DNA of 56,250 nucleotides from Acidobacteriota bacterium (GTDB taxonomy: Bacteria; Acidobacteriota; Terriglobia; Versatilivoradales; Versatilivoraceae), in contig JAPPDF010000096.1 in the NCBI GenBank assembly GCA_028875575.1, positions 1 through 56,250 on the forward strand, read 5' to 3'. The notes beneath the pieces are model-generated. The model worked only from the letters and a program-made list of their open reading frames with translations. It was not told the DNA's origin and searched no databases. Of this stretch, positions 1 to 56,250 are shown piece after piece; the first letter of the stretch is position 1, and the number at the start of each line of letters is the position of its first letter. A program made the translations under genes and the position numbers.

Positions 1-496
1 ACGACTTGCAGGCAACCCTTGCCGCTATGTTCGATCATCGGTCGTTTCTCCCGCTTCATTGCAAATAGGAGTCCTCACAGGATCGGGACATGCACCCCGG
101 GCGGCCGCACGATTGTGGTGTCGATCAGTAGCCCCAGCGACCATGATGACTTTGGAGCACTGTCGGTAAACATCAGAGAGTCCGCCAGGAGACCAGGTGC
201 CGCCGCCTACGATCGCGGCCACACCAACCCGGAGTTCGCGTCTGCAGTGGGTGTTTTGGTTAAGCATAACGTAAATTTACCACACGAGTAACCGAAACTT
301 ACCATATAAAGATCGAAAGGGTCCCTGCCAATCGCTCACTTGTCCTCACTTCCCGGATTTGTTTCAAATAGGAAACGGGGAATTCCATGCGAGGGCGTCT
401 TTGCATCCAATACCGAGCAGGGTATATTACATCTCCCGGTTCGGGAAGCCGGCAGTAGTCATTCCAAGGGCGGGGTTACAAAAAACGAGGTAAGCG
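1..496. other. region without a recognisable gene, upstream of trxB
   Basis: No reading frame here resembles a known protein. Two short opposing frames cover about 20-290, but neither has a convincing ribosome binding site or a family motif. The last 15 bases form the leader of trxB. The stretch could be a decayed gene or regulatory DNA. Confidence 0.5.
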
Positions 497-1447
497 GTGT
501 CAGATCGAGTCGAAAAACTAGTGATTGTGGGGTCGGGGCCGGCTGGGCATACGGCTGCCATCTATTCGGCGCGTGCCGATCTCTCCCCCCTGATGTTCGA
601 GGGATTCATGGCGGGCGGCGTGGCGGCCGGAGGTCAACTGACCACCACCAACGATGTAGAAAACTATCCGGGCTTCCCCGAGGGCATTAACGGGCCGGAG
701 ATGATGGACCTGTTCCGTCAACAGTCGCTGCGCTTCGGCACCCGAATTCTGACGGAGACGGTGGAGAAGGTGGATCTGAGCCGGCGCCCCTTCCGGGTGA
801 CGGCCTCCAGTGGGGAAACCCTGACCGAGACCTTGATCGTGGCTACGGGCGCTACGGCGCGGCGGCTGGGCATCCCCGGGGAAGAGCTTTTCTGGCAGCA
901 GGGCATTTCCGCCTGCGCCGTTTGTGACGGTGCCCTCCCCATATTCCGCAACAAGGTATTGATGGTCATCGGCGGCGGCGATACCGCGGTAGAGGAGGCG
1001 ACTCATCTGACCAAGTTCGGGACCGAAGTCATCGTGGTTCACCGCAGGGACACCTTGAGAGCCTCCAAGATCATGCAGCAGCGGCTCCTTTCCCACCCCA
1101 AGATACGGATGCGCTGGGACTCGGTAGCGGAAGAGGCCCTGGGTGACGACGCGCTCAAGAGCGTTCGCATCCGCAACGTCAGGTCGAATGCAACCGATGT
1201 GGTAGAGGTCGAGGGACTCTTTTATGCCATCGGCCACCTTCCCAACACGGGCTTTCTGGACGGACAACTCGAGCTGGACGACACCGGCTACATCGTGACT
1301 ACCCCGGGGACCACCCGCACCTCTGTGGAGGGTGTTTTTGCCGCCGGCGACGTCCAGGACAAGGTGTGGCGCCAGGCCGTGACCGCCGCCGGAACCGGAT
1401 GCATGGCGGCGCTGGAGGCCGAGCGCTTCCTGACGGAAAAGGCCTGA
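497..1447 (+). CDS. trxB: thioredoxin reductase (NADPH)
   Basis: Cytoplasmic flavoenzyme that passes electrons from NADPH through FAD and a redox-active disulfide to thioredoxin. The 316-residue length is typical of the low-molecular-weight class. The FAD-binding GSGPAG lies at residues 12-17, the active-site disulfide C140-A-V-C143 is followed by DGA, and the NADPH-binding GGGDTA is near 159-164. A C-terminal AAGDV FAD motif is present. The [12 protein letters not shown] segment near 40-51 is longer than in E. coli TrxB and resembles plant/fungal NTR-type enzymes. Start is GTG with GAGG six bases upstream. It is a single gene; no thioredoxin gene lies nearby. Confidence 0.96.
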
Positions 1448-1931
1448 AGGAGTTCCCCGCGCTGCCGCACGCGCTCGGGTGAACCCCACACTGCGTCAGC
1501 CGCTACCGGAACGGGTGCGATCCTGGCTCGGTCAATGACTTCCCCCGCCGTGACCCTTTCCCCCAGACATCCCGCTCATCCCTGCGCCATCCCAGGGTGC
1601 CGGTTCGATTACTGCCGGATGCGGTTCGCCCTCCCGCAGTAGCGATTCCACCTTCTTGGCGTACACCTGGTGTGTCGTCTTCCTGAATTCTTCCCATGGT
1701 GTCGGGGCCTCCGGACACTGTCAGGGAAAACCTGCATTTCATCCTGCCCGATTCCGCAAGCAAAATCCCTGTAAGTCATTGAATTAGAGTGCGGATGTGA
1801 AGTTGGTGCGTCTTTGGCCACCAGCTTGCACAAAGACACCCCAGTCAGACGTTGCGGTCTGGCCGGCGACGACCCCGGCTGTGGATTGCGATTTCGATCG
1901 GACACCGCGGGAAGCGGAAAGGAGGCCGAAG
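1448..1931. other. intergenic region trxB to CDP-alcohol phosphatidyltransferase
   Basis: About 480 bases with no supportable gene. Open frames exist on both strands, as expected at this GC content, but lack ribosome binding sites and family signatures. The last 20 bases carry the strong Shine-Dalgarno GGAAAGGAGG for the next gene. Confidence 0.5.
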
Positions 1932-2609
1932 ATGAAGAAGGACAGGTCGATGCACCAGCGGGAACATGGGAGCCTGCTGGCCGTTGCGGAGAAACGGGCC
2001 CTGCTATGGATGGCCCGCCGCATGCCCTACTGGATAAATTCAGACCACTTGACCCTGCTGGGCCTGGTGGCGATGTTCGGAGCCGGCATGGCCTACTTTG
2101 CGGCCGGTCGGTATCCAACGGCGCTGCTGCTCGTGGTTCTTGCCCTGGCCCTGAATTGGTTCGGGGATAGCCTGGACGGCACGCTGGCCAGAGTCCGCGA
2201 CCGGCAGAGGCCGCGCTACGGATTTTACGTGGACCATGTGATCGATATGCTGGGTTCCTGCTTCCTCTTGGGGGGAATGGCCTTGTCGGGTTACATGAGC
2301 CCCTTGATTGCGCTGGGACTGTTGGTGGCCTTCCTGATGGTGGCCGCGGAGGTGTTTCTCGCCACTCACGTCCGCCAGGTATTTCGCCTTTCCTTTCTGC
2401 GGGTAGGACCGACCGAGCTTCGCATTCTGCTGGCCGTGGGTACCCTCTTCCTGCTCCACAAGCCCTGGGTGCGGTTGGGAGACCTGGGTCCGTATCTGCT
2501 GCTGGACGTAGGAGGCGTGGCCGGCATGGTGGGTCTGACCGTGACGCTGATCGTTTCCGTTGTCCGCAATACCCGAGCGCTCTATCTGGCCGAGAAACTG
2601 CCGCAATGA
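1932..2609 (+). CDS. CDP-alcohol phosphatidyltransferase family membrane protein
   Basis: Integral membrane enzyme of 225 residues that transfers a phosphoalcohol from a CDP-activated lipid or alcohol. The diagnostic D(x)2DG(x)2AR(x)9G(x)3D(x)3D motif is complete: D79, D82-G83, A86-R87, G97, D101 and D105. Several hydrophobic helices follow. The frame is open back to 1797, but ATG 1932 is preferred because AGGAGG lies about seven bases upstream, and the extra N-terminus would be hydrophilic and proline-rich. The stop overlaps the start of the GtrA-like gene in ATGA, so the two are translationally coupled. The substrate cannot be told from sequence. Confidence 0.88.
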   Translation: MKKDRSMHQREHGSLLAVAEKRALLWMARRMPYWINSDHLTLLGLVAMFGAGMAYFAAGRYPTALLLVVLALALNWFGDSLDGTLARVRDRQRPRYGFYVDHVIDMLGSCFLLGGMALSGYMSPLIALGLLVAFLMVAAEVFLATHVRQVFRLSFLRVGPTELRILLAVGTLFLLHKPWVRLGDLGPYLLLDVGGVAGMVGLTVTLIVSVVRNTRALYLAEKLPQ

Positions 2610-3145
2610 ACGGAAAAAGTCCCGGGGAAATTTCGCAATCGGCCAGTTCTTGGCCTGCCTCCGGCGTGCTGAGGCGCTGGGTCCTCTTTTATGCCGTGGG
2701 GGCAATGGGCATGATCGTGCAGTTATCGTTCCTGGGAATCCTTGTCCTGGGATTGGGTGTGCACTACCTGGTTGGAACGGGTCTGGCAGTGTGGATCGCA
2801 ATCCTCCACAACTTCCTTTGGCACGAGAAATGGACCTGGGCCGAACGGACCCGTTCCGACCGTTCGCGCCGGTGGCGGCGTCTGGCCCGCTTTCACATGA
2901 GTAGCGGGATCGTGTCGCTGACTGGAAACCTGTCCCTGATGCAACTGTTTGTGGGCCTTTGCGAAATGGGGCATGTGCCCGCCTGCCTGCTCTCGATTGC
3001 GGGCTGCTCCATCCTGAACTTCTACGCCAGCGACCGGCTGGTGTTTTCGGTCACACCGGACCTATCGAATGCCCTGGGTCTGTGCAGGCTGGGGTTGGTC
3101 GTATCGCCGGGAGAACGGACGATCCATGAAAGGACACCATCATGA
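2606..3145 (+). CDS. GtrA-like family membrane protein
   Basis: A 179-residue protein with about four membrane helices. The pattern HNFLWHEKWTW between helices and NFYASDRLVF near the C-terminal side matches the GtrA/DPMS1 family. Members help move or elongate polyprenyl-linked sugars for cell-surface glycans. It overlaps the preceding phosphatidyltransferase and the following exported protein by four bases on each side, so all three are likely made together. The C-terminus after about residue 150 extends past the usual family end and has no recognised fold. A role in envelope lipid or glycan metabolism is inferred from context. Confidence 0.82.
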   Translation: MNGKSPGEISQSASSWPASGVLRRWVLFYAVGAMGMIVQLSFLGILVLGLGVHYLVGTGLAVWIAILHNFLWHEKWTWAERTRSDRSRRWRRLARFHMSSGIVSLTGNLSLMQLFVGLCEMGHVPACLLSIAGCSILNFYASDRLVFSVTPDLSNALGLCRLGLVVSPGERTIHERTPS

Positions 3146-4032
3146 AAAATTCAAGGTCCAGCGGGAACCGCCGGATGCTGCTCGGGCTGGCCGCAGCGGT
3201 CTGGATTCTGCAGGCTCAATCACTGACCGCCGTCACCCTGGAGAGTCGGACCCTCCAGGCCTGGAGTGCCTATGTTGAAGCCACCGAACGGCGAATCGCT
3301 CAAGAAATTGAATCGGGAAGGCGCTTCCTGGCGTTGGACTTTCAACCATTCTCCCTGGCCGACCGGGAGTTGAGAACCATTGCCTCCGGAGGCATTCCAG
3401 TGGCCCGGATGGCGACCTTCGACCCGCGGGGGAGGGAATTCACCGTCGACGGCGGCGCCATCCATCACTGGCGTGGATGCGTCCTGGTGCCGGGTGCAGA
3501 CCTGGAGGAGGTGCTGTCGCGAATCGCCAATCCGGGTCCACCCGATGAACTCCAGGAGGATGTCCTGGACTCGGCGGTGCTGGGCCGGGGGCCCGATTGG
3601 CTGAAGATCTACCTCAAGCTGCAGCGCTCCAAGATTGTGACCGTCGTCTACAATACCGAGCATCTGGTCAGCTATCGCCGACACAAGAAGGGGAGGGCTT
3701 CCAGCCGGAGCGAAGCCCTCAAGATTGCGGAGTTGGAGTTCCCCAACTCCGCCAGGGAGAAGGAGAAGCCCCAGGGATCGGACCACGGGTTTTTGTGGCG
3801 ATTGAATTCCTATTGGCGCTACCAGCAGGTGGATGGCGGTGTCCTGGTCGAGTGCGAATCGCTTAGCCTGAGTCGTTCCGTTCCGGTCTTGCTGGAGTTC
3901 TTGATCCGGCCGATCATCAACCGGACGGCCCGCCAGTCCATGCAGAGGACGCTGGCCGAGTTGCGGGACCGTCTGATCCGATCCCGCCGGCAGAAAATAG
4001 CTGCCATCGCGCTGGGAGTGGCTCCCCGTTGA
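3142..4032 (+). CDS. exported START/SRPBCC-like protein
   Basis: A 296-residue protein with an N-terminal signal sequence (basic MKNSRSSGNRR, then a hydrophobic segment ending near residue 30). The C-terminal half has the layout of a START-like lipid-binding fold: SYWRYQQVDGGVLVECES strands, then a long helix from about 255 to 285 with P-I-I-N and LAELRDRL. Similar exported proteins are common in Acidobacteriota, but I know of no characterised function. It is the third gene of a coupled set with phosphatidyltransferase and GtrA-like genes (ATGA overlap), which suggests a role with lipids in the envelope. The fold is inferred from motif layout, not from alignment. Confidence 0.6.
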   Translation: MKNSRSSGNRRMLLGLAAAVWILQAQSLTAVTLESRTLQAWSAYVEATERRIAQEIESGRRFLALDFQPFSLADRELRTIASGGIPVARMATFDPRGREFTVDGGAIHHWRGCVLVPGADLEEVLSRIANPGPPDELQEDVLDSAVLGRGPDWLKIYLKLQRSKIVTVVYNTEHLVSYRRHKKGRASSRSEALKIAELEFPNSAREKEKPQGSDHGFLWRLNSYWRYQQVDGGVLVECESLSLSRSVPVLLEFLIRPIINRTARQSMQRTLAELRDRLIRSRRQKIAAIALGVAPR

Positions 4033-4069
4033 AGAATGCGGATTCAGGACGTCCTTTTTCTGATGCGGC

Positions 4070-4462
4070 TCAAGAGATGATAGCCGTGGCGTTGATTTCG
4101 ATCAGATAGTCGGGGTGAACCAGGCCCGCCACCTGCACCAGGGTGCTGGCCGGATAATCACCACTCCAGAATTCGGCTCTCACCTCGTGAACGGCCTGGA
4201 GGTGTTCCATGTTCACCAGAAAGACGTTGATACAGGCAATGTCCTCCAGGGCGCCGCCGACGGGTTCCAGGGCAGCCAGGATATTATGGAGCACCTGCCG
4301 CGTCTGCAGCCGAATGTCCCCCTTGCCAACCAGATTTCCCTTGGCATCGATGGCTACCTGGCCGGAGACGAAGCAGGTGCGGCCTTGGTCCGCCACGGCA
4401 ACGTTGGAAAAGATGCCGAAGGGGCGGCAGAGGGTCGGGGGATTGTAAACGGTCTTGCCCAT
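4070..4462 (-). CDS. RidA/YjgF family protein (variant lacking the catalytic Arg)
   Basis: A 130-residue member of the Rid family, small trimeric proteins; the RidA subgroup hydrolyses reactive enamine/imine intermediates. The SGQVAIDAKGNLVG and LIEINATAI segments are family hallmarks. In RidA the substrate-binding arginine follows Pro-Ala near the end (PAR-S/T). Here the equivalent is PASTLVQV, so the arginine is replaced by serine. That places it with Rid subgroups for which imine deaminase activity is not expected. The start is set by AGGAGGA about nine bases upstream of ATG. The gene is monocistronic and divergent from the Lgt-like gene. Confidence 0.85.
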   Translation of the reverse strand: MGKTVYNPPTLCRPFGIFSNVAVADQGRTCFVSGQVAIDAKGNLVGKGDIRLQTRQVLHNILAALEPVGGALEDIACINVFLVNMEHLQAVHEVRAEFWSGDYPASTLVQVAGLVHPDYLIEINATAIIS

Positions 4463-4643
4463 GCTTGCTTCCTCCTGTGATAGAGATAAGAAGGGAATGC
4501 GGTCGCGGAAGTCGTGACGACACAGTCTAACCCAAACACGTCCCGAAACTCCGGCGCGGGTTCGGTCCATCCCATCGGACGCCGCCAACTTCGCGAAGAC
4601 ACAAACTCTCGATCGGTCAACGACTGTCCCTGAAGGGATCCTC

Positions 4644-5435
4644 ATGTTCCCCTACTTCGAAGCTCCGGCCATCACGCTGGGCCCCGTCACCCTGCATGCC
4701 TTCGGGATGTTGGTTGCAGCGGCGATTCTGTTGGGCCGCTGGATGCTGGTGCGGCGGGCCGAGAAGCGAGGACTGGACGGAGAGACGGCCTCCCGGCTTG
4801 TTCTCTGGATGGTCGTCTGCGGTCTGGTGGGAGCGCACCTGGTCGCCGTGACTCTCACCGATCCGAGGGACCTGGTCCGGGACCCCCTGGTCCTGATTCG
4901 ACTGTGGGAGGGACTGTCTTCGGTAGGTGGAATTGTGGTGGGGATTCTGGCCGGACTATGGTGGATGCGGCGTTCCGGCTTGAAGCCCTCCGAGGTTCGG
5001 GTCTATCTGGATCTGGTTGCCTTCGTCTTTCCCTTTGCCTGGATCCTGGGGCGGGCCGGCTGCGCCGTGGCCCATGACCATCCGGGAATTCCCACCCAGG
5101 GGTGGTGGGCCGTGCAGTATCCGGATGTCCCGCGCTTTGACCTGGGACTCTTGGAATTCTTCTACGCCCTGTTTCTGGCGGGATTGTTCCAGTGGCTGGA
5201 TCGACGTCCCAGGAGCGACGGCTTTTATTTGGGACTCTTATTCCTGCTCTACGGGCCGGTTCGCTTCTTTCTGGACGAGCTTCGGGTCGGTGACGCCCGG
5301 TACCTGGGCTTCACGCCGGCGCAGTATGGGTGCGTGGTGGCAGTGGTTCTGGGGGGCGTGGTTCTATGGAACCTGGGAGGCAGCTCCAAGCGAAGAAGCG
5401 CTGCGCCTTCCAAGCGGAAGAAGCCGGTAGGTTGA
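4644..5435 (+). CDS. prolipoprotein diacylglyceryl transferase-like membrane protein
   Basis: A 263-residue polytopic inner-membrane protein of the Lgt family, which moves a diacylglyceryl group from phosphatidylglycerol onto the lipobox cysteine of prolipoproteins. The LHAFG segment near 17-21, the GRAGC core with R137, and the C-terminal RFFLDELRVGD segment fit the family. It departs from E. coli Lgt at two places: the GGMSFHGG region reads GLSSVGG, so the essential histidine becomes valine, and GRxGNFxxxE becomes GRAGCAVAHDHPG. Lipoproteins with good lipoboxes are encoded in this window, so an Lgt activity is needed; this could be that enzyme or a divergent paralogue. The lysine/arginine-rich tail after residue 248 is unusual. 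Confidence 0.8.
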   Translation: MFPYFEAPAITLGPVTLHAFGMLVAAAILLGRWMLVRRAEKRGLDGETASRLVLWMVVCGLVGAHLVAVTLTDPRDLVRDPLVLIRLWEGLSSVGGIVVGILAGLWWMRRSGLKPSEVRVYLDLVAFVFPFAWILGRAGCAVAHDHPGIPTQGWWAVQYPDVPRFDLGLLEFFYALFLAGLFQWLDRRPRSDGFYLGLLFLLYGPVRFFLDELRVGDARYLGFTPAQYGCVVAVVLGGVVLWNLGGSSKRRSAAPSKRKKPVG

Positions 5436-5480
5436 CCGGCGGGAAAGGAATGCCCGGAGGATTTCCGGAAAAGTGTGACC

Positions 5481-7811
5481 TCACTCCACCCGGGATTCGT
5501 CCATCTCTCGGAAATAATCCGGACGCTTCAGCACCTCTCGTGGCTTGCTGCCGTCGGGCGGACCCACGATGCCATCGTCTTCCATGATGTCGAGCAGCCG
5601 GGCCGCCCGTCCGTAGCCGATGCGTAGACGGCGCTGCAGGGTGGAGGTGGAGGCTTTGCCCATTTCCACCACGATGCGGACTGCCTGGTCATAGAGCTCA
5701 TCCGTCTCACGCTCCATATCGTCAGTGTCTGCTTTCTCGGAGCGCTCTTCCACGACACTTTGATCGTAGGCCGGTTGCGATTGGGTCTTGAGGTGCTCCA
5801 CTACGCGGTTGATCTCCTCGGTGGTTACCAGGGCGCCGTGGACCCGGGTCATCCTCGAGGTGCCGGGAGGAATAAAGAGCATGTCTCCCTTCCCCAGGAG
5901 CTGTTGAGCTCCCATCTGGTCCAGAATGGTGCGCGAGTCCACCTTTTGGGCGACACGAAAGGAAATGCGGGAGGGGAAATTGGCCTTGATGATTCCCGTG
6001 AGTACGTCCACCGAGGGGCGTTGGGTGGCCACGATCAGGTGGATGCCCACCGCCCGGGCCATCTGGGCCAGTCGCATGATGGAATCTTCGATGTCTTTTG
6101 AGGCCACCATCATCAGGTCGGCCAGTTCATCGATCACGATGACAATGTAGGGCAGGGGCGTGAGAGGAGCGTTATGCTCCTCCGAGAACAGCTCCATATT
6201 GCGGGGCTTGCGCGCAAAGGTATTGAACTGGTCGATGCTGCGAACGCCCACCGAGGCCAGCAGCTTGTACCGGTTCTCCATTTCCTTGGTCGCCCACTTC
6301 AAGGCATTGGAAGCCCGCTTGGGTTCCACCACCACCGGAGTCAGCAGATTGGGAATATCCTCGTAGACACCCAGCTCCAGGCGCTTGGGATCCACCATGA
6401 TGAATTTCACTTCTTCCGGCGCGGACTTGTAGAGGATGGAAAGGATCATGGCATTGATCCCTACGCTCTTGCCGGCGCCGGTCTGACCGGCAATGAGCAG
6501 GTGAGGCATCTTGGCCAGATCGGCGACCACGATTTTCCCAACAATGTCCTTGCCCAGGGCAATGGTCAGCCGGGAGGTGGACTTCTGGAATTCATTGGAC
6601 CGGATCACCTCGCTCAGCAGAATCTGCTCCCGATCGGCGTTGGGGACCTCGACTCCGACCGTTGATTTTCCCGGCAATCGATTGATGCGCACCGACTCCG
6701 CCTTGAGGGCCAGGCACAGATCGTCAACCAGGTTGGTGATACGGCTGTACTTGACTCCGGCTTCCGGCTTGAATTCATAGGTGGTGACGACCGGGCCGGG
6801 ATGAATATGCAGGACCTTCCCGTGGACGCCGAACTCCTTGCACTTCTCCGTCAATTGGCCGGCACACTCCAGCAGTTCCTCCTCTCCGACGTCAGCCCTT
6901 CTGCCAGGGGCCTGGAGGAGGTCGATGGAGGGCATCGGGAAATCGGTCTGTGATCTCTGTGCCGCCGGCCTGACTTTGGTCTTCCTCGCGACAGCCTCGG
7001 GAGCAGCCTCGGCGGAGTCCTCTTGGCCGGCGAATAACGTTGGTGGGGAAGGCTCTTCCTCCGCGGATTCCCACTGCTTGATCTCGGAAACCTTTTGCGT
7101 GGTGACGGCTTTCCTCTCCTCGCCCCGCTTCAGTCTGGCCTCCAGCCTCTCTTTCTGTCTCTTCTTTTCCGATGCCTTGCGCCAATTCCGCCATTGAGCC
7201 TGCCATACACTCAGGAATCGCAGCCGTCTTCCCAGCCAGTCCAGACAAACCCTGAAGGAGAAGCGGGTGGCGACAAAGAGAGAGGCCATGAAGATCATGA
7301 AGCCCAGGATGCAGGCGCCGGCCCAATTGAAACGGCCCTGAAACCATTCCGCCAGAAGGTCTCCGACCACCCCTCCGGCTTTGGTGGTGCCGCCGGTGCC
7401 GACAATCGCTCCGTCCTGGATCAACCACCCCACCGTTACAGGCTGGGGAAACTGCAATGCCAGAAGAAGACACCCCGAGCCGGCCAGGCAAAGCAGACCG
7501 AAAATCTTGGTGGACGGTGTGTTGATTTTCCGAGAGCGCAACCATTTCCAGCCGAAAATCAAGAAAATGACGGGAAACAGGAAAGAGGTGTATCCGAAGG
7601 CATTCAACAGCAGATCAGCCAGGATGGATCCATATTTACCGATGAAGTTGTGCACCGAATCCTGGCCGATCAACTGGCGGGATACGTTGAACGAAGGATC
7701 CATCGGATGGAAGGAGACCAGGCTCAATATCAGTAGAAGGGCCAGACTGAGCAGCATCAGCCCTACGGCCTCGTTGAAACGAGAATGCGCGGTGGGTGCC
7801 AGAAAGCCCAT
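5481..7811 (-). CDS. ftsK: DNA translocase FtsK/SpoIIIE
   Basis: ATP-driven double-stranded DNA pump at the division septum that clears the chromosome terminus. Of 776 residues, about 1-195 carry four membrane helices, 200-300 is a charged linker, and the RecA-like motor follows with Walker A GQTGAGKSV at 442-450 and Walker B VIVIDELADL near 556-565. The C-terminal winged-helix gamma domain (about 700-760, with TSTLQRRLRIGYGRAARL) reads KOPS-type polarity sequences in relatives. It is last in an operon with rnj and uppP; only two bases separate it from the uppP stop. The linker is far shorter than in E. coli FtsK. Confidence 0.97.
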   Translation of the reverse strand: MGFLAPTAHSRFNEAVGLMLLSLALLLILSLVSFHPMDPSFNVSRQLIGQDSVHNFIGKYGSILADLLLNAFGYTSFLFPVIFLIFGWKWLRSRKINTPSTKIFGLLCLAGSGCLLLALQFPQPVTVGWLIQDGAIVGTGGTTKAGGVVGDLLAEWFQGRFNWAGACILGFMIFMASLFVATRFSFRVCLDWLGRRLRFLSVWQAQWRNWRKASEKKRQKERLEARLKRGEERKAVTTQKVSEIKQWESAEEEPSPPTLFAGQEDSAEAAPEAVARKTKVRPAAQRSQTDFPMPSIDLLQAPGRRADVGEEELLECAGQLTEKCKEFGVHGKVLHIHPGPVVTTYEFKPEAGVKYSRITNLVDDLCLALKAESVRINRLPGKSTVGVEVPNADREQILLSEVIRSNEFQKSTSRLTIALGKDIVGKIVVADLAKMPHLLIAGQTGAGKSVGINAMILSILYKSAPEEVKFIMVDPKRLELGVYEDIPNLLTPVVVEPKRASNALKWATKEMENRYKLLASVGVRSIDQFNTFARKPRNMELFSEEHNAPLTPLPYIVIVIDELADLMMVASKDIEDSIMRLAQMARAVGIHLIVATQRPSVDVLTGIIKANFPSRISFRVAQKVDSRTILDQMGAQQLLGKGDMLFIPPGTSRMTRVHGALVTTEEINRVVEHLKTQSQPAYDQSVVEERSEKADTDDMERETDELYDQAVRIVVEMGKASTSTLQRRLRIGYGRAARLLDIMEDDGIVGPPDGSKPREVLKRPDYFREMDESRVE

Positions 7812-7813
7812 GC

Positions 7814-8632
7814 CTACAGTCCACCCCGTTGGAGGATGATGAGAATCACGATACCCAAAAGGATACGGTACTGGACAAAAACATAAAGCGTTTTTTTCCG
7901 GAGGAAACGGATGAAGACCTTGATGGTGAGGTGACCAACGATCAGGGCCGTGAGAAACCCGGCTGCCAGACTCATGGCCTCGCCCTCAGGAATTCCTAAC
8001 TGATTGATTTCGAGGAGCTTTTTGAGGCTGGCTGCCGCAAGGATGGGAACCGCAAGCAGGAAGGAGAAGCGGGCGGCTGCCTCCCTCGTCATCCCCCGAA
8101 ACAGTCCGGCCGTTATGGTGATGCCGGAGCGTGAGGTCCCTGGAATCAGGGCTGCCGCTTGAGCCATCCCCACCCACAGCGCATCCGTCAGCGAAATCCC
8201 TTCCAGCTCCTTGGTCAATGCCGCTCGGCGTTCCGAAAGCCAGAGAAGCAGGGCGAAGAAGATCAGTGTTACCGGAATGATTTCGGCAGTCCGAAGCTGG
8301 GTAGCGACCCAATCCTCCGCCAACATCCCGGCAATGGCGGCGGGAAGGGTTCCCAGGACCAGAAACAGGAGCATGTGGCGCCCGTCGGACCGCTCCTGGG
8401 AGCGGGCTCGGGAGGGCCAAATGCTCTCCCGGAGGATTTCGGCGCAGTCTCGCCAAAAGCAGGTGAGAATAGCCAGCAGGGTGGCGGCGTGCAGAACCAC
8501 GTCAAAGGTGAGCCCCTGATCCGGCCAATCCGTTATCCAGGGAACCAGAATCAAATGGGCGGAGCTGCTGATGGGCAGGAACTCTGTCAGGCCCTGCACG
8601 GCACCCAGGACAATCGCCTGCTTCAAGGTCAT
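7814..8632 (-). CDS. uppP: undecaprenyl-diphosphatase UppP (BacA family)
   Basis: Membrane phosphatase of 272 residues that dephosphorylates undecaprenyl pyrophosphate and so recycles the lipid carrier for peptidoglycan and other surface glycans; overproduction gives bacitracin resistance. Both catalytic motifs are intact: EFLPISSSAHL near residues 17-27 and PGTSRSG in the second half. About eight hydrophobic helices fit the family. It lies between rnj and ftsK on the same strand, 45 bases after rnj and two bases before ftsK, so co-transcription is likely. Confidence 0.97.
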   Translation of the reverse strand: MTLKQAIVLGAVQGLTEFLPISSSAHLILVPWITDWPDQGLTFDVVLHAATLLAILTCFWRDCAEILRESIWPSRARSQERSDGRHMLLFLVLGTLPAAIAGMLAEDWVATQLRTAEIIPVTLIFFALLLWLSERRAALTKELEGISLTDALWVGMAQAAALIPGTSRSGITITAGLFRGMTREAAARFSFLLAVPILAAASLKKLLEINQLGIPEGEAMSLAAGFLTALIVGHLTIKVFIRFLRKKTLYVFVQYRILLGIVILIILQRGGL

Positions 8633-8677
8633 GGAGTTACCTGGGGACGCCCTCGAACAGGACTGCCGGGCGCCCTG

Positions 8678-10351
8678 TCAAATCTCCAGGATAACCGGCA
8701 GCACCAGCGGCCGCTTGGACGTCTGCTTGAACAGGAAGCGGCGCAAGTCGGTACGGATTTTCTCCTTGATGAGGGACCAGTCGGTCCTCTCTTCAACGCT
8801 GGAATCCTCCAGGGTTTCCAGAACGCGGTCGCGGGCCTCCTCCAGGAGCGTGTCGTCATCGTCCACGAAGACGAATCCCCGAGTGATGATCTCGGGCTGT
8901 GTCTCCATCTGCCCGCTGGCTTTATTGATAGCCAGAATGGGAAGCACAATGCCGTCTTCGGAAAGATGGCGGCGGTCCCTCACCACCACTTCCTCCAGCT
9001 CGTCCAGGCTGCCCTCATCGATAAAGATGCGGCCAACCGGAGCCTTGCCGTTGACCTCGGCCCCCTGCCGGCTCAGTTGAATGCGATCGCCAGTCTCGGC
9101 CACCAGCACCGTGTCTCCCACCGCGTGCAGGTTTCTGGCCAACTCCGCGTGGCGATAGAGCTGGCGGTATTCTCCGTGGATGGGCACGAAATGCCTGGGG
9201 CGTACCAGGTTCAGCAGGAGCTTGAGCTCCTCGGAGCTGGCGTGGCCCGAAACATGAATGGGAGGTTGGGATCCGTCGTCGTAATGGACGGCCGCACCTC
9301 TCTTGTAGAGATGATTGACCATGCGGGAAATGGTCTTTTCGTTTCCGGGTATGATCCGTGCCGAAATCACCACGGTGTCATCGGACCCGATCCTGATGTT
9401 CTTGAAGTTGTCCACGGCCATCTGGGGCAAGGCGGCCAACGGTTGCCCTTGACAGCCCGTCAGAATCAGGACTACGTGTTCCGGCAGCATCCTCCTGACG
9501 TCCTGTATCTTGACCAGCAGTCCGTCCGGAATGTTGAGGTAGCCCAGTTGGTGGGCGATCTTGGTCGTCGACAGCATGCTCCGTCCGGCGATGGCCACCT
9601 TGCGCCCGTAGCGCTGGGCCAGGTTGAACACGGTCTGAATGCGGTGGATGGAGGAGGTAAAGCAGGAAACGATCACCTTGCCCGGAGCGTGGTGAAAGAT
9701 CTCGTCCAGCTTCTCGATCACGGCGGTTTCCGAGGGAGTGATGCCGGGACGGTCCACGTTGGTGCTGTCGGAGAACAGGGCCAGCACACCCCGGCGCCCG
9801 TACTCGGCAATTCGGGGGAGGTCGGTGACCCGGCCATCCAGGGGCGAGGAGTCGATCTTGAAATCCCCCGTGTGGAGGATCACTCCCGCCGGAGTGGTAA
9901 TCGCCAGCATGACGGCATCCACCACGCTGTGGGTGACATGGATGAACTCTACCTGGAACTCGCCCATTTGCCGGGTTTGCCCGGCCTCGACGGTGACAAG
10001 CTCGGCCTGGTCCAGTAACTGGTGTTCGGCCAGCTTGGCCGAGGCCAGACCCAGAGTGTAGCGGGTGCCGTAAATGGGAACGTGGCTCAGAGCGGGGAAC
10101 ACGAAGGGCAGCGCTCCAATGTGATCCTCGTGGCCGTGGGTCAGCACGATGGCCTGAACCTGGGAGGCGTTGTCGATCAGGAAGGAGATGTCGGGAACGA
10201 TGACGTCGATTCCCAAGAGCTCTTCATCGGGAAACATCAAGCCGGAATCCACCACGATCATCTGAGATCCGTAGCGGAACACCAGCATGTTCATCCCGAA
10301 CTCTCCCAGGCCGCCGAGCGGGATGGCTTCAATAGACTCCTGAGAATTCAA
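8678..10351 (-). CDS. rnj: ribonuclease J
   Basis: Metallo-beta-lactamase/beta-CASP nuclease of 557 residues combining 5'-3' exonuclease and endonuclease activity in RNA maturation and decay. The zinc-binding motif is H72-G-H74-E-D76-H77, and a beta-CASP insertion and the C-terminal RNase J domain (ending near FLFKQTSKRPLVLPV) are present. The N-terminal tail found in some relatives is absent. The start is TTG, supported by AGGAGG seven bases upstream; a nearby ATG is out of frame. It is first in the rnj-uppP-ftsK operon. Confidence 0.96.
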   Translation of the reverse strand: MNSQESIEAIPLGGLGEFGMNMLVFRYGSQMIVVDSGLMFPDEELLGIDVIVPDISFLIDNASQVQAIVLTHGHEDHIGALPFVFPALSHVPIYGTRYTLGLASAKLAEHQLLDQAELVTVEAGQTRQMGEFQVEFIHVTHSVVDAVMLAITTPAGVILHTGDFKIDSSPLDGRVTDLPRIAEYGRRGVLALFSDSTNVDRPGITPSETAVIEKLDEIFHHAPGKVIVSCFTSSIHRIQTVFNLAQRYGRKVAIAGRSMLSTTKIAHQLGYLNIPDGLLVKIQDVRRMLPEHVVLILTGCQGQPLAALPQMAVDNFKNIRIGSDDTVVISARIIPGNEKTISRMVNHLYKRGAAVHYDDGSQPPIHVSGHASSEELKLLLNLVRPRHFVPIHGEYRQLYRHAELARNLHAVGDTVLVAETGDRIQLSRQGAEVNGKAPVGRIFIDEGSLDELEEVVVRDRRHLSEDGIVLPILAINKASGQMETQPEIITRGFVFVDDDDTLLEEARDRVLETLEDSSVEERTDWSLIKEKIRTDLRRFLFKQTSKRPLVLPVILEI

Positions 10352-10415
10352 GCATTGACCTCCTGTTTGGGCGCCAGGCCCGTTTGCCGGGATTTCATCC
10401 TGTCCTGGATGTGGG

Positions 10416-12053
10416 CTAGGGGAAGACCGACATGTCCGTTTCCTGGGTGGTCATGAACTCCAGCAGCACCGGCACGCCTTCCTGGGTTTGGCGGATTCCT
10501 CGCTGGAGGGCCGGCACAATGGCCTCGGCCTTTTCCACCCGCTCGGAATAGCAACCCAGGGAGCGGGCCATCTCGGCGTAGTTTCCTGAAATATCGGTGA
10601 TTCGGTGCCTCACGCTGGCAGTGGGATAGAACTGCAACTCGGCAGCCATGCAGAAATTGTTGAGCAGGATGGAGAGGATGGGGATCTCTTCCCGAACCGC
10701 AGTTTCGAGGTCGGTGCCGGTAAACCCGATGGCGGCGTCTCCCCAGAGGTTGATGCACAGTTTGTCCGGCCGGGCCAGCTTGGCTCCCATGGCCAGGCCC
10801 AACCCGTAGCCCAGCTGGGTCGACTTGCCCCAGCCGATGTAGGACAGGGGGCTGACGCATTCCCAGAAAGGAGAGAGCTGGTCCCTGGGACTGCCGGAGT
10901 CGTGGGTGATGATGGTATTGGCAACGTCCACCGTCCGCATCAGGTCCCGGATCACCCGATAGGGGGAGAGGGGCTGATGAGAGGCGGTCAATTTCGGCAT
11001 CCAGGCAGCCATCCACTCGTTCCTGATGGCTTGAATCCGTTGGGCGATTCCCTCGGCCCGCCCTCGGCCCTCCGGATTCAGTCGGGGCCTGATTTCATCG
11101 ATCAAGGCTTCCAGCGCCAGGCGGGCGTCGCCGACCAACCCGTGCTCCACGGCAACGTCCTTGTTGATGTCGGCGGAGTCGAGCGTCGCGTGCAGGATCC
11201 TGGCGCCGCCCGGCATCGACAACCCGAAGGGAGTGGTGGTAAAGCTGCATCCTACCCCGAAGACGAGATCGGCCTGGTTGAGGAACTCATGCACCATCCG
11301 GGTGGTGGAACGTCCGCCCGAACCCAGGGAGAGTGGGTGGTTTTCCGGAAAGGCGCTCTTGCCGCCCAGGCTGGTCGTCACCGGCGCTTCCAGCAACTCC
11401 GCAAATTCCCGCAGGGCCTCCCAGGCCTTGGCGTAGTGGATCCCCTGACCGGCATAGATGACCGGTCGTTCGGCCTGGAGCAGCATCTCGGCCGCCCGCA
11501 TCACCGATGGTCCGTCCGGACCATACTGGATTCTTGGCGCCGGCTGGTAGGAGAAAGACTCGGGGACTGCCTCCGACAGCAGGTCGGAGGGGAACTCCAC
11601 CAGCACCGGACGAGGGCGTCCGTTCCTGACCTGGGTAAAGGCGCGGCGGAGCGTTGCCGACAGGTGAGCCGGAAGCGTGACCTGCTCGCAGGACTTGGTC
11701 ACCTGGCGGTAGTTGAGCGAGGAATTGAAGTTGGGCTGCACCTGGGCCCATTCCCGGGGATGGCCCATGGGCAGGACCATGATGGGGGCCGACTCGGAGT
11801 AGGCCTGGGCCACGCCGCCAAAGGCGTTTTCGGCGCCGGGCCCGTTCTGCATGCAGAAGACGCCGATCCGTTCCCCGCTGTGCATCCGGCTGAAGGCGTC
11901 GGCCATGTGCAGGCCGGTTCGTTCCTGACGCACGATGACAGGCCGGATGCCTGCCTTGGACGCCGATTCGATAAGGAAGTTCAGAGGGTAGGCGAAAAGG
12001 ACATCCACGCCCTCGGAAATCAGAATGCGGGCAACTGCATCGCCAACGGTCAT
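10416..12053 (-). CDS. thiamine-pyrophosphate enzyme, acetolactate synthase-like
   Basis: Cytoplasmic TPP enzyme of 545 residues with the pyrimidine-binding, central and pyrophosphate-binding domains of the acetolactate synthase/benzoylformate decarboxylase superfamily. The catalytic glutamate sits in VRQERTG (E44), and the TPP motif begins with GDAAIGFTG and ends at the LLNN pair. No regulatory subunit or branched-chain biosynthesis gene is adjacent, so the reaction is unknown and true acetolactate synthase is not assured. The frame is open upstream to 12140, but the chosen ATG begins MTVGDAVA, where family members start. It stands alone, 64 bases upstream of rnj on the same strand. Confidence 0.85.
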   Translation of the reverse strand: MTVGDAVARILISEGVDVLFAYPLNFLIESASKAGIRPVIVRQERTGLHMADAFSRMHSGERIGVFCMQNGPGAENAFGGVAQAYSESAPIMVLPMGHPREWAQVQPNFNSSLNYRQVTKSCEQVTLPAHLSATLRRAFTQVRNGRPRPVLVEFPSDLLSEAVPESFSYQPAPRIQYGPDGPSVMRAAEMLLQAERPVIYAGQGIHYAKAWEALREFAELLEAPVTTSLGGKSAFPENHPLSLGSGGRSTTRMVHEFLNQADLVFGVGCSFTTTPFGLSMPGGARILHATLDSADINKDVAVEHGLVGDARLALEALIDEIRPRLNPEGRGRAEGIAQRIQAIRNEWMAAWMPKLTASHQPLSPYRVIRDLMRTVDVANTIITHDSGSPRDQLSPFWECVSPLSYIGWGKSTQLGYGLGLAMGAKLARPDKLCINLWGDAAIGFTGTDLETAVREEIPILSILLNNFCMAAELQFYPTASVRHRITDISGNYAEMARSLGCYSERVEKAEAIVPALQRGIRQTQEGVPVLLEFMTTQETDMSVFP

Positions 12054-12149
12054 GGAAACACAGTCTAGCACAGGTCCCGGACAACACCCGCCATCCATGG
12101 GATGCCGTCCGAGGCAGAAGGTGGCGCTTACCTGAAACAACAGAAAAAA

Positions 12150-12310
12150 GAGTGATCCACGAAGCTACACGAAGGACCACTAAGGTGTTGGAGAAGGATC
12201 AAGAGGGATTCACCAAAGGTCGGCAGGGGGGTCAACGAAGGCTACAAGGGACAAAAAGAATTTGTCCACGAAGGGGCCACAAGGACCGTGGCGAAGCCAG
12301 TAGGGGGCGC
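12150..12310. repeat. degenerate CACGAAGG-type repeat tract
   Basis: The tract contains recurring blocks such as CCACGAAG, CACGAAGGACCAC and CCACGAAGGGGCCACAAGG. Imperfect arrays of this sort occur between genes in several high-GC phyla and produce spurious short reading frames. No coding role is supported. It lies beside the MITE-like element. Confidence 0.5.
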
Positions 12311-12342
12311 TTCCCACCGCATCGAGACTTACAGGGATTATT

Positions 12343-12593
12343 AACATCGATGCACAGGATGCACAGGATCTTGTTCAGGAAACGGCCAGCTACCAATGCC
12401 GGGAATCCGCAAGTCCGCACCGGATCATCGCCCGAACCAGCTTCTGGTGCAGGAAGCTCTCGTCCTGTTAATCCTGTGCATCCTTTGCATCGATGTTCAA
12501 TAGGTAGAACACTCTGCTAACGGAAAGCGGTCCGTCTTCCTGACAGGCTATGAAGATTCCTTGTTTCACTCTCGTATGATCCGCCCGGCAGGG
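12343..12593. mobile_element. MITE-like dispersed element, copy A
   Basis: The core at 12343-12497 is bounded by 27-base terminal inverted repeats. The left arm is AACATCGATGCACAGG(ATGCACAGGAT) and the right arm, at 12471-12497, is its reverse complement with one mismatch. The interior is conserved with a second copy at 54174-54327, for example TGCCGGGAATCCGCAA and GTGCAGGAAGCTCTCGTCC. Similarity continues rightward to about 12593 through TTGTTTCACTCTCG and CCGGCAGGG. It encodes no protein. No clear target-site duplication was found. Single arms also occur near 23572 and 47286. Confidence 0.75.
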
Positions 12594-12751
12594 GGGGTGG
12601 TCTTGCCTGCAAATTCCCCGGCAGCAATCCGAAGTTCCCTTTAGAATGGGAGACGGGAGCACGCCGGCAATCGCACGGGTCCCCTGCCTGAAAGAATGCG
12701 CGGGCAGCCCTCCCAAAGCGTCCTTGTGCGAACAGCCCCCTCAGAGACATC

Positions 12752-14131
12752 TTGGACAAGACCCCCGATCAAAAAGTCGCCCTGGTCATCGCCACCCTGG
12801 CCGCCTTCTTCATCCCCTTCATGGGATCCTCGGTGAATATCGCCATACCTACCATCGGCGAGCATTTCGGCATGGACGCGGTTTCGCTGAGCTGGGTGGC
12901 CACCTCGTTTCTGCTGGCGGCCGCCATGTTTCTTCTGCCCTTCGGGAGGCTGGCGGACATCCATGGCCGCAAACGCGTCTTTGCCTGGGGTATCGCCATC
13001 TACACCCTGGCTTCCTTCCTTTCGGCCATTGCGCCTTCGGGATTGACGCTGATCCTGTTTCGAGGGCTCCAGGGGCTGGGGGGGGCCATGATCTTCAGCA
13101 CCGGGATCGCGATCCTGACCTCCGTTTACCCGCAGGAGGAGCGGGGCAAGGTGTTGGGTTTCAGCGTGGGGGCCGTCTACCTGGGACTGAGCTTCGGTCC
13201 CTCCATCGGCGGGTTTCTGACCGAGCAGTTCGGCTGGCGGTCGGTGTTCCTGGTGCACGTCCCTATCGGACTGCTGATCGTTTCGCTGATCGCGGCCAAG
13301 CTCAAGGGGGAGTGGGCCGACGCCCGAGGGGAGAGCTTCGACTGGGTGGGTTCTCTGATCTACACCATTTCACTGATGGGGGTGGTCTACGGGCTCTCCC
13401 TGCTGCCCCAAGCGCTGGGAGGCTGGCTGGCCCTGGCCGGAGGCGCCGGGCTGATCCTGTTTGTGGGATGGGAACTGAAGGTCGACAGTCCGCTGATGAA
13501 CATCAAGCTGTTCCAGACCAGTACCATATTTGCCTACTCCAACCTGGCCGCCCTGATTCACTACAGCGCCACCTTTTCGGTGGGATTCCTGCTGAGCCTC
13601 TACCTGCAATACATACAGGGCTACGGGGCCCAGAACGCCGGCATCATCCTGATCGCCCAACCGATCGTGATGGCCGTCTTTTCTCCCTACGCCGGAAGGC
13701 TCTCGGACCGCATCGAGCCCAGGATGGTGGCCTCCATCGGAATGGCCTTGACGGCCCTGGGACTGTTCCTGCTGGTCCTGCTCGACAGCGGGACCGGCGT
13801 CGGGATGGTCATTGCCAATCTGATCCTTCTCGGAATCGGGTTCGCCCTGTTTTCCTCGCCCAACACCAATGCCGTCATGAGCTCGGTGGACAAGAAATAT
13901 TTCGGAGTGGCCTCCGGCACCCTGGGGACCATGCGGTTAACGGGGCAAATGCTCAGCATGGGCATCGCCACCCTGATTTTCGCCGTTTATATCGGCAGAG
14001 TGCAGATCACGCCCGAGCAGTATCCGATGTTTCTGAAAAGCACCCAGGTGGCCTTCCTGATTTCCGGCCTGCTCTGTCTGATCGGCATCCTGGCCTCCCT
14101 GGCCCGGGGGAAATTGCGGGCTGCTGATTGA
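12752..14131 (+). CDS. MFS drug-efflux-type transporter (DHA2-like)
   Basis: A 459-residue major facilitator protein with about 14 hydrophobic helices, as in the DHA2 drug:proton antiporters. The motif-A-like GRLADIHGRKRV lies between helices 2 and 3, and the motif-C-like GLSFGPSIGGFL is in helix 5. The start is a TTG that leaves the first helix complete; the ribosome binding site is weak (AGAG). Upstream lies a MITE-like element that may affect its expression. The substrate is unknown, and no regulator is adjacent. Confidence 0.88.
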   Translation: MDKTPDQKVALVIATLAAFFIPFMGSSVNIAIPTIGEHFGMDAVSLSWVATSFLLAAAMFLLPFGRLADIHGRKRVFAWGIAIYTLASFLSAIAPSGLTLILFRGLQGLGGAMIFSTGIAILTSVYPQEERGKVLGFSVGAVYLGLSFGPSIGGFLTEQFGWRSVFLVHVPIGLLIVSLIAAKLKGEWADARGESFDWVGSLIYTISLMGVVYGLSLLPQALGGWLALAGGAGLILFVGWELKVDSPLMNIKLFQTSTIFAYSNLAALIHYSATFSVGFLLSLYLQYIQGYGAQNAGIILIAQPIVMAVFSPYAGRLSDRIEPRMVASIGMALTALGLFLLVLLDSGTGVGMVIANLILLGIGFALFSSPNTNAVMSSVDKKYFGVASGTLGTMRLTGQMLSMGIATLIFAVYIGRVQITPEQYPMFLKSTQVAFLISGLLCLIGILASLARGKLRAAD

Positions 14132-14168
14132 GGTTGAACATCCGAACGAGGGATCGCCAATTTCAGGC

Positions 14169-14210
14169 TTGACATGTGGAGAACATGTAAGTAGGTTGTC
14201 CACATGTCAA
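14169..14210 (+). promoter_or_regulatory. palindromic operator/promoter of the VapBC-like operon
   Basis: TTGACATGTGGA (14169-14180) is repeated inverted and perfectly as TCCACATGTCAA (14199-14210), with another ACATGT between them. The right arm contains the antitoxin ATG at 14204. TTGACA also fits a -35 box; TAGGTT 17 bases on fits a weak -10, which would put the transcript start at or next to the ATG. RHH-type antitoxins usually repress their own operon through such palindromes. Confidence 0.7.
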
Positions 14211-14434
14211 AGATGATTCAGTTGCGGAATGTCCCCGACGATCTTCACCGGGTTCTCAAGTCTCGAGCTGCGTTGGCAGGGAAATCTCTTTCGGACTATC
14301 TGATTGCGGAGATTCGGCGTCACGCCGAACGCCCGACCATCGAGGAACTTCGCCTGCGGCTCCTGGCTCGAACCCGGGTTCGTCCGACTGTGCCACCGGC
14401 TCAAATGATCCGGGAAGAACGGGACACGCGGTGA
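14204..14434 (+). CDS. FitA/VapB-type ribbon-helix-helix antitoxin
   Basis: A 76-residue protein starting MSKMIQLRNVPDDLHRVL, the usual beginning of FitA-like RHH antitoxins, with AALAGKSLSDYLIAEI forming the helix-turn region. It would neutralise the PIN toxin encoded next and repress the operon through the palindrome overlapping its own start codon. The C-terminal part (TIEELRLRLL onward) should wrap the toxin. Its stop overlaps the GTG of the toxin gene. No Shine-Dalgarno precedes the ATG, in keeping with a leaderless transcript. Confidence 0.9.
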   Translation: MSKMIQLRNVPDDLHRVLKSRAALAGKSLSDYLIAEIRRHAERPTIEELRLRLLARTRVRPTVPPAQMIREERDTR

Positions 14435-14838
14435 TTGTTGCAGACGCTTCGGCGGTCCTTGAGTTGCTCTTGGGAACAACTGCCTCGGTTGACATTCAGA
14501 GGCGACTTCTTGAGAGCGGAGAGTCTCTGCATGCGCCTCATCTGATTGATCTTGAGATAGCTCAGGTCCTGCGGCGGTACGTACTAATTGGGGAAATGAC
14601 TCCGCAACGAGGGAAGCAAGCACTGGACGACTTGCCGGATCTGCCGATTATTCGCTACCCGCACGACTTGTTTCTCTCGCGTATTTGGGCACTTCGTCAC
14701 AACGTAACGGCCTACGATGCGGCCTACCTGGCCCTTGCAGAATCGCTTCCGGCGCCATTGATTACTTGTGACGCTCGATTGGCCGCCACCCTCGGTCATC
14801 GAGCGACCGTCGAGCTTGTCCGGACGGGTCGCGCTTGA
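14431..14838 (+). CDS. VapC-type PIN-domain ribonuclease toxin
   Basis: A 135-residue PIN-domain nuclease, the toxin half of a type II toxin-antitoxin pair; VapC toxins cleave tRNA or rRNA. The acidic metal-binding residues are D5 (VADAS), E42 (DLEIA), D96 (YDAAY) and D114 (TCDARL). The GTG start overlaps the antitoxin stop by four bases, giving coupled translation. All catalytic residues are in place, so it is probably active. Confidence 0.92.
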   Translation: MIVADASAVLELLLGTTASVDIQRRLLESGESLHAPHLIDLEIAQVLRRYVLIGEMTPQRGKQALDDLPDLPIIRYPHDLFLSRIWALRHNVTAYDAAYLALAESLPAPLITCDARLAATLGHRATVELVRTGRA

Positions 14839-14919
14839 CCATTCATATCTTTACCTCAAGAACGGGGCTCCGAATTCCGTCTGCCTCGAATTTCATGCGG
14901 CCCAGAGGGGCTGGTCTCT

Positions 14920-15318
14920 TCACGCTTCTGCAGCCGACCGAACGTCCGTTTTTGCAAAGTCCTCGCCCTTGAACAGGAGTGGGGCGTCCAGATGCCTGGC
15001 TAAGGCGTAGGAGAAGCAGTCGCCGTAGTTCAGGGACGCGCCATGACCGCTGCTCTTGCCGTACCTTCGATAGGCATCGAAGGCAATGTCGGCAATTCGG
15101 GGCGCAACCTCCATGACCATCATGCCGCTCTTGAGAAGGAAGGCATCCAACGCCAGGACCGCGCTGTCGCCGGTTCGAGCGAACAAGACTATTCTGGTCT
15201 CAAGCAGGCTAGCCGCACTGACATAAGTGGCGGTCGCCGCTTCGATCAATTCATTGAACTGGCGGCGTTCCGGTTCGTCGTTCATGATGGCGACGAGTGC
15301 CGATGTGTCGACAACCAT
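14920..15318 (-). CDS. VapC-type PIN-domain ribonuclease toxin (second module)
   Basis: A 132-residue PIN nuclease beginning MVVDTSALVAIMNDEPER, as in the VapC30 subgroup. Acidic residues D4, E40, D100 (YGDCFSYA) and D120 (KGEDF) make up the catalytic set. Its ATG shares one base with the antitoxin stop (TGATG). The frame continues upstream, but this start matches family N-termini and the coupling. It converges with the neighbouring VapBC pair, the two toxin genes ending about 80 bases apart. Confidence 0.92.
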   Translation of the reverse strand: MVVDTSALVAIMNDEPERRQFNELIEAATATYVSAASLLETRIVLFARTGDSAVLALDAFLLKSGMMVMEVAPRIADIAFDAYRRYGKSSGHGASLNYGDCFSYALARHLDAPLLFKGEDFAKTDVRSAAEA

Positions 15319-15572
15319 CAGTCGGGAAGCCCCCGTTCGTCGTAGCCGATGATCTCTTCGGCACTCCGCCTGTCGTGGCGAGGCAACCCGGCGCAATGCA
15401 GGGCAATGTGGTCCAGTTCATCGGCAAGCCGGACGGCACGGCGGGTTTTTTCTACCTGCTCCAGTCTCTCCAGCACAGCCCGTTTGACGGCTTGGGTCAA
15501 CGATTCTCCGGTCAGGGATGCGAGCCGTCTGGCCAAGGCGTGTGTGTCGGCGTCCTTGATGTTCAGTGGCAT
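15318..15572 (-). CDS. VapB-type antitoxin (Rv0623-like)
   Basis: An 84-residue antitoxin of the Rv0623-like VapB type, starting MPLNIKDADTHALARRLA. The N-terminal half with TGESLTQAVKRAVLERL is the DNA-binding and dimerisation region, and the C-terminal tail contacts the toxin. The ATG at 15572 has GGAGGA a few bases upstream; an in-frame ATG five codons earlier is less likely. Only an upstream leader separates it from the converging PQQ-lipoprotein stop region. Confidence 0.88.
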   Translation of the reverse strand: MPLNIKDADTHALARRLASLTGESLTQAVKRAVLERLEQVEKTRRAVRLADELDHIALHCAGLPRHDRRSAEEIIGYDERGLPD

Positions 15573-15745
15573 GGATGATTCCTCCATGGTGTAGTTTATG
15601 GAGGAAGTACAGAAAATTCAACCAAAGACGTCCTGCCCGCGCCAAGAGCCGGCAGGCTACACGTCACTTCAATCACGACGGAGCCTTCACAAGAATCGTT
15701 TCACATGCCAGCGCAACCATGCGGCCTCGATTTCTCCAGCGCTCC

Positions 15746-17047
15746 TCAGTACTCCAGGCTCGGCGACGCCCCGCCGTTCCTGCTTGCCCGGATGTCGTAG
15801 CAGTTGAGCACGCCCTGGTTGCGGATGTAGAGTCTGCCGCCGCTGACCACGGGGTGGGCCCAACTGGGCCAGCCCTGGTCAGCCACCTCGAAGCGCCCTT
15901 TCTCCCGATACCCATCCGTCGTGGCTTCGGCCAGGCCCACCACGTTCTTTTCGCTGAACAGGTAGAGATGGCCGTCGGCATAGGTCAACGATCCCTTGCC
16001 CACGCTGCGGTCCTTCCACATCACCTTCCCGGTCTCGAATTCCATGCAGGTGAGGATGGCGGCCGAGAACCCGTAGAGATAGCCGTCGACCAGGACGACC
16101 CCTCCGTGGTGGTTTCTCATGTCGCGGTTGAAGTAGACCTCCTTGGCCTCCATGGACCCGTTGTCGGCCTTGAGTTGAAGCAGCGCGCATCCGGTGCCGT
16201 AGTCGGAGCTGTAGAAGGCCTGGTCCTGGTAGAGGATTGGCGTGGTGACGTTGGCGGTGCGGTTGGCCACCGGCTCATAGCGCCACAACAGTTGGCCGTC
16301 CTCGGCTCTCAGTCCCACGGCCGCGGCAGCGGTAAAGGCCAGCAGGGTGCGGATGCCCTGGACTTCAGCCACCACGCAGGAGGAGTAGCCGGCCCGGTCG
16401 CTGAGTTCCTTGCTGGTCCAGATGGTCTCTCCGGTATTCTTGTTCAGAGCCACCAGGCTGGCCTGATCCCCGCCGGGCATCACGATCAGCCGGTCGCCGT
16501 CGACCAGGGGGGACTCGCTGATGAGCCACCTGGGATTCTCGCCCTTGAAATCCTTGAGGATGTTGCGGTGCCACAGGGTCTTGCCGTCGGCGGTTTGCAG
16601 GCAGGCCAGGTCGCCGTTTTCGGTCAGCACGTAGATGCGGTCCTCGTGAATGGTGGGAGTGCCCCGGGGACCGGGTCCGCGGCCGTGGTCCAATCGATCT
16701 CCCAGGGATGTAGTCCAGAGGGTCCGGCCGCTGCTTTCCTCCAGGCAAAACAGGGTGCTGTCGTTTTCGCGGGTGCCCTGGGCGAAGATCCGGCCTCCCT
16801 GAATGGCGACGCTTCCGTAGCCTTCTCCCAGGTCGGACGTGGACCAGACCAGGGAAGGACCGCCGGCCGGCCACTGCCCGAGCAATCCGGTTTCGGTGGA
16901 AAGGCCGGTTCTATCAGGTCCCCGCCACTGGGGCCACAAGCCCTCGGGAAAGGAATTGTTGGAATGGGGAAGCTGTACCTGGCTGCAGGAAGCCAAAACG
17001 AGAACAATGGCAAGCAGTGCAGTAATCGGGAGGCCCTTGTGGCTCAT
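15746..17047 (-). CDS. PQQ-like beta-propeller lipoprotein
   Basis: A 433-residue exported lipoprotein. The signal peptide ends in the lipobox LASC near residues 18-21. The mature part starts with PQWRGPDRTGLS and has repeated blades with the G-x-x-L-W and A-L-N-K-x-T-G-E-x-I-W style of PQQ/pyrrolo-quinoline-like repeats (for example LVALNKNTGETIW). Such proteins include BamB-like scaffolds and proteins of unknown function common in Acidobacteriota and Planctomycetota; PQQ binding is not implied. The start is fixed by AAAGGAG upstream of ATG 17047. Confidence 0.87.
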   Translation of the reverse strand: MSHKGLPITALLAIVLVLASCSQVQLPHSNNSFPEGLWPQWRGPDRTGLSTETGLLGQWPAGGPSLVWSTSDLGEGYGSVAIQGGRIFAQGTRENDSTLFCLEESSGRTLWTTSLGDRLDHGRGPGPRGTPTIHEDRIYVLTENGDLACLQTADGKTLWHRNILKDFKGENPRWLISESPLVDGDRLIVMPGGDQASLVALNKNTGETIWTSKELSDRAGYSSCVVAEVQGIRTLLAFTAAAAVGLRAEDGQLLWRYEPVANRTANVTTPILYQDQAFYSSDYGTGCALLQLKADNGSMEAKEVYFNRDMRNHHGGVVLVDGYLYGFSAAILTCMEFETGKVMWKDRSVGKGSLTYADGHLYLFSEKNVVGLAEATTDGYREKGRFEVADQGWPSWAHPVVSGGRLYIRNQGVLNCYDIRASRNGGASPSLEY

Positions 17048-17369
17048 GGCGATTCTCCTTTCGCTGAAGATGGCCGCATTGTACACCTTTGCGGCCGGGC
17101 TTGGCCTCACTCAATTCGGGGTCGACGGGCCCTTTGCGTCCAGGCCGAACGACCTGTTTTCGACTTGAAACCAGTCCGGTTCCTGCCGGGCGATCGGCGT
17201 AGTGGCCGGACGACGTGCGCGGGGCGTCACAATCCCCGGCTGTGGTTTGCGATCGGCCGCAATTGTGATAAGACTTTAGCTAGATTCCCCTGGCCGAGTC
17301 CGTGAGCGCGTGGTTGGGGCAGCAGTCCCTGCAGGCTTTTGGCGCGGCCGGGTTCACAGGGAGGTCCTG

Positions 17370-19055
17370 ATGAAGCTGGGATGGATTGGCTTGGTGGGCG
17401 TCGCCCTGGCGTTGACCGTCGCCTATTTTCCGAGAGAATCGGAAGAACCATTGGATACTGAAATGAGTTGGAACGCTTCGGGTCATGTCGGGGCGGTGGC
17501 CGCGGGCGACAGTCGCGCGGTGGACGCCGGGATCGAGATTCTGCGTGAGGGCGGCAATGCCGCCGATGCCGCCGTCGCCGTCATCCTGGCGCTCAGCGTG
17601 ACCGACTACGGGCAATACTGCATCGGTGGAGAGGTCCCGTTTCTCATTTACGACACCCGGCGTGAGGCCGTGGAGGTGCTCTCGGGTCAGGGAGCGGCCC
17701 CCAAGCTGGCGACGCTGGAGCATTTCAGCAAGATCGGCGGGATTCCGGAGGGAGGGGATCCCAACAACCTCCAGGCTGCGGCAGTCCCGGCAGTCATCGA
17801 CCTGTGCGTGACCGCGCTGGAGCGGTACGGCACCCGAACCTTTGCCCAGGCCGCCCGCCCCGTGGTGGAGATCCTGGACGCCGGTCAGGAACCCTGGCAC
17901 CCGAAACTGGCCGGAACGCTGCGGCGCCTGATCGAGGCCGAAACGCAGGCCGAAGGAGATCGGCTTCAGGGACTGCGCGCCGTATCCGACCGCTTCTACC
18001 GGGGAGACATCGCCGAAGAGTTGGATGCCTGGTACCGGAAGCATGGCGGACTGCTGCGGAAGGAGGACCTGGCCGCCCACCGGACCTGGGTGGAGGAGCC
18101 GGTTGCCATCGACTATCGGGGCTATACCGTCTGCAAGGCCGGGGCCTGGACCCAGGGGCCCTATCTCTCCCAAACGCTTCGATTGCTGGAGGGGTACGAC
18201 CTCCGGCAAATGGGCCATCTTTCGGCCGACTACATCCACGTGGTCGCCGAGGCCATGAAGCTGGCGCTGGCCGACCGCGATCGCTACTACGGCGATCCGC
18301 GTTTTGTGGAAGTGCCTCTGGACAGCCTCCTGTCGGATCCCTACACGCTTTTGCGCCGACCGCTGATCGACCTCGCCAAGGCCTCGCTCGAGGTTCGCCC
18401 GGGAGATCCCTACGGCATGCGTCCGATCCAGGTGTCCAGCAAGCAGGTTCCACGCAGTGTCGGCGAGTCCAGCGATACCACCACCTGCGTGGTGGCCGAC
18501 CGTTGGGGCAACGTGGTGGCGGCCACCCCCAGCGGATGGGGCAGCCAGGTGGATGAAGGCGGAAGCACGGGCGTTACCCACGGGACCCGCCTGGTCAGCC
18601 TGAATACCTGGGAGGGACACCCCAACGTGGTGGCTCCCGGCAAACGGCCCCGTATCACATTGACGCCCACCATCGTTCTCAAGCAGGGCAAGCCGGTCAT
18701 CGCCATCAGCGTGGCCGGGGGCGATCATCAGGACCAGGTGAGCCTGCAGTTGCTGCTGGACGCCATCGAATTCGGGATGGAGCCGGCTCGGGCCGTCACC
18801 GTTCCACGCTTCGCCACCGCTCATCACACGGGATCCTTCAGCCAGCCTGCTCCCCAGTTGGGAAGCCTGAGCCTCTATGAGGGCACTGACCAGGGGGTAG
18901 CCGACGATCTCAAGAGCCGCGGCCACCGCCTGCAATTCGTGGAGCGGGTGGCCAGTCCGGTCATGCTTCAGGTGGACCCGGAAGAGGGAACGGTTCTGGT
19001 GGCCGGCGATCCCAAGGCGGGCCGCCACGCCGCGGCATTGGAGAGTGAGGAGTGA
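17370..19055 (+). CDS. gamma-glutamyltransferase family protein
   Basis: A 561-residue Ntn-hydrolase that in the family self-cleaves to two subunits and transfers or hydrolyses gamma-glutamyl groups (glutathione and related compounds). GGNAADAAVAV and the large-subunit core are typical. The autocleavage/nucleophile threonine should be T370 in SSDTTTCVVAD, where most enzymes have TTH, so the histidine is replaced by threonine. The N-terminal hydrophobic segment (about residues 5-18) predicts export or membrane anchoring. ATG 17370 has GGGAGG upstream. It ends just before the DUF2141 gene. Confidence 0.88.
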   Translation: MKLGWIGLVGVALALTVAYFPRESEEPLDTEMSWNASGHVGAVAAGDSRAVDAGIEILREGGNAADAAVAVILALSVTDYGQYCIGGEVPFLIYDTRREAVEVLSGQGAAPKLATLEHFSKIGGIPEGGDPNNLQAAAVPAVIDLCVTALERYGTRTFAQAARPVVEILDAGQEPWHPKLAGTLRRLIEAETQAEGDRLQGLRAVSDRFYRGDIAEELDAWYRKHGGLLRKEDLAAHRTWVEEPVAIDYRGYTVCKAGAWTQGPYLSQTLRLLEGYDLRQMGHLSADYIHVVAEAMKLALADRDRYYGDPRFVEVPLDSLLSDPYTLLRRPLIDLAKASLEVRPGDPYGMRPIQVSSKQVPRSVGESSDTTTCVVADRWGNVVAATPSGWGSQVDEGGSTGVTHGTRLVSLNTWEGHPNVVAPGKRPRITLTPTIVLKQGKPVIAISVAGGDHQDQVSLQLLLDAIEFGMEPARAVTVPRFATAHHTGSFSQPAPQLGSLSLYEGTDQGVADDLKSRGHRLQFVERVASPVMLQVDPEEGTVLVAGDPKAGRHAAALESEE

Positions 19056-19189
19056 TGCAGGTCAAGCGCGCCCACGAATTCCGCCGTGCTCGCCGCGGAT
19101 TCTCGGAGTGGAAGCGTTCTCGGTTGAATCATTGGCCTGACCCTCAACCAGTTTTGGTACTCGTCTCATTCAGGGGAAGGAACAGGCCC

Positions 19190-19636
19190 ATGCGACACTC
19201 AATTCCCGTTTCAGTTGCCCTCCTGCTGCTGTTTTCCAGCATCCCCGAATCCCTGTTTGCGGCCTCCAGGGTAGCTGTCACCGTCAACAAGGTCAGGCCC
19301 GGAAGGGGAAAGTTGCACATTACGCTGGTCAACAAGGCACAGTTTCTGATGCGGAAGAAGTTGAAAAAGCCCTTGCAGAAAGGCATCGTCAAGCCATTGG
19401 GCAAGTCGGTTCAGTATGAGTTCCAGGATGTGCCCCCGGGGGATTACGCGGTTCAGGTGCTGCAGGACTTCGACGAAGACGGATTTATGACCGACAACTG
19501 GCTGGGTCTTCCTAAAGAGCCTTGGGGGATGTCCAACAATCCGCCCGTCGGACTCGGTGGGCCGAAATGGGAGCGCGCCAAGTTTACCGTCACCGAGAGC
19601 TCCGAGGTGGTGAAGGTCAGCCTTGACTTGAGATAG
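19190..19636 (+). CDS. DUF2141 exported protein
   Basis: A 148-residue protein with a clear signal peptide (MRHSIPVSVALLLLFSSIP, cleavage near AASR). The core has the DUF2141 pattern: Y-x-F-x-D-V-P-P-G-D-Y-A, then HDDN-like DFDEDGFMTDNWLG, and GLPKEPWGMSNN. The family is small, exported and of unknown function. The frame runs back to overlap the gamma-glutamyltransferase stop, but ATG 19190 restores a normal signal peptide and has AAGGAA upstream. Confidence 0.88.
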   Translation: MRHSIPVSVALLLLFSSIPESLFAASRVAVTVNKVRPGRGKLHITLVNKAQFLMRKKLKKPLQKGIVKPLGKSVQYEFQDVPPGDYAVQVLQDFDEDGFMTDNWLGLPKEPWGMSNNPPVGLGGPKWERAKFTVTESSEVVKVSLDLR

Positions 19637-19669
19637 ATCGGGAAAGCGAGGGTGCAACCCCTTTGCCCC

Positions 19670-20788
19670 TCAGTGGAACCGACCCGGAGAGAACGCGGCG
19701 GGGGCCGCGCCGGAAGGCTCTCGCAGGACCAGGCTGGCGGCCAGAAGTCCTACCGAGTAGCTGGCGGCCACACCGTGCCCTGCCAGCCCCGCCAGCCAGA
19801 AGAACCCCTCCACCGAAGAGTCCCATCCCACTACCAATCGACCGTCGGGAGCCAGGGTTCTGAGTCCGGCCCAGGATCGCCGAATGGGCAGGTCGGCCAG
19901 CCTGGGGTAGTAGCGGGTCACCTTGTCGGCCAGCATTTGCAGGGCTGCCGGATCGTCTGCCGCAAGACCGGGTTCTTGAGCTTCTTCGTCACATGGGCAG
20001 AGGAGAAGGCCGCCCGATTCGGGGCGAAAGTAGAGGTCCCGGCTGAGGTCCCAGACGATGGGCCATTGGGACTCGACCCAGTCCAGGGGCTCGGTCACGA
20101 ACAGATGGCGGCGGTAGGGAACCAGCGGAACCGGAGAGGCCCCGGCCAATTGCCCGATCTGTCGGGCCCAGGCGCCGGCCGCGTTGACAACAATATCGGC
20201 TTTTATTTCTTCGGATTCGGTTTGGACGCCGCAAACCCTGCCCTGGCGGACCACAATCCGGCGCAGCGGGCTCGAAGTTTTCAGCCGGGCTCCCAGCGAG
20301 GCTGCCGCCTTCAGATAACCTTGCAGGAGGTTGTGGATGTCGACCACCCCGTCGGTCGGGCACCACAAGCCCCCCTCGGCCGGAGAACCCTCCAGGATCG
20401 GCACGGCCTCGACGATGCGTTCGATGGGCCACCATTCCGCCGGCACCCCGCGTTCGCAACTGCGGGCGCCGTCCTGCTTCAGCCTGGCCGAGTCCCCGGC
20501 CGAGGCCAGCAAGAAGGAGCCATTCTGTTCGAAGTGGGTTTCGAGCGGCCAATCCCGGGGCAGATTGCGAAGGAAGGCCGCTCCCCCTCGGGCCAGGGCG
20601 GCAATGGATTCGTGAGGCACCACTTGGCGCACCATGGCCGCGTTTTGTCCCGAGGCATGCATCCCGGGAACCTCTTCCTGTTCCAGGATGGTGACCCGTT
20701 CCATGCCCATGCGGGCCAGGTGAAAGGCCGTGGCTGCTCCGGCAAACCCGGCGCCCACCACCACAATGGAGGGCTGATGGTTGCTCAC
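19670..20788 (-). CDS. FAD-dependent oxidoreductase (DAO/glycine oxidase-like)
   Basis: A 372-residue flavoprotein of the D-amino-acid oxidase/sarcosine oxidase superfamily. The N-terminal Rossmann motif is GAGFAGAATAFHLA, the acidic ribose-binding residue lies in VTILEQE, and a C-terminal GLRTLAPDGRLVVGW segment is typical. It probably oxidises an amine or a 2-hydroxy/amino acid. The start is GTG. It is divergent from the epimerase-like gene, separated by about 130 bases; the neighbourhood of epimerase, Rieske and amidohydrolase genes suggests small-molecule catabolism. The substrate is unknown. Confidence 0.87.
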   Translation of the reverse strand: MSNHQPSIVVVGAGFAGAATAFHLARMGMERVTILEQEEVPGMHASGQNAAMVRQVVPHESIAALARGGAAFLRNLPRDWPLETHFEQNGSFLLASAGDSARLKQDGARSCERGVPAEWWPIERIVEAVPILEGSPAEGGLWCPTDGVVDIHNLLQGYLKAAASLGARLKTSSPLRRIVVRQGRVCGVQTESEEIKADIVVNAAGAWARQIGQLAGASPVPLVPYRRHLFVTEPLDWVESQWPIVWDLSRDLYFRPESGGLLLCPCDEEAQEPGLAADDPAALQMLADKVTRYYPRLADLPIRRSWAGLRTLAPDGRLVVGWDSSVEGFFWLAGLAGHGVAASYSVGLLAASLVLREPSGAAPAAFSPGRFH

Positions 20789-20920
20789 GGGAAGAATCCG
20801 ATGTTGAGGTTCAGAAACGGCCGCCCGCGCGCACTCGTGCCGGGAGTGTTCCTTGCGGGCGGCCGTCCGCTATTGAGATAATGCAGTTCCAGCTAGTCCG
20901 TTCGCGAAAGGAACTCTGCC

Positions 20921-21796
20921 ATGAAATTCGCCATGCACAACTGGATGCGCCAGGAATCCATTGAAACCACTATCGAGCGCCTCCACCGCCTCGGTTATGA
21001 CGGGATCGAGATCAGTGGAGAACCGACCCAATATGATACAAGCCAGGTCGCCCGATTGCTGGAAAAGTACCAGTTGGCTTGCTGGGGCTCACACAGCATC
21101 ATGATGCCGGGGCGGGACCTGGTATCCGAGGAGGCATCGGTTCGGGCCGAAACAGTGAAGTACATGCAGGCCTGCGTGCGCATGGTTCATGAGCTTGGCG
21201 GGTCGATTTTCGTGATTTTCCCCAGTGAGTGCAACCGGCTCGCGCGGGTGGCCGGTCCGGACCAGGAATGGAGGTGGGGGATCGAAGGGGTCCGCCAGAT
21301 TGCCGAATATGCTGCCGAGCGCGGTATTCGCGTCGGTGTCGAAGCCCTGAACCGGTTCGAGACCCATTTCATCAACCGCCACGATCAGGCCCTGGCGCTG
21401 GCCGACGAGGTGGGGCCGGAAGTGGGCGTGGCTCTGGATGCCTTTCACATGAACATCGAGGAAGTCGACCCCCTGCAGGCCATACGCAACGTGGGCTCGC
21501 GCCTGATCGATTTCCACGTTGCCGACAACAACCGGCGGCCGCCGGGACAGGGAAGCTACGACTGGAAAGCAGTGATCCGGACCCTGCGAGAGGTGGGGTA
21601 CGACTCCTATCTCACCCAGGAATTTGTCAATCCCGTCGATCGAACCCCCCTTGGAGTCCGGAAGGAGGCCGGGTCGGGAGAGGTCTCCGCCGACATGCTG
21701 AAATTCCTGCAGGATCACGGATCGGGCGTGATCAGCACCGAGGAGTACGACGAATCGGTCCGGCAAGGCATTACCTACCTGAAAACGCTCGTGTGA
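20921..21796 (+). CDS. sugar phosphate isomerase/epimerase, ketose 3-epimerase-like
   Basis: A 291-residue TIM-barrel protein of the AP-endonuclease-2/xylose-isomerase-like superfamily. VEALNRFETHFIN closely resembles the D-tagatose/D-psicose 3-epimerase signature, and metal ligands can be assigned to the glutamate there, the D in ALDAFH, the H in DFHVAD and the E in TQEF. Hence a ketose or related polyol epimerase is plausible. AAAGGA precedes the ATG. It converges with the Rieske gene ten bases downstream. Confidence 0.85.
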   Translation: MKFAMHNWMRQESIETTIERLHRLGYDGIEISGEPTQYDTSQVARLLEKYQLACWGSHSIMMPGRDLVSEEASVRAETVKYMQACVRMVHELGGSIFVIFPSECNRLARVAGPDQEWRWGIEGVRQIAEYAAERGIRVGVEALNRFETHFINRHDQALALADEVGPEVGVALDAFHMNIEEVDPLQAIRNVGSRLIDFHVADNNRRPPGQGSYDWKAVIRTLREVGYDSYLTQEFVNPVDRTPLGVRKEAGSGEVSADMLKFLQDHGSGVISTEEYDESVRQGITYLKTLV

Positions 21797-21806
21797 AGGG
21801 CGCCTG

Positions 21807-22229
21807 TCACACGTGCAGAACGATCCATTGGCGTTCCACCGTCACCGGAAAGGTCTCCACACTGGGTTCATTCTCCGCCCGGGATCCTGAACGGGCGGGT
21901 TCCACCGTTACCGGATAGACCTTCAGCTTCACCCCGTCCGGCTTGTGGACCGACCTGCCGGTTGTCACATCGAACTCCCACCCGTGCCAGGGACAGCGGA
22001 TGATTCGGCCCTCGAGGCCGTAGCGAAACTCCCCTACCGGAGAGGGAAGCATGGTGCCGGTCACTTGCCCCAGGCAGAGGGGGCCTCTCTGGTGGGGGCA
22101 GAGGTTGAGCAGCGCGTGGTAGCTGCCCCCGATGTTGAAGACACCGATGGAACGCCCGCGGGCATCCACGATCTTGCGCTCTCCCGGCTGCAGTTCCTCG
22201 GTGGTGCACACCCGGTACCGCTTAGCCAT
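21807..22229 (-). CDS. Rieske [2Fe-2S] domain protein
   Basis: A 140-residue stand-alone Rieske ferredoxin-like protein. Cluster ligands are C44-P-H46 and C79-P-W-H82. The spacing between the two pairs is about 32 residues instead of the usual 15-17, because of a GTMLPS insertion seen in some soluble Rieske proteins. It probably passes electrons to an oxygenase or dehydrogenase. It begins inside the end of the amidohydrolase gene (eight-base overlap), so the two are coupled. No oxygenase alpha subunit is adjacent. Confidence 0.9.
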   Translation of the reverse strand: MAKRYRVCTTEELQPGERKIVDARGRSIGVFNIGGSYHALLNLCPHQRGPLCLGQVTGTMLPSPVGEFRYGLEGRIIRCPWHGWEFDVTTGRSVHKPDGVKLKVYPVTVEPARSGSRAENEPSVETFPVTVERQWIVLHV

Positions 22230-23367
22230 TCCTTTGCTCCTCGACGTCCGGGGCTTGGTTTTCCAAGCTGTAGAGTTCCTGGGCATTTCGCCAGAAAATG
22301 CGTTCACCCAGCTCTTTTGGTACTTTGGGAAAGGCCGCCAAAGGAGAATCGAAGTCCCAATGGGGATAGTCGCTGGCGAACATCAGGACACGGTCGGCTC
22401 TCATCATCTCGAACAGCTCCAGCAACTGTGAGGTCCTGGGGGGCTCCTCAATGGGCTGGCTGGTGAAGCGCACGTGCTCCAGAATGGTCTCGCTGGGCAG
22501 ACGCTTCAACCAGGGGGTTTGAATGCGCAAGGCCTTGTAGTTCTTGTCGAAGCGCCACATCAAGTGAGGGACCCAGCCGAAGCCGCCTTCGATGCATACG
22601 AACTTGAGCCCGGGGAATTTCTCGAATACCCCTTCGGATACCAGGCTGACCAGTTGGGCCATGTAGCTCTGACTGATGTTGGTGTGTTTTTCGAAGTAGC
22701 TGGACGGGTACCCGGCCGAGGTGGGCGGCCCGGAGATCCCAGATCCCTCGTGGCCGGGATGTATGGCCACCGGCAGGTTGCATTCCTGAGCGGCCTCGTA
22801 GATGGGGTGGTAGAAGGGATTCCCGTAGGGGATGCGCGAGGCCGAGGTCATGATGGTCTGCTTGATGCGCGGGTGCCCGCCCAGGCGGCGGATTTCCCGG
22901 GCCGCCGCGGCCGGGTTCTGGGGCGCGATCGCCAGGGAGCCGAACAGGCGCGGGTCCTCGCCAAGCCAGGCTTCGATCAGCCAGTCGTTGTAGGCTCCAG
23001 CCATCACCGGGGCGTAGTAGTAATCGGCCGAGGTGCCGATGCCCACGATCTCGGCGCCCGTCAGGATGGCGTAGTCGATGTCGTAAGCGTCCAGCAGTTG
23101 CTTGCGCATCGTCCGGTAGCAGGATCCGGGAGGCCCGCCCCTGGGAGGGAAGGCGTCGCGCCGCAGCACCCCGATCGGATTGGCGTAACCGGTGCCGGCC
23201 GTGTCCGGAATGGGAAATCCGCGCTCGCGCATGCCGGCGGGCAGATAGGGCTTGAGATCGTTCCAGCAGCGGGGTTGGTTGTGGACGTCGGTGTCGATCA
23301 GCGACAGGCGGCGGCCTCGCTTCCTGCCGGCCTTTTTCGTGGGATCGGCGTTGTCTTGGTGCCCCAT
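22222..23367 (-). CDS. amidohydrolase family 2 protein
   Basis: A 381-residue TIM-barrel metal-dependent hydrolase or decarboxylase (ACMSD/amidohydrolase_2 family). The N-terminal D-x-H occurs as IDTDVHNQ, a histidine lies in AIHPGHEG, and the closing aspartate in FASDYPHWDFD, so the metal site seems intact. Relatives include 2-amino-3-carboxymuconate semialdehyde decarboxylase and gamma-resorcylate decarboxylase. The start MGHQDNADP is preferred over longer frames, which lack homology. It is followed by the Rieske gene with overlap. Confidence 0.88.
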   Translation of the reverse strand: MGHQDNADPTKKAGRKRGRRLSLIDTDVHNQPRCWNDLKPYLPAGMRERGFPIPDTAGTGYANPIGVLRRDAFPPRGGPPGSCYRTMRKQLLDAYDIDYAILTGAEIVGIGTSADYYYAPVMAGAYNDWLIEAWLGEDPRLFGSLAIAPQNPAAAAREIRRLGGHPRIKQTIMTSASRIPYGNPFYHPIYEAAQECNLPVAIHPGHEGSGISGPPTSAGYPSSYFEKHTNISQSYMAQLVSLVSEGVFEKFPGLKFVCIEGGFGWVPHLMWRFDKNYKALRIQTPWLKRLPSETILEHVRFTSQPIEEPPRTSQLLELFEMMRADRVLMFASDYPHWDFDSPLAAFPKVPKELGERIFWRNAQELYSLENQAPDVEEQRNG

Positions 23368-23535
23368 CGTCTTTCCGGTGGTTGCCAAATGAATGGGAAT
23401 GAGCGGCCGCTGTCGCTCATTTCCGATGCTGCAAGAATCTACCGCTCCCGGCATTTTCCCCCGATCCGGACCCAAAAGACAACGGCTTCCCGCATCCGGC
23501 TTGCTGGAAGCAAACGCCGGCGCCGGATGTCGGGA

Positions 23536-23598
23536 GCCGGTTCAAAGGCAAGCAGGGCCAAAGTTTTTATTCACATCGATGCACAGGATGCACAGGAT
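23536..23598 (+). repeat. MITE-like element, left arm only (copy C)
   Basis: CACATCGATGCACAGGATGC (and the following ACAGGAT) repeats the left terminal arm of the elements at 12343 and 54174. The 35 bases before it (CCGGTTCAAAG through the T-run) also match the flank of the 54174 copy, so homology begins near 23536. No right arm is found nearby; the sequence changes after 23598. Confidence 0.7.
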
Positions 23599-23719
23599 TT
23601 TTTCTGGAGACGGGCGGGGGGCGTGCACGCGGGCAAACGGGAGCTTCCCAAAGGGAGCTTGTCGGCTTTCAGAGAAGTCGCCGGACGGATATTCCCCCAA
23701 CCGCACGACCGGGTGGAAA

Positions 23720-23930
23720 CCCCCGGGAGCGCGGGCGTCCCGCCCGCATGCACTCCCGTTCGGTTCCGCTGAGTTTCCCTGCGATGCGGCACCCGGCCAC
23801 CCTGCCGGCAGGTACGGCATGTGCTCGGCCGAAGTAGAGTCCTGGCGCCGTTGCCGGTCGAGCCAGGTGGAGGAGATGAACGAGGCTGCGGGAAGACTTG
23901 TGCGGGCGGGACGCCCGCGCTCCCGGGGGG
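23720..23930. repeat. inverted pair of GCGGGCGTCCCGCCCGC repeats
   Basis: CCCCGGGAGCGCGGGCGTCC with its continuation CGCCCGCA (to about 23748) is perfectly inverted at 23901-23928. Each arm also holds its own GCGGGCG/CGCCCGC palindrome. This motif is a known kind of dispersed intergenic repeat that gives spurious GRDARAPG-like peptides. The two arms and the roughly 150 bases between them could be a non-autonomous mobile unit. Confidence 0.7.
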
Positions 23931-23961
23931 GCTTCATTCCCTGACGTCGTCGTACTTGATC

Positions 23962-24051
23962 CGCAATCAGGTGGCAGTCCCCTATGCCCCGTGGGACCTG
24001 TTCGAACTTCGGCGCGTCTTGATGGACGACTGGGCATGCCATTGCCAGCAA
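23962..24051 (+). pseudogene. C-terminal remnant of a tyrosine integrase
   Basis: Translation gives NQVAVPYAPWDLFELRRVLM then DDWACHC, which lines up with the C-terminus of the intact integrase downstream (NRVEAAYARSDLFERRRRLM, DDWAGYL). The catalytic tyrosine position is present, but nothing upstream resembles the rest of an integrase; the GCGGGCG repeat takes its place. It is a fossil from an earlier integration at the same locus. Confidence 0.75.
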
Positions 24052-24177
24052 GATCCATCGTCGTCCATTTAAGTCTATAACGGACTGTATATTCAGTGAT
24101 TTAAAACAATACACCATGAATCAGCCTGGCCCGTAACTTCCCTTGCAATCCATAATCAACCCCCATATAATAGGGGG

Positions 24178-25389
24178 ATGCATACTGTAATGGATCCCGC
24201 CCACACTCCGCGAAAAACCAAACCCAGGGGCTGCCATCCCGACAAGGCCCTGTCGGCTCCCTTCCTGCGTTCCGCTCCGCCGGGAAGACACGCCGACGGC
24301 AACGGGTTGTACCTGTTCGTGCAGCCCAGCGGAACCCGGAGCTGGATTCAGCGGCTGGTCGTTCGCGGCCGACGCCGCGAGCTAGGTCTCGGCAGCGTCC
24401 GGTTGGTCTCGCTGGCCGAGGCCCGCGAAAAGGCGCTGGCCAACCGCAAGCTCGCCCGTGAAGGTGGAGACCCCCTGGCCGAGAAGCGCCGCGCCGAAGG
24501 CATACCGAGCTTCTCGGAAGCCGCCGCGCGCGTGCTGGAACAGAAGCGGGCCGGCTGGCGCAGCCGGAGTCACGCGCAGAGCTGGCTGAGCGGCATGGAA
24601 CGCTACGCCTTCCCGCGCATCGGGAAGATGCCGGTCTCTGAGGTGTCGAGCGCCGACGTGCTGGAGATTCTCTCGCCGATATGGCACGTCAAGCCGGATA
24701 TGGCCGGGAAGCTGCGCCAGCACATGCGGGCGGTGTTAGAATGGGCCGTGGCGATGGAGCTTCGCCTCGACAACCCCTGCGACCGCGTGGGACCGGTCCT
24801 GGGGCCTCAACACAAGGTGGTCGAGCACATGCGGGCCTTGCCTCACGGCAAGGTGCCGGCGGCCATCCGGACGGTGCGGGCATCGACGGGAGCGCCGGGC
24901 GTCAAGCTGGCCTTCGAGTTTCTAGTGCTCACGGCGGCCAGGTGGGGCGAGGTGCGATGGGCCGAGTGGTCGGAGATCGATCGAGACGAGGGTGTGTGGA
25001 CCCTCCCGGCGAAGCGGACGAAGGCGAACCGCCGGCACCGGGTGCCGCTGTGTGGACGTGCCCTGGAGATCCTTGAGGCGACGCGGGCGCTCGGGGACGG
25101 AACCGGTACACTGGTGTTCACCGGCCGGCCCGGGAGAGCGATCGAGGAGAAGCAGCTGCGCCGGCTGCTCGGGAAGCACAAGATCGCAGCCGTACCGCAT
25201 GGGTTCCGATCCAGTTTCCGGGACTGGGCGGCCGAGGCAACCGACCATCCCCGCGAGGTCATCGAGGCGGCCCTGGCGCACGTGGTCCGGAACAGGGTCG
25301 AGGCGGCCTATGCGCGCTCGGACCTGTTCGAGCGCCGGCGCCGGCTCATGGACGATTGGGCCGGCTACCTGGCTGCCCCGGCTGGCTGA
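24178..25389 (+). CDS. tyrosine-type site-specific integrase (DUF4102-containing)
   Basis: A 403-residue P4-type phage/island integrase. It has an N-terminal DUF4102 arm-binding domain (about 27-105, with DGNGLYLFV and SLAEAREKA), a core-binding domain (about 110-205), and a catalytic domain. The catalytic set is complete: R255 (AARWGEV), K279 or K282 (AKRTKANRRHRVPL), H341-x-x-R344 (HGFRSSFRDW), H368 and nucleophile Y378. It should excise or integrate a genomic island. Related integrases are frequent in Alphaproteobacteria. Broken relatives lie on both sides. Confidence 0.94.
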   Translation: MHTVMDPAHTPRKTKPRGCHPDKALSAPFLRSAPPGRHADGNGLYLFVQPSGTRSWIQRLVVRGRRRELGLGSVRLVSLAEAREKALANRKLAREGGDPLAEKRRAEGIPSFSEAAARVLEQKRAGWRSRSHAQSWLSGMERYAFPRIGKMPVSEVSSADVLEILSPIWHVKPDMAGKLRQHMRAVLEWAVAMELRLDNPCDRVGPVLGPQHKVVEHMRALPHGKVPAAIRTVRASTGAPGVKLAFEFLVLTAARWGEVRWAEWSEIDRDEGVWTLPAKRTKANRRHRVPLCGRALEILEATRALGDGTGTLVFTGRPGRAIEEKQLRRLLGKHKIAAVPHGFRSSFRDWAAEATDHPREVIEAALAHVVRNRVEAAYARSDLFERRRRLMDDWAGYLAAPAG

Positions 25390-25503
25390 TCCACCGTTCA
25401 GCAGCGCTCGATGGCCTTCCCACCACCAGCACCCCTCTCGTGCGGCGCGCCCGGCGAGGCGGCGGGGACAGCGGGGCCGGTCCGCAACGCGTAATAAAGG
25501 AGA

Positions 25504-25554
25504 GCCAGCCTACCCAGTGTCATACACTGGGGCTGGCGAGGGGCTCCGCCCCTT
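25504..25554 (+). terminator. hairpins after the integrase gene
   Basis: GCCAGC-CTA-CCCAGTG and CACTGGG-GCTGGC pair around a TCATA loop (25504-25537), followed by AGGGGC-TCC-GCCCCT (about 25540-25554). There is no U-run, so this may be a terminator needing help or a structured recombination region rather than a simple intrinsic terminator. Confidence 0.4.
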
Positions 25555-25663
25555 CGAACCCCGACCGGGGGGAGTTCCCCCCTGCCCCCCATCACCCCCG
25601 CCGCTCCCTTCTCTCACTCCCATAACGGAGGCCTCGATGACGCGACAAGCGACACCGACGGGG

Positions 25664-25736
25664 CTGTTGCGGCGTTTCGGGGAAGCATTCGACCACAACG
25701 GCGAGGGCTCCGTCCTCTGAGAGAAAGGGGTTGTGG
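25664..25736 (+). repeat. inverted repeat, left copy, bracketing the ECF module
   Basis: TGCGGCGTTTCGGGGAAG, GACCACAACGGCGAGGGCT and CCTCTGAGAGAAA recur in inverted orientation at 28905-28977, at roughly 80 percent identity over 73 bases by eye. An ATG with GGAGG at 25637 opens a 27-codon frame through it ending FDHNGEGSVL; the other copy reads FDHNGEGFRPLREKR. It may be the tail or head of a former gene. Confidence 0.65.
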
Positions 25737-25803
25737 GTAGCAGGATCCCCGTCATGTTAGACCACCCCCCGTGGGAAAGTCGGGGCCAACCATCCCGGCC
25801 CCA

Positions 25804-25890
25804 CGCACGAAGGGGAACCGCGCACACCGGGTCCCGCTGTGCCGTAGCGCCCTGGAGGTCCTGGAGGAGGCGCGGGCGCTCAGCTCCTGA
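25804..25890 (+). pseudogene. internal remnant of a second tyrosine integrase
   Basis: Translation reads RTKGNRAHRVPLCRSALEVL then EEARALSS and a stop. It matches residues 280-308 of the intact integrase (RTKANRRHRVPLCGRALEIL). Flanks show no further integrase homology. This is a second, independent fossil downstream of the intact gene. Confidence 0.75.
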
Positions 25891-25988
25891 CACTTTCGGT
25901 GCCCAAAAACGTGCCATTTTCAATGCCCAAAACCCTGCAATTTTCGATGCCCATTGACAGTTGGGAATCGCCGCCTACCAGGCAAAGC

Positions 25989-26306
25989 TCACGGACTTAG
26001 TGGGAATCTGGATATCTCTGAATAGAGATCCGCAAAGAACCAGGCGTTCCCGGCAATGAGCGACAGGCTAGTTGTCCTGCCAGGTAACCCGTTAAGCCAG
26101 CGAATAGCCAGTGCCGCCAGCAGATAGGCACCAACCGGAAACAATCCCCAAACCTCGAATCTCGGAGTCAACGCAAGGTATGCGGAGGCCGGCAGAATAA
26201 GCGCCGCCGCCACAAGTAACAGGGTGGTCTTTCGCAGGAGCGCTCCGGCAAAGGCGACCAGAATACTGAGCGGCACGGACATCCAAAAGAACAGGCTGAC
26301 TATCAT
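25989..26306 (-). CDS. small membrane protein of unknown function
   Basis: A 105-residue protein with about three hydrophobic helices (residues 3-22, 28-47 and 54-70) and no recognised family. It starts eight bases after the secreted-protein stop, and the GAGGAG ribosome binding site sits directly after that stop, so it is coupled to it. It is the last gene of the ECF sigma/secreted protein unit. An immunity or anchoring role for the secreted protein is only a guess. Confidence 0.65.
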   Translation of the reverse strand: MIVSLFFWMSVPLSILVAFAGALLRKTTLLLVAAALILPASAYLALTPRFEVWGLFPVGAYLLAALAIRWLNGLPGRTTSLSLIAGNAWFFADLYSEISRFPLSP

Positions 26307-26314
26307 GTTTCTCC

Positions 26315-27271
26315 TCAGCAGTTGGCGTAACCAATGAGCTCATACCCGTAGATTAGCCAAGAGAACTCTCCCCAATCTCTGTGACTGGTGCTCCATCTGG
26401 CCCAGCCGTTGTCGTGGCGCACTTCCGCTTTCTGTAATACCCAGGTCGCCACATCATCGTCTCCGAAGTCGTAGTTGTATGATCGGTTCCACGTTGTGTA
26501 GCGTGAACGGTAGGAGTTTACAAAAGAACTGCCACGGCACGAATCTACAAACCAGCTCGTGCCGATAGGGGTATTGGGATTGGCCCAGCATTCCCCACCT
26601 CCAACCGAGATGTAACTGCCATCCCCAGGGTAGTACCAACGAGCCCAACTGGTCGTATACGTTAGCATGTACTTAGGTGGGTCGTAGGTGACGATCGTGG
26701 TGGTGGCGCGTCCCAGGCATTCTGGATAGCTGGCACTGTTTTGTCGCTCTTCCTCGTCCATCTCGTCCAGGTCCGCCGTTACTCCCAACTTGATGCTGTA
26801 GACTTTAGCGATTTCCTGCTGCAGCCTCGACAGGCTGGGGCCATCTTGAGGCAGCTCTGCCGCAATTGCCCCATGAAGGCGCTGGGCATCCGCGTTTACA
26901 TCCCACGTCATGTTCATGGTGCGATATGTGTTGGTGCGTGTATCGACCATCCAGAAGAAGTCCTGGATATCGCCCCCGTGCTGGCCTTCGATATTGACGA
27001 CTCGGTACCCATTCTCTGTGCCCAGAGCGACAGACCTCAGAACAAAGTCGGTGCTGGAATGGGGCGCCAACGGAACCGGTGTGACTTGAACCGTAAGCCG
27101 AATCGCCTCATCCATTCGCGCCCGGGATCCGCTGTCGCGTTCATAACCCCACTCGTGGGCGCCGCTTTGAGTCCAGGCGTTGCCGGCAAGCAACGTCAGA
27201 CAAAGCACCACTGAAAGAGAAAGGGACATGAACCGAGCGTAAGGTGACTTGTGGTGTTTTGTGACTCTCAT
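26315..27271 (-). CDS. secreted protein of unknown function, downstream of ECF sigma factor
   Basis: A 318-residue protein with a signal peptide (hydrophobic LSLSVVLCLTLLAGNAW, cleavage after about residue 34). The mature part is rich in Trp, Tyr and Ser; its C-terminal third (YTTSWARWYYPGDGSYISVG, then aromatic strands) suggests a beta-rich extracellular domain. I recognise no family. A very strong AAAGGAGGAGG precedes the ATG. Eighty-seven bases separate it from the sigma gene, and they hold a motif shared with the region upstream of the ankyrin gene. Base composition is milder than its neighbours. Confidence 0.75.
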   Translation of the reverse strand: MRVTKHHKSPYARFMSLSLSVVLCLTLLAGNAWTQSGAHEWGYERDSGSRARMDEAIRLTVQVTPVPLAPHSSTDFVLRSVALGTENGYRVVNIEGQHGGDIQDFFWMVDTRTNTYRTMNMTWDVNADAQRLHGAIAAELPQDGPSLSRLQQEIAKVYSIKLGVTADLDEMDEEERQNSASYPECLGRATTTIVTYDPPKYMLTYTTSWARWYYPGDGSYISVGGGECWANPNTPIGTSWFVDSCRGSSFVNSYRSRYTTWNRSYNYDFGDDDVATWVLQKAEVRHDNGWARWSTSHRDWGEFSWLIYGYELIGYANC

Positions 27272-27330
27272 GACCTCCTCCTTTGGGTTGCAACTGTTGG
27301 TATCGAGTCAAGCGGTATGTCCGCCTGATG

Positions 27331-27372
27331 CCCTATAAACGATTGAGGAGGCAATCGGTCACAACTTTTTTT
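27331..27372 (-). promoter_or_regulatory. putative ECF-type promoter motif, copy 1
   Basis: On the reverse strand this reads a run of A, TTGTGACCGATTGCC, then a 21-base-spaced TATAGGG. The same arrangement without gaps occurs at 34171-34213 upstream of the ankyrin-repeat gene: ten identical bases at the TATAGGG end (GTTTATAGGG) and a matching A-run/TTGTnA end. Here it overlaps the sigma factor's last codons and precedes the secreted-protein gene. Its assignment to the local sigma factor is inferred. Confidence 0.5.
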
Positions 27373-27916
27373 CGATGCGAGTACTCAGCAAGCGGATGGC
27401 GCGATGCAGGCGGGTTCCCACACTCGAGCGGGAGATATGAAGGCGACAGGCGATTTGCTGGTTCGAAAGACGTTGGTTGGTGTGCAACTCAAGGACTCGG
27501 CGGTAGGTATCGGGCAGCATCTTCACCATCTCTGCCAACAGGGTCATCAACTCCTTTTCCTGAGCAATCACTTCCGGATTCGGAGCCAAGTCAAATATGT
27601 CTCTCTGAGCGACTTCACGGCGCCGCGCGCGGCGCACGTCTTTAGCCGTGTTGTGGACGATCTTTTTCACCCAGGGACAGGCCTTGGGTTTGTCGAAGCG
27701 GGTGTGGCCTATGGATTGAAGGATCTTGATCCAACTGGTCTGCAACACGTCTTCGGCGAGGCTATCGTCACCAGCCACTCGACTCGCCAGCGGTGTAAAC
27801 CGCCTGGAGCAACAGACAATCCATCCCTCCAGATCTCTTTCCAGCAGCGGACATCCCTCGGCGGCCTGCTTCAGCTCGGGGGTGGGAATGACGTGGAAGT
27901 CATCAGATGGGTTCAT
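27359..27916 (-). CDS. ECF-type RNA polymerase sigma factor
   Basis: A 185-residue sigma-70-family factor with region 2 (about 25-95, DDSLAEDVLQTSWIKIL and WVKKIVHNTAKDVRRARRR) and region 4 (about 125-180, LPDTYRRVLELH and a helix-turn-helix LSNQQIACRLHISRSSVGTR). It lacks the N-terminal regions of housekeeping sigma factors. No anti-sigma factor with a zinc-binding HxxxCxxC motif is adjacent, which is unusual. It heads a reverse-strand unit with the secreted and small membrane proteins. Confidence 0.92.
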   Translation of the reverse strand: MNPSDDFHVIPTPELKQAAEGCPLLERDLEGWIVCCSRRFTPLASRVAGDDSLAEDVLQTSWIKILQSIGHTRFDKPKACPWVKKIVHNTAKDVRRARRREVAQRDIFDLAPNPEVIAQEKELMTLLAEMVKMLPDTYRRVLELHTNQRLSNQQIACRLHISRSSVGTRLHRAIRLLSTRIEKKL

Positions 27917-27964
27917 TCATTACCCCCCAGCCCTGTGTCCCTTTGAGCCTATCGTTTTTCAGCC

Positions 27965-27978
27965 GTCAAGCGTTTGAC
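27965..27978. promoter_or_regulatory. palindrome upstream of the ECF sigma gene
   Basis: GTCAAGCGTTTGAC is a near-perfect inverted repeat about 50 bases upstream of the sigma factor start. It could be an operator or part of the promoter (TTGAC on either strand). There is no direct evidence for a regulator. Confidence 0.35.
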
Positions 27979-27979
27979 A

Positions 27980-28640
27980 GGCTGCTGAGAACAAACGTGA
28001 CCACTCATTGGGGAATCCCCAGCGACCGGCAGGAACACGGTTGCCGCTCCGGGTAGGAGCGGGGGTGTAAGGTGGACGACACCCCCTATCCTTTAATGCC
28101 TCGTCTCTGAGTCAGCGGCGGTGGGCCTTGCCGCCGCTCCCTGCCGTACCATAGGTGAGGACCAATCCAGATCACGGAGATAACGAAGATGCTGACAGTT
28201 CCCAAAACGGCCATAGACATTCGAGTTCCATTCAGGTTCAAAGGGACTCAGACGAAAGATCTTTCCTTTCCGGATCGACCGGCGCGGCGTCACGCAGGGG
28301 TTTGCCCTTTGAGGAGGCATTTGCACGGGCTGTTCCCTGGCGGCACAGGCGAAAATTGCGCCGGAAATGGACGTAGAGTCCGACCCGATAGCCCGTTTCT
28401 CCTAATCCGACCAGAGCTTGCCTGGTCTCCCCTTCGCCAGCATGGCATCGAGAATCAGATAGTTAGCTTACAGAAGATTTTGTGAATCAGGTGTGATAGT
28501 CTTGCTGTTTTCAGTGAAATTTTAGTAATTGTTCAGCAGAACGGCGCGAAAACGGCCGGCGGGACTACGGTAGTTTCGCGCATTCCTGCATCCCACGTTC
28601 CCTGGTTTCGCGCCGGAGGCGCCGGCTGCGTTCTGAAGCG
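27980..28640. other. gene-poor stretch with hairpins
   Basis: No supportable gene. GGGGGTGT at 28061-28068 pairs with ACACCCCC at 28079-28086, followed by TATCCTTT, and AGCGGCGG near 28113 pairs with CCGCCGCT. Short frames on both strands have no family resemblance. The stretch looks like degraded island DNA. Confidence 0.5.
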
Positions 28641-28658
28641 GGAAAGGAGTTGGGAGCG

Positions 28659-28847
28659 TTGAACAACCAAGAAGAACCAGAGCGGGAGATCGAGGCGCTA
28701 TGGGAGTCCATCTCCAGGCTGAGCGCCGCAAACCTGCGAATCAGCGAAAGTTCCGACCTCGAAACCGTCCTGCGCGAGGCGCTGGAATCCCTTCGCCAAG
28801 GCGTCCATCAACTTCCGCCTCTGGGGTGCACGCCGACGGCGTCGTAG
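28659..28847 (+). pseudogene. truncated N-terminus of a GAF-domain sensor protein
   Basis: From a TTG with AAGGAG upstream the frame gives EALWESISRLSAANLRISES and then SDLETVLREALESL, the usual lead-in of GAF-domain histidine kinases or cyclases. After about 45 residues the homology stops and the frame ends at 28847. The rest of the sensor is absent, so the gene was cut, probably by arrival of the repeat that starts near 28900. Confidence 0.55.
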
Positions 28848-28867
28848 GGGTGAATACTCTACAGAGA

Positions 28868-28884
28868 CCAGGTTATTAACCTGG
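28868..28884. repeat. CCAGGTTATTAACCTGG palindrome
   Basis: Eight-base arms around a single central base, located between the truncated GAF gene and the inverted repeat copy. It could be a junction or attachment-type site, or a binding site. Confidence 0.35.
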
Positions 28885-28904
28885 ATGGTGCACACTTTTG
28901 ACCA

Positions 28905-28977
28905 CCACAACGCTTCTCTCTCAGAGGGCGGAAGCCCTCGCCGTTGTGGTCAAAGACCTTCACGAAACGCCGCATCA
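28905..28977 (-). repeat. inverted repeat, right copy, bracketing the ECF module
   Basis: The reverse strand repeats the sequence at 25664-25736 (TGCGGCGTTTCGTGAAG, GACCACAACGGCGAGGGCTT, CCTCTGAGAGAGAAG). The two inverted copies enclose about 3.2 kb that carry the ECF sigma, secreted-protein and membrane-protein genes. Confidence 0.65.
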
Positions 28978-28989
28978 GTAGTGCGGCAA

Positions 28990-29560
28990 CACGGAATTCC
29001 CGCGTCTGATGTAAAAAGGCGACGCGAGGCTGTGCCGCCTCGCTACCCCCGCCTCGCACGGCGCTCCGCCGCGCCGCACGAAAGCGGTGCAGGTGCCGCC
29101 GCCTGTGGGGAAACCGGAATGGCGGTTCGCTCAGTGGGCGGCATTCGGTCGGGGCCAACCGTCGCGACGTAACTGTTCGGTCAAGACGTGGGCTCGACCT
29201 CCTGCAGGCTTGTCCTCCATGCCGACCGAGCAACGGACGAAGCGCCCACCTCCATCGGGACTGAGGACAAAGAGCGGAGATGAGACCCGTGGTGTCGGAA
29301 CGAAAGGGTCGGTTCGCCAGCCGTGTAAAGGGGTTTTGCGGCTAGCGAGCGTCCTCGGCTGGCCTGTCCGGAGGGTGGTCCAGCCGCTGGGCTGGTGGCT
29401 CAGCGGCGACACCGGCGCAATGTGGCTTGATCGCTGCAGGGAGGATGCCGATCAACTGTTCTTGCACGGCTTGGCCGAACGGTTACGTACGCCAACGTCC
29501 TGAATAGTCCGGTGGAATCCCGTTCAGTAAAAGGGATGCAATGAGGGGATTGTAGCAGGG
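28990..29560. other. island stretch without a supported gene
   Basis: Open frames of 90-140 codons exist on both strands between 29087 and 29503, but they are arginine/proline-rich, lack ribosome binding sites and match no family known to me. I treat the stretch as non-coding or decayed. Confidence 0.45.
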
Positions 29561-29605
29561 TGATCAATAGTAAGTATATTGTTATTAATTACTTACGATT
29601 GATCA
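29561..29605. repeat. AT-rich 16-bp inverted repeat (long hairpin)
   Basis: TGATCAATAGTAAGTA (29561-29576) and TACTTACGATTGATCA (29590-29605) are reverse complements with one mismatch, around a 13-base spacer TATTGTTATTAAT. The AT content contrasts strongly with the surrounding DNA. It lies about 95 bases beyond the 3' end of the DNA polymerase IV gene. It could be an attachment or recombination site, a protein-binding site, or a transcription end structure. Confidence 0.6.
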
Positions 29606-29698
29606 ATTATATCTGATGGAACAGTGGGCGGAGTTCCCGGCCGGTGGGAATCGCGAATCGAAGGCCGTGCCGATCCGTTGATGATCGGACCTGTTGAC

Positions 29699-31036
29699 CT
29701 ACTCCACCTTTGAGGGTCCCTGCCGCTCAAGCTTGATACCGAAGCCTCGGCCCTTGACGACGGCGTCGCCTCCGAACTTCTCCCGCACGGCGTCCAGCGC
29801 TTTGTCAACCTTGCTTTGGGTCGACCCAATTCCGCTGAAGAGCTCGCCCTGGACAACCTGACCGGCCTCGACGAGGTCATGAACGCCGATGCCGATCAGG
29901 CGGAAGGCACGTCCGTCGGTTTCCCGAACCAGCAGGGGTTCGGCGGCCTGGAATAGTTCTTCGGCTGACCGAGTGGCACCCTGTAGGCGGCGGCTGCGGG
30001 TTACGATGCGAAAGTCGGCCGTTTTGAGTTTCAGCGTAACCCCTCTGCCGGCGATACCGGCCTTTTTCATGCGCCGTGCCACCGTCTCGGCAAGCTGCCA
30101 CAGTATCGGGCGCAGCCCGGCCAACTCGGCGGTGTCCCTGTCGAGGGTGGTCTCCGATGACATGCTCTTGGCCTTGCTCTCGGGGTCGACCCGCCGGTCG
30201 TCTTCGCCCCGTGCGCACAACCACAACCGCCGCCCGATCTTGCCGTAACGGGCGACAAGCTCGGCCTCGTCGATGCGGGCCAGCTCGCCAATCAGGGTTA
30301 TGCCGTCCTCGCGGAGGCGCCGGCCCATGGCCTTCCCCACGCCCCACAACAGGCTGACGGGCTTGTCGGAGAGAAAGGTCCTGGCCTCGGCTCGTCCGAT
30401 AACGGAGAAGCCGCGCGGCTTGTCCCGATCCGAGGCGATCTTGGCGAGAAACTTGTTGTAGCTGAGCCCGATGGAGGCAGTGATGGAAAGCTCCTCCTCC
30501 ACGCGGCGCGCCAGCGCCGCCAGAGTCGTCGCCGGGCTGGCACCGTGCAGAGCCTCCGTGCCGGAGAGGTCCATGAAAGCCTCGTCGATGGAGAGCGGCT
30601 CCACCAGAGGGGTCAAGTTCCGCATCATCGCCCGGACCCTACGTCCCACCGCGGCATACTTTCTCATATCCGGCTTGATGACGGTGGCGCCGGGGCAGGC
30701 TTTCAAGGCCTTGAACATCGGCATGGCCGAGTGCACGCCCTGGGCACGGGCGATGTAGCAGCACGCGGCCACGACACCCCGGTGGTGCCCACCGACGACC
30801 ACCGGAAGGTCCCGCAACTCCGGCCGGTCGCGTTTCTCGATGGTGGCGTAGAAAGCGTCGCAGTCGAGATGGGCAATGGCGAGACCATGAAGCTCCTTGT
30901 GCCGCACGACGCGTGCCGATCCGCACGCCGAGCAGGTTTCGGCCTCGGGGGACGGCCGGTTGCCACAGTCACGGCACAGGGTTTCCACGGCATGATTATC
31001 GCACCCGGTAGGCTCCACAGGAAGATGTCCGTTCAT
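29699..31036 (-). CDS. dinB: DNA polymerase IV (Y-family) with N-terminal zinc ribbon
   Basis: Translesion polymerase of 445 residues. Catalytic carboxylates lie in HLDCDAFYATIE and in SIDEAFMDL; the steric-gate FY pair and the little-finger domain with a C-terminal beta-clamp-like QGELFSGI are present. The first 45 residues carry CRDC and CSAC pairs, a zinc ribbon followed by RVVRHKELHGLAIAH, characteristic of alphaproteobacterial DNA polymerase IV. Start may be ATG 31036 or GTG 30988 (VETLCRDC); neither has a strong ribosome binding site. Its relationship and position beside the integrase suggest transfer. Confidence 0.93.
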   Translation of the reverse strand: MNGHLPVEPTGCDNHAVETLCRDCGNRPSPEAETCSACGSARVVRHKELHGLAIAHLDCDAFYATIEKRDRPELRDLPVVVGGHHRGVVAACCYIARAQGVHSAMPMFKALKACPGATVIKPDMRKYAAVGRRVRAMMRNLTPLVEPLSIDEAFMDLSGTEALHGASPATTLAALARRVEEELSITASIGLSYNKFLAKIASDRDKPRGFSVIGRAEARTFLSDKPVSLLWGVGKAMGRRLREDGITLIGELARIDEAELVARYGKIGRRLWLCARGEDDRRVDPESKAKSMSSETTLDRDTAELAGLRPILWQLAETVARRMKKAGIAGRGVTLKLKTADFRIVTRSRRLQGATRSAEELFQAAEPLLVRETDGRAFRLIGIGVHDLVEAGQVVQGELFSGIGSTQSKVDKALDAVREKFGGDAVVKGRGFGIKLERQGPSKVE

Positions 31037-31522
31037 GTGCCGGTCAGGTAGGACGATCCGTAACCGCCTTACGGCCGCATCCAGGATATTGCGACTGTCC
31101 GTCCAGAATTATCGCCGCCGTCGAGAATCTGACAGAGAGGAAAGTCGGAAATTCGAACCATTTCCCGGGGTCGCGGAGCGGACGTCTTTTCCACGGCCTG
31201 TCTTACCCCGCCAGGCGAAACCGCTCAGGCCTGACAAAACCCAACGCGCTGTGAGGACGAACCGGGTTGTCGTGGGTCCGCCAAGCCTCAATGCTACGCC
31301 GGGCGACGATTGGCTGATTCACGATTTTGTATTTTCTGGAGCGACTTCACGGCGGTGGGAAACCCGTGCATCCTAAGGTCCTGTTTTCTGGCCCGATCGG
31401 GCCAGGAGAACCCACCGATCGGTCCCTTATTGCCCAGGTAGGAGACGCCCGCAGGCCTCCTGCAGCGAGACCCCTCGCCACGGCGCACTTTGCAGAGCCG
31501 CATGACGGCCCATGGATTGCCG
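31037..31522. other. intergenic region, no gene seen
   Basis: About 490 bases between the polymerase IV start and the stop of the carboxypeptidase-regulatory-like gene. No frame has a family motif or convincing ribosome binding site. It probably contains the polymerase promoter and marks the right edge of the island. Confidence 0.4.
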
Positions 31523-33229
31523 TCAATACACTCTCGGGGCCGGCAACGCCACCAGGTTTTTCTTCAACCTCTGGCCCTGGGAAAGATCGATCCGCTCCGC
31601 ATCCCTTTCCAGGCTACTCAGGTAGTCGAGGTTGCTCTCAAGTCCGTACTCGTGATCGGTAAAAGCGCACACCAGGTACTGTGCCGGGACCAGGCCCTTG
31701 AGAGTAAACTGCCCGCGCTGGTCGGTTCGAGCCCTCCTGGTGAAGCGTGAGTGGGGCCCCCTGTATTCGGAGTCGGCGGCAAAGACCAGAACGGTCGCCG
31801 CCTGCGCGACTTCCCGGCCCTCCTCTTTTTCAACGACGCCGCTGATTTGAGCTCCCTCCGAGGAAACGTGAATCTCCACCCCGTCCAGCCGGTCACCGGA
31901 TCTGACCTCTATGGGCCGGTCAGTGAGCTCCTCGGTCCGGATGCGGATGGACTCGACATAATGATTCCCCCGCGGGGGGAGCCGGACGACAAGGCGATAG
32001 GACGCCTCCTGCAGGTCCTTGATCTTGAAGGTGAAATCCTCTTCAACCCGGGAGCTTCTCCCGCCGGCATACCTCCATGCGCTGCCGATCGATTCCATAT
32101 ACAGCGAGATCCGGCGCCAATCCAAATCGGCCTCCTCCCGATCGGTCACAATCCTGCCGGTGATCTCCGCACCCGCCGCCAACACCAACGTCAAGCCCTC
32201 GATATCCTGGTCGGTCACTTCCACAACCGCGCTGGCCATCCGTAGATCCTCGTCTCTTTCCGAACGGGCAGTCAAACGGTGTCTTCCGGGAAGAAGGCCC
32301 TTGACCTTGAATTCTCCCTGCCGATCCGTGTCCACGCTGGGTTCCATCCCGGAAACGAGGAATTCGTCCGATTCCCTTCTCGATCTGATCCAGACCGAGT
32401 GAGCCGGCCTGCCCTCGGGAGTGAGCACCCGGCCGCTGATACCGTAGCTGCGGACTTCTATCAAGGTGAAGTAGAATCCCCCGACTTCTTGCCCCGCTGC
32501 TACCTCCACTTTGGCAGCCTCCCGAGGATTCAGCACTCCAGGGTAGTAGACCGGAGGAAACGACCGATCCGCTTCTTCCTCTCGATCGTCGAGAGGGCGA
32601 GGCACCGCGCTCAAGTAGTAGCTTCCCGGCCGAATGTCGAAGAGGCGGAATCGCCCCCGGTCATCGGTCTTGGCATGCCCCGCCGGAACCAGCTCGCGCT
32701 CACCGCCATAGCTCCTGTATTCGCTCAACGTCACCGAGACCTGCGAACGGGGTTCGTTGTACGGATCCACCACGGTTCCTTCCACCACGCCGCCTTGAAT
32801 CAATGGGAAGTCAATGCCATCGAGGACCTGGCCCGGCGCCAGCGAAAGAGGGAGCGATCCGCGCCGCCTTCCCGATTGGGAGGGTTTTTCCCGGCTGTAG
32901 GATCGGCTGAGGTAGCCGTTGCGACTCGCGCGCAGAATGTACTTGCCCTCCTCCAGGTTCCTGATTTCGTATTCCCCCCGGCTATCGGTGCGAACGGTCC
33001 GAGTGACGGGGTCTCCTCGCCGGCCCGTCGAATAGAGCGTCACACGCGCCCTTACCAAGGGGCGCTCCCCCTCGGCAGCGAAGACCTGTCCTCGGATCAC
33101 TCCCGATTGCCGGTCTGCGGGCTCTTTAGAGGACACCGCAGGAGTTTGAATCAGAGCCGGCTCACTGAAGGCGGCAACGCCAAGCAAGGAGCCAATGACC
33201 GCACCCCCCAAGAGGCTTCTTGTCTGCAT
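31523..33229 (-). CDS. exported carboxypeptidase-regulatory-like repeat protein
   Basis: A 568-residue secreted protein (signal peptide MQTRSLLGGAVIGSLLGVAA). Repeated prealbumin-like/carboxypeptidase-regulatory beta-sandwich units recur with the pattern IRGQVFAAEGERPL, DSRGEYEIRNLEEGKY, VEGTVVDPYNEP, DDRGRFRLFDIRPGSYYLSA, TDRQGEFKVKGLLPG and TDQRGQFTLKGLVPAQY. Such proteins are abundant in Acidobacteriota, with unknown roles in adhesion or as ligand-free scaffolds. AGGAGG precedes ATG 33229. The ankyrin-repeat gene 110 bases upstream lies on the same strand, so the two may be one operon. Confidence 0.85.
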   Translation of the reverse strand: MQTRSLLGGAVIGSLLGVAAFSEPALIQTPAVSSKEPADRQSGVIRGQVFAAEGERPLVRARVTLYSTGRRGDPVTRTVRTDSRGEYEIRNLEEGKYILRASRNGYLSRSYSREKPSQSGRRRGSLPLSLAPGQVLDGIDFPLIQGGVVEGTVVDPYNEPRSQVSVTLSEYRSYGGERELVPAGHAKTDDRGRFRLFDIRPGSYYLSAVPRPLDDREEEADRSFPPVYYPGVLNPREAAKVEVAAGQEVGGFYFTLIEVRSYGISGRVLTPEGRPAHSVWIRSRRESDEFLVSGMEPSVDTDRQGEFKVKGLLPGRHRLTARSERDEDLRMASAVVEVTDQDIEGLTLVLAAGAEITGRIVTDREEADLDWRRISLYMESIGSAWRYAGGRSSRVEEDFTFKIKDLQEASYRLVVRLPPRGNHYVESIRIRTEELTDRPIEVRSGDRLDGVEIHVSSEGAQISGVVEKEEGREVAQAATVLVFAADSEYRGPHSRFTRRARTDQRGQFTLKGLVPAQYLVCAFTDHEYGLESNLDYLSSLERDAERIDLSQGQRLKKNLVALPAPRVY

Positions 33230-33339
33230 GTCATCCTCCTGGGGGCCCGGAAGGTGAACGGCAGCCTCCAGGCACACAATCAAGCAGGGGAGCCTGGCCC
33301 GACATTTCTCCGGGGCCAGTCGGCAGCTCTGAAGGATCC

Positions 33340-34122
33340 CTACCAATCGGATGCGGCTTCCGTTTCCCAATCCCCTGTCAGACCGCAGCAATAATTGACG
33401 GTAGCGATGGTTTCGGCATCGAATCGCGCCTTGTCCTCCGGCGCCAGCAGCCCCTTCTCGACCAGGAATGTGTTGATTGTCCTCAAGCCCTCATCCCGCT
33501 TCGGACCCGCAGGCAGCCCCATTTCGAGAAAGGCCTGGAGTTTCAGGTAAAAGACTCCCCACACCCTCAGCCTTTCCCGATCGGGATGCCGGAACGTCGA
33601 TGCCTGCTCGATGGCTGAAACGGCCCCATGGTTGCCGTGCTTCAAGGCCGTCTCGTAGGCCGTCACCCCCACATCGTTTGGGAGGTTCGGGTTGCCCCCT
33701 GCCTGGAGCAAGACATTGATCAGGGCTGCAGGGGCGTCATAGGCAGCCGCATGAAGGGGCGTGTCCCCGTATACATCCGGCCGGTTGGGATCCGCCCCGG
33801 CAGACAGCAGGGCTTCCACTTGCCCCCGGTAGACCGGGACCCTGCCGGATTGCTCGATGATTGACCGCAGCGGCGTGTTCCCGAAAGCGTCCGCCGCATC
33901 GGGATCGATGCCGGAGTTGAGAACCTCCTTCAGTTGGTCGTTGCTGCCTGAAACTATCGCCAGGTTGAGGTCCTCGACCGTCGCCATGGGTCTCGGTTGG
34001 CTGCCTTCCGAGCCCTGCCAGGACAAAATGTGGGACACGCCGAAGATCCAGCCCGTCAAACCGAAGGCAGCGAGCACAAGGTGAAACACCGGCGTCATCC
34101 ATTTGCTTCCCAAGATATCCAT
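33340..34122 (-). CDS. membrane-anchored ankyrin-repeat protein
   Basis: A 260-residue protein with an N-terminal membrane helix (about 10-33), then ankyrin repeats at about 45-165: LNLAIVSGSNDQLKEVLNSG, AADAFGNTPLRSIIE, VEALLSAGADPNRPDVYGDT, PLHAAAYDAPAALINVLLQAG, ANPNLPNDVGVTAYETALKHG-like unit. The C-terminal roughly 90 residues are helical with no recognised fold. Ankyrin repeats mediate protein binding; the partner is unknown. AGGAGG precedes the ATG. The promoter region carries the motif shared with the ECF unit. Confidence 0.85.
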   Translation of the reverse strand: MDILGSKWMTPVFHLVLAAFGLTGWIFGVSHILSWQGSEGSQPRPMATVEDLNLAIVSGSNDQLKEVLNSGIDPDAADAFGNTPLRSIIEQSGRVPVYRGQVEALLSAGADPNRPDVYGDTPLHAAAYDAPAALINVLLQAGGNPNLPNDVGVTAYETALKHGNHGAVSAIEQASTFRHPDRERLRVWGVFYLKLQAFLEMGLPAGPKRDEGLRTINTFLVEKGLLAPEDKARFDAETIATVNYCCGLTGDWETEAASDW

Positions 34123-34170
34123 GGCGTCCTCCTCGGCTGGTGGTTGGGATTGGACAGGAATTTTCCCTTA

Positions 34171-34213
34171 CCCCTATAAACAGTCGAAATGGCGGTCGAT
34201 TACAATTTTTTTT
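34171..34213 (-). promoter_or_regulatory. putative ECF-type promoter motif, copy 2
   Basis: On the reverse strand: A-run, TTGTAATCGACCGCC, then 21 bases after TTGTAA the TATAGGG. It matches 27331-27372 without gaps, with identity concentrated at both ends. It lies about 50 bases upstream of the ankyrin-repeat gene start, a normal promoter distance. Confidence 0.5.
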
Positions 34214-34511
34214 GCAGAGGGGACGTTCAGGACTGGCGGAAGGCTCTGGGCGATGCAGACGATAGTCTTGGGCGGCTTGCCGTTCCCAATGCAGCCAACC
34301 CGTATAGCGGGACCTGGTACCTGCTCGCGATAGGTCGGAAGGATCCGTTTTTTCACTCTCATAGGATCCGCACGCCAGGACAGGGGGCTGACTGACCTGC
34401 GGGGCGCGCTCGGAGTTCGTCAAAAGCCTGACCGATTTACCGGGAGTCCGGGTATACTCCGGGGCGGAAGGCAGCAATCTGCCACCGGTCGTCTGATCGA
34501 AAGGAATTTCC
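34214..34511. other. intergenic region with MITE-like fragment
   Basis: No gene is supported. TTTCACTCTCATAGGATCCG and the following CACGCCAGG (34351-34379) resemble the right flank of the MITE-like copies (TTTCACTCTCGTATGATCCG, CCCGGCAGG at 12563). GAAAGGAATTT just before 34512 is the ribosome binding site of the SDR gene. Confidence 0.4.
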
Positions 34512-35312
34512 ATGCGCATAGCGGATCGGGTCGCCGTCGTCACCGGCGGCGGCGGGGCTGTGGGAAGCGGCATCTCCCGCTGCCTGGCGCGGGAGGGCGC
34601 CCACATCGTGGTCGCCGACATTGCCCTGGAGGCTGCGGAGACGCGGGCCGAAGAGATCCGAAAGTTGGGGCGGCGGTCCTTCGCGGTTCAGGCCGACATC
34701 ACCTTGGAAAAGGACTGCCAGGAACTGGTGGAGTCATCCCTGAAGGAGTTCGGGTGCATTGACATCCTGGTCAACAACGCCGGCCACTTCGGCGAGCGCC
34801 TGGGGTTGCCCTTCACCAATCAGACCGAGGAGGAGTGGGACGACAACTACACCATCAACGTCAAGGGACCCTTTTTCCTCTGCAAGGCGGTGGCTCCCCA
34901 CATGATGGAGCGCCGTTCCGGCAAGATCATCAACATTTCCTCGATCGCCGCCAAGCGCGATCCCCAGATCGTGCCGGCCTATGCAGCCGGCAAGAACGCC
35001 CTGCTCACCCTGACCCGCATCGTGGCCAAGGACCTGGCACCCTATAACGTCAACGTCAACGCCATCTGCCCGGGAATGGTCTGGGGACACTTCTGGAAGC
35101 GCCTGGCGCCCCTGGTAGCCGCGGGAGAGCCCTCCTTTGCCGGGATGGAGCCCCGCGAGCTGTTTGAAGCCTGGTTCCACAAGAGTACGCCCCTGCAGCG
35201 CGAGCAGACACCCGAGGACATCGGCAACCTGGCCGCTTTCCTGGCCTCGGAGGAAGCCCGCAATATCACCGGCCAAACCATACACGTGGACGGTGGGGCA
35301 GCCATGAACTGA
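34512..35312 (+). CDS. short-chain dehydrogenase/reductase (SDR)
   Basis: A 266-residue classical SDR using NAD(P)H. The coenzyme motif TGGGGAVGSGI lies at residues 11-21, the NNAG motif near 93-96, the catalytic serine in INISSIAAK, and Y-x3-K in PAYAAGKN. The C-terminal GQTIHVDGGAAMN is typical. The residue after the glycine motif is acidic (VVADIAL), which favours NAD over NADP. GGAA precedes the ATG. The substrate is unknown. Confidence 0.93.
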   Translation: MRIADRVAVVTGGGGAVGSGISRCLAREGAHIVVADIALEAAETRAEEIRKLGRRSFAVQADITLEKDCQELVESSLKEFGCIDILVNNAGHFGERLGLPFTNQTEEEWDDNYTINVKGPFFLCKAVAPHMMERRSGKIINISSIAAKRDPQIVPAYAAGKNALLTLTRIVAKDLAPYNVNVNAICPGMVWGHFWKRLAPLVAAGEPSFAGMEPRELFEAWFHKSTPLQREQTPEDIGNLAAFLASEEARNITGQTIHVDGGAAMN

Positions 35313-35322
35313 GCCGCAGGGG

Positions 35323-36087
35323 TCAGGATTCCTTCCTCAGTGCGGCGAAGAAGTCTGTTTCGAACAGCTTCTCGGCCTGTTTGAACCGTTCCGGGCTGCC
35401 CAGGTCCGCCCACTTGGCCTCATCGTCGCGGTGGCCCCGGATCGGTTGACCCTGTCCCGCCACTTCCAGGTAGGCGTCCACCAGCGAGAAGGGTGGGGGA
35501 AGGGTGAGCCGGTCCAGCAGTGCGGGGGAGATGATCTGGATACCCATGAAGGACAGGGGCGTGAGGGGGCCATCCGGCGATCGGGCCATGCGCTCTTGCC
35601 CGGTGGCGAGGGACTGCCAGCCGCACAGGCTCTCGCCAGAGTCGAAGAGCAGACGCCGGGAGCTTTTTCGTTGATGGACCGCCAGGGTCGCCAGAGCACC
35701 GGAATCGAGGTGGGCCTGCAGCAGCCTTCCCAGGTGCAAATCGCTGAGCACGTCCACGTTGTGGACCAGGAAGGGTTTCCCGTCATCGAAGAACCAGCCG
35801 GCTCGTTGAACGCCCCCGCCGGTGTCCAGCAGTTGTTCTTCCAGGGAGACTGCCAGGGTGAGCCCGTCCGGGCGGTGACGCCGGCGGTAATCGGTCAGAA
35901 ATTCAGAAACCTGGTCCGCCAGATGGTGGGTGTTGACGATGATTTCCCTGAAGCCCTGTTGAGCCAATCGAGAGATGACCCCGGCCAACAGGGGGATCCC
36001 CTGAATTTCCACCAGCGCCTTGGGCCTTTGCCGGCCCAACCGGCCCAGGCGCGTTCCCCGTCCGGCTGCCAGGATCATGGCTTTCAT
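35323..36087 (-). CDS. MurU-like sugar nucleotidyltransferase
   Basis: A 254-residue NTP-transferase with the pyrophosphorylase signature MILAAGRGTRLGRLG at the N-terminus, the substrate loop RPKALVEIQG, and the metal aspartate in VHNVDVLSD. The family includes MurU, which makes UDP-MurNAc from MurNAc-1-phosphate, as well as mannose/glucose-1-phosphate transferases. It starts inside the stop codon of the kinase-RapZ gene (ATGA), so the two enzymes are produced together. AmgK and MurU act in sequence in cell-wall sugar recycling, which is the basis for this call; mannose-1-phosphate use remains possible. Confidence 0.82.
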   Translation of the reverse strand: MKAMILAAGRGTRLGRLGRQRPKALVEIQGIPLLAGVISRLAQQGFREIIVNTHHLADQVSEFLTDYRRRHRPDGLTLAVSLEEQLLDTGGGVQRAGWFFDDGKPFLVHNVDVLSDLHLGRLLQAHLDSGALATLAVHQRKSSRRLLFDSGESLCGWQSLATGQERMARSPDGPLTPLSFMGIQIISPALLDRLTLPPPFSLVDAYLEVAGQGQPIRGHRDDEAKWADLGSPERFKQAEKLFETDFFAALRKES

Positions 36088-37520
36088 GGCATGGATTCCA
36101 GCTCCCGGTGTTGAAGATCGATTCGAAGATCGTTCCGGGATCGGAGGTGGGCGGCCAGGCGCTCGGCGCAGAACACGGACCGGTGGCGCCCGCCGGTGCA
36201 GCCGAAGGCGACCGTCAGGTCGGTAAAGTTTCGCCCCAGGTGGTGATTCACTGCCTGGTCCACCAGAGTCCTGGCCTGACTCAGAAAGCGCTGTACCTCC
36301 CGGTCCTCTTCCAGGAAGCGGCCGACCTCCCGATCCCTGCCGGTGAGGGGGGCGTAGGCTGCAATGCGGCCGGGGTTGGGCAGAATGCGGCAGTCGAACA
36401 CGAATCCTCCTCCGTGTCCGGTCCGGTCCCGGGGAAGGCCCTGCCTGTAGGAAAAGCTCTTGACGTGGACGGCGAGTCCCGGTTCCTGCTGCTGCCCTTT
36501 CCGGTTCAGGGAATCGGAACGGATCATGCGCTGCCACACCACCGACAGCTCCGGGAGCCGGACGGGCAGGGCGCCTTGGGCCAGGAGTCCTTCCAGGGTG
36601 CGCAAGCCATAGGGAATGCTGGCCTCAAAGTGGCTCTTGCCCTGATGGAGCCCCCGGTAGCCGTAGGCGCCGAAGGCCTGCATCAGGCGCAACAGGGCGT
36701 AGGGCCGGAAGAAGCGCAGGAAAGTTTCCGGTTGGAGGGGGGTCAGATTGCCGGCCACTCCGAGGTAGTGGTCCAGCAACCGATTCCTCAGGGACCAGGG
36801 CAGGTCCGCCTTGGCGTCCAGCAGCAGTGAGGCTACGTCATACTGCAGCGCCCCCTTTCGGCCTCCCTGGTAGTCGATGCAGTAGAGTCGTTCCTGAAAC
36901 CACATGAGGTTGCGTGACTGGAAGTCGCGGTAGAGGAAGTGGTTGGTGTCGGCTTCCATCAGGAAATCGATCAAGGTATCGAAGTCATCCTCCAGGGCCT
37001 GTTCCTCGAAGGGAATGTCAACCAGCTTCAGGAAGTGATACTTGAAATAGTTCAGGTCCCAGTGCATCGATTGCCGATCGAAGCAGGGCCTGGGATAGCA
37101 CTCCGAGTAGTCCAGATCCCGGCCGCCGACGATCTGGAATCGAGCCAGCGTCTCCAGGGACTCCCGGTAGAGTCCGATCAGGCGATCGGTGAATCCCTCC
37201 TCTCGGCCCTGGGTCGAGACCAGTGAGAAGAGAGTCACGTTACCCAGGTCCTGCTGCAGGTAGATATGGCGGTCCAGGTCGGAGGCGTAGATTTCGGGTA
37301 CCGGCAGCCCCTGGCGGCGAAAGTGGCCGGAGAGGTTCAGGAAAGCCCGGTTCTCCTTGCGGTCCGGGTTGAAGGCGCCGATGACCGTCCGCTCCCTCCC
37401 GTTGATGCGGAAGTACCGGCGGACCGATCCATCAGCCGAAACCGGGACTATCCCCTCGGCGGGTTCACCGCACCACTGCCGGTAGAGTTCCTGCAGGCGG
37501 GTTTTGACGTCGGGGGCCAT
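36084..37520 (-). CDS. AmgK-like sugar kinase fused to RapZ C-terminal domain
   Basis: A 478-residue two-domain protein. Residues 1-335 are an aminoglycoside-phosphotransferase-type kinase like AmgK (anomeric MurNAc/GlcNAc kinase), with catalytic D199 in YRDFQSRN and metal-binding D216 in IDYQGG; the usual histidine of HxD is tyrosine, as in AmgK relatives. Residues 350-475 match the C-terminal half of RapZ: SFSYRQGLP, DCRILPNP, GRDREV and GCTGGRHRSV at 440-449. In E. coli this half binds glucosamine-6-phosphate; RapZ's N-terminal ATPase is absent. The MurU-like gene follows with a four-base overlap, so a sensing domain may tune sugar recycling. Confidence 0.88.
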   Translation of the reverse strand: MAPDVKTRLQELYRQWCGEPAEGIVPVSADGSVRRYFRINGRERTVIGAFNPDRKENRAFLNLSGHFRRQGLPVPEIYASDLDRHIYLQQDLGNVTLFSLVSTQGREEGFTDRLIGLYRESLETLARFQIVGGRDLDYSECYPRPCFDRQSMHWDLNYFKYHFLKLVDIPFEEQALEDDFDTLIDFLMEADTNHFLYRDFQSRNLMWFQERLYCIDYQGGRKGALQYDVASLLLDAKADLPWSLRNRLLDHYLGVAGNLTPLQPETFLRFFRPYALLRLMQAFGAYGYRGLHQGKSHFEASIPYGLRTLEGLLAQGALPVRLPELSVVWQRMIRSDSLNRKGQQQEPGLAVHVKSFSYRQGLPRDRTGHGGGFVFDCRILPNPGRIAAYAPLTGRDREVGRFLEEDREVQRFLSQARTLVDQAVNHHLGRNFTDLTVAFGCTGGRHRSVFCAERLAAHLRSRNDLRIDLQHRELESMP

Positions 37521-37696
37521 GGGTCTAGCAGAACCGGAATGCTTCCGGATGCACCTCGAAGATCATACACCAGGGCTGCCATCCCCCATCAAATCCCTCC
37601 CCACGGGAATCTGCGATCGAGGGGTCTTCTTTGTGAGCGCCACGCCCGACACCCCTGCCGCAGGGGTGATATAATCGCTCCTCAGAGGGTTTCATC

Positions 37697-40600
37697 GTGA
37701 AAGGAACAGCCCGCTACGCGAAACGGCGTCAGAGAACCCGCGTCGCCGCGGCGTCCGCTTCCGGATTGAAAAAGGGTTGGGTCATCCTCGGGTTGATGGG
37801 CATGCGGGTTTTGTCCCTGTCGGCCCAAGACGTGCGTCCTCCCAGCTTTGAAACCGACGTCCTGCCCATCTTTCAGCAGAACTGCCTTCATTGTCACAGT
37901 GACCAGGCTCGTCAAGGGGGATTGTCCCTTGAGACCCTGGAAAGGGTTCTGGCCGGCGGAGACTCGGGTGCGGTGGTGGTGGCCCACCAGCCTCTGGAGA
38001 GCCGGCTGCTGGTGCTGATCAACTCCGGCGGCATGCCCATGGGAGCGCCACCGCTGGGGGCGGGAGCCATCGAGGTGGTTCGGAGCTGGATTGAAGCCGG
38101 AATGCCCGGGGGAAGCGCGGAGGCGCCCGTTTCTGAAGCCGCGCCCGCCGTGCGTGAGCGGGAAGTGATGGCGGCCATTCTGGGAGCCAAGTGCCTGCCT
38201 TGCCACGGGCGGCGGCGCCAGGAGGCCGGTCTGGACCTGAGGACTCGGGAAAGCCTGTTGAAAGGAGGGCAGTCCGGCCCCGCCATCGTTCCAGGCAGAC
38301 CGGAGGATAGTCTGCTGGTTCGGCGCATCCGCGCGCAGGAAATGCCACCACCCCACTTGCAGGAACAGTTCTCGGTGCGCGGCCTGACCTCGGTCGAGTT
38401 TGAGAAGGTGCAGGCCTGGATTGCCGCGGGCGCCCTGCCCGATCCCGAAGAGCCTCCCGAAGCCGACCCGCGTCGGGATACAACGGCAGGCTTAAAGGCT
38501 CGGCAATTCTGGTCCTTTCAACCGCCCCGCCGGTCGGTCGAACCCGATGTGACGGGGAGGGATCGCGTCCGAAACCCGGTGGACGCCTTTCTGCTGGCTC
38601 GGTTGGAAGCGGGGGGGCTGGGGTTTTCCCAGCCGGCTGACCGCCTGGCGTTGATGCGGCGGGCATACCTTGATCTGACGGGCCTCCCTCCTTCCCCCGA
38701 GGAGATCCGATCCTTTCTGGCCGACTCCGACCCGCGGGCGTACGAACTCCTGGTGGACCGTCTGCTGGAATCCGCCCACTACGGTGAGCGCTGGGCCCGC
38801 TACTGGCTGGACGCCGTGGGCTATGCCGATTCCGAAGGAGGGGTTTCCTCCGACGAAGTCCGCCCCCACGCCTTCCGTTACCGCGATTACGTCATACGGT
38901 CGCTGAATGCGGACAAGCCCTACGACCGGTTCCTGATCGAGCAGATCGCCGGGGATGAGCTCTTCGACTACAGGGCCGTCGAGACCTACAGTCCCGATCA
39001 GTTGGACCTGCTGGTGGCCACCGGCTTTCTGCGAATGGGGCCGGACTCGACCTACAGCACCGAGCAGAACAACCTGCCGGAACGCCTGGACGTGGTGGCC
39101 ACCCAGATTGAGATCCTGAGCTCCTCCACCATGGGGCTGACGCTGGCTTGCGCCCGCTGCCACGACCACAAGTACGATCCGCTGTCCCAACGGGACTACT
39201 ATCAACTGAGCGCCGTCTTGAGGACGGCCTACGATCCCTACGACTGGCTGTCGCCCAGCATGGGCTGCATCGGGGTGGGAGCCAACTGCAACGACACCAA
39301 CACCCGCTTGTTGCCGCTGCCTTCCGACAGCGAGCTGCGGGAAGTGGAGGAGTACAACGCTCCCTTCAAGCGCAAGATCGCGGAACTGGAACGGCAACTG
39401 GAGGAGAAAACCCGTCCCCTCCGCAAGCAGCTGCTCGAGGAAAAGATGGCGGCCCTGCCCGAGTCCCTGCGGCAGGATTTGAAGGAGGCCTCGCAGGCCA
39501 AGCCCGAGGAACGCACCCCGGTTCAGAAATATCTCCTGGGCAAGTTTGCGGAGACCCTTCAGGTTACCCGGGCCGAAGTCCTTCAGAAGTTCAAGGACTT
39601 TGCCGAGACCTCCAAGGAGATCGAGGAGCAGATCAAGGATGAGAAAAAGAAGCTGAAGGGCAAGCCCAAGATCAGGGCGCTATTCGACATGGGAGGTCGT
39701 CCCACGCCCACTCGGATTCTGGGACGGGGCGAATACACCAATCCCGGGGATCAGGTGCTGCCGGGAGTGCCGGCGGTGCTCAACGGTGAGCTGATGCCCT
39801 ACCGGGTGGAAAAGCCCGAATGGAGCACCGAAACCACCGGGAGGCGTCTGGCCCTGGCCAAATGGTTGACTCAGCCCAACCATCCCCTGACGGCCCGCGT
39901 CATGGTGAACCGCATCTGGCAGCACCACTTCGGCGTGGGGCTGGTGAGCACGCCCGGCAACTTCGGAAGCACCGGTGCGCGGCCATCTCATCCCGAGCTG
40001 CTGGATTGGCTGGCGCGCGAATTGGTGGATGGGGGTTGGAGCCTCAAGGCCCTGCACCGCCTGATCATGACGTCCACGGCCTACCGGCAGACTTCCAGCG
40101 CCGCACCTCTCTCTCTGAAGCGCGACCCCGACAATCGCCTTGTGTCCCGTTTTCCCTTGAGGCGATTGGATGCGGACGCCCTCAGGGACTCCATTCTCAA
40201 GGTCTCGGGACGGCTGGACCCGACCCGCTACGGTCCCGCCGACGAGCTGGAGATCAAGCCCGACGGAGAGGTGATCGCCAGGGAGAGTCCCGACGGATAC
40301 CGCAGAAGCATCTACGTGAGGCAGAGGCGTTCCCAGCCTCTCAGCCTGCTGGAATCCTTCGATGCCCCGCTGCTGGTGCCCAACTGCCTCAAACGGCCGC
40401 ATTCCACGGTTTCATCCCAGGCGCTGCACCTGGAGAACAGCCAGCTGGTGCGCCTCAGCGCACGGCACATGGCCGGTCGGGTGATTGATGCCGTGGGTGA
40501 GGATACTTCCAGGCAGATCGAGCGGGTCTATCTGCTGGCGCTGACTCGACCGCCCACTGCCGAGGAGTCCGCCAAGGCCGGGGAGGTTCTCCGCCAGTTG

Positions 40601-40732
40601 ACTCGAGAATGGAAGCGGCATCTGGAAGTGGAGGTCCCGGCGGAACCGGTAGCCAGCAAGGCCGAGTGGCTGGCGCTGGCATCCTTGTGTCACGCCTTTC
40701 TCAACTCCGCCGAATTTCTCTATGTGAATTGA
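37697..40732 (+). CDS. PSD1 domain-containing cytochrome c (DUF1549/DUF1553)
   Basis: A 1011-residue exported protein. After an N-terminal hydrophobic segment (about 27-43) come two c-type heme sites, C63-L-H-C66-H67 and C166-L-P-C169-H170, in planctomycete-type cytochrome domains. DUF1549 follows (about 265-480, with NPVDAFLLARLE and the WLDAVGYADSEG segment), then a coiled-coil stretch (about 555-660), and DUF1553 (about 715-990, with VMVNRIWQHHFG). The start is GTG. It is paired with a DUF1501 gene 38 bases downstream, the standard arrangement in Planctomycetota, Verrucomicrobiota and Acidobacteriota; its reaction is unknown. Confidence 0.95.
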   Translation: MKGTARYAKRRQRTRVAAASASGLKKGWVILGLMGMRVLSLSAQDVRPPSFETDVLPIFQQNCLHCHSDQARQGGLSLETLERVLAGGDSGAVVVAHQPLESRLLVLINSGGMPMGAPPLGAGAIEVVRSWIEAGMPGGSAEAPVSEAAPAVREREVMAAILGAKCLPCHGRRRQEAGLDLRTRESLLKGGQSGPAIVPGRPEDSLLVRRIRAQEMPPPHLQEQFSVRGLTSVEFEKVQAWIAAGALPDPEEPPEADPRRDTTAGLKARQFWSFQPPRRSVEPDVTGRDRVRNPVDAFLLARLEAGGLGFSQPADRLALMRRAYLDLTGLPPSPEEIRSFLADSDPRAYELLVDRLLESAHYGERWARYWLDAVGYADSEGGVSSDEVRPHAFRYRDYVIRSLNADKPYDRFLIEQIAGDELFDYRAVETYSPDQLDLLVATGFLRMGPDSTYSTEQNNLPERLDVVATQIEILSSSTMGLTLACARCHDHKYDPLSQRDYYQLSAVLRTAYDPYDWLSPSMGCIGVGANCNDTNTRLLPLPSDSELREVEEYNAPFKRKIAELERQLEEKTRPLRKQLLEEKMAALPESLRQDLKEASQAKPEERTPVQKYLLGKFAETLQVTRAEVLQKFKDFAETSKEIEEQIKDEKKKLKGKPKIRALFDMGGRPTPTRILGRGEYTNPGDQVLPGVPAVLNGELMPYRVEKPEWSTETTGRRLALAKWLTQPNHPLTARVMVNRIWQHHFGVGLVSTPGNFGSTGARPSHPELLDWLARELVDGGWSLKALHRLIMTSTAYRQTSSAAPLSLKRDPDNRLVSRFPLRRLDADALRDSILKVSGRLDPTRYGPADELEIKPDGEVIARESPDGYRRSIYVRQRRSQPLSLLESFDAPLLVPNCLKRPHSTVSSQALHLENSQLVRLSARHMAGRVIDAVGEDTSRQIERVYLLALTRPPTAEESAKAGEVLRQLTREWKRHLEVEVPAEPVASKAEWLALASLCHAFLNSAEFLYVN

Positions 40733-40770
40733 GGAGACAGGACACCAACTGCAATCGAGGAACAAGTCCG

Positions 40771-42246
40771 ATGAACTTCAGGCAAAGGCAAGCTGTCCCC
40801 CGGAGTCGCCCCGCGCCCATTGACCGGCGGACCTTCTTTTCCCAGGTTGGCGACGGCCTTCAGGGAGCCGCCCTGGCCACCTTGCTGGGGAAGGATCTGC
40901 TGGGAGCGGATTCCCTTCTGGACGCGGGTTCGCGGCAGGTCTACGATCTGAAAAGGCAGCAGCCCCATTTCGAGCCCAAGGCCACCTCGGTCATTCAGTT
41001 GTTCATGAACGGCGGGCCCAGCCAGGTGGATCTGCTGGACCCCAAGCCCGCCCTGGAGAAATTCGCCGGTCAGCCTCCCAGCCGTGACCTTGCCAGTGAA
41101 ATTCGAGCCGTGCGGGAAGCCGGTGGTCTGATGCCGTCCCCGTTCAAGTTTTCCAAGCGGGGTGAGTCGGGCATCGAGGTGTCGGAGGTGATGCCTCACC
41201 TGGCGAAGCAGGTGGACGATATCACCGTGATTCGCTCCATGTTCACGCCCCACATCGCCCACGAGTCCTCGCTGTTTGTCATGCACTCGGGGCGCATGTT
41301 TCCCGGACGGCCTTCGCTGGGCGCCTGGGTGGTCTACGGCCTGGGCACCGAGAACCAGAACCTGCCGGCCTACGTGGTGCTGGACGACCCCAAGGGGCTG
41401 CCCATCAACGACATCCAGAACTGGCAGGCAGGGTTTCTGCCGGCGGTCTACCAGGGGACCCGTGTGCGGTCCGAGGGTTCGCCGCTACTCAACCTGCATC
41501 CGAGGGAGGAATGGCCCAGTCCGGTGGTGAAGCTGTCCCGTTCGCTGCTCAGACACCTGGACCGAAACCACTTGAGCCGGCACCCGGACGAAGCCGAGCT
41601 GGAAGCCCGCATTGCCGGTTACGAGTTGGCGGCCCGCATGCAATTGGCCGCTTCGGATGCTCTGGATGTGTCTGGGGAATCCGAGGCCACCAGGGAGATG
41701 TACGGCCTCAACGACGAGCTGACCGCTTCCTACGGCAAACGCTGCCTGATGGCTCGAAGATTGGTGGAGCGGGGGGTCCGTCTGGTTCAAATCTACATTG
41801 AAGGCCAGATCTGGGACAACCACAACGCCCTGGTCAAGAACCTGGGTTATGCCTGCGGCAAGACCGACAAACCGGCCGCGGCCCTGTTAAAGGATCTGAA
41901 GCTGCGGGGATTGCTGGACCGCACGCTGGTGGTTTGGGGAGGAGAATTCGGCCGGCTTCCCATCGCCCAGCAGCCTGCCAGCGGCGAGGTGGGCCGTGAT
42001 CACGGCCCCTCGGGATTCAGCGTCTGGCTGGCCGGTGGCGGAATCAAGGAGGGTACCGTCTACGGCGCCACCGACGACATCGGCTATAAGGCCGCAGTAA
42101 ACCCCGTCAGCGTGCACGACCTGCACGCCACCATCCTTCACCTGCTGGGCATGAACCACCGGGAGTTGATCTTCGAGCGCGAGGGCCGCAGCGAAAGACT
42201 GACGGACGAATTTCCCGCCCGCATCGTCCAGGATATTATTGCCTAG
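40771..42246 (+). CDS. DUF1501 domain protein
   Basis: A 491-residue protein of the DUF1501 family, related to alkaline phosphatase/sulfatase folds. The N-terminus holds a twin-arginine-like signal (DRRTFFSQVGDGLQGAALAT). Family marks include FMNGGPSQVDLLDPKP, RGVRLVQIY-type segment, VVWGGEFGR and GRDHGP. The frame is open further upstream inside the cytochrome gene, but ATG 40771 precedes the signal. It forms an operon with the PSD1 cytochrome and is probably exported folded, to work with it in the periplasm. Function unproven. Confidence 0.93.
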   Translation: MNFRQRQAVPRSRPAPIDRRTFFSQVGDGLQGAALATLLGKDLLGADSLLDAGSRQVYDLKRQQPHFEPKATSVIQLFMNGGPSQVDLLDPKPALEKFAGQPPSRDLASEIRAVREAGGLMPSPFKFSKRGESGIEVSEVMPHLAKQVDDITVIRSMFTPHIAHESSLFVMHSGRMFPGRPSLGAWVVYGLGTENQNLPAYVVLDDPKGLPINDIQNWQAGFLPAVYQGTRVRSEGSPLLNLHPREEWPSPVVKLSRSLLRHLDRNHLSRHPDEAELEARIAGYELAARMQLAASDALDVSGESEATREMYGLNDELTASYGKRCLMARRLVERGVRLVQIYIEGQIWDNHNALVKNLGYACGKTDKPAAALLKDLKLRGLLDRTLVVWGGEFGRLPIAQQPASGEVGRDHGPSGFSVWLAGGGIKEGTVYGATDDIGYKAAVNPVSVHDLHATILHLLGMNHRELIFEREGRSERLTDEFPARIVQDIIA

Positions 42247-42249
42247 CGT

Positions 42250-42462
42250 TTACTGCACGGCTGTAACGTTACTGGCCTTCAGCCCCTTGGGACCGCGTTC
42301 GATGGTGAATTCCACCCGCTGTCCCTCGTCTAGCGACCGGTAACCGTCCGCCTGCACGGCCGAGTAATGTACAAAGACATCCTCGCCGCCGTCATGGGAA
42401 ATGAAACCGTAGCCTTTGCTTGAGTTGAACCACTTGACTGTTCCCTGAATTCTTTCTGACAT
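42250..42462 (-). CDS. cold-shock protein (CspA family)
   Basis: A 70-residue single cold-shock domain, an OB-fold RNA/ssDNA chaperone. RNP1 is KGYGFI (residues 16-21) and RNP2 is VFVHYSA (about 29-35). The sequence [19 protein letters not shown] is near the universal family N-terminus. GGAGAAGGAG precedes the ATG. The short leader and a strong hairpin about 60 bases upstream are noted separately. Confidence 0.97.
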
Positions 42463-42521
42463 AGCCCTTCACTCACTCCTTCTCCTGATAGTTAACACCC
42501 CGGATCTCCGAGTTTCGGGAC

Positions 42522-42551
42522 AAAAAAAAGCCGCCTCAAATCGCGGCGGCT
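42522..42551 (-). terminator. Rho-independent terminator
   Basis: On the reverse strand AGCCGCC-loop-GGCGGCT is followed by eight T residues. It lies about 125 bases after the amidohydrolase stop and about 60 bases before cspA, so it should end the amidohydrolase transcript. It could also attenuate transcription entering cspA. Confidence 0.85.
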
Positions 42552-42676
42552 GCTTCAAGACCGAACAGACACTCGCCTCACCAGAGTCACCGGCCACTAT
42601 ACGCTTCGGTGTTTTTCTTGTCAATCCCGACCGTTGATCCTGGCCGGCCGGTGACTCGGGCCCTCCCCCTTGAATC

Positions 42677-43426
42677 TCAGATCCCGAGCAGCCGGCAGGC
42701 GTTCTCTCCCAGGAGCAGTCGCTTGGCCTCGTCGCTGATGTCTGCCGTAAGGATCTTGCCGATTTGGCATCGCGGATCCATCAGAGGGGTATCGGAACCG
42801 TAAAGCACCCGCTCCGCCCCGGCCTTTTGCACCAGTTCCTCCACCACTCCCGGACTGCGGAAGGAGGAGCAGGTTTCCAGGAAGACGTTGGGGCAGGTTC
42901 GGGCCGCCCGGATGGCCTGAGCGCGAAAGGGCTCGACGTTTCCGGCGTGACCGGCCACGAAGCGCGCCCCGGGGAATCTTGGCGCGACCTGGGAGAGGAA
43001 GCGGGGCGCGGTGGTGGGTTCGATGCCGGTGTGGGTGATGATCACGAGGCCTCGCCGGTGGGCGAAGTCGTAGACCGGGTCCCAGACGGGGTTGTCCAGA
43101 GGGAAGGGTGTGTAGGAGGGATAGATTTTGATGGCCCGCATCCCGAGGTGGTCGACGGCCCGTTCCAATTCGGGCGCCATTGTGTCCGGCATCAGCGGCG
43201 ACACGTAGGCGAAGCCGATGAAGCGATCGGGATGGCGCGCCACAAAGCGCGCCGTCAGGTCGTTGCCTGTGCGGCCGTCGGGATAAAAGATGTTGAACAG
43301 GCAGCTCTGGTCGATGCCGACTGCGTCCATGGCTCGAAGCATTTCGTCGGGATCGTCCCTCATGCCCGTACCATCCCAGCGGCCGACATGCCCGTGAAAA
43401 TCGATCACCCTGGTTCCGGCAATCAT
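42677..43426 (-). CDS. amidohydrolase family 2 protein, catalytic type
   Basis: A 249-residue TIM-barrel metal-dependent hydrolase. The metal site looks complete: H11-G-H13 in DFHGHVG, histidines in ITHTGIEP and AGHAGN, and the aspartate in YGSDTPLMDP. It belongs to the amidohydrolase_2 group (hydrolysis or decarboxylation of small molecules). It is the second gene of a pair: the partner's stop overlaps its ATG by four bases. The partner is related but lacks metal ligands. Confidence 0.88.
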   Translation of the reverse strand: MIAGTRVIDFHGHVGRWDGTGMRDDPDEMLRAMDAVGIDQSCLFNIFYPDGRTGNDLTARFVARHPDRFIGFAYVSPLMPDTMAPELERAVDHLGMRAIKIYPSYTPFPLDNPVWDPVYDFAHRRGLVIITHTGIEPTTAPRFLSQVAPRFPGARFVAGHAGNVEPFRAQAIRAARTCPNVFLETCSSFRSPGVVEELVQKAGAERVLYGSDTPLMDPRCQIGKILTADISDEAKRLLLGENACRLLGI

Positions 43427-44184
43427 CGATCCTCCCCTTGCCTCAAGATACGTTCGAGATTCCCGGAACAGAGCAGTTCCAGATCGCTCGTCTCCAGGCC
43501 CAGGTGATGCAGCGAGAACAGCATCGGCCCCATGGCGTAGCGAGGGTAGAAGGAGCCGTAAACCAGGCGCCGGATTCCGAATTCCCGAATCAGCGGCGGA
43601 ATCTTTCCCAGTCCTTCGTAGCGGCTCAGCTCCAGGTGGGCCCGGGGCAACTGCCGCAGAAGCGGAACGACGATCAGGGAATGGATGTAGTGGGCTCCCA
43701 GCAAAACCGTGACCAGGTCAGGGAACCGGCGCAGCATCTCCCTCGCCTCCACCGCCGGCGTGTCGGCCAGGGAAAGCCACAGGGGAATGCGCTCGGCAGC
43801 CAGCCATTCCAGCAGGTCCCCGTAGATCCAGTCCACAAAGGGAAGGCCGCATTCCCGGGTGTTGTGGAGGCGGATACTGGTGAGTTGGCCGGGGCGATGC
43901 AACTGCTGCAACTGGGCCAGGCTCTCGGGCGTGGGGTCGGCCACCCATTGGGGGTGCAGGGCCGATTGCCCATCCACCCAGGACAGCATCCGCTCATTGC
44001 CTTCGAGAGCGCTCATCGCCTCTCCCTCGAGGTGGTAGATCAGCGCCCGCGCCACCCCGTGCCGGTCCATTTCCCGCAGGAGTTGCTCGGGGCTTTCGAA
44101 CGGCGAGGCCCGATTGCGGAGATGTCCCACGCCGATATTGGCGTCGAAAACAGGCACCCGGGCTCGGAAATTCAGGGTCGTCAT
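43423..44184 (-). CDS. amidohydrolase-like protein lacking metal ligands
   Basis: A 253-residue protein with the overall layout of amidohydrolase_2 proteins and overlapping its catalytic neighbour. The N-terminal H-x-H site reads FDANIGVG, the mid-chain histidine region reads LLGAHYIHS, and the closing G-S-D-x-P reads YGSFYPRYAMGP. With most ligands gone it is probably not a hydrolase. The four-base overlap suggests it is made in step with its neighbour, perhaps as a structural or allosteric partner. Confidence 0.75.
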   Translation of the reverse strand: MTTLNFRARVPVFDANIGVGHLRNRASPFESPEQLLREMDRHGVARALIYHLEGEAMSALEGNERMLSWVDGQSALHPQWVADPTPESLAQLQQLHRPGQLTSIRLHNTRECGLPFVDWIYGDLLEWLAAERIPLWLSLADTPAVEAREMLRRFPDLVTVLLGAHYIHSLIVVPLLRQLPRAHLELSRYEGLGKIPPLIREFGIRRLVYGSFYPRYAMGPMLFSLHHLGLETSDLELLCSGNLERILRQGEDR

Positions 44185-44409
44185 GATCGAAAAGGGGTTT
44201 CTGTAGGCGCGGCCGCACGCCCCTGCGGACCTCCCCGGGATTATCTCCCAAGTCGGGGCGTCTGTCGAGCCCGCGCTGCCTGGGACCAGCCCCGTTTCGC
44301 CGGCCCGGCGCCGCTTGACCGTGGCGGGTTGCCTTCGCTAGCATGGGTCTGCGACCCGGTCGGGAATGCGGGTCGGGTGAGGTGAGGTCGAAACATCCGG
44401 GGGATACCC

Positions 44410-45258
44410 ATGGCAACGCGAAAAGACAGGATTGTGGATACCGACTGGTCGGCCCTGACGCTGGGGCAACGCATCCGGCACCTGGAGGTCGAAGGTTACG
44501 TGGTCTTGCCCGACCTGCTGGACAGCGAACACCTGGAGCGCTTGAGGGCCGAGACTGCCAGGATGGAGACCATACCCCGGGACTACAGCATTCACCAGCG
44601 CGGCCGGTCCAGCGTCCAGTTCTGGGGCGGTCCCATTACCGACTTGATCGCTCATCCGCCCACCATCGCCTTTCTGAAGGAGCTTTTCGGGGACCGGATC
44701 ATCATGATGAGCTACGGCTACGATCGTTCCGAGCCGGGCCACCCCGGGATCAGCCTGCACAGCGACGGCCAGCCCTGGGGTTCCAGGATTTTCGGGTACA
44801 ACCTGAGCTGTCCCCGCCTGGTGCGTGTCCTCTACTACCTGGAAGACCTGACGCCGGAAGTCTCTCCCTTCAAGGTGATTCCCCGATCCCATCTGAGCTT
44901 CCACAACGACGGCAACCCCTACCTCCGCTACGAAGACCACCCCGAGCAGGTGATGGTCACCTGCAAGGCGGGCTCGGCCGCTCTCATCAACCAGAACGTT
45001 TTCCACGGGAACTTTCCCAACGTGGGCACCTACGCCCGGGAGATGCTGGCCATCGCCTACCGCCCCGCCTGGGCCGGCCCCGGAAGCGAGATCGACCCCT
45101 GGGATCCGGAAGAGCTTGCCAAGGTCCCACCCGCCGTCCGGGAAGTGATGGGTGACCGCAACACCCGGATCTGGAACTATGGCGGGGGCAACAAGCCTCC
45201 CAACATGCCCCTGGTCGCCCCCGGCATCGACCCCAGCCGCTGGGAACGGGTGAGCTGA
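44410..45258 (+). CDS. phytanoyl-CoA dioxygenase family protein
   Basis: A 282-residue non-heme Fe(II)/2-oxoglutarate-dependent oxygenase fold. Iron ligands are H117-S-D119 and H199 (VFHGNFPN), with R210 (TYAREM) the likely 2-oxoglutarate-binding residue. The family hydroxylates many substrates, and phytanate is unlikely here. It is a single gene on the plus strand, divergent from the amidohydrolase pair. The substrate is unknown. Confidence 0.88.
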   Translation: MATRKDRIVDTDWSALTLGQRIRHLEVEGYVVLPDLLDSEHLERLRAETARMETIPRDYSIHQRGRSSVQFWGGPITDLIAHPPTIAFLKELFGDRIIMMSYGYDRSEPGHPGISLHSDGQPWGSRIFGYNLSCPRLVRVLYYLEDLTPEVSPFKVIPRSHLSFHNDGNPYLRYEDHPEQVMVTCKAGSAALINQNVFHGNFPNVGTYAREMLAIAYRPAWAGPGSEIDPWDPEELAKVPPAVREVMGDRNTRIWNYGGGNKPPNMPLVAPGIDPSRWERVS

Positions 45259-45364
45259 ATTCTTGGTCGTTGCAGATCGTTAGTGCCTCCGTGAAACACC
45301 CGCTGTCACCCATCCAACCCCGGCCATATTGGAAAATCCTATTCCGTGGCAGCGTTGGGGGTTA

Positions 45365-45530
45365 AGCGAGAGCGGCGTAGCCGCGGTAGAGGCGGGTTGA
45401 CCGAGGGAACGTCTCCTACAGGTCTTCCTTATAGAGCAGCGTAGCTGCGGCTTAGGGTAGCCCCGGGCGGGAGCCCGGGGTGGTTTGAACCCCGCTATGC
45501 CTTAGCCGCGTAGGCGGCGGATTAATGGCT
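45365..45530. repeat. intergenic GCnGCGTAGCnGC hairpin repeats
   Basis: AGCGGCGTAGCCGCGG (45371), AGCAGCGTAGCTGCGG (about 45436) and AGCCGCGTAGGCGGCGG (about 45506) form similar small hairpins. Between them CCCCGGGC-GGGA-GCCCGGGG (45461-45480) is a perfect eight-base stem. Such unit repeats are typical intergenic elements of these phyla. No gene is present between 45259 and 45589. Confidence 0.65.
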
Positions 45531-45589
45531 GATTTCCACAACGCGCCGCCTGTCCAAAACCACGCCGATCCCCCTGTGAGAAATACCAC

Positions 45590-46366
45590 TCAATCGGACG
45601 GAACAGCGCTTACCCACTGGGCGAAGTAGGCGGGAGCCCATTTGCGGGCCAGGTGCAGGTTCAGAAGGACAAGACTGCTGTAGGGGAGTGAGGTCTCGGC
45701 TTCCATCCAGGCCTCGGCTGCGGCAAAGGAGGGCAGCTCGACCAGCCCCACTTCATGCCAGTCCGCCTGGGGAGCCATGAGCCGGAAGACCTCCAGCCGT
45801 ATTAAGCCGTGGCGTTGGGCGATGGCCTTGAACTGGCGGGCCTGCTCAACCTGTCCGCGCTCCTCGGCCGACAGCTCGGCGGCCCCGGGCAACCAGCGCC
45901 GGAAGGTGAGAACCACCAGGCTGGTGGAGTCTATCCGCAGGGATGGAATCCGATGGGGGTCACTACCGGAGTCAGGCGATTTCCGTGCGGTGGGACGGGA
46001 GGTCCGGTCATTGAAGTCGTCCTGGCACACCCGCCGTGCGAGATGGTACTCGTAGTATCCGTAGCGCCCGTAGGGCGGGGCCATCTCGGCCTGAATCCAG
46101 GCTTCGGCTCCCGCCAGGGAGGGGAATTCGATCACCCAGAAACGTTGCCAGTTGTCTTGGGGACCCAGCAGTCGAAAACCCTCCAGGTGCATCAAACCGT
46201 ATCGACGCGACACCGACAGCATCAGGTCGACATGTTCCTGTGAGAAGGCGTCCTGTTCCCTTTGGGAGAGAGCATGCCATGCGGGGAGTCGGCCACCCTT
46301 GAAGAGGACCACCACCGAGTCGCCGGGATTTGCTGCGTGTCCGGCAATTTGGTCGCTGGGTGTCAT
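45590..46366 (-). CDS. internally duplicated dimeric alpha/beta-barrel-like protein
   Basis: A 258-residue protein made of two similar halves. Half 1 (about 18-110) has SVVVLFKGGRLPAWHALS, YGLMHLEGFRLLGPQDNW, VIEFPSLAGAEAWIQAE and YEYHLAR; half 2 (about 150-245) has SLVVLTFRRWLPGAAELS, HGLIRLEVFRLMAPQADW, LVELPSFAAAEAWMEAE and LNLHLAR. The pattern suits the ferredoxin-like NIPSNAP/EthD/YCII-type fold. Both copies in one chain may form an intramolecular barrel. Function unknown. It is flanked by PhyH-type dioxygenases. Confidence 0.78.
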   Translation of the reverse strand: MTPSDQIAGHAANPGDSVVVLFKGGRLPAWHALSQREQDAFSQEHVDLMLSVSRRYGLMHLEGFRLLGPQDNWQRFWVIEFPSLAGAEAWIQAEMAPPYGRYGYYEYHLARRVCQDDFNDRTSRPTARKSPDSGSDPHRIPSLRIDSTSLVVLTFRRWLPGAAELSAEERGQVEQARQFKAIAQRHGLIRLEVFRLMAPQADWHEVGLVELPSFAAAEAWMEAETSLPYSSLVLLNLHLARKWAPAYFAQWVSAVPSD

Positions 46367-46393
46367 CAGCTTTTCAGCCCGAGTTCCGTCGGC

Positions 46394-47161
46394 CTACTGG
46401 AAGGGTACGGGGGTCCTCGGGAAGTGGCCGAATTGGTCTCGCCCGCAGACCAGGACCGGCCGGTAGTGTCTTCCCAGAGAGTTGGCTCGAACCTGCCTGA
46501 CCCGCGGAGAAATGAATCGGATCGCCAGACCGCAGCGCCGTCTGGCGGAGCGGTTGGGGTTGCTTCCGTGGATGAGCATGCCGTCGTGGACCGACATCTG
46601 GCCGGCCTTCAGCACAAGGTCCACCGTTTGGCTCGAGTCGAAGCTCTCCTCGGCGATTTCCTGGTTGATGCTGAGCAGATTGCCGGCCGTCGCCGAGGTG
46701 CCGTGGGTCAGAATGCCGTGGCGGTGGGACCCGGGAATGACCCGCATGCAGCCGTTGTCGACATCCACGTCGTCGATGGCCAGCCAGGCGGTGACCGCCC
46801 GCGGCGGTTCCAGTCCCCAGTAGGTCACGTCCTGGTGCCAGGCCACGAACTTGTCGCCTCGGGACGTGGAGGGATACTTGCAGAAAAAATGGTTGCCCAG
46901 GAGAAGGACATCGGGGCCGAGGACCGAACGGATCGCTTCCAGAACCGGAGGATGGGTGCTGAGTCTCCAGACGAACTCATGGGTGAAGTGCAGATTGTTC
47001 AGCCCGATTTCGGCTTTGCCCTGTCCCTGGTCGGCTTCCAGGGCGTCGAACTGCGACCGGTAGTCCTTCATCTCGGATTCCGGGAAGACCTCCAGTCCGG
47101 TCAGATATCCCTGGCTCTGCCACATCTCTGACCTGGACTGCTCCAGGGTTGTCGTTGGCAT
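46394..47161 (-). CDS. phytanoyl-CoA dioxygenase family protein (second)
   Basis: A 255-residue Fe(II)/2-oxoglutarate oxygenase. H109-Q-D111 (AWHQDVTYWG) and H198 (MLIHGSNPN) provide the iron site; the arginine of GLAIRF or its neighbour binds the co-substrate. The V-D-N-G-C-M-R-V-I-P-G-S-H segment is characteristic and nearly canonical, so this copy matches the family better than the one at 44410. The duplicated barrel gene is 27 bases downstream on the same strand, suggesting an operon. Confidence 0.92.
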   Translation of the reverse strand: MPTTTLEQSRSEMWQSQGYLTGLEVFPESEMKDYRSQFDALEADQGQGKAEIGLNNLHFTHEFVWRLSTHPPVLEAIRSVLGPDVLLLGNHFFCKYPSTSRGDKFVAWHQDVTYWGLEPPRAVTAWLAIDDVDVDNGCMRVIPGSHRHGILTHGTSATAGNLLSINQEIAEESFDSSQTVDLVLKAGQMSVHDGMLIHGSNPNRSARRRCGLAIRFISPRVRQVRANSLGRHYRPVLVCGRDQFGHFPRTPVPFQ

Positions 47162-47462
47162 CCGGTGCTGACCTCCTCGGGCTCAGTCTAATTCAGTTTG
47201 GTGCGAGCCGAGCAATTATTTTGATCGGTCATCTCCCCCACTTGGATTCACTGGCGACGGCGCAGGGGATCGGTATTGTTTTATGAACATCGGTGCACAG
47301 GATAAAGAGACGGAGGTGAAATCCTTTTCGCCCGGTGCTATTCTTTCGGCACGGGCCGGTCGCGACAACTATTCCGCCCAGGGCGGATCTCGATTCAAAG
47401 CCCCGGGGCAGAGCCGGGCTAATTTTTCTGTCGGCAGGTTCGGCAGTCATGGGAGGTCAGGG
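47162..47462. other. intergenic region with MITE-arm fragment
   Basis: Divergent promoter region between the dioxygenase and the M24 gene. AACATCGGTGCACAGGAT at 47286-47303 resembles one terminal arm of the MITE-like element. GGGAGG just before 47463 is the M24 ribosome binding site. Confidence 0.45.
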
Positions 47463-48689
47463 ATGGAGTCACAGGCGATTTCCAGACAGGAGTTTCAGAG
47501 CCGCTACCATCGTGTGCAACGTTTCCTGGAGGACCGGCAATTGGGGGCTTTGCTGGCCTATTCTCCGGCCCGCGAGCACAAATGGGGTCAGACGGGCCAT
47601 GTCTCCTATCTGTCGGGTTGGGCCAACGATGACCGGATTGTGGAAACGGTGGTAGTGGTGCCCCGCCATGGCGACCCGGTGATGCTGGCTGCCGGAATGC
47701 AGTTCATGTTCGAGCAGGCCGCGGAGGTGTCTCCGATTGAGGATATGCGGTTGGTGGAAGCCGTCGACCCCAACGCGGTGGCGGGTCATCGCGGGGGGGG
47801 CGACGACCAGGGCCCCCGCGACTTTGCCGGTCAGACCCTGGCCGTCCTGGAAGAGAATGGACTCGGAGGAGAACGGGTGGGAGTGGTCGGGGTGAGCACC
47901 ATGCCGGCTCCCTTCTACGAGGGACTGGCTCTCGGGTTAGGGGACCGGCTCCATCGCGTGGACGACGTGGTTTCCCAGCTCCGTTCCGTCAAGAGCGAGG
48001 CGGAACTGCAGTTAATGCGGCGGGCGGCCGAGTTGAGCGATCTGGGATTTCAAACCATGCTGGAGGTTGCCAGGCCCGGACTGCCCGGAATAGAAATCGT
48101 GGCCGAGATGGAGCGGATGGCGCGCCGGGAAGGAGCCGACCACGCCAAGTACTGGATGGCTTCAGGTCCGCCCCCGGACTGGAATAATACCCGGCTGGAC
48201 ATCAGGCCCCATGAGCGCATCCTTCAATACGGCGACCTCATGGCCAGTTGCTCCTACATTGTCTACCAGGGATACTGGTGCCACGGGCATCGCACCGGAA
48301 CCCTGGGGAAACCCTGCGACGCCCTCACCAGGTTGTGCCAGGTGACACGTGAAGCCCATGATCGGGCTCAGGAGATTCTGAAGCCGGGCACGCCCGTGGC
48401 CGACTTGGGCCGGACCATCCGAGAGCATGTGGAGCCCCACGGTCTGGATCTTCTGGGGGGTAGAATCGGACACGGAATCGGCATGGATTACAGCGAGCAG
48501 CCCGTTCCTTTCGACGACAGCAACCCGGCTCCCATGCAGGCCGGAATGACCGCCGTGATGCACGCCGTCTTCGGCCTGCCCGGAACCGGCAAGATGTTCG
48601 TCCCGCTCGGCGACGTGTTCCATCTGACCGAAGACGGTCCGGAACTCCTGATGGGGTTCCCCCGAACCCCCTTTGTTGCCGGGGTGTAG
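47463..48689 (+). CDS. M24 (creatinase/prolidase-like) family protein lacking most metal ligands
   Basis: A 408-residue pita-bread protein with an N-terminal creatinase-like domain and a C-terminal M24 domain. M24 peptidases bind two metals with D-D-H-E-E. Here the first two sites read DLMASCSYIVYQGYWCHGHR (usual D-x-G and S-D-x-x-R-T), the histidine is kept in RIGHGIGMDY, and the last two read GMTAVMHAVFG and VPLGDVFHLTEDG where E-P and I-E-D are usual. Four of five ligands are therefore lost, as in metal-free creatinases. The frame is open upstream, but ATG 47463 with GGGAGG is chosen. Confidence 0.86.
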   Translation: MESQAISRQEFQSRYHRVQRFLEDRQLGALLAYSPAREHKWGQTGHVSYLSGWANDDRIVETVVVVPRHGDPVMLAAGMQFMFEQAAEVSPIEDMRLVEAVDPNAVAGHRGGGDDQGPRDFAGQTLAVLEENGLGGERVGVVGVSTMPAPFYEGLALGLGDRLHRVDDVVSQLRSVKSEAELQLMRRAAELSDLGFQTMLEVARPGLPGIEIVAEMERMARREGADHAKYWMASGPPPDWNNTRLDIRPHERILQYGDLMASCSYIVYQGYWCHGHRTGTLGKPCDALTRLCQVTREAHDRAQEILKPGTPVADLGRTIREHVEPHGLDLLGGRIGHGIGMDYSEQPVPFDDSNPAPMQAGMTAVMHAVFGLPGTGKMFVPLGDVFHLTEDGPELLMGFPRTPFVAGV

Positions 48690-48823
48690 ACTGCTCTCAG
48701 GTGAATTCGTGATCCTTGTGGAAGGGGATCATGGGATCGTCTTTGCCCTTTTTGCCTCCAGACCGCATCCGCTCCTGGTGAGCAACAACTCGCGCCAAGT
48801 CAAAAGGACAACCCCATTTTCAC

Positions 48824-49237
48824 TCATCCCCTCGTCGATCTCGCAAGCGTCCGCAACGACACCGCCACATCTGCGGCGCCTCGCAGGACCTCATTGTCCA
48901 GAGTAGCCAAGGGAACGCCCAGAACCCGAGCGAGCGTGACGAACTGGGCATCGTAGGCACTTAGACCGCACTCCAGCGCGACATCGATCACCTGGTGTCC
49001 GGACAGGCTGGCGATGCGGCCTCCCAGAACGACAGCAGCATCATCGCTCATCGCTTTGGCTTGCTCCGAGGTTAGCGCGCCCCGCCGCACGAAGCCGATC
49101 AGGACGTTGTGCAACTCACTCATGAGGATGCTGGGGGCCGCCCACTCGGTCTCCCGCTCGAACAACACGGCCGCGTCGGTACCGTCTGCTCCGCCCATTA
49201 ACAGACGAACCATCACATTCGTGTCGACTACGATCAT
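48824..49237 (-). CDS. VapC-type PIN-domain ribonuclease toxin (third module)
   Basis: A 137-residue PIN toxin with acidic residues D5 (VVDTN), E41 (MSELHNV), D96 (YDAQF) and D114 (TLDNE). Its ATG overlaps the antitoxin stop by four bases. MIVVDTNVMVRLLMGG is the usual VapC N-terminus. It appears complete and active. Confidence 0.92.
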   Translation of the reverse strand: MIVVDTNVMVRLLMGGADGTDAAVLFERETEWAAPSILMSELHNVLIGFVRRGALTSEQAKAMSDDAAVVLGGRIASLSGHQVIDVALECGLSAYDAQFVTLARVLGVPLATLDNEVLRGAADVAVSLRTLARSTRG

Positions 49238-49506
49238 GGTCGTCCCATGTTCCGCATCTCACGTAGCCTATCCTCGCTGAGATCGACCGGTCCAAGTGTC
49301 TTGTTTCGCTGCCGGATGCGTTCCAGGAGGGCTTGCGGGTCTATCGGCTCGGGGCTGACTGACGCCATTAACCTCGCCAGGATCTCCCCGTTCAGGCTGC
49401 GGTGGTTCCGGTTCGCGGATGACTTGAGTTCCCGGTGCAGGAAATCGGGGATTCCGCGAAGCGCTATGTCTGGCAAATTAGCCTCCTTCGGCAAGTGTAA
49501 TACCAT
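49234..49506 (-). CDS. FitA-like antitoxin (third module)
   Basis: A 90-residue antitoxin. LPDIALRGIPDFLHRELKSS and NHRSLNGEILARLMASV form the ribbon-helix-helix DNA-binding part of FitA-type antitoxins; the C-terminal tail should bind the PIN toxin. The first codons (MVLHLPKEA) may not belong, and the true start could be the methionine or a later alternative codon. ATAATGATATCATAATAAT upstream is AT-rich with ATGATATCAT, a perfect ten-base palindrome suitable as operator. Confidence 0.88.
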   Translation of the reverse strand: MVLHLPKEANLPDIALRGIPDFLHRELKSSANRNHRSLNGEILARLMASVSPEPIDPQALLERIRQRNKTLGPVDLSEDRLREMRNMGRP

Positions 49507-49525
49507 AATGATATCATAATAATGT
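49507..49525 (-). promoter_or_regulatory. AT-rich palindromic operator candidate of third VapBC
   Basis: ATGATATCAT (about 49507-49516) is a perfect palindrome, followed by AATAATGTCAT, immediately upstream of the antitoxin start. Antitoxins of this type usually bind such palindromes to repress their operon. Confidence 0.5.
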
Positions 49526-49612
49526 CATACGATACCCTGGTTCGGCAACCCGGGAGAAGAGGTGTTCGACGCTGGCGCGTTTCTTGTAGTGGGTGGCGAA
49601 GCCAGGGGACGC

Positions 49613-52243
49613 TCAGACAGCCGAGAGATCGTCGATCACCTGGCGGCAGTTCAGGATCTTCTCGGCCAGGTCCAGCGGACGGTAGTAGTAGTGGTTGGAG
49701 GCCTCGAAGGCAATGGTGGAGTGCCGCCGGGCGATGGAGAATTGAGCCTGGGCCAGCTCGATTTCCGCCCAGGCGATCTCAATCATCCGCCGAACAGTCG
49801 GGGGCCTCTCCTCCTGGACCTGCCGAAGCTTCTCCCTCAACAGGTAGAACTCCACCTGGTTGGCCGTGCTCTGGAAGTGGTGCCGGCAGGTTTGGGCGAT
49901 CGCCAGGTCCATCTCTGCGAAAGCCTTTCTTGTCGGGGTCACTTTCTCCGCGCCCTGCCGGAAGCGGGCCAGCCCCCGGCTCCAACCCGCGGCCAGCTTG
50001 CGGAACTGCTGCTGCACGACTTCGGGGGGGTAATCCCCCGACCACTGCCTGAAATCGTCCTGGGGGAACAGCATCATGCTGGAGCGGTACCCGGTGGGGT
50101 GAAGACGCAGCGAATTGGCCGGCCCGTGTTGGGTGGGAATGTTGTAGATGCGGACCCCGTAGGGGAATTCCTGGAATGCCCGGCTGAACTCTCGCCAGGC
50201 CTCGACCATCAGCGGGGCCGCCTCCGGGCCGTAACGGCGGGTTGCCAGTTCCACGAGGATGTCCGGGTTGGATCCCGCGGGCCGAAAATAGTGGGCCTTG
50301 GCCGCCTCCAGGTTGGGAGAGGCATAGCCCCCGCAGGTCCAGGAGGGCATGATGCCGCTGATGCCTGCCCTGGAGAGTTTCTCGCAGTGTTGAAGGATCA
50401 GATCCACCACGGGAATGTAGGGAACCGCCGAGATCTCCCAGGTGTTGTTGAATTGCAGCTTGGCCATGGTGCGGATTCCCTCCCGGTCGGCCCTGGCCCA
50501 GTTGCGCCTGGCCCGGGGCCCGGGGCCCACCACCGAAATGGAGTACTCTCCGACCTCTGTCTCGACTCCACCCCTGGACACCGGCTGCTCCCACTCGCTG
50601 ATGCTCATGAAGCGCACGTCCTTGGGCAGCAGGGGAATCAGCCTGGCTGCCAGGTCGTCTCCCCAGCCCCAGTCCCAGGCGATGACCTCGGCGCTCGAGC
50701 CGGCTCTCCGAACCCCTTCCCTAAAGGTGCCGATCAGCTCGCCGATCGTGTCCCAGCTCTTCCGTTGGGAACAGCGGGGGCACCCGTCGGCGCGGGGAGC
50801 TTCCCGGCCCCAACTGCCGCCGTGCGAAAAGCAGTTGGTGTGGTTTTCCGACATGGTGATGGAGAACCATCCCCCCAGGTCGGGGACCTGACGCATGACA
50901 TGGGTAAGGCTGTCGGCGATCCACCGGCGCACTCGGGGGACGCTGGTGCACATGGCGAAGAAGTCCCGATCGGGCGAACCCTTGATGTCGGGATGCCGGT
51001 CAAAGAAGGATGGTGGCATGGCGCGCGGCTCGTTCAGGTAGAGATAGATTCGGATGCCGAACCCGAGGGCGTGCTCCACTAGGGAGTTGAGCCGTCGCAG
51101 CCGTTTTTCCCAGTCCTTGCCGAATTCCGGAAACTCGGTGGAGGGGGCCAGGGTGCTCAGCAGGGAATGCATCCAGACCCCGTTGATGCCGGCCCGGCCC
51201 AGCGCTTCCAGGTAGGCTCCGGGGAAGGGGTCGATATCCTCTTCCAGGAGCGGATCTCCGAAGAGCGCCAGGTAGGAGTAGAGGTAGCGAGGGTCCCAGG
51301 CTGTCTCGCGCCGGAGGGTCCCCTTGGGCACAAAGGGTCCGCCTCGAAGCTCCATCCGGTCCTGAATCCAGTAGAGGCCCTGCCGGACGTCTTCTTCCTC
51401 CTGACCGGTGATATGCAGCTCCCGAGGGCTCACCTGGACTTTGAAGCCTCGAGTGGCTTCGTCCCCGGCAGAGCTTACTGCCATCCGAATGGTTTTGCCG
51501 CGGGAAGGCGGGGCGGTGGTTATCTCCACCCGAGCTCCCATGGAGCTGCCAAGGTAGTCCTGGAAGCGTCGGGCGACCTGGGCCAGCCTGGGCTGGTCAG
51601 GCTGCACCAGGTTCCAGCCGCTGCTTAGGTCCACTTCTTCCCGGGAGGCTCTTCGGGTGGCATCCCGCAATTGGGGCCGCCGGGTCAGGCTCAGTTCCCG
51701 GACAAAGTGGAAGGGCTCCTGACCGGGTTCCTGGATCCGGCTTCCCAGCGTTTCCTTCAGGATCTCGCGGATGTGCGCGGCCCGGCGCAGTTCTTCACCG
51801 GTGGGACTGCGATAGAGCAGCTCTCCACAATCAGGCTTGGGCCCCAGCTTGATATCCAGGAAATCGTCTTCCTTGAGGGCGAACTCCAACTTGGCACGGT
51901 CCCAGTCCAGGAGCCGGATGAGTTGATGGCGAGAGAGCAGATGCCAGTTCTGGCGGATCACCGTGATGTGTATCCGCCTGAGCTGATCGGGACTCAAACG
52001 GCGCTTCGGGGGAAGGCCCATCGCGTCCCCCAGGGCCAGCACGTTGGCTTCGCTGGTCTCCAGCACCCGAGCGATCCGGGAGGTGTTGGCCAGCTCCCAG
52101 TTGCGCCACACGAACTGGAAAACACGATTGGGGAAATGGGGCTCCGGAATGGGCGGGAGCGAAGCACTGGGAGGACCGCCGGAGCGGCAGCGGCTGAGGC
52201 CGAGAGCCAGCGGACCCAGGTAAAGAAATTCCCGGCGTTGCAT
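49613..52243 (-). CDS. large exported glycoside-hydrolase-like TIM-barrel protein
   Basis: An 876-residue protein with an RR-containing signal (MQRREFLYLGPLALGLSRC) whose cysteine at 19 makes a weak lipobox; export may be by Tat. Residues about 190-305 resemble the alpha/beta domain found before GH20/GH67 barrels, ending in DVRQGLYWIQDRM. A TIM barrel follows (about 320-690, with YLYLNEPRAMPPSFF, MSENHTNCF and VIAWDWGWGDD), then a helical C-terminal domain. The enzyme class is uncertain and no catalytic pair can be assigned. AAAGGGGA precedes the ATG. It is divergent from the symporter. Confidence 0.72.
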   Translation of the reverse strand: MQRREFLYLGPLALGLSRCRSGGPPSASLPPIPEPHFPNRVFQFVWRNWELANTSRIARVLETSEANVLALGDAMGLPPKRRLSPDQLRRIHITVIRQNWHLLSRHQLIRLLDWDRAKLEFALKEDDFLDIKLGPKPDCGELLYRSPTGEELRRAAHIREILKETLGSRIQEPGQEPFHFVRELSLTRRPQLRDATRRASREEVDLSSGWNLVQPDQPRLAQVARRFQDYLGSSMGARVEITTAPPSRGKTIRMAVSSAGDEATRGFKVQVSPRELHITGQEEEDVRQGLYWIQDRMELRGGPFVPKGTLRRETAWDPRYLYSYLALFGDPLLEEDIDPFPGAYLEALGRAGINGVWMHSLLSTLAPSTEFPEFGKDWEKRLRRLNSLVEHALGFGIRIYLYLNEPRAMPPSFFDRHPDIKGSPDRDFFAMCTSVPRVRRWIADSLTHVMRQVPDLGGWFSITMSENHTNCFSHGGSWGREAPRADGCPRCSQRKSWDTIGELIGTFREGVRRAGSSAEVIAWDWGWGDDLAARLIPLLPKDVRFMSISEWEQPVSRGGVETEVGEYSISVVGPGPRARRNWARADREGIRTMAKLQFNNTWEISAVPYIPVVDLILQHCEKLSRAGISGIMPSWTCGGYASPNLEAAKAHYFRPAGSNPDILVELATRRYGPEAAPLMVEAWREFSRAFQEFPYGVRIYNIPTQHGPANSLRLHPTGYRSSMMLFPQDDFRQWSGDYPPEVVQQQFRKLAAGWSRGLARFRQGAEKVTPTRKAFAEMDLAIAQTCRHHFQSTANQVEFYLLREKLRQVQEERPPTVRRMIEIAWAEIELAQAQFSIARRHSTIAFEASNHYYYRPLDLAEKILNCRQVIDDLSAV

Positions 52244-52372
52244 GGAGTCCCCTTTCGCGGTTGCAGCGTCGCAGTCCGTTTTTCGGCGCCAGTGGGTCTT
52301 TTCCGGAAAAGCCTAACACCGAGGCCGGGCGGCGGCAATACGGATGCAGTCAGGGTGATAGAATGACCGCCC

Positions 52373-54121
52373 ATGTTCTCGACCCTTCATCCACTCGACC
52401 TGGCCGTCCTGGCAGTCTACTTCCTGGTGGTGACCTTTCTGGGAGTAGTGGTCGGCAGGAGAAAGACCAGGAACCTTCGCGACTTCTTCACCGCCGGGGG
52501 CAAGTGGGGGTCACTGGTGGCCTTCATCTACGTCTTTGCCTCCTCGGTCGGCGGCGCGGAGGCGGTGGTGGTGGGCGGTGCGGCCTACCGGAGCGGGCTT
52601 TCGGGCGTTTGGCTCTGGTTTGCCGGAGGCGTTGGCCTGATCGTCTACTACATCTTCGCCCCCATCTACAAGCGAGTAAGGGTGTTCAATCTGGCCGAGG
52701 TCTTCGAGATGCGCTTCGGTCCGGGGGTGGCCAGCTGCATCGCCATCATGGGGAGCGTCCTCAGCCTGTTTGTCATCGGCACCTTTGCTCTGGCCGTGGC
52801 CAAGACCATTGCCGGGCTGACGGGATGGTCGGTGGAAATCACCCTGCTGGCCGCCTGCCTGGTGGTGGCTCTCTATGTGGGATCGGGCGGCCTGATGTCA
52901 TCGTTGCTGACCGATCTGTTCCAGGGGGTCTTGTCGCTGACAGTCTTCTGCTTTCTGCTGTTGCCATTCCTTTGGGGAGAAGTGGGCGGGTTTCAGGGGC
53001 TGGTGAATGTCGCGCCGGAACGCTGGGCGCTCTTCTCGGAGGAGATTCCGCTGACCTACGTGCTGGCCTTGATCCTAGGCGGACTGGGAGCGGTGGCCAC
53101 ACCGATTCTGTTCAGCTTCATGGTGGTGGGCAGGGACGAGCGGGCGGCCACCCAGTGCGCATGGAGCCATATCTGGAAGCGAATCATGACGGTGCTGTTT
53201 GCCGTCTACGGAATCATGTTCGCCATCTACAAGCCCGGACTCCATACCCAGCCCTTGCCTCAGGATACCGAGCTGGTTTGGGGGATCGTGATGAAGGAGA
53301 TCGTTCCCGCCGGCCTGCTGGGGTTGCTGGTGGCCAGCTTCTTCGCCGCCCTGATGTCCACGGTGGACACCGTGGCCACGGCCAGCTCCGCCATGACGGT
53401 GGACTATCTGTTCAAGAAGCGCTGGTTCCCGGGTCGCAGCCAGGCATTCTACCTCCGCTGGGCCCGGGTGGGAGGGGTGGTGGCCGTTCTGCTGGCCTAC
53501 CTGATTACCCTGCAGTTTTCCACGCTCAAGGAGATCGTCGAGTTTCTGGCGCCGCTCCAGGGATTCCTGGGCATCCCCCTGTTTTTCGGGATCGCCTGGA
53601 GAGGAGCCAATCGGCGCGGGGTCTGGGCCGCGCTGGCGGTGGGAATCGGCCTGCTCTGGATCGTGCAGATATTTCATGACGGGCCGCCCAGCACCAAGGT
53701 GCCGATGAGCGTCTTTCCCCCGATCGGGGCGGCCGCCTTGACCATGTACCTGGTCAGCCGGCTGACGCGGCCCGAGTCGCAGATACGCCTGCAGCGTTTC
53801 TACTGCATCCTGAATACGCCGCTGGGGCAAGATGAGCGATTGAGCGCCGTGGGAATCCGGCTGCCGGCCATGGAGGGCTCGGACGGGGGCGCCCAGGCCG
53901 AAGAGAGGCTGGATGAGCCGGCCCTGGCGCAGCTCTATGGGTCCTATTCCACTCGGAAGATCTGCGGGCCGGAGAGTGCGATCGAGCTGGTCCGGGAGCC
54001 GGGCCTGGAGTGGTACTACAGGGGTCTGCTCTGGTTTACCCTGTGCTGCGCCCTGATGGTGTCCCTGGTCTGGGCGGGTTCGGCGCTGATGGTGTTTCTG
54101 AGCTCGCAGGCGGGAGGGTAG
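52373..54121 (+). CDS. sodium:solute symporter family protein
   Basis: A 582-residue membrane protein with about 13 helices of the SSF family, which couples sodium gradient to uptake of sugars, amino acids, vitamins or nucleosides. DFFTAGGKWGSL and the ASSVGGAEAVVVGGAAYRSG region in helices 1-2, and the ASFFAALMSTVDTVATASSA segment of helix 8, are typical. The soluble insert at about 485-540 is longer than usual. It begins 130 bases from the glycoside-hydrolase-like gene on the opposite strand; the two may handle one sugar source. Confidence 0.92.
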   Translation: MFSTLHPLDLAVLAVYFLVVTFLGVVVGRRKTRNLRDFFTAGGKWGSLVAFIYVFASSVGGAEAVVVGGAAYRSGLSGVWLWFAGGVGLIVYYIFAPIYKRVRVFNLAEVFEMRFGPGVASCIAIMGSVLSLFVIGTFALAVAKTIAGLTGWSVEITLLAACLVVALYVGSGGLMSSLLTDLFQGVLSLTVFCFLLLPFLWGEVGGFQGLVNVAPERWALFSEEIPLTYVLALILGGLGAVATPILFSFMVVGRDERAATQCAWSHIWKRIMTVLFAVYGIMFAIYKPGLHTQPLPQDTELVWGIVMKEIVPAGLLGLLVASFFAALMSTVDTVATASSAMTVDYLFKKRWFPGRSQAFYLRWARVGGVVAVLLAYLITLQFSTLKEIVEFLAPLQGFLGIPLFFGIAWRGANRRGVWAALAVGIGLLWIVQIFHDGPPSTKVPMSVFPPIGAAALTMYLVSRLTRPESQIRLQRFYCILNTPLGQDERLSAVGIRLPAMEGSDGGAQAEERLDEPALAQLYGSYSTRKICGPESAIELVREPGLEWYYRGLLWFTLCCALMVSLVWAGSALMVFLSSQAGG

Positions 54122-54138
54122 CCGCTGTTGGCTGGAAA

Positions 54139-54396
54139 CCGGTTCAAAGTCGAGCATGGGCAAATTTTTGATTCACATCGATGCACAGGATGCACAGGAT
54201 TCTTTCAGGTAACGGTTAGCTTCTAATGCCGGGAATCCGCAAAATCGCACCGGAACATCGCCTGAGCTGGTTTTTCGTGCAGGAAGCTCTCGTCCTGTTA
54301 AGCCTGTGCGTCCTGTGCATCGATGTTCAATAATCTTGTTCCCAACAGGCCATGAACTTCTCTTGTTTCACTCTCGGATGATTTACCCGGCAGGGC
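54139..54396. mobile_element. MITE-like dispersed element, copy B
   Basis: The core at 54174-54327 has inverted terminal arms (CACATCGATGCACAGGATGC..., and AGCCTGTGCGTCCTGTGCAT then CGATGTT) and shares its interior with copy A at 12343. Homology to the flanks of copies A and C extends from about 54139 (CCGGTTCAAAG) to about 54396 (CCCGGCAGGG). It sits directly against the 5' end of the next gene and provides bases before its start codon. Confidence 0.75.
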
Positions 54397-54407
54397 AGGA
54401 GCGCCAC

Positions 54408-56009
54408 TTGTCTGAGTCAAATTCCGCAAGACTCTTTGTCGAGGGGTATGCGGATCGACTGAGCGTTCCGGCCGGAGACGGGATCGGCTTTCACGTTTCG
54501 ACCAACTTGCCCCGGTACTCGGTGGAGATCGCACGTCTGGGAGCGGAGCGGAAGGTCGTGTGGACCCGGGACAACCTGTCGGGGGCCTGTCATCCGGTCC
54601 CGGCCAATGCCTCCAGCCACGGCTGCGGCTGGCCTCCCGCGTTCCGAATCAACGTGCCCCGAGACTGGTGCTCGGGGTACTACAGCCTGGTCCTTCGCGG
54701 AGAGGGAGTCCATCGCCGGGTCCGCGGCGAGATCTCCTTCGTGGTTAAAGCGGCCCGGCCGGGGCGGGAGTCCAGGATACTCCTGCAGCGCACCACCAAC
54801 ACCGATGCCGCCTACAACAGTTGGGGCGGGTACACGCTCTACAGCGGCCCTGACGGCCCCGCCCACCGGGTCTCCTTCGACCGGCCCTATGCTGGGTTCG
54901 ACGAGGATGGCATCTACCTGTTCGCACTCGAAGGCCGGTTCGAGAACGAACTGGATGAGCGGCATATCTCCAATGCTCTGCGGGCGGCCTTTAAGGGGGT
55001 CGGAATCGAGATTGCCGCCCATTCCTTCGTTCAGGTGACCCGCCCGGGCCACCGCTGGTACCTGGTGGTTCCTGGCATTACCTACACCTTGAAGTGGGAA
55101 CGGGGGCAACTGAGAGTCTATGACGGATTCACCACCTGGGAAAGCGGTTGGCGCAACTGGGAGCAGTTCTTCGTGGCCTGGGCCGAGCGGTCCGGCTATA
55201 CGCTGGAGTACGCTGTCAACACCGACCTGGAGTTCTGTCCTGAGCTCCTTCGGAACTATCGGCTGGTGCTGAGCGTGGGGCATGACGAGTACTGGTCTGC
55301 GCCCATGCGGGACCACCTGGAGCAATACGTTGCCGACGGAGGCAACGTGGCCTTCTTCAGCGGCAATAACCTCTGGTGGCAGGTTCGCAGCGAAGACCGG
55401 GGGCGAGCCCTGGTCTGCTGGAAGGACTACAAGCGGGATCCTTACTTTGCCTCCGGCCGACACGACCGGCTCACCACCCTCTGGTGTCACCACTTGATCG
55501 GGAGGCCGGAAAACCGGCTCACCGGAGTCAGCTTTGCCCGGGGGGGCTACTACGACTTCTTTGATCAGTACCGCGACGACCCGGGCCACTACACCGTTCA
55601 TCGGTCCGATCACTGGGTATTCGAGGGCACCGGGCTAAGTGACGGCGATCCTCTGGGAGGCCTGGACAGGTTGGTGGGCTACGAGTGCGACGGCTGCGAC
55701 TTGCGGTGGAAGGGAGGCCGGCCGGTTGCCACCGGCCGTGAGGGGACACCGGAGAATTTCACCATCCTGGCCACGGCGCCGGCGGCCCTCTCTCACGCGG
55801 ACGACTCGGTGCGCCTGGCCTCGGAAGCCCTCTATGGAGAGGGGACTACCAGGGAAATCACCCAGCCCGGGGCTGCTGTCATGGGCCTCTACAGCCGCGG
55901 AGGCACGGTGTTTACCACCGGATGCACCGAGTGGGCCAAAGGCCTGAGGGGTAGGGACAAGACCGTGGAACGCATCACGCGCAACCTGCTGGACCGACTG
56001 TCACGGTAA
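54408..56009 (+). CDS. N,N-dimethylformamidase beta-subunit-like protein
   Basis: A 533-residue protein of the DMFase large-subunit-like family. N-terminal beta-sandwich (about 1-110) is followed by the C-terminal domain with RTTNTDAAYNSWGGYTLYSG, VLSVGHDEYWSAPMRDHLE and FFSGNNLWWQVR, hallmarks of the family. The start is taken as TTG 54408, with AGGAG six bases upstream; earlier in-frame methionines lie inside the MITE-like element. The family hydrolyses N-substituted amides in one known case; the substrate here is unknown. Confidence 0.82.
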   Translation: MSESNSARLFVEGYADRLSVPAGDGIGFHVSTNLPRYSVEIARLGAERKVVWTRDNLSGACHPVPANASSHGCGWPPAFRINVPRDWCSGYYSLVLRGEGVHRRVRGEISFVVKAARPGRESRILLQRTTNTDAAYNSWGGYTLYSGPDGPAHRVSFDRPYAGFDEDGIYLFALEGRFENELDERHISNALRAAFKGVGIEIAAHSFVQVTRPGHRWYLVVPGITYTLKWERGQLRVYDGFTTWESGWRNWEQFFVAWAERSGYTLEYAVNTDLEFCPELLRNYRLVLSVGHDEYWSAPMRDHLEQYVADGGNVAFFSGNNLWWQVRSEDRGRALVCWKDYKRDPYFASGRHDRLTTLWCHHLIGRPENRLTGVSFARGGYYDFFDQYRDDPGHYTVHRSDHWVFEGTGLSDGDPLGGLDRLVGYECDGCDLRWKGGRPVATGREGTPENFTILATAPAALSHADDSVRLASEALYGEGTTREITQPGAAVMGLYSRGGTVFTTGCTEWAKGLRGRDKTVERITRNLLDRLSR

Positions 56010-56250
56010 GTGGATAGTGGTCAGCGGCCGGTGATCCGTTGAACCACCGCCCTGGAGGGCGGATCATTCGAGGGAAAACAGCGGACTCTTACGAACCTCG
56101 GCAGCAGGGCCCCCTGCGGCTCGACTGAGGACTGAATCTCCTATGTGGCGATCTCGCGGATTCCGTCCCCCCCCACCGGTTCGACTGCGGGCGGGGCCCT
56201 TGTCTCACCGACTCCTGTACCGTTCTGAGAAGGACCTTTGGCGGATAATC
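56010..56250. other. window end without a recognised gene
   Basis: The last 240 bases show no motif-bearing frame, ribosome binding site or RNA gene. Confidence 0.4.

Follow-up and report, generated by a model that had tools for sequence, protein, structure and literature searches.

A conserved fusion of an AmgK-like kinase with a RapZ C-terminal domain, coupled to a MurU-like nucleotidyltransferase: a possible outlet for muramic acid phosphate

Introduction

In peptidoglycan recycling, the MurNAc-6-phosphate produced by AnmK can either be degraded through MurQ or be acted upon by a phosphatase and then by AmgK and MurU (PMC5371407). Among the known systems nearest to the locus described here is the Pseudomonas version of the latter route, AnmK–MupP–AmgK–MurU, in which the MurNAc-6P phosphatase, MupP, is a HAD-type enzyme. 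AmgK from Tannerella forsythia has also been expressed in E. coli along with its own MurU (PMC13041923).

The second point of comparison is RapZ (the E. coli RNase adapter; YvcJ-type). Its C-terminal domain (CTD) binds GlcN6P alone, with a KD of 10 nM, GlcN1P, Glc6P and GlcN being without effect (PMC7073468). Its pocket binds malonate or sulfate, with H190, H252 and R253 contributing their side chains and T248 and G249 their backbone (PMC5737377). Next to this pocket lies C247, whose replacement by serine or alanine (C247S, C247A) gives inactive protein, and the authors of that study suggested catalysis and a chemically transformed GlcN6P in RapZ (PMC9841335).

In the literature that we searched there was no paper joining RapZ, AmgK and MurU, and none relevant on RapZ and MurNAc recycling. 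The present locus joins peptidoglycan recycling and the RapZ regulator, two fields unconnected in that literature.

Results and Discussion

Organization and conservation of the locus

The features of the locus, which lies within a window of 56,250 nucleotides (the whole stretch of DNA analysed), are collected in Table 1. An earlier note on this DNA had described an AmgK-type kinase (YRDFQSRN) fused to the C-terminal domain of RapZ (GCTGGRHRSV), with a nucleotidyltransferase (NTase) starting in the stop codon of the fusion gene. This description is borne out: both motifs occur in one 478-aa ORF, the second at residues 440–449, and the ATGA overlap between the two genes is seen. The N-terminal ATPase of RapZ is absent, as the note had also stated, the fusion protein being devoid of the Walker domain PF03668 by Pfam.

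Table 1. Positions of the features of the two-gene unit within the window
Feature	Position	Strand	Size or basis
Fusion gene, AmgK-like APH kinase + RapZ_C	36084..37520	(-)	478 aa
Kinase part, residues 1–335	36516..37520	(-)	APH kinase fold; best structural match 3csv
YRDFQSRN, APH kinase catalytic loop, residues 197–204	36909..36932	(-)	Y197–N204 invariant in full-length alignment
RapZ_C domain PF22740, residues 350–475	36096..36473	(-)	Profile, fold
C441-T-G-G-R-H-R447, CX5R phosphate-binding loop	36180..36200	(-)	Equivalent to E. coli RapZ C247–R253 (PMC5737377, PMC9841335)
MurU-like sugar-1-phosphate NTase	35323..36087	(-)	254 aa
ATGA overlap, fusion-gene stop/NTase start	36084..36087	(-)	

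Because the flanking genes are divergent on one side (a DUF1549/DUF1553 gene, from 37697 onwards) and convergent on the other (a short-chain dehydrogenase, 34512–35312), the fusion gene and the NTase gene form an isolated two-gene unit. An Rfam scan of positions 33000–41000 gave zero matches, meaning that no known sRNA is found near the locus. In the divergent region (37697–42246) the DUF1549/DUF1553 cytochrome protein adjoins a DUF1501 protein, and the DUF1553 gene is retained upstream of the fusion in three other loci (L003–L005).

A scan of named genomes yielded ten homologues aligning over the full length of the fusion protein, with identities of 86–96% within its own lineage and of 45–52% in Calditrichota, Ignavibacteria and Bacteroidota. 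The kinase–RapZ_C fusion is thus a real, conserved family; a fusion arisen by chance or assembly error is ruled out by the full-length conservation in these ten proteins. In Acidobacteriota the fused or adjacent pair is rare (5/197 genomes, every one in the class of the locus), while it occurs in 23 of the 198 Bacteroidota, two more of which have the kinase alone. A same-strand NTase gene adjoins the kinase gene in 30/39 loci, mostly overlapping it or lying a few bases away. At L047 and L048 the NTase gene stands 114 and 420 bases from the fusion gene, with no overlap.

Identity of the kinase and the nucleotidyltransferase

Pfam places an APH domain (PF01636) at residues 24–253 of the fusion protein (E = 3e-14), and the APH-type loop YRDFQSRN contains the catalytic D and N. 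Two AmgK models were the best NCBIfam matches of the kinase, scoring 64 bits, which is far under their cut-offs of 550 and 500. The closest solved structures to the fusion protein by sequence were E. coli RapZ and the AmgK-like 3csv. An AlphaFold model of the whole protein had a mean pLDDT of 86, and the fold matches of its kinase part, headed by 3csv, also included choline kinases.

The NTase belongs to the NTP_transferase family (PF00483) and shows an HNVD motif as well as the signature LAAGxGTRL...PKAL at its N terminus, both corresponding to invariant columns across the aligned homologues. MurU was the best NCBIfam model (106 bits, under the cut-off of 250) and the MurU structures 8hhd and 4y7t were the top PDB matches; mannose-1-phosphate guanylyltransferase and CTP:phosphocholine cytidylyltransferase also appeared among the NCBIfam and PDB matches, respectively. 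Judging from these homologies, the kinase may catalyze the anomeric phosphorylation of MurNAc/GlcNAc, and the NTase a MurU-type reaction.

The RapZ_C pocket and its phosphate loop

The RapZ_C domain was recognized by PF22740 with E = 2e-34 (119 bits vs a cut-off of 27), and the NCBIfam RapZ model matched the fusion protein over the C-terminal half of the model only. The AlphaFold model of the domain alone (mean pLDDT 84.5) matched E. coli RapZ (5o5q, 5o5o) with a Z of 17 over 120 residues, at 41% identity.

We counted residues in 37 fused, split or free-standing homologues, gathered by the pattern GCTGGxHRS; the invariance of the loop is not a product of this filter, since a hand check showed that every RapZ_C-bearing locus fetched had been captured. 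The CTGGxHRS loop was invariant in 37/37 homologues, and the positions corresponding to C247, T248, G249, H252 and R253 of E. coli RapZ were retained in all of them, as was D182. Equally constant (37/37) were a Gly at pocket position H190, a five-residue Gly-rich insertion that is missing from the six full-length RapZ proteins compared, an aromatic residue (Phe, Trp or Tyr) at the RNA-contact position R238, and a non-basic residue at K270. The domain therefore shares with RapZ the fold and the CTGGxHRS loop, but differs in being part of a protein with no Walker domain, in the Gly-rich insertion, in the change from NPH/NPN to NPG, and in the loss of R238 and K270. On these sequence features, it is a distinct subfamily of RapZ_C.

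The earlier note had proposed that the unit senses GlcN6P. Support for that part of the proposal extends no further than the RapZ_C homology, with its retained phosphate loop; the replacement of H190 by Gly and the inserted loop, both universal in the set, argue against transferring the E. coli ligand as such. A loop so strongly constrained, together with a sugar side of the pocket that is altered, would suit some other sugar phosphate, for example MurNAc-6P.

In the RapZ_C model, the CX5R loop is preceded by the end of a strand and followed by a helix, so that the order strand, C-X5-R-S loop, helix is that of Cys-based CX5R phosphatases. By our comparison, the E. coli sequence C247-T-G-G-K-H-R253-S is spaced like the CX5R(S/T) loop of those enzymes. 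The anion contacts of E. coli RapZ, through the backbone of T248 and G249 and through H252 and R253 (PMC5737377), also resemble those of a Cys-based phosphatase, although phosphatases are nowhere mentioned in the text of PMC5737377 or PMC9841335. The likeness may be convergent. The structural matches of RapZ_C were RapZ and, weakly, phosphofructokinase, and neither a tyrosine-phosphatase nor any other phosphatase fold was among the matches listed (Foldseek, VIA-align).

RapZ_C as a separate module

At three loci (L038, L050 and L052) the kinase and RapZ_C are encoded by separate neighboring genes, followed by the NTase gene. These loci fall within the fusion clade in the kinase tree, so the genes were probably split after the fusion and have stayed adjacent. 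Two unfused kinases, L051 and L053, branch outside that clade. The genome of L053 (G386) contains an unlinked, free-standing RapZ_C of 133 aa, and in that of L051 (G215) no RapZ_C, AnmK or MurQ was found. The occurrence of free-standing RapZ_C proteins accompanying the kinase suggests that RapZ_C has an activity of its own.

The genome of our locus encodes, in addition to the fusion, a separate full-length RapZ (L001, 288 aa, PF03668 + PF22740), and the other acidobacterial carriers likewise hold both proteins. Neither a full-length RapZ nor a second RapZ_C was found in the fusion-bearing Bacteroidota, Calditrichota and Ignavibacteria, and 21 fusion-less Bacteroidota had no RapZ_C whatsoever. 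Hence, as judged by full-length RapZ, the idea that the unit operates without the RNase-E/GlmY arrangement agrees with the situation of the non-acidobacterial carriers, but not with that of the present genome, which keeps a full-length RapZ.

Co-occurrence with AnmK and MurQ

AnmK was found in 136 of the 198 Bacteroidota, 128 of which also have MurQ. All eight AnmK-positive, MurQ-negative genomes possess the kinase and RapZ_C, fused or adjacent in seven cases and unlinked in one (G386), while the etherase MurQ is present in 119/119 AnmK-positive genomes that are devoid of the kinase. The association between the fused/split class and the AnmK-positive, MurQ-negative state in Bacteroidota gave a Fisher p of 6e-7, with no correction for kinship, and in the kinase tree the eight genomes occupy several distinct branches. 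Carriers of the kinase and RapZ_C in the same phylum also include nine genomes with both AnmK and MurQ, six with neither, and one with MurQ and no AnmK. The AnmK matches in Bacteroidota fall in two groups (E about 1e-77 to 1e-112 and about 1e-54 to 1e-73), the lower-scoring one consisting mostly of frames of about 355–400 residues; these are perhaps two subfamilies.

The genome of the locus and three close kin have AnmK, encoded elsewhere, and lack MurQ; in the same class, the 18 fusion-less genomes examined all have both. The coupling to AmgK–MurU-type recycling put forward in the earlier note is therefore supported, but not proven, by the NCBIfam homology, the conserved two-gene unit and this AnmK/MurQ distribution.

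With the MupP model NF009696, the best score in the genome of the locus was 29 bits vs a cut-off of 359, a threshold too strict to show absence, given that it was reached by 0/66 genomes and 0/14 controls despite the reported MupP of Caulobacter. The 29-bit protein fits phosphoglycolate phosphatase better. The same genome encodes five HAD_2 proteins, and HAD phosphatases are promiscuous.

A possible outlet for muramic acid phosphate

Our preferred reading, to which we assign a probability of roughly 0.45, is that the two genes constitute an outlet for muramic acid phosphate, with dephosphorylation by RapZ_C followed by the kinase and then by the NTase, yielding UDP-MurNAc. AnmK would convert anhydro-MurNAc to MurNAc-6-phosphate, whose further conversion would be taken over by the fusion protein because MurQ is absent. 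The RapZ_C part would remove the 6-phosphate by means of its Cys-X5-Arg loop, and the MurNAc so released would be phosphorylated at carbon 1 by the kinase part. The NTase would then form UDP-MurNAc from MurNAc-1-phosphate and UTP. Carriers that have the kinase and RapZ_C and lack AnmK would need another source of 6-phosphate.

The scheme resembles the Pseudomonas pathway in that a MurU-like NTase acts after an APH-type kinase and that, in the lineage of the locus, AnmK is present without MurQ. It differs from the Pseudomonas AmgK–MurU pathway in that the kinase bears RapZ_C, that there is no strong MupP candidate, and that the scores are far under the equivalog cut-offs.

The genome pattern and the motif suggest that RapZ_C handles MurNAc-6P and perhaps dephosphorylates it. 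More tentatively than for the outlet as a whole, we propose that the domain is an amino-sugar 6-phosphate phosphatase of the Cys-X5-Arg type that in this family replaces MupP, fused so that a single protein chain could turn MurNAc-6P into MurNAc-1P. E. coli RapZ, as a GlcN6P sensor, might then be a descendant or moonlighting form of such an enzyme. The reaction would be the same as that of MupP, to which RapZ_C is unrelated in sequence. An enzymatic RapZ_C would fill the phosphatase step of recycling outside Proteobacteria, and would offer a testable explanation of why serine is not tolerated in place of Cys247 in E. coli RapZ and of why the GlcN6P in its pocket looked chemically altered. Against a phosphatase stands the description of the E. 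coli CTD as a GlcN6P- and RNA-binding module, not an enzyme (PMC9841335, PMC7073468). The dephosphorylation could instead be done by a HAD enzyme escaping the MupP model.

That enzyme has a place in the main rival to the phosphatase, which we regard as less probable: the recycling pathway would be the same, a HAD enzyme (the HAD_2 proteins of this genome would supply candidates) would remove the 6-phosphate, and RapZ_C would be an allosteric sensor that tunes the kinase in response to GlcN6P, to MurNAc-6P or to another amino-sugar 6-phosphate akin to these. This is in essence the model of the earlier note, with a less certain ligand. Covalent fusion to a kinase is a natural route to such tuning, and both the retained pocket loop and the specific binding of GlcN6P by the E. 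coli CTD (PMC7073468) agree with it. However, each homologue has lost H190 and gained the loop, no strong MupP candidate was found in the lineage of the locus, and a domain that also exists as a separate protein, adjacent or unlinked, is less expected of a built-in sensor.

It is improbable that the pair makes another nucleotide sugar (for instance of GlcNAc, galactosamine, mannose or a heptose) or uses a choline-like substrate, as do other pairs of APH kinases and NTP-transferases. Such a role would accord with scores far under the AmgK and MurU equivalog cut-offs and with the matches to mannose-1-phosphate guanylyltransferase, CTP:phosphocholine cytidylyltransferase and choline kinases, but the AmgK and MurU models are still the best matches, and the link with AnmK and the loss of MurQ is specific to muramic acid metabolism. 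Least probable of all is that RapZ_C merely dimerizes the kinase or binds RNA as in RapZ, since, although the E. coli CTD alone does both (PMC7073468) and D182, required for CTD self-interaction, is kept throughout, the RNA-contact positions R238 and K270 are replaced in every homologue and dimerization by itself needs no invariance of the whole phosphate loop.

Origin of the fusion in Acidobacteriota

In other Acidobacteriota (L020, L021 and L023) an unfused AmgK-like kinase gene is found, with an overlapping MurU-like gene just upstream, in genomes having neither AnmK nor MurQ. In the kinase tree, which is only roughly rooted, the acidobacterial members are nested among those of Bacteroidota, Calditrichota and Ignavibacteria, which suggests horizontal transfer. 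The kinase of L012, from a genome labelled Caldisericaceae, is nearly sister to that of L007, from Calditrichia, and the label may be wrong.
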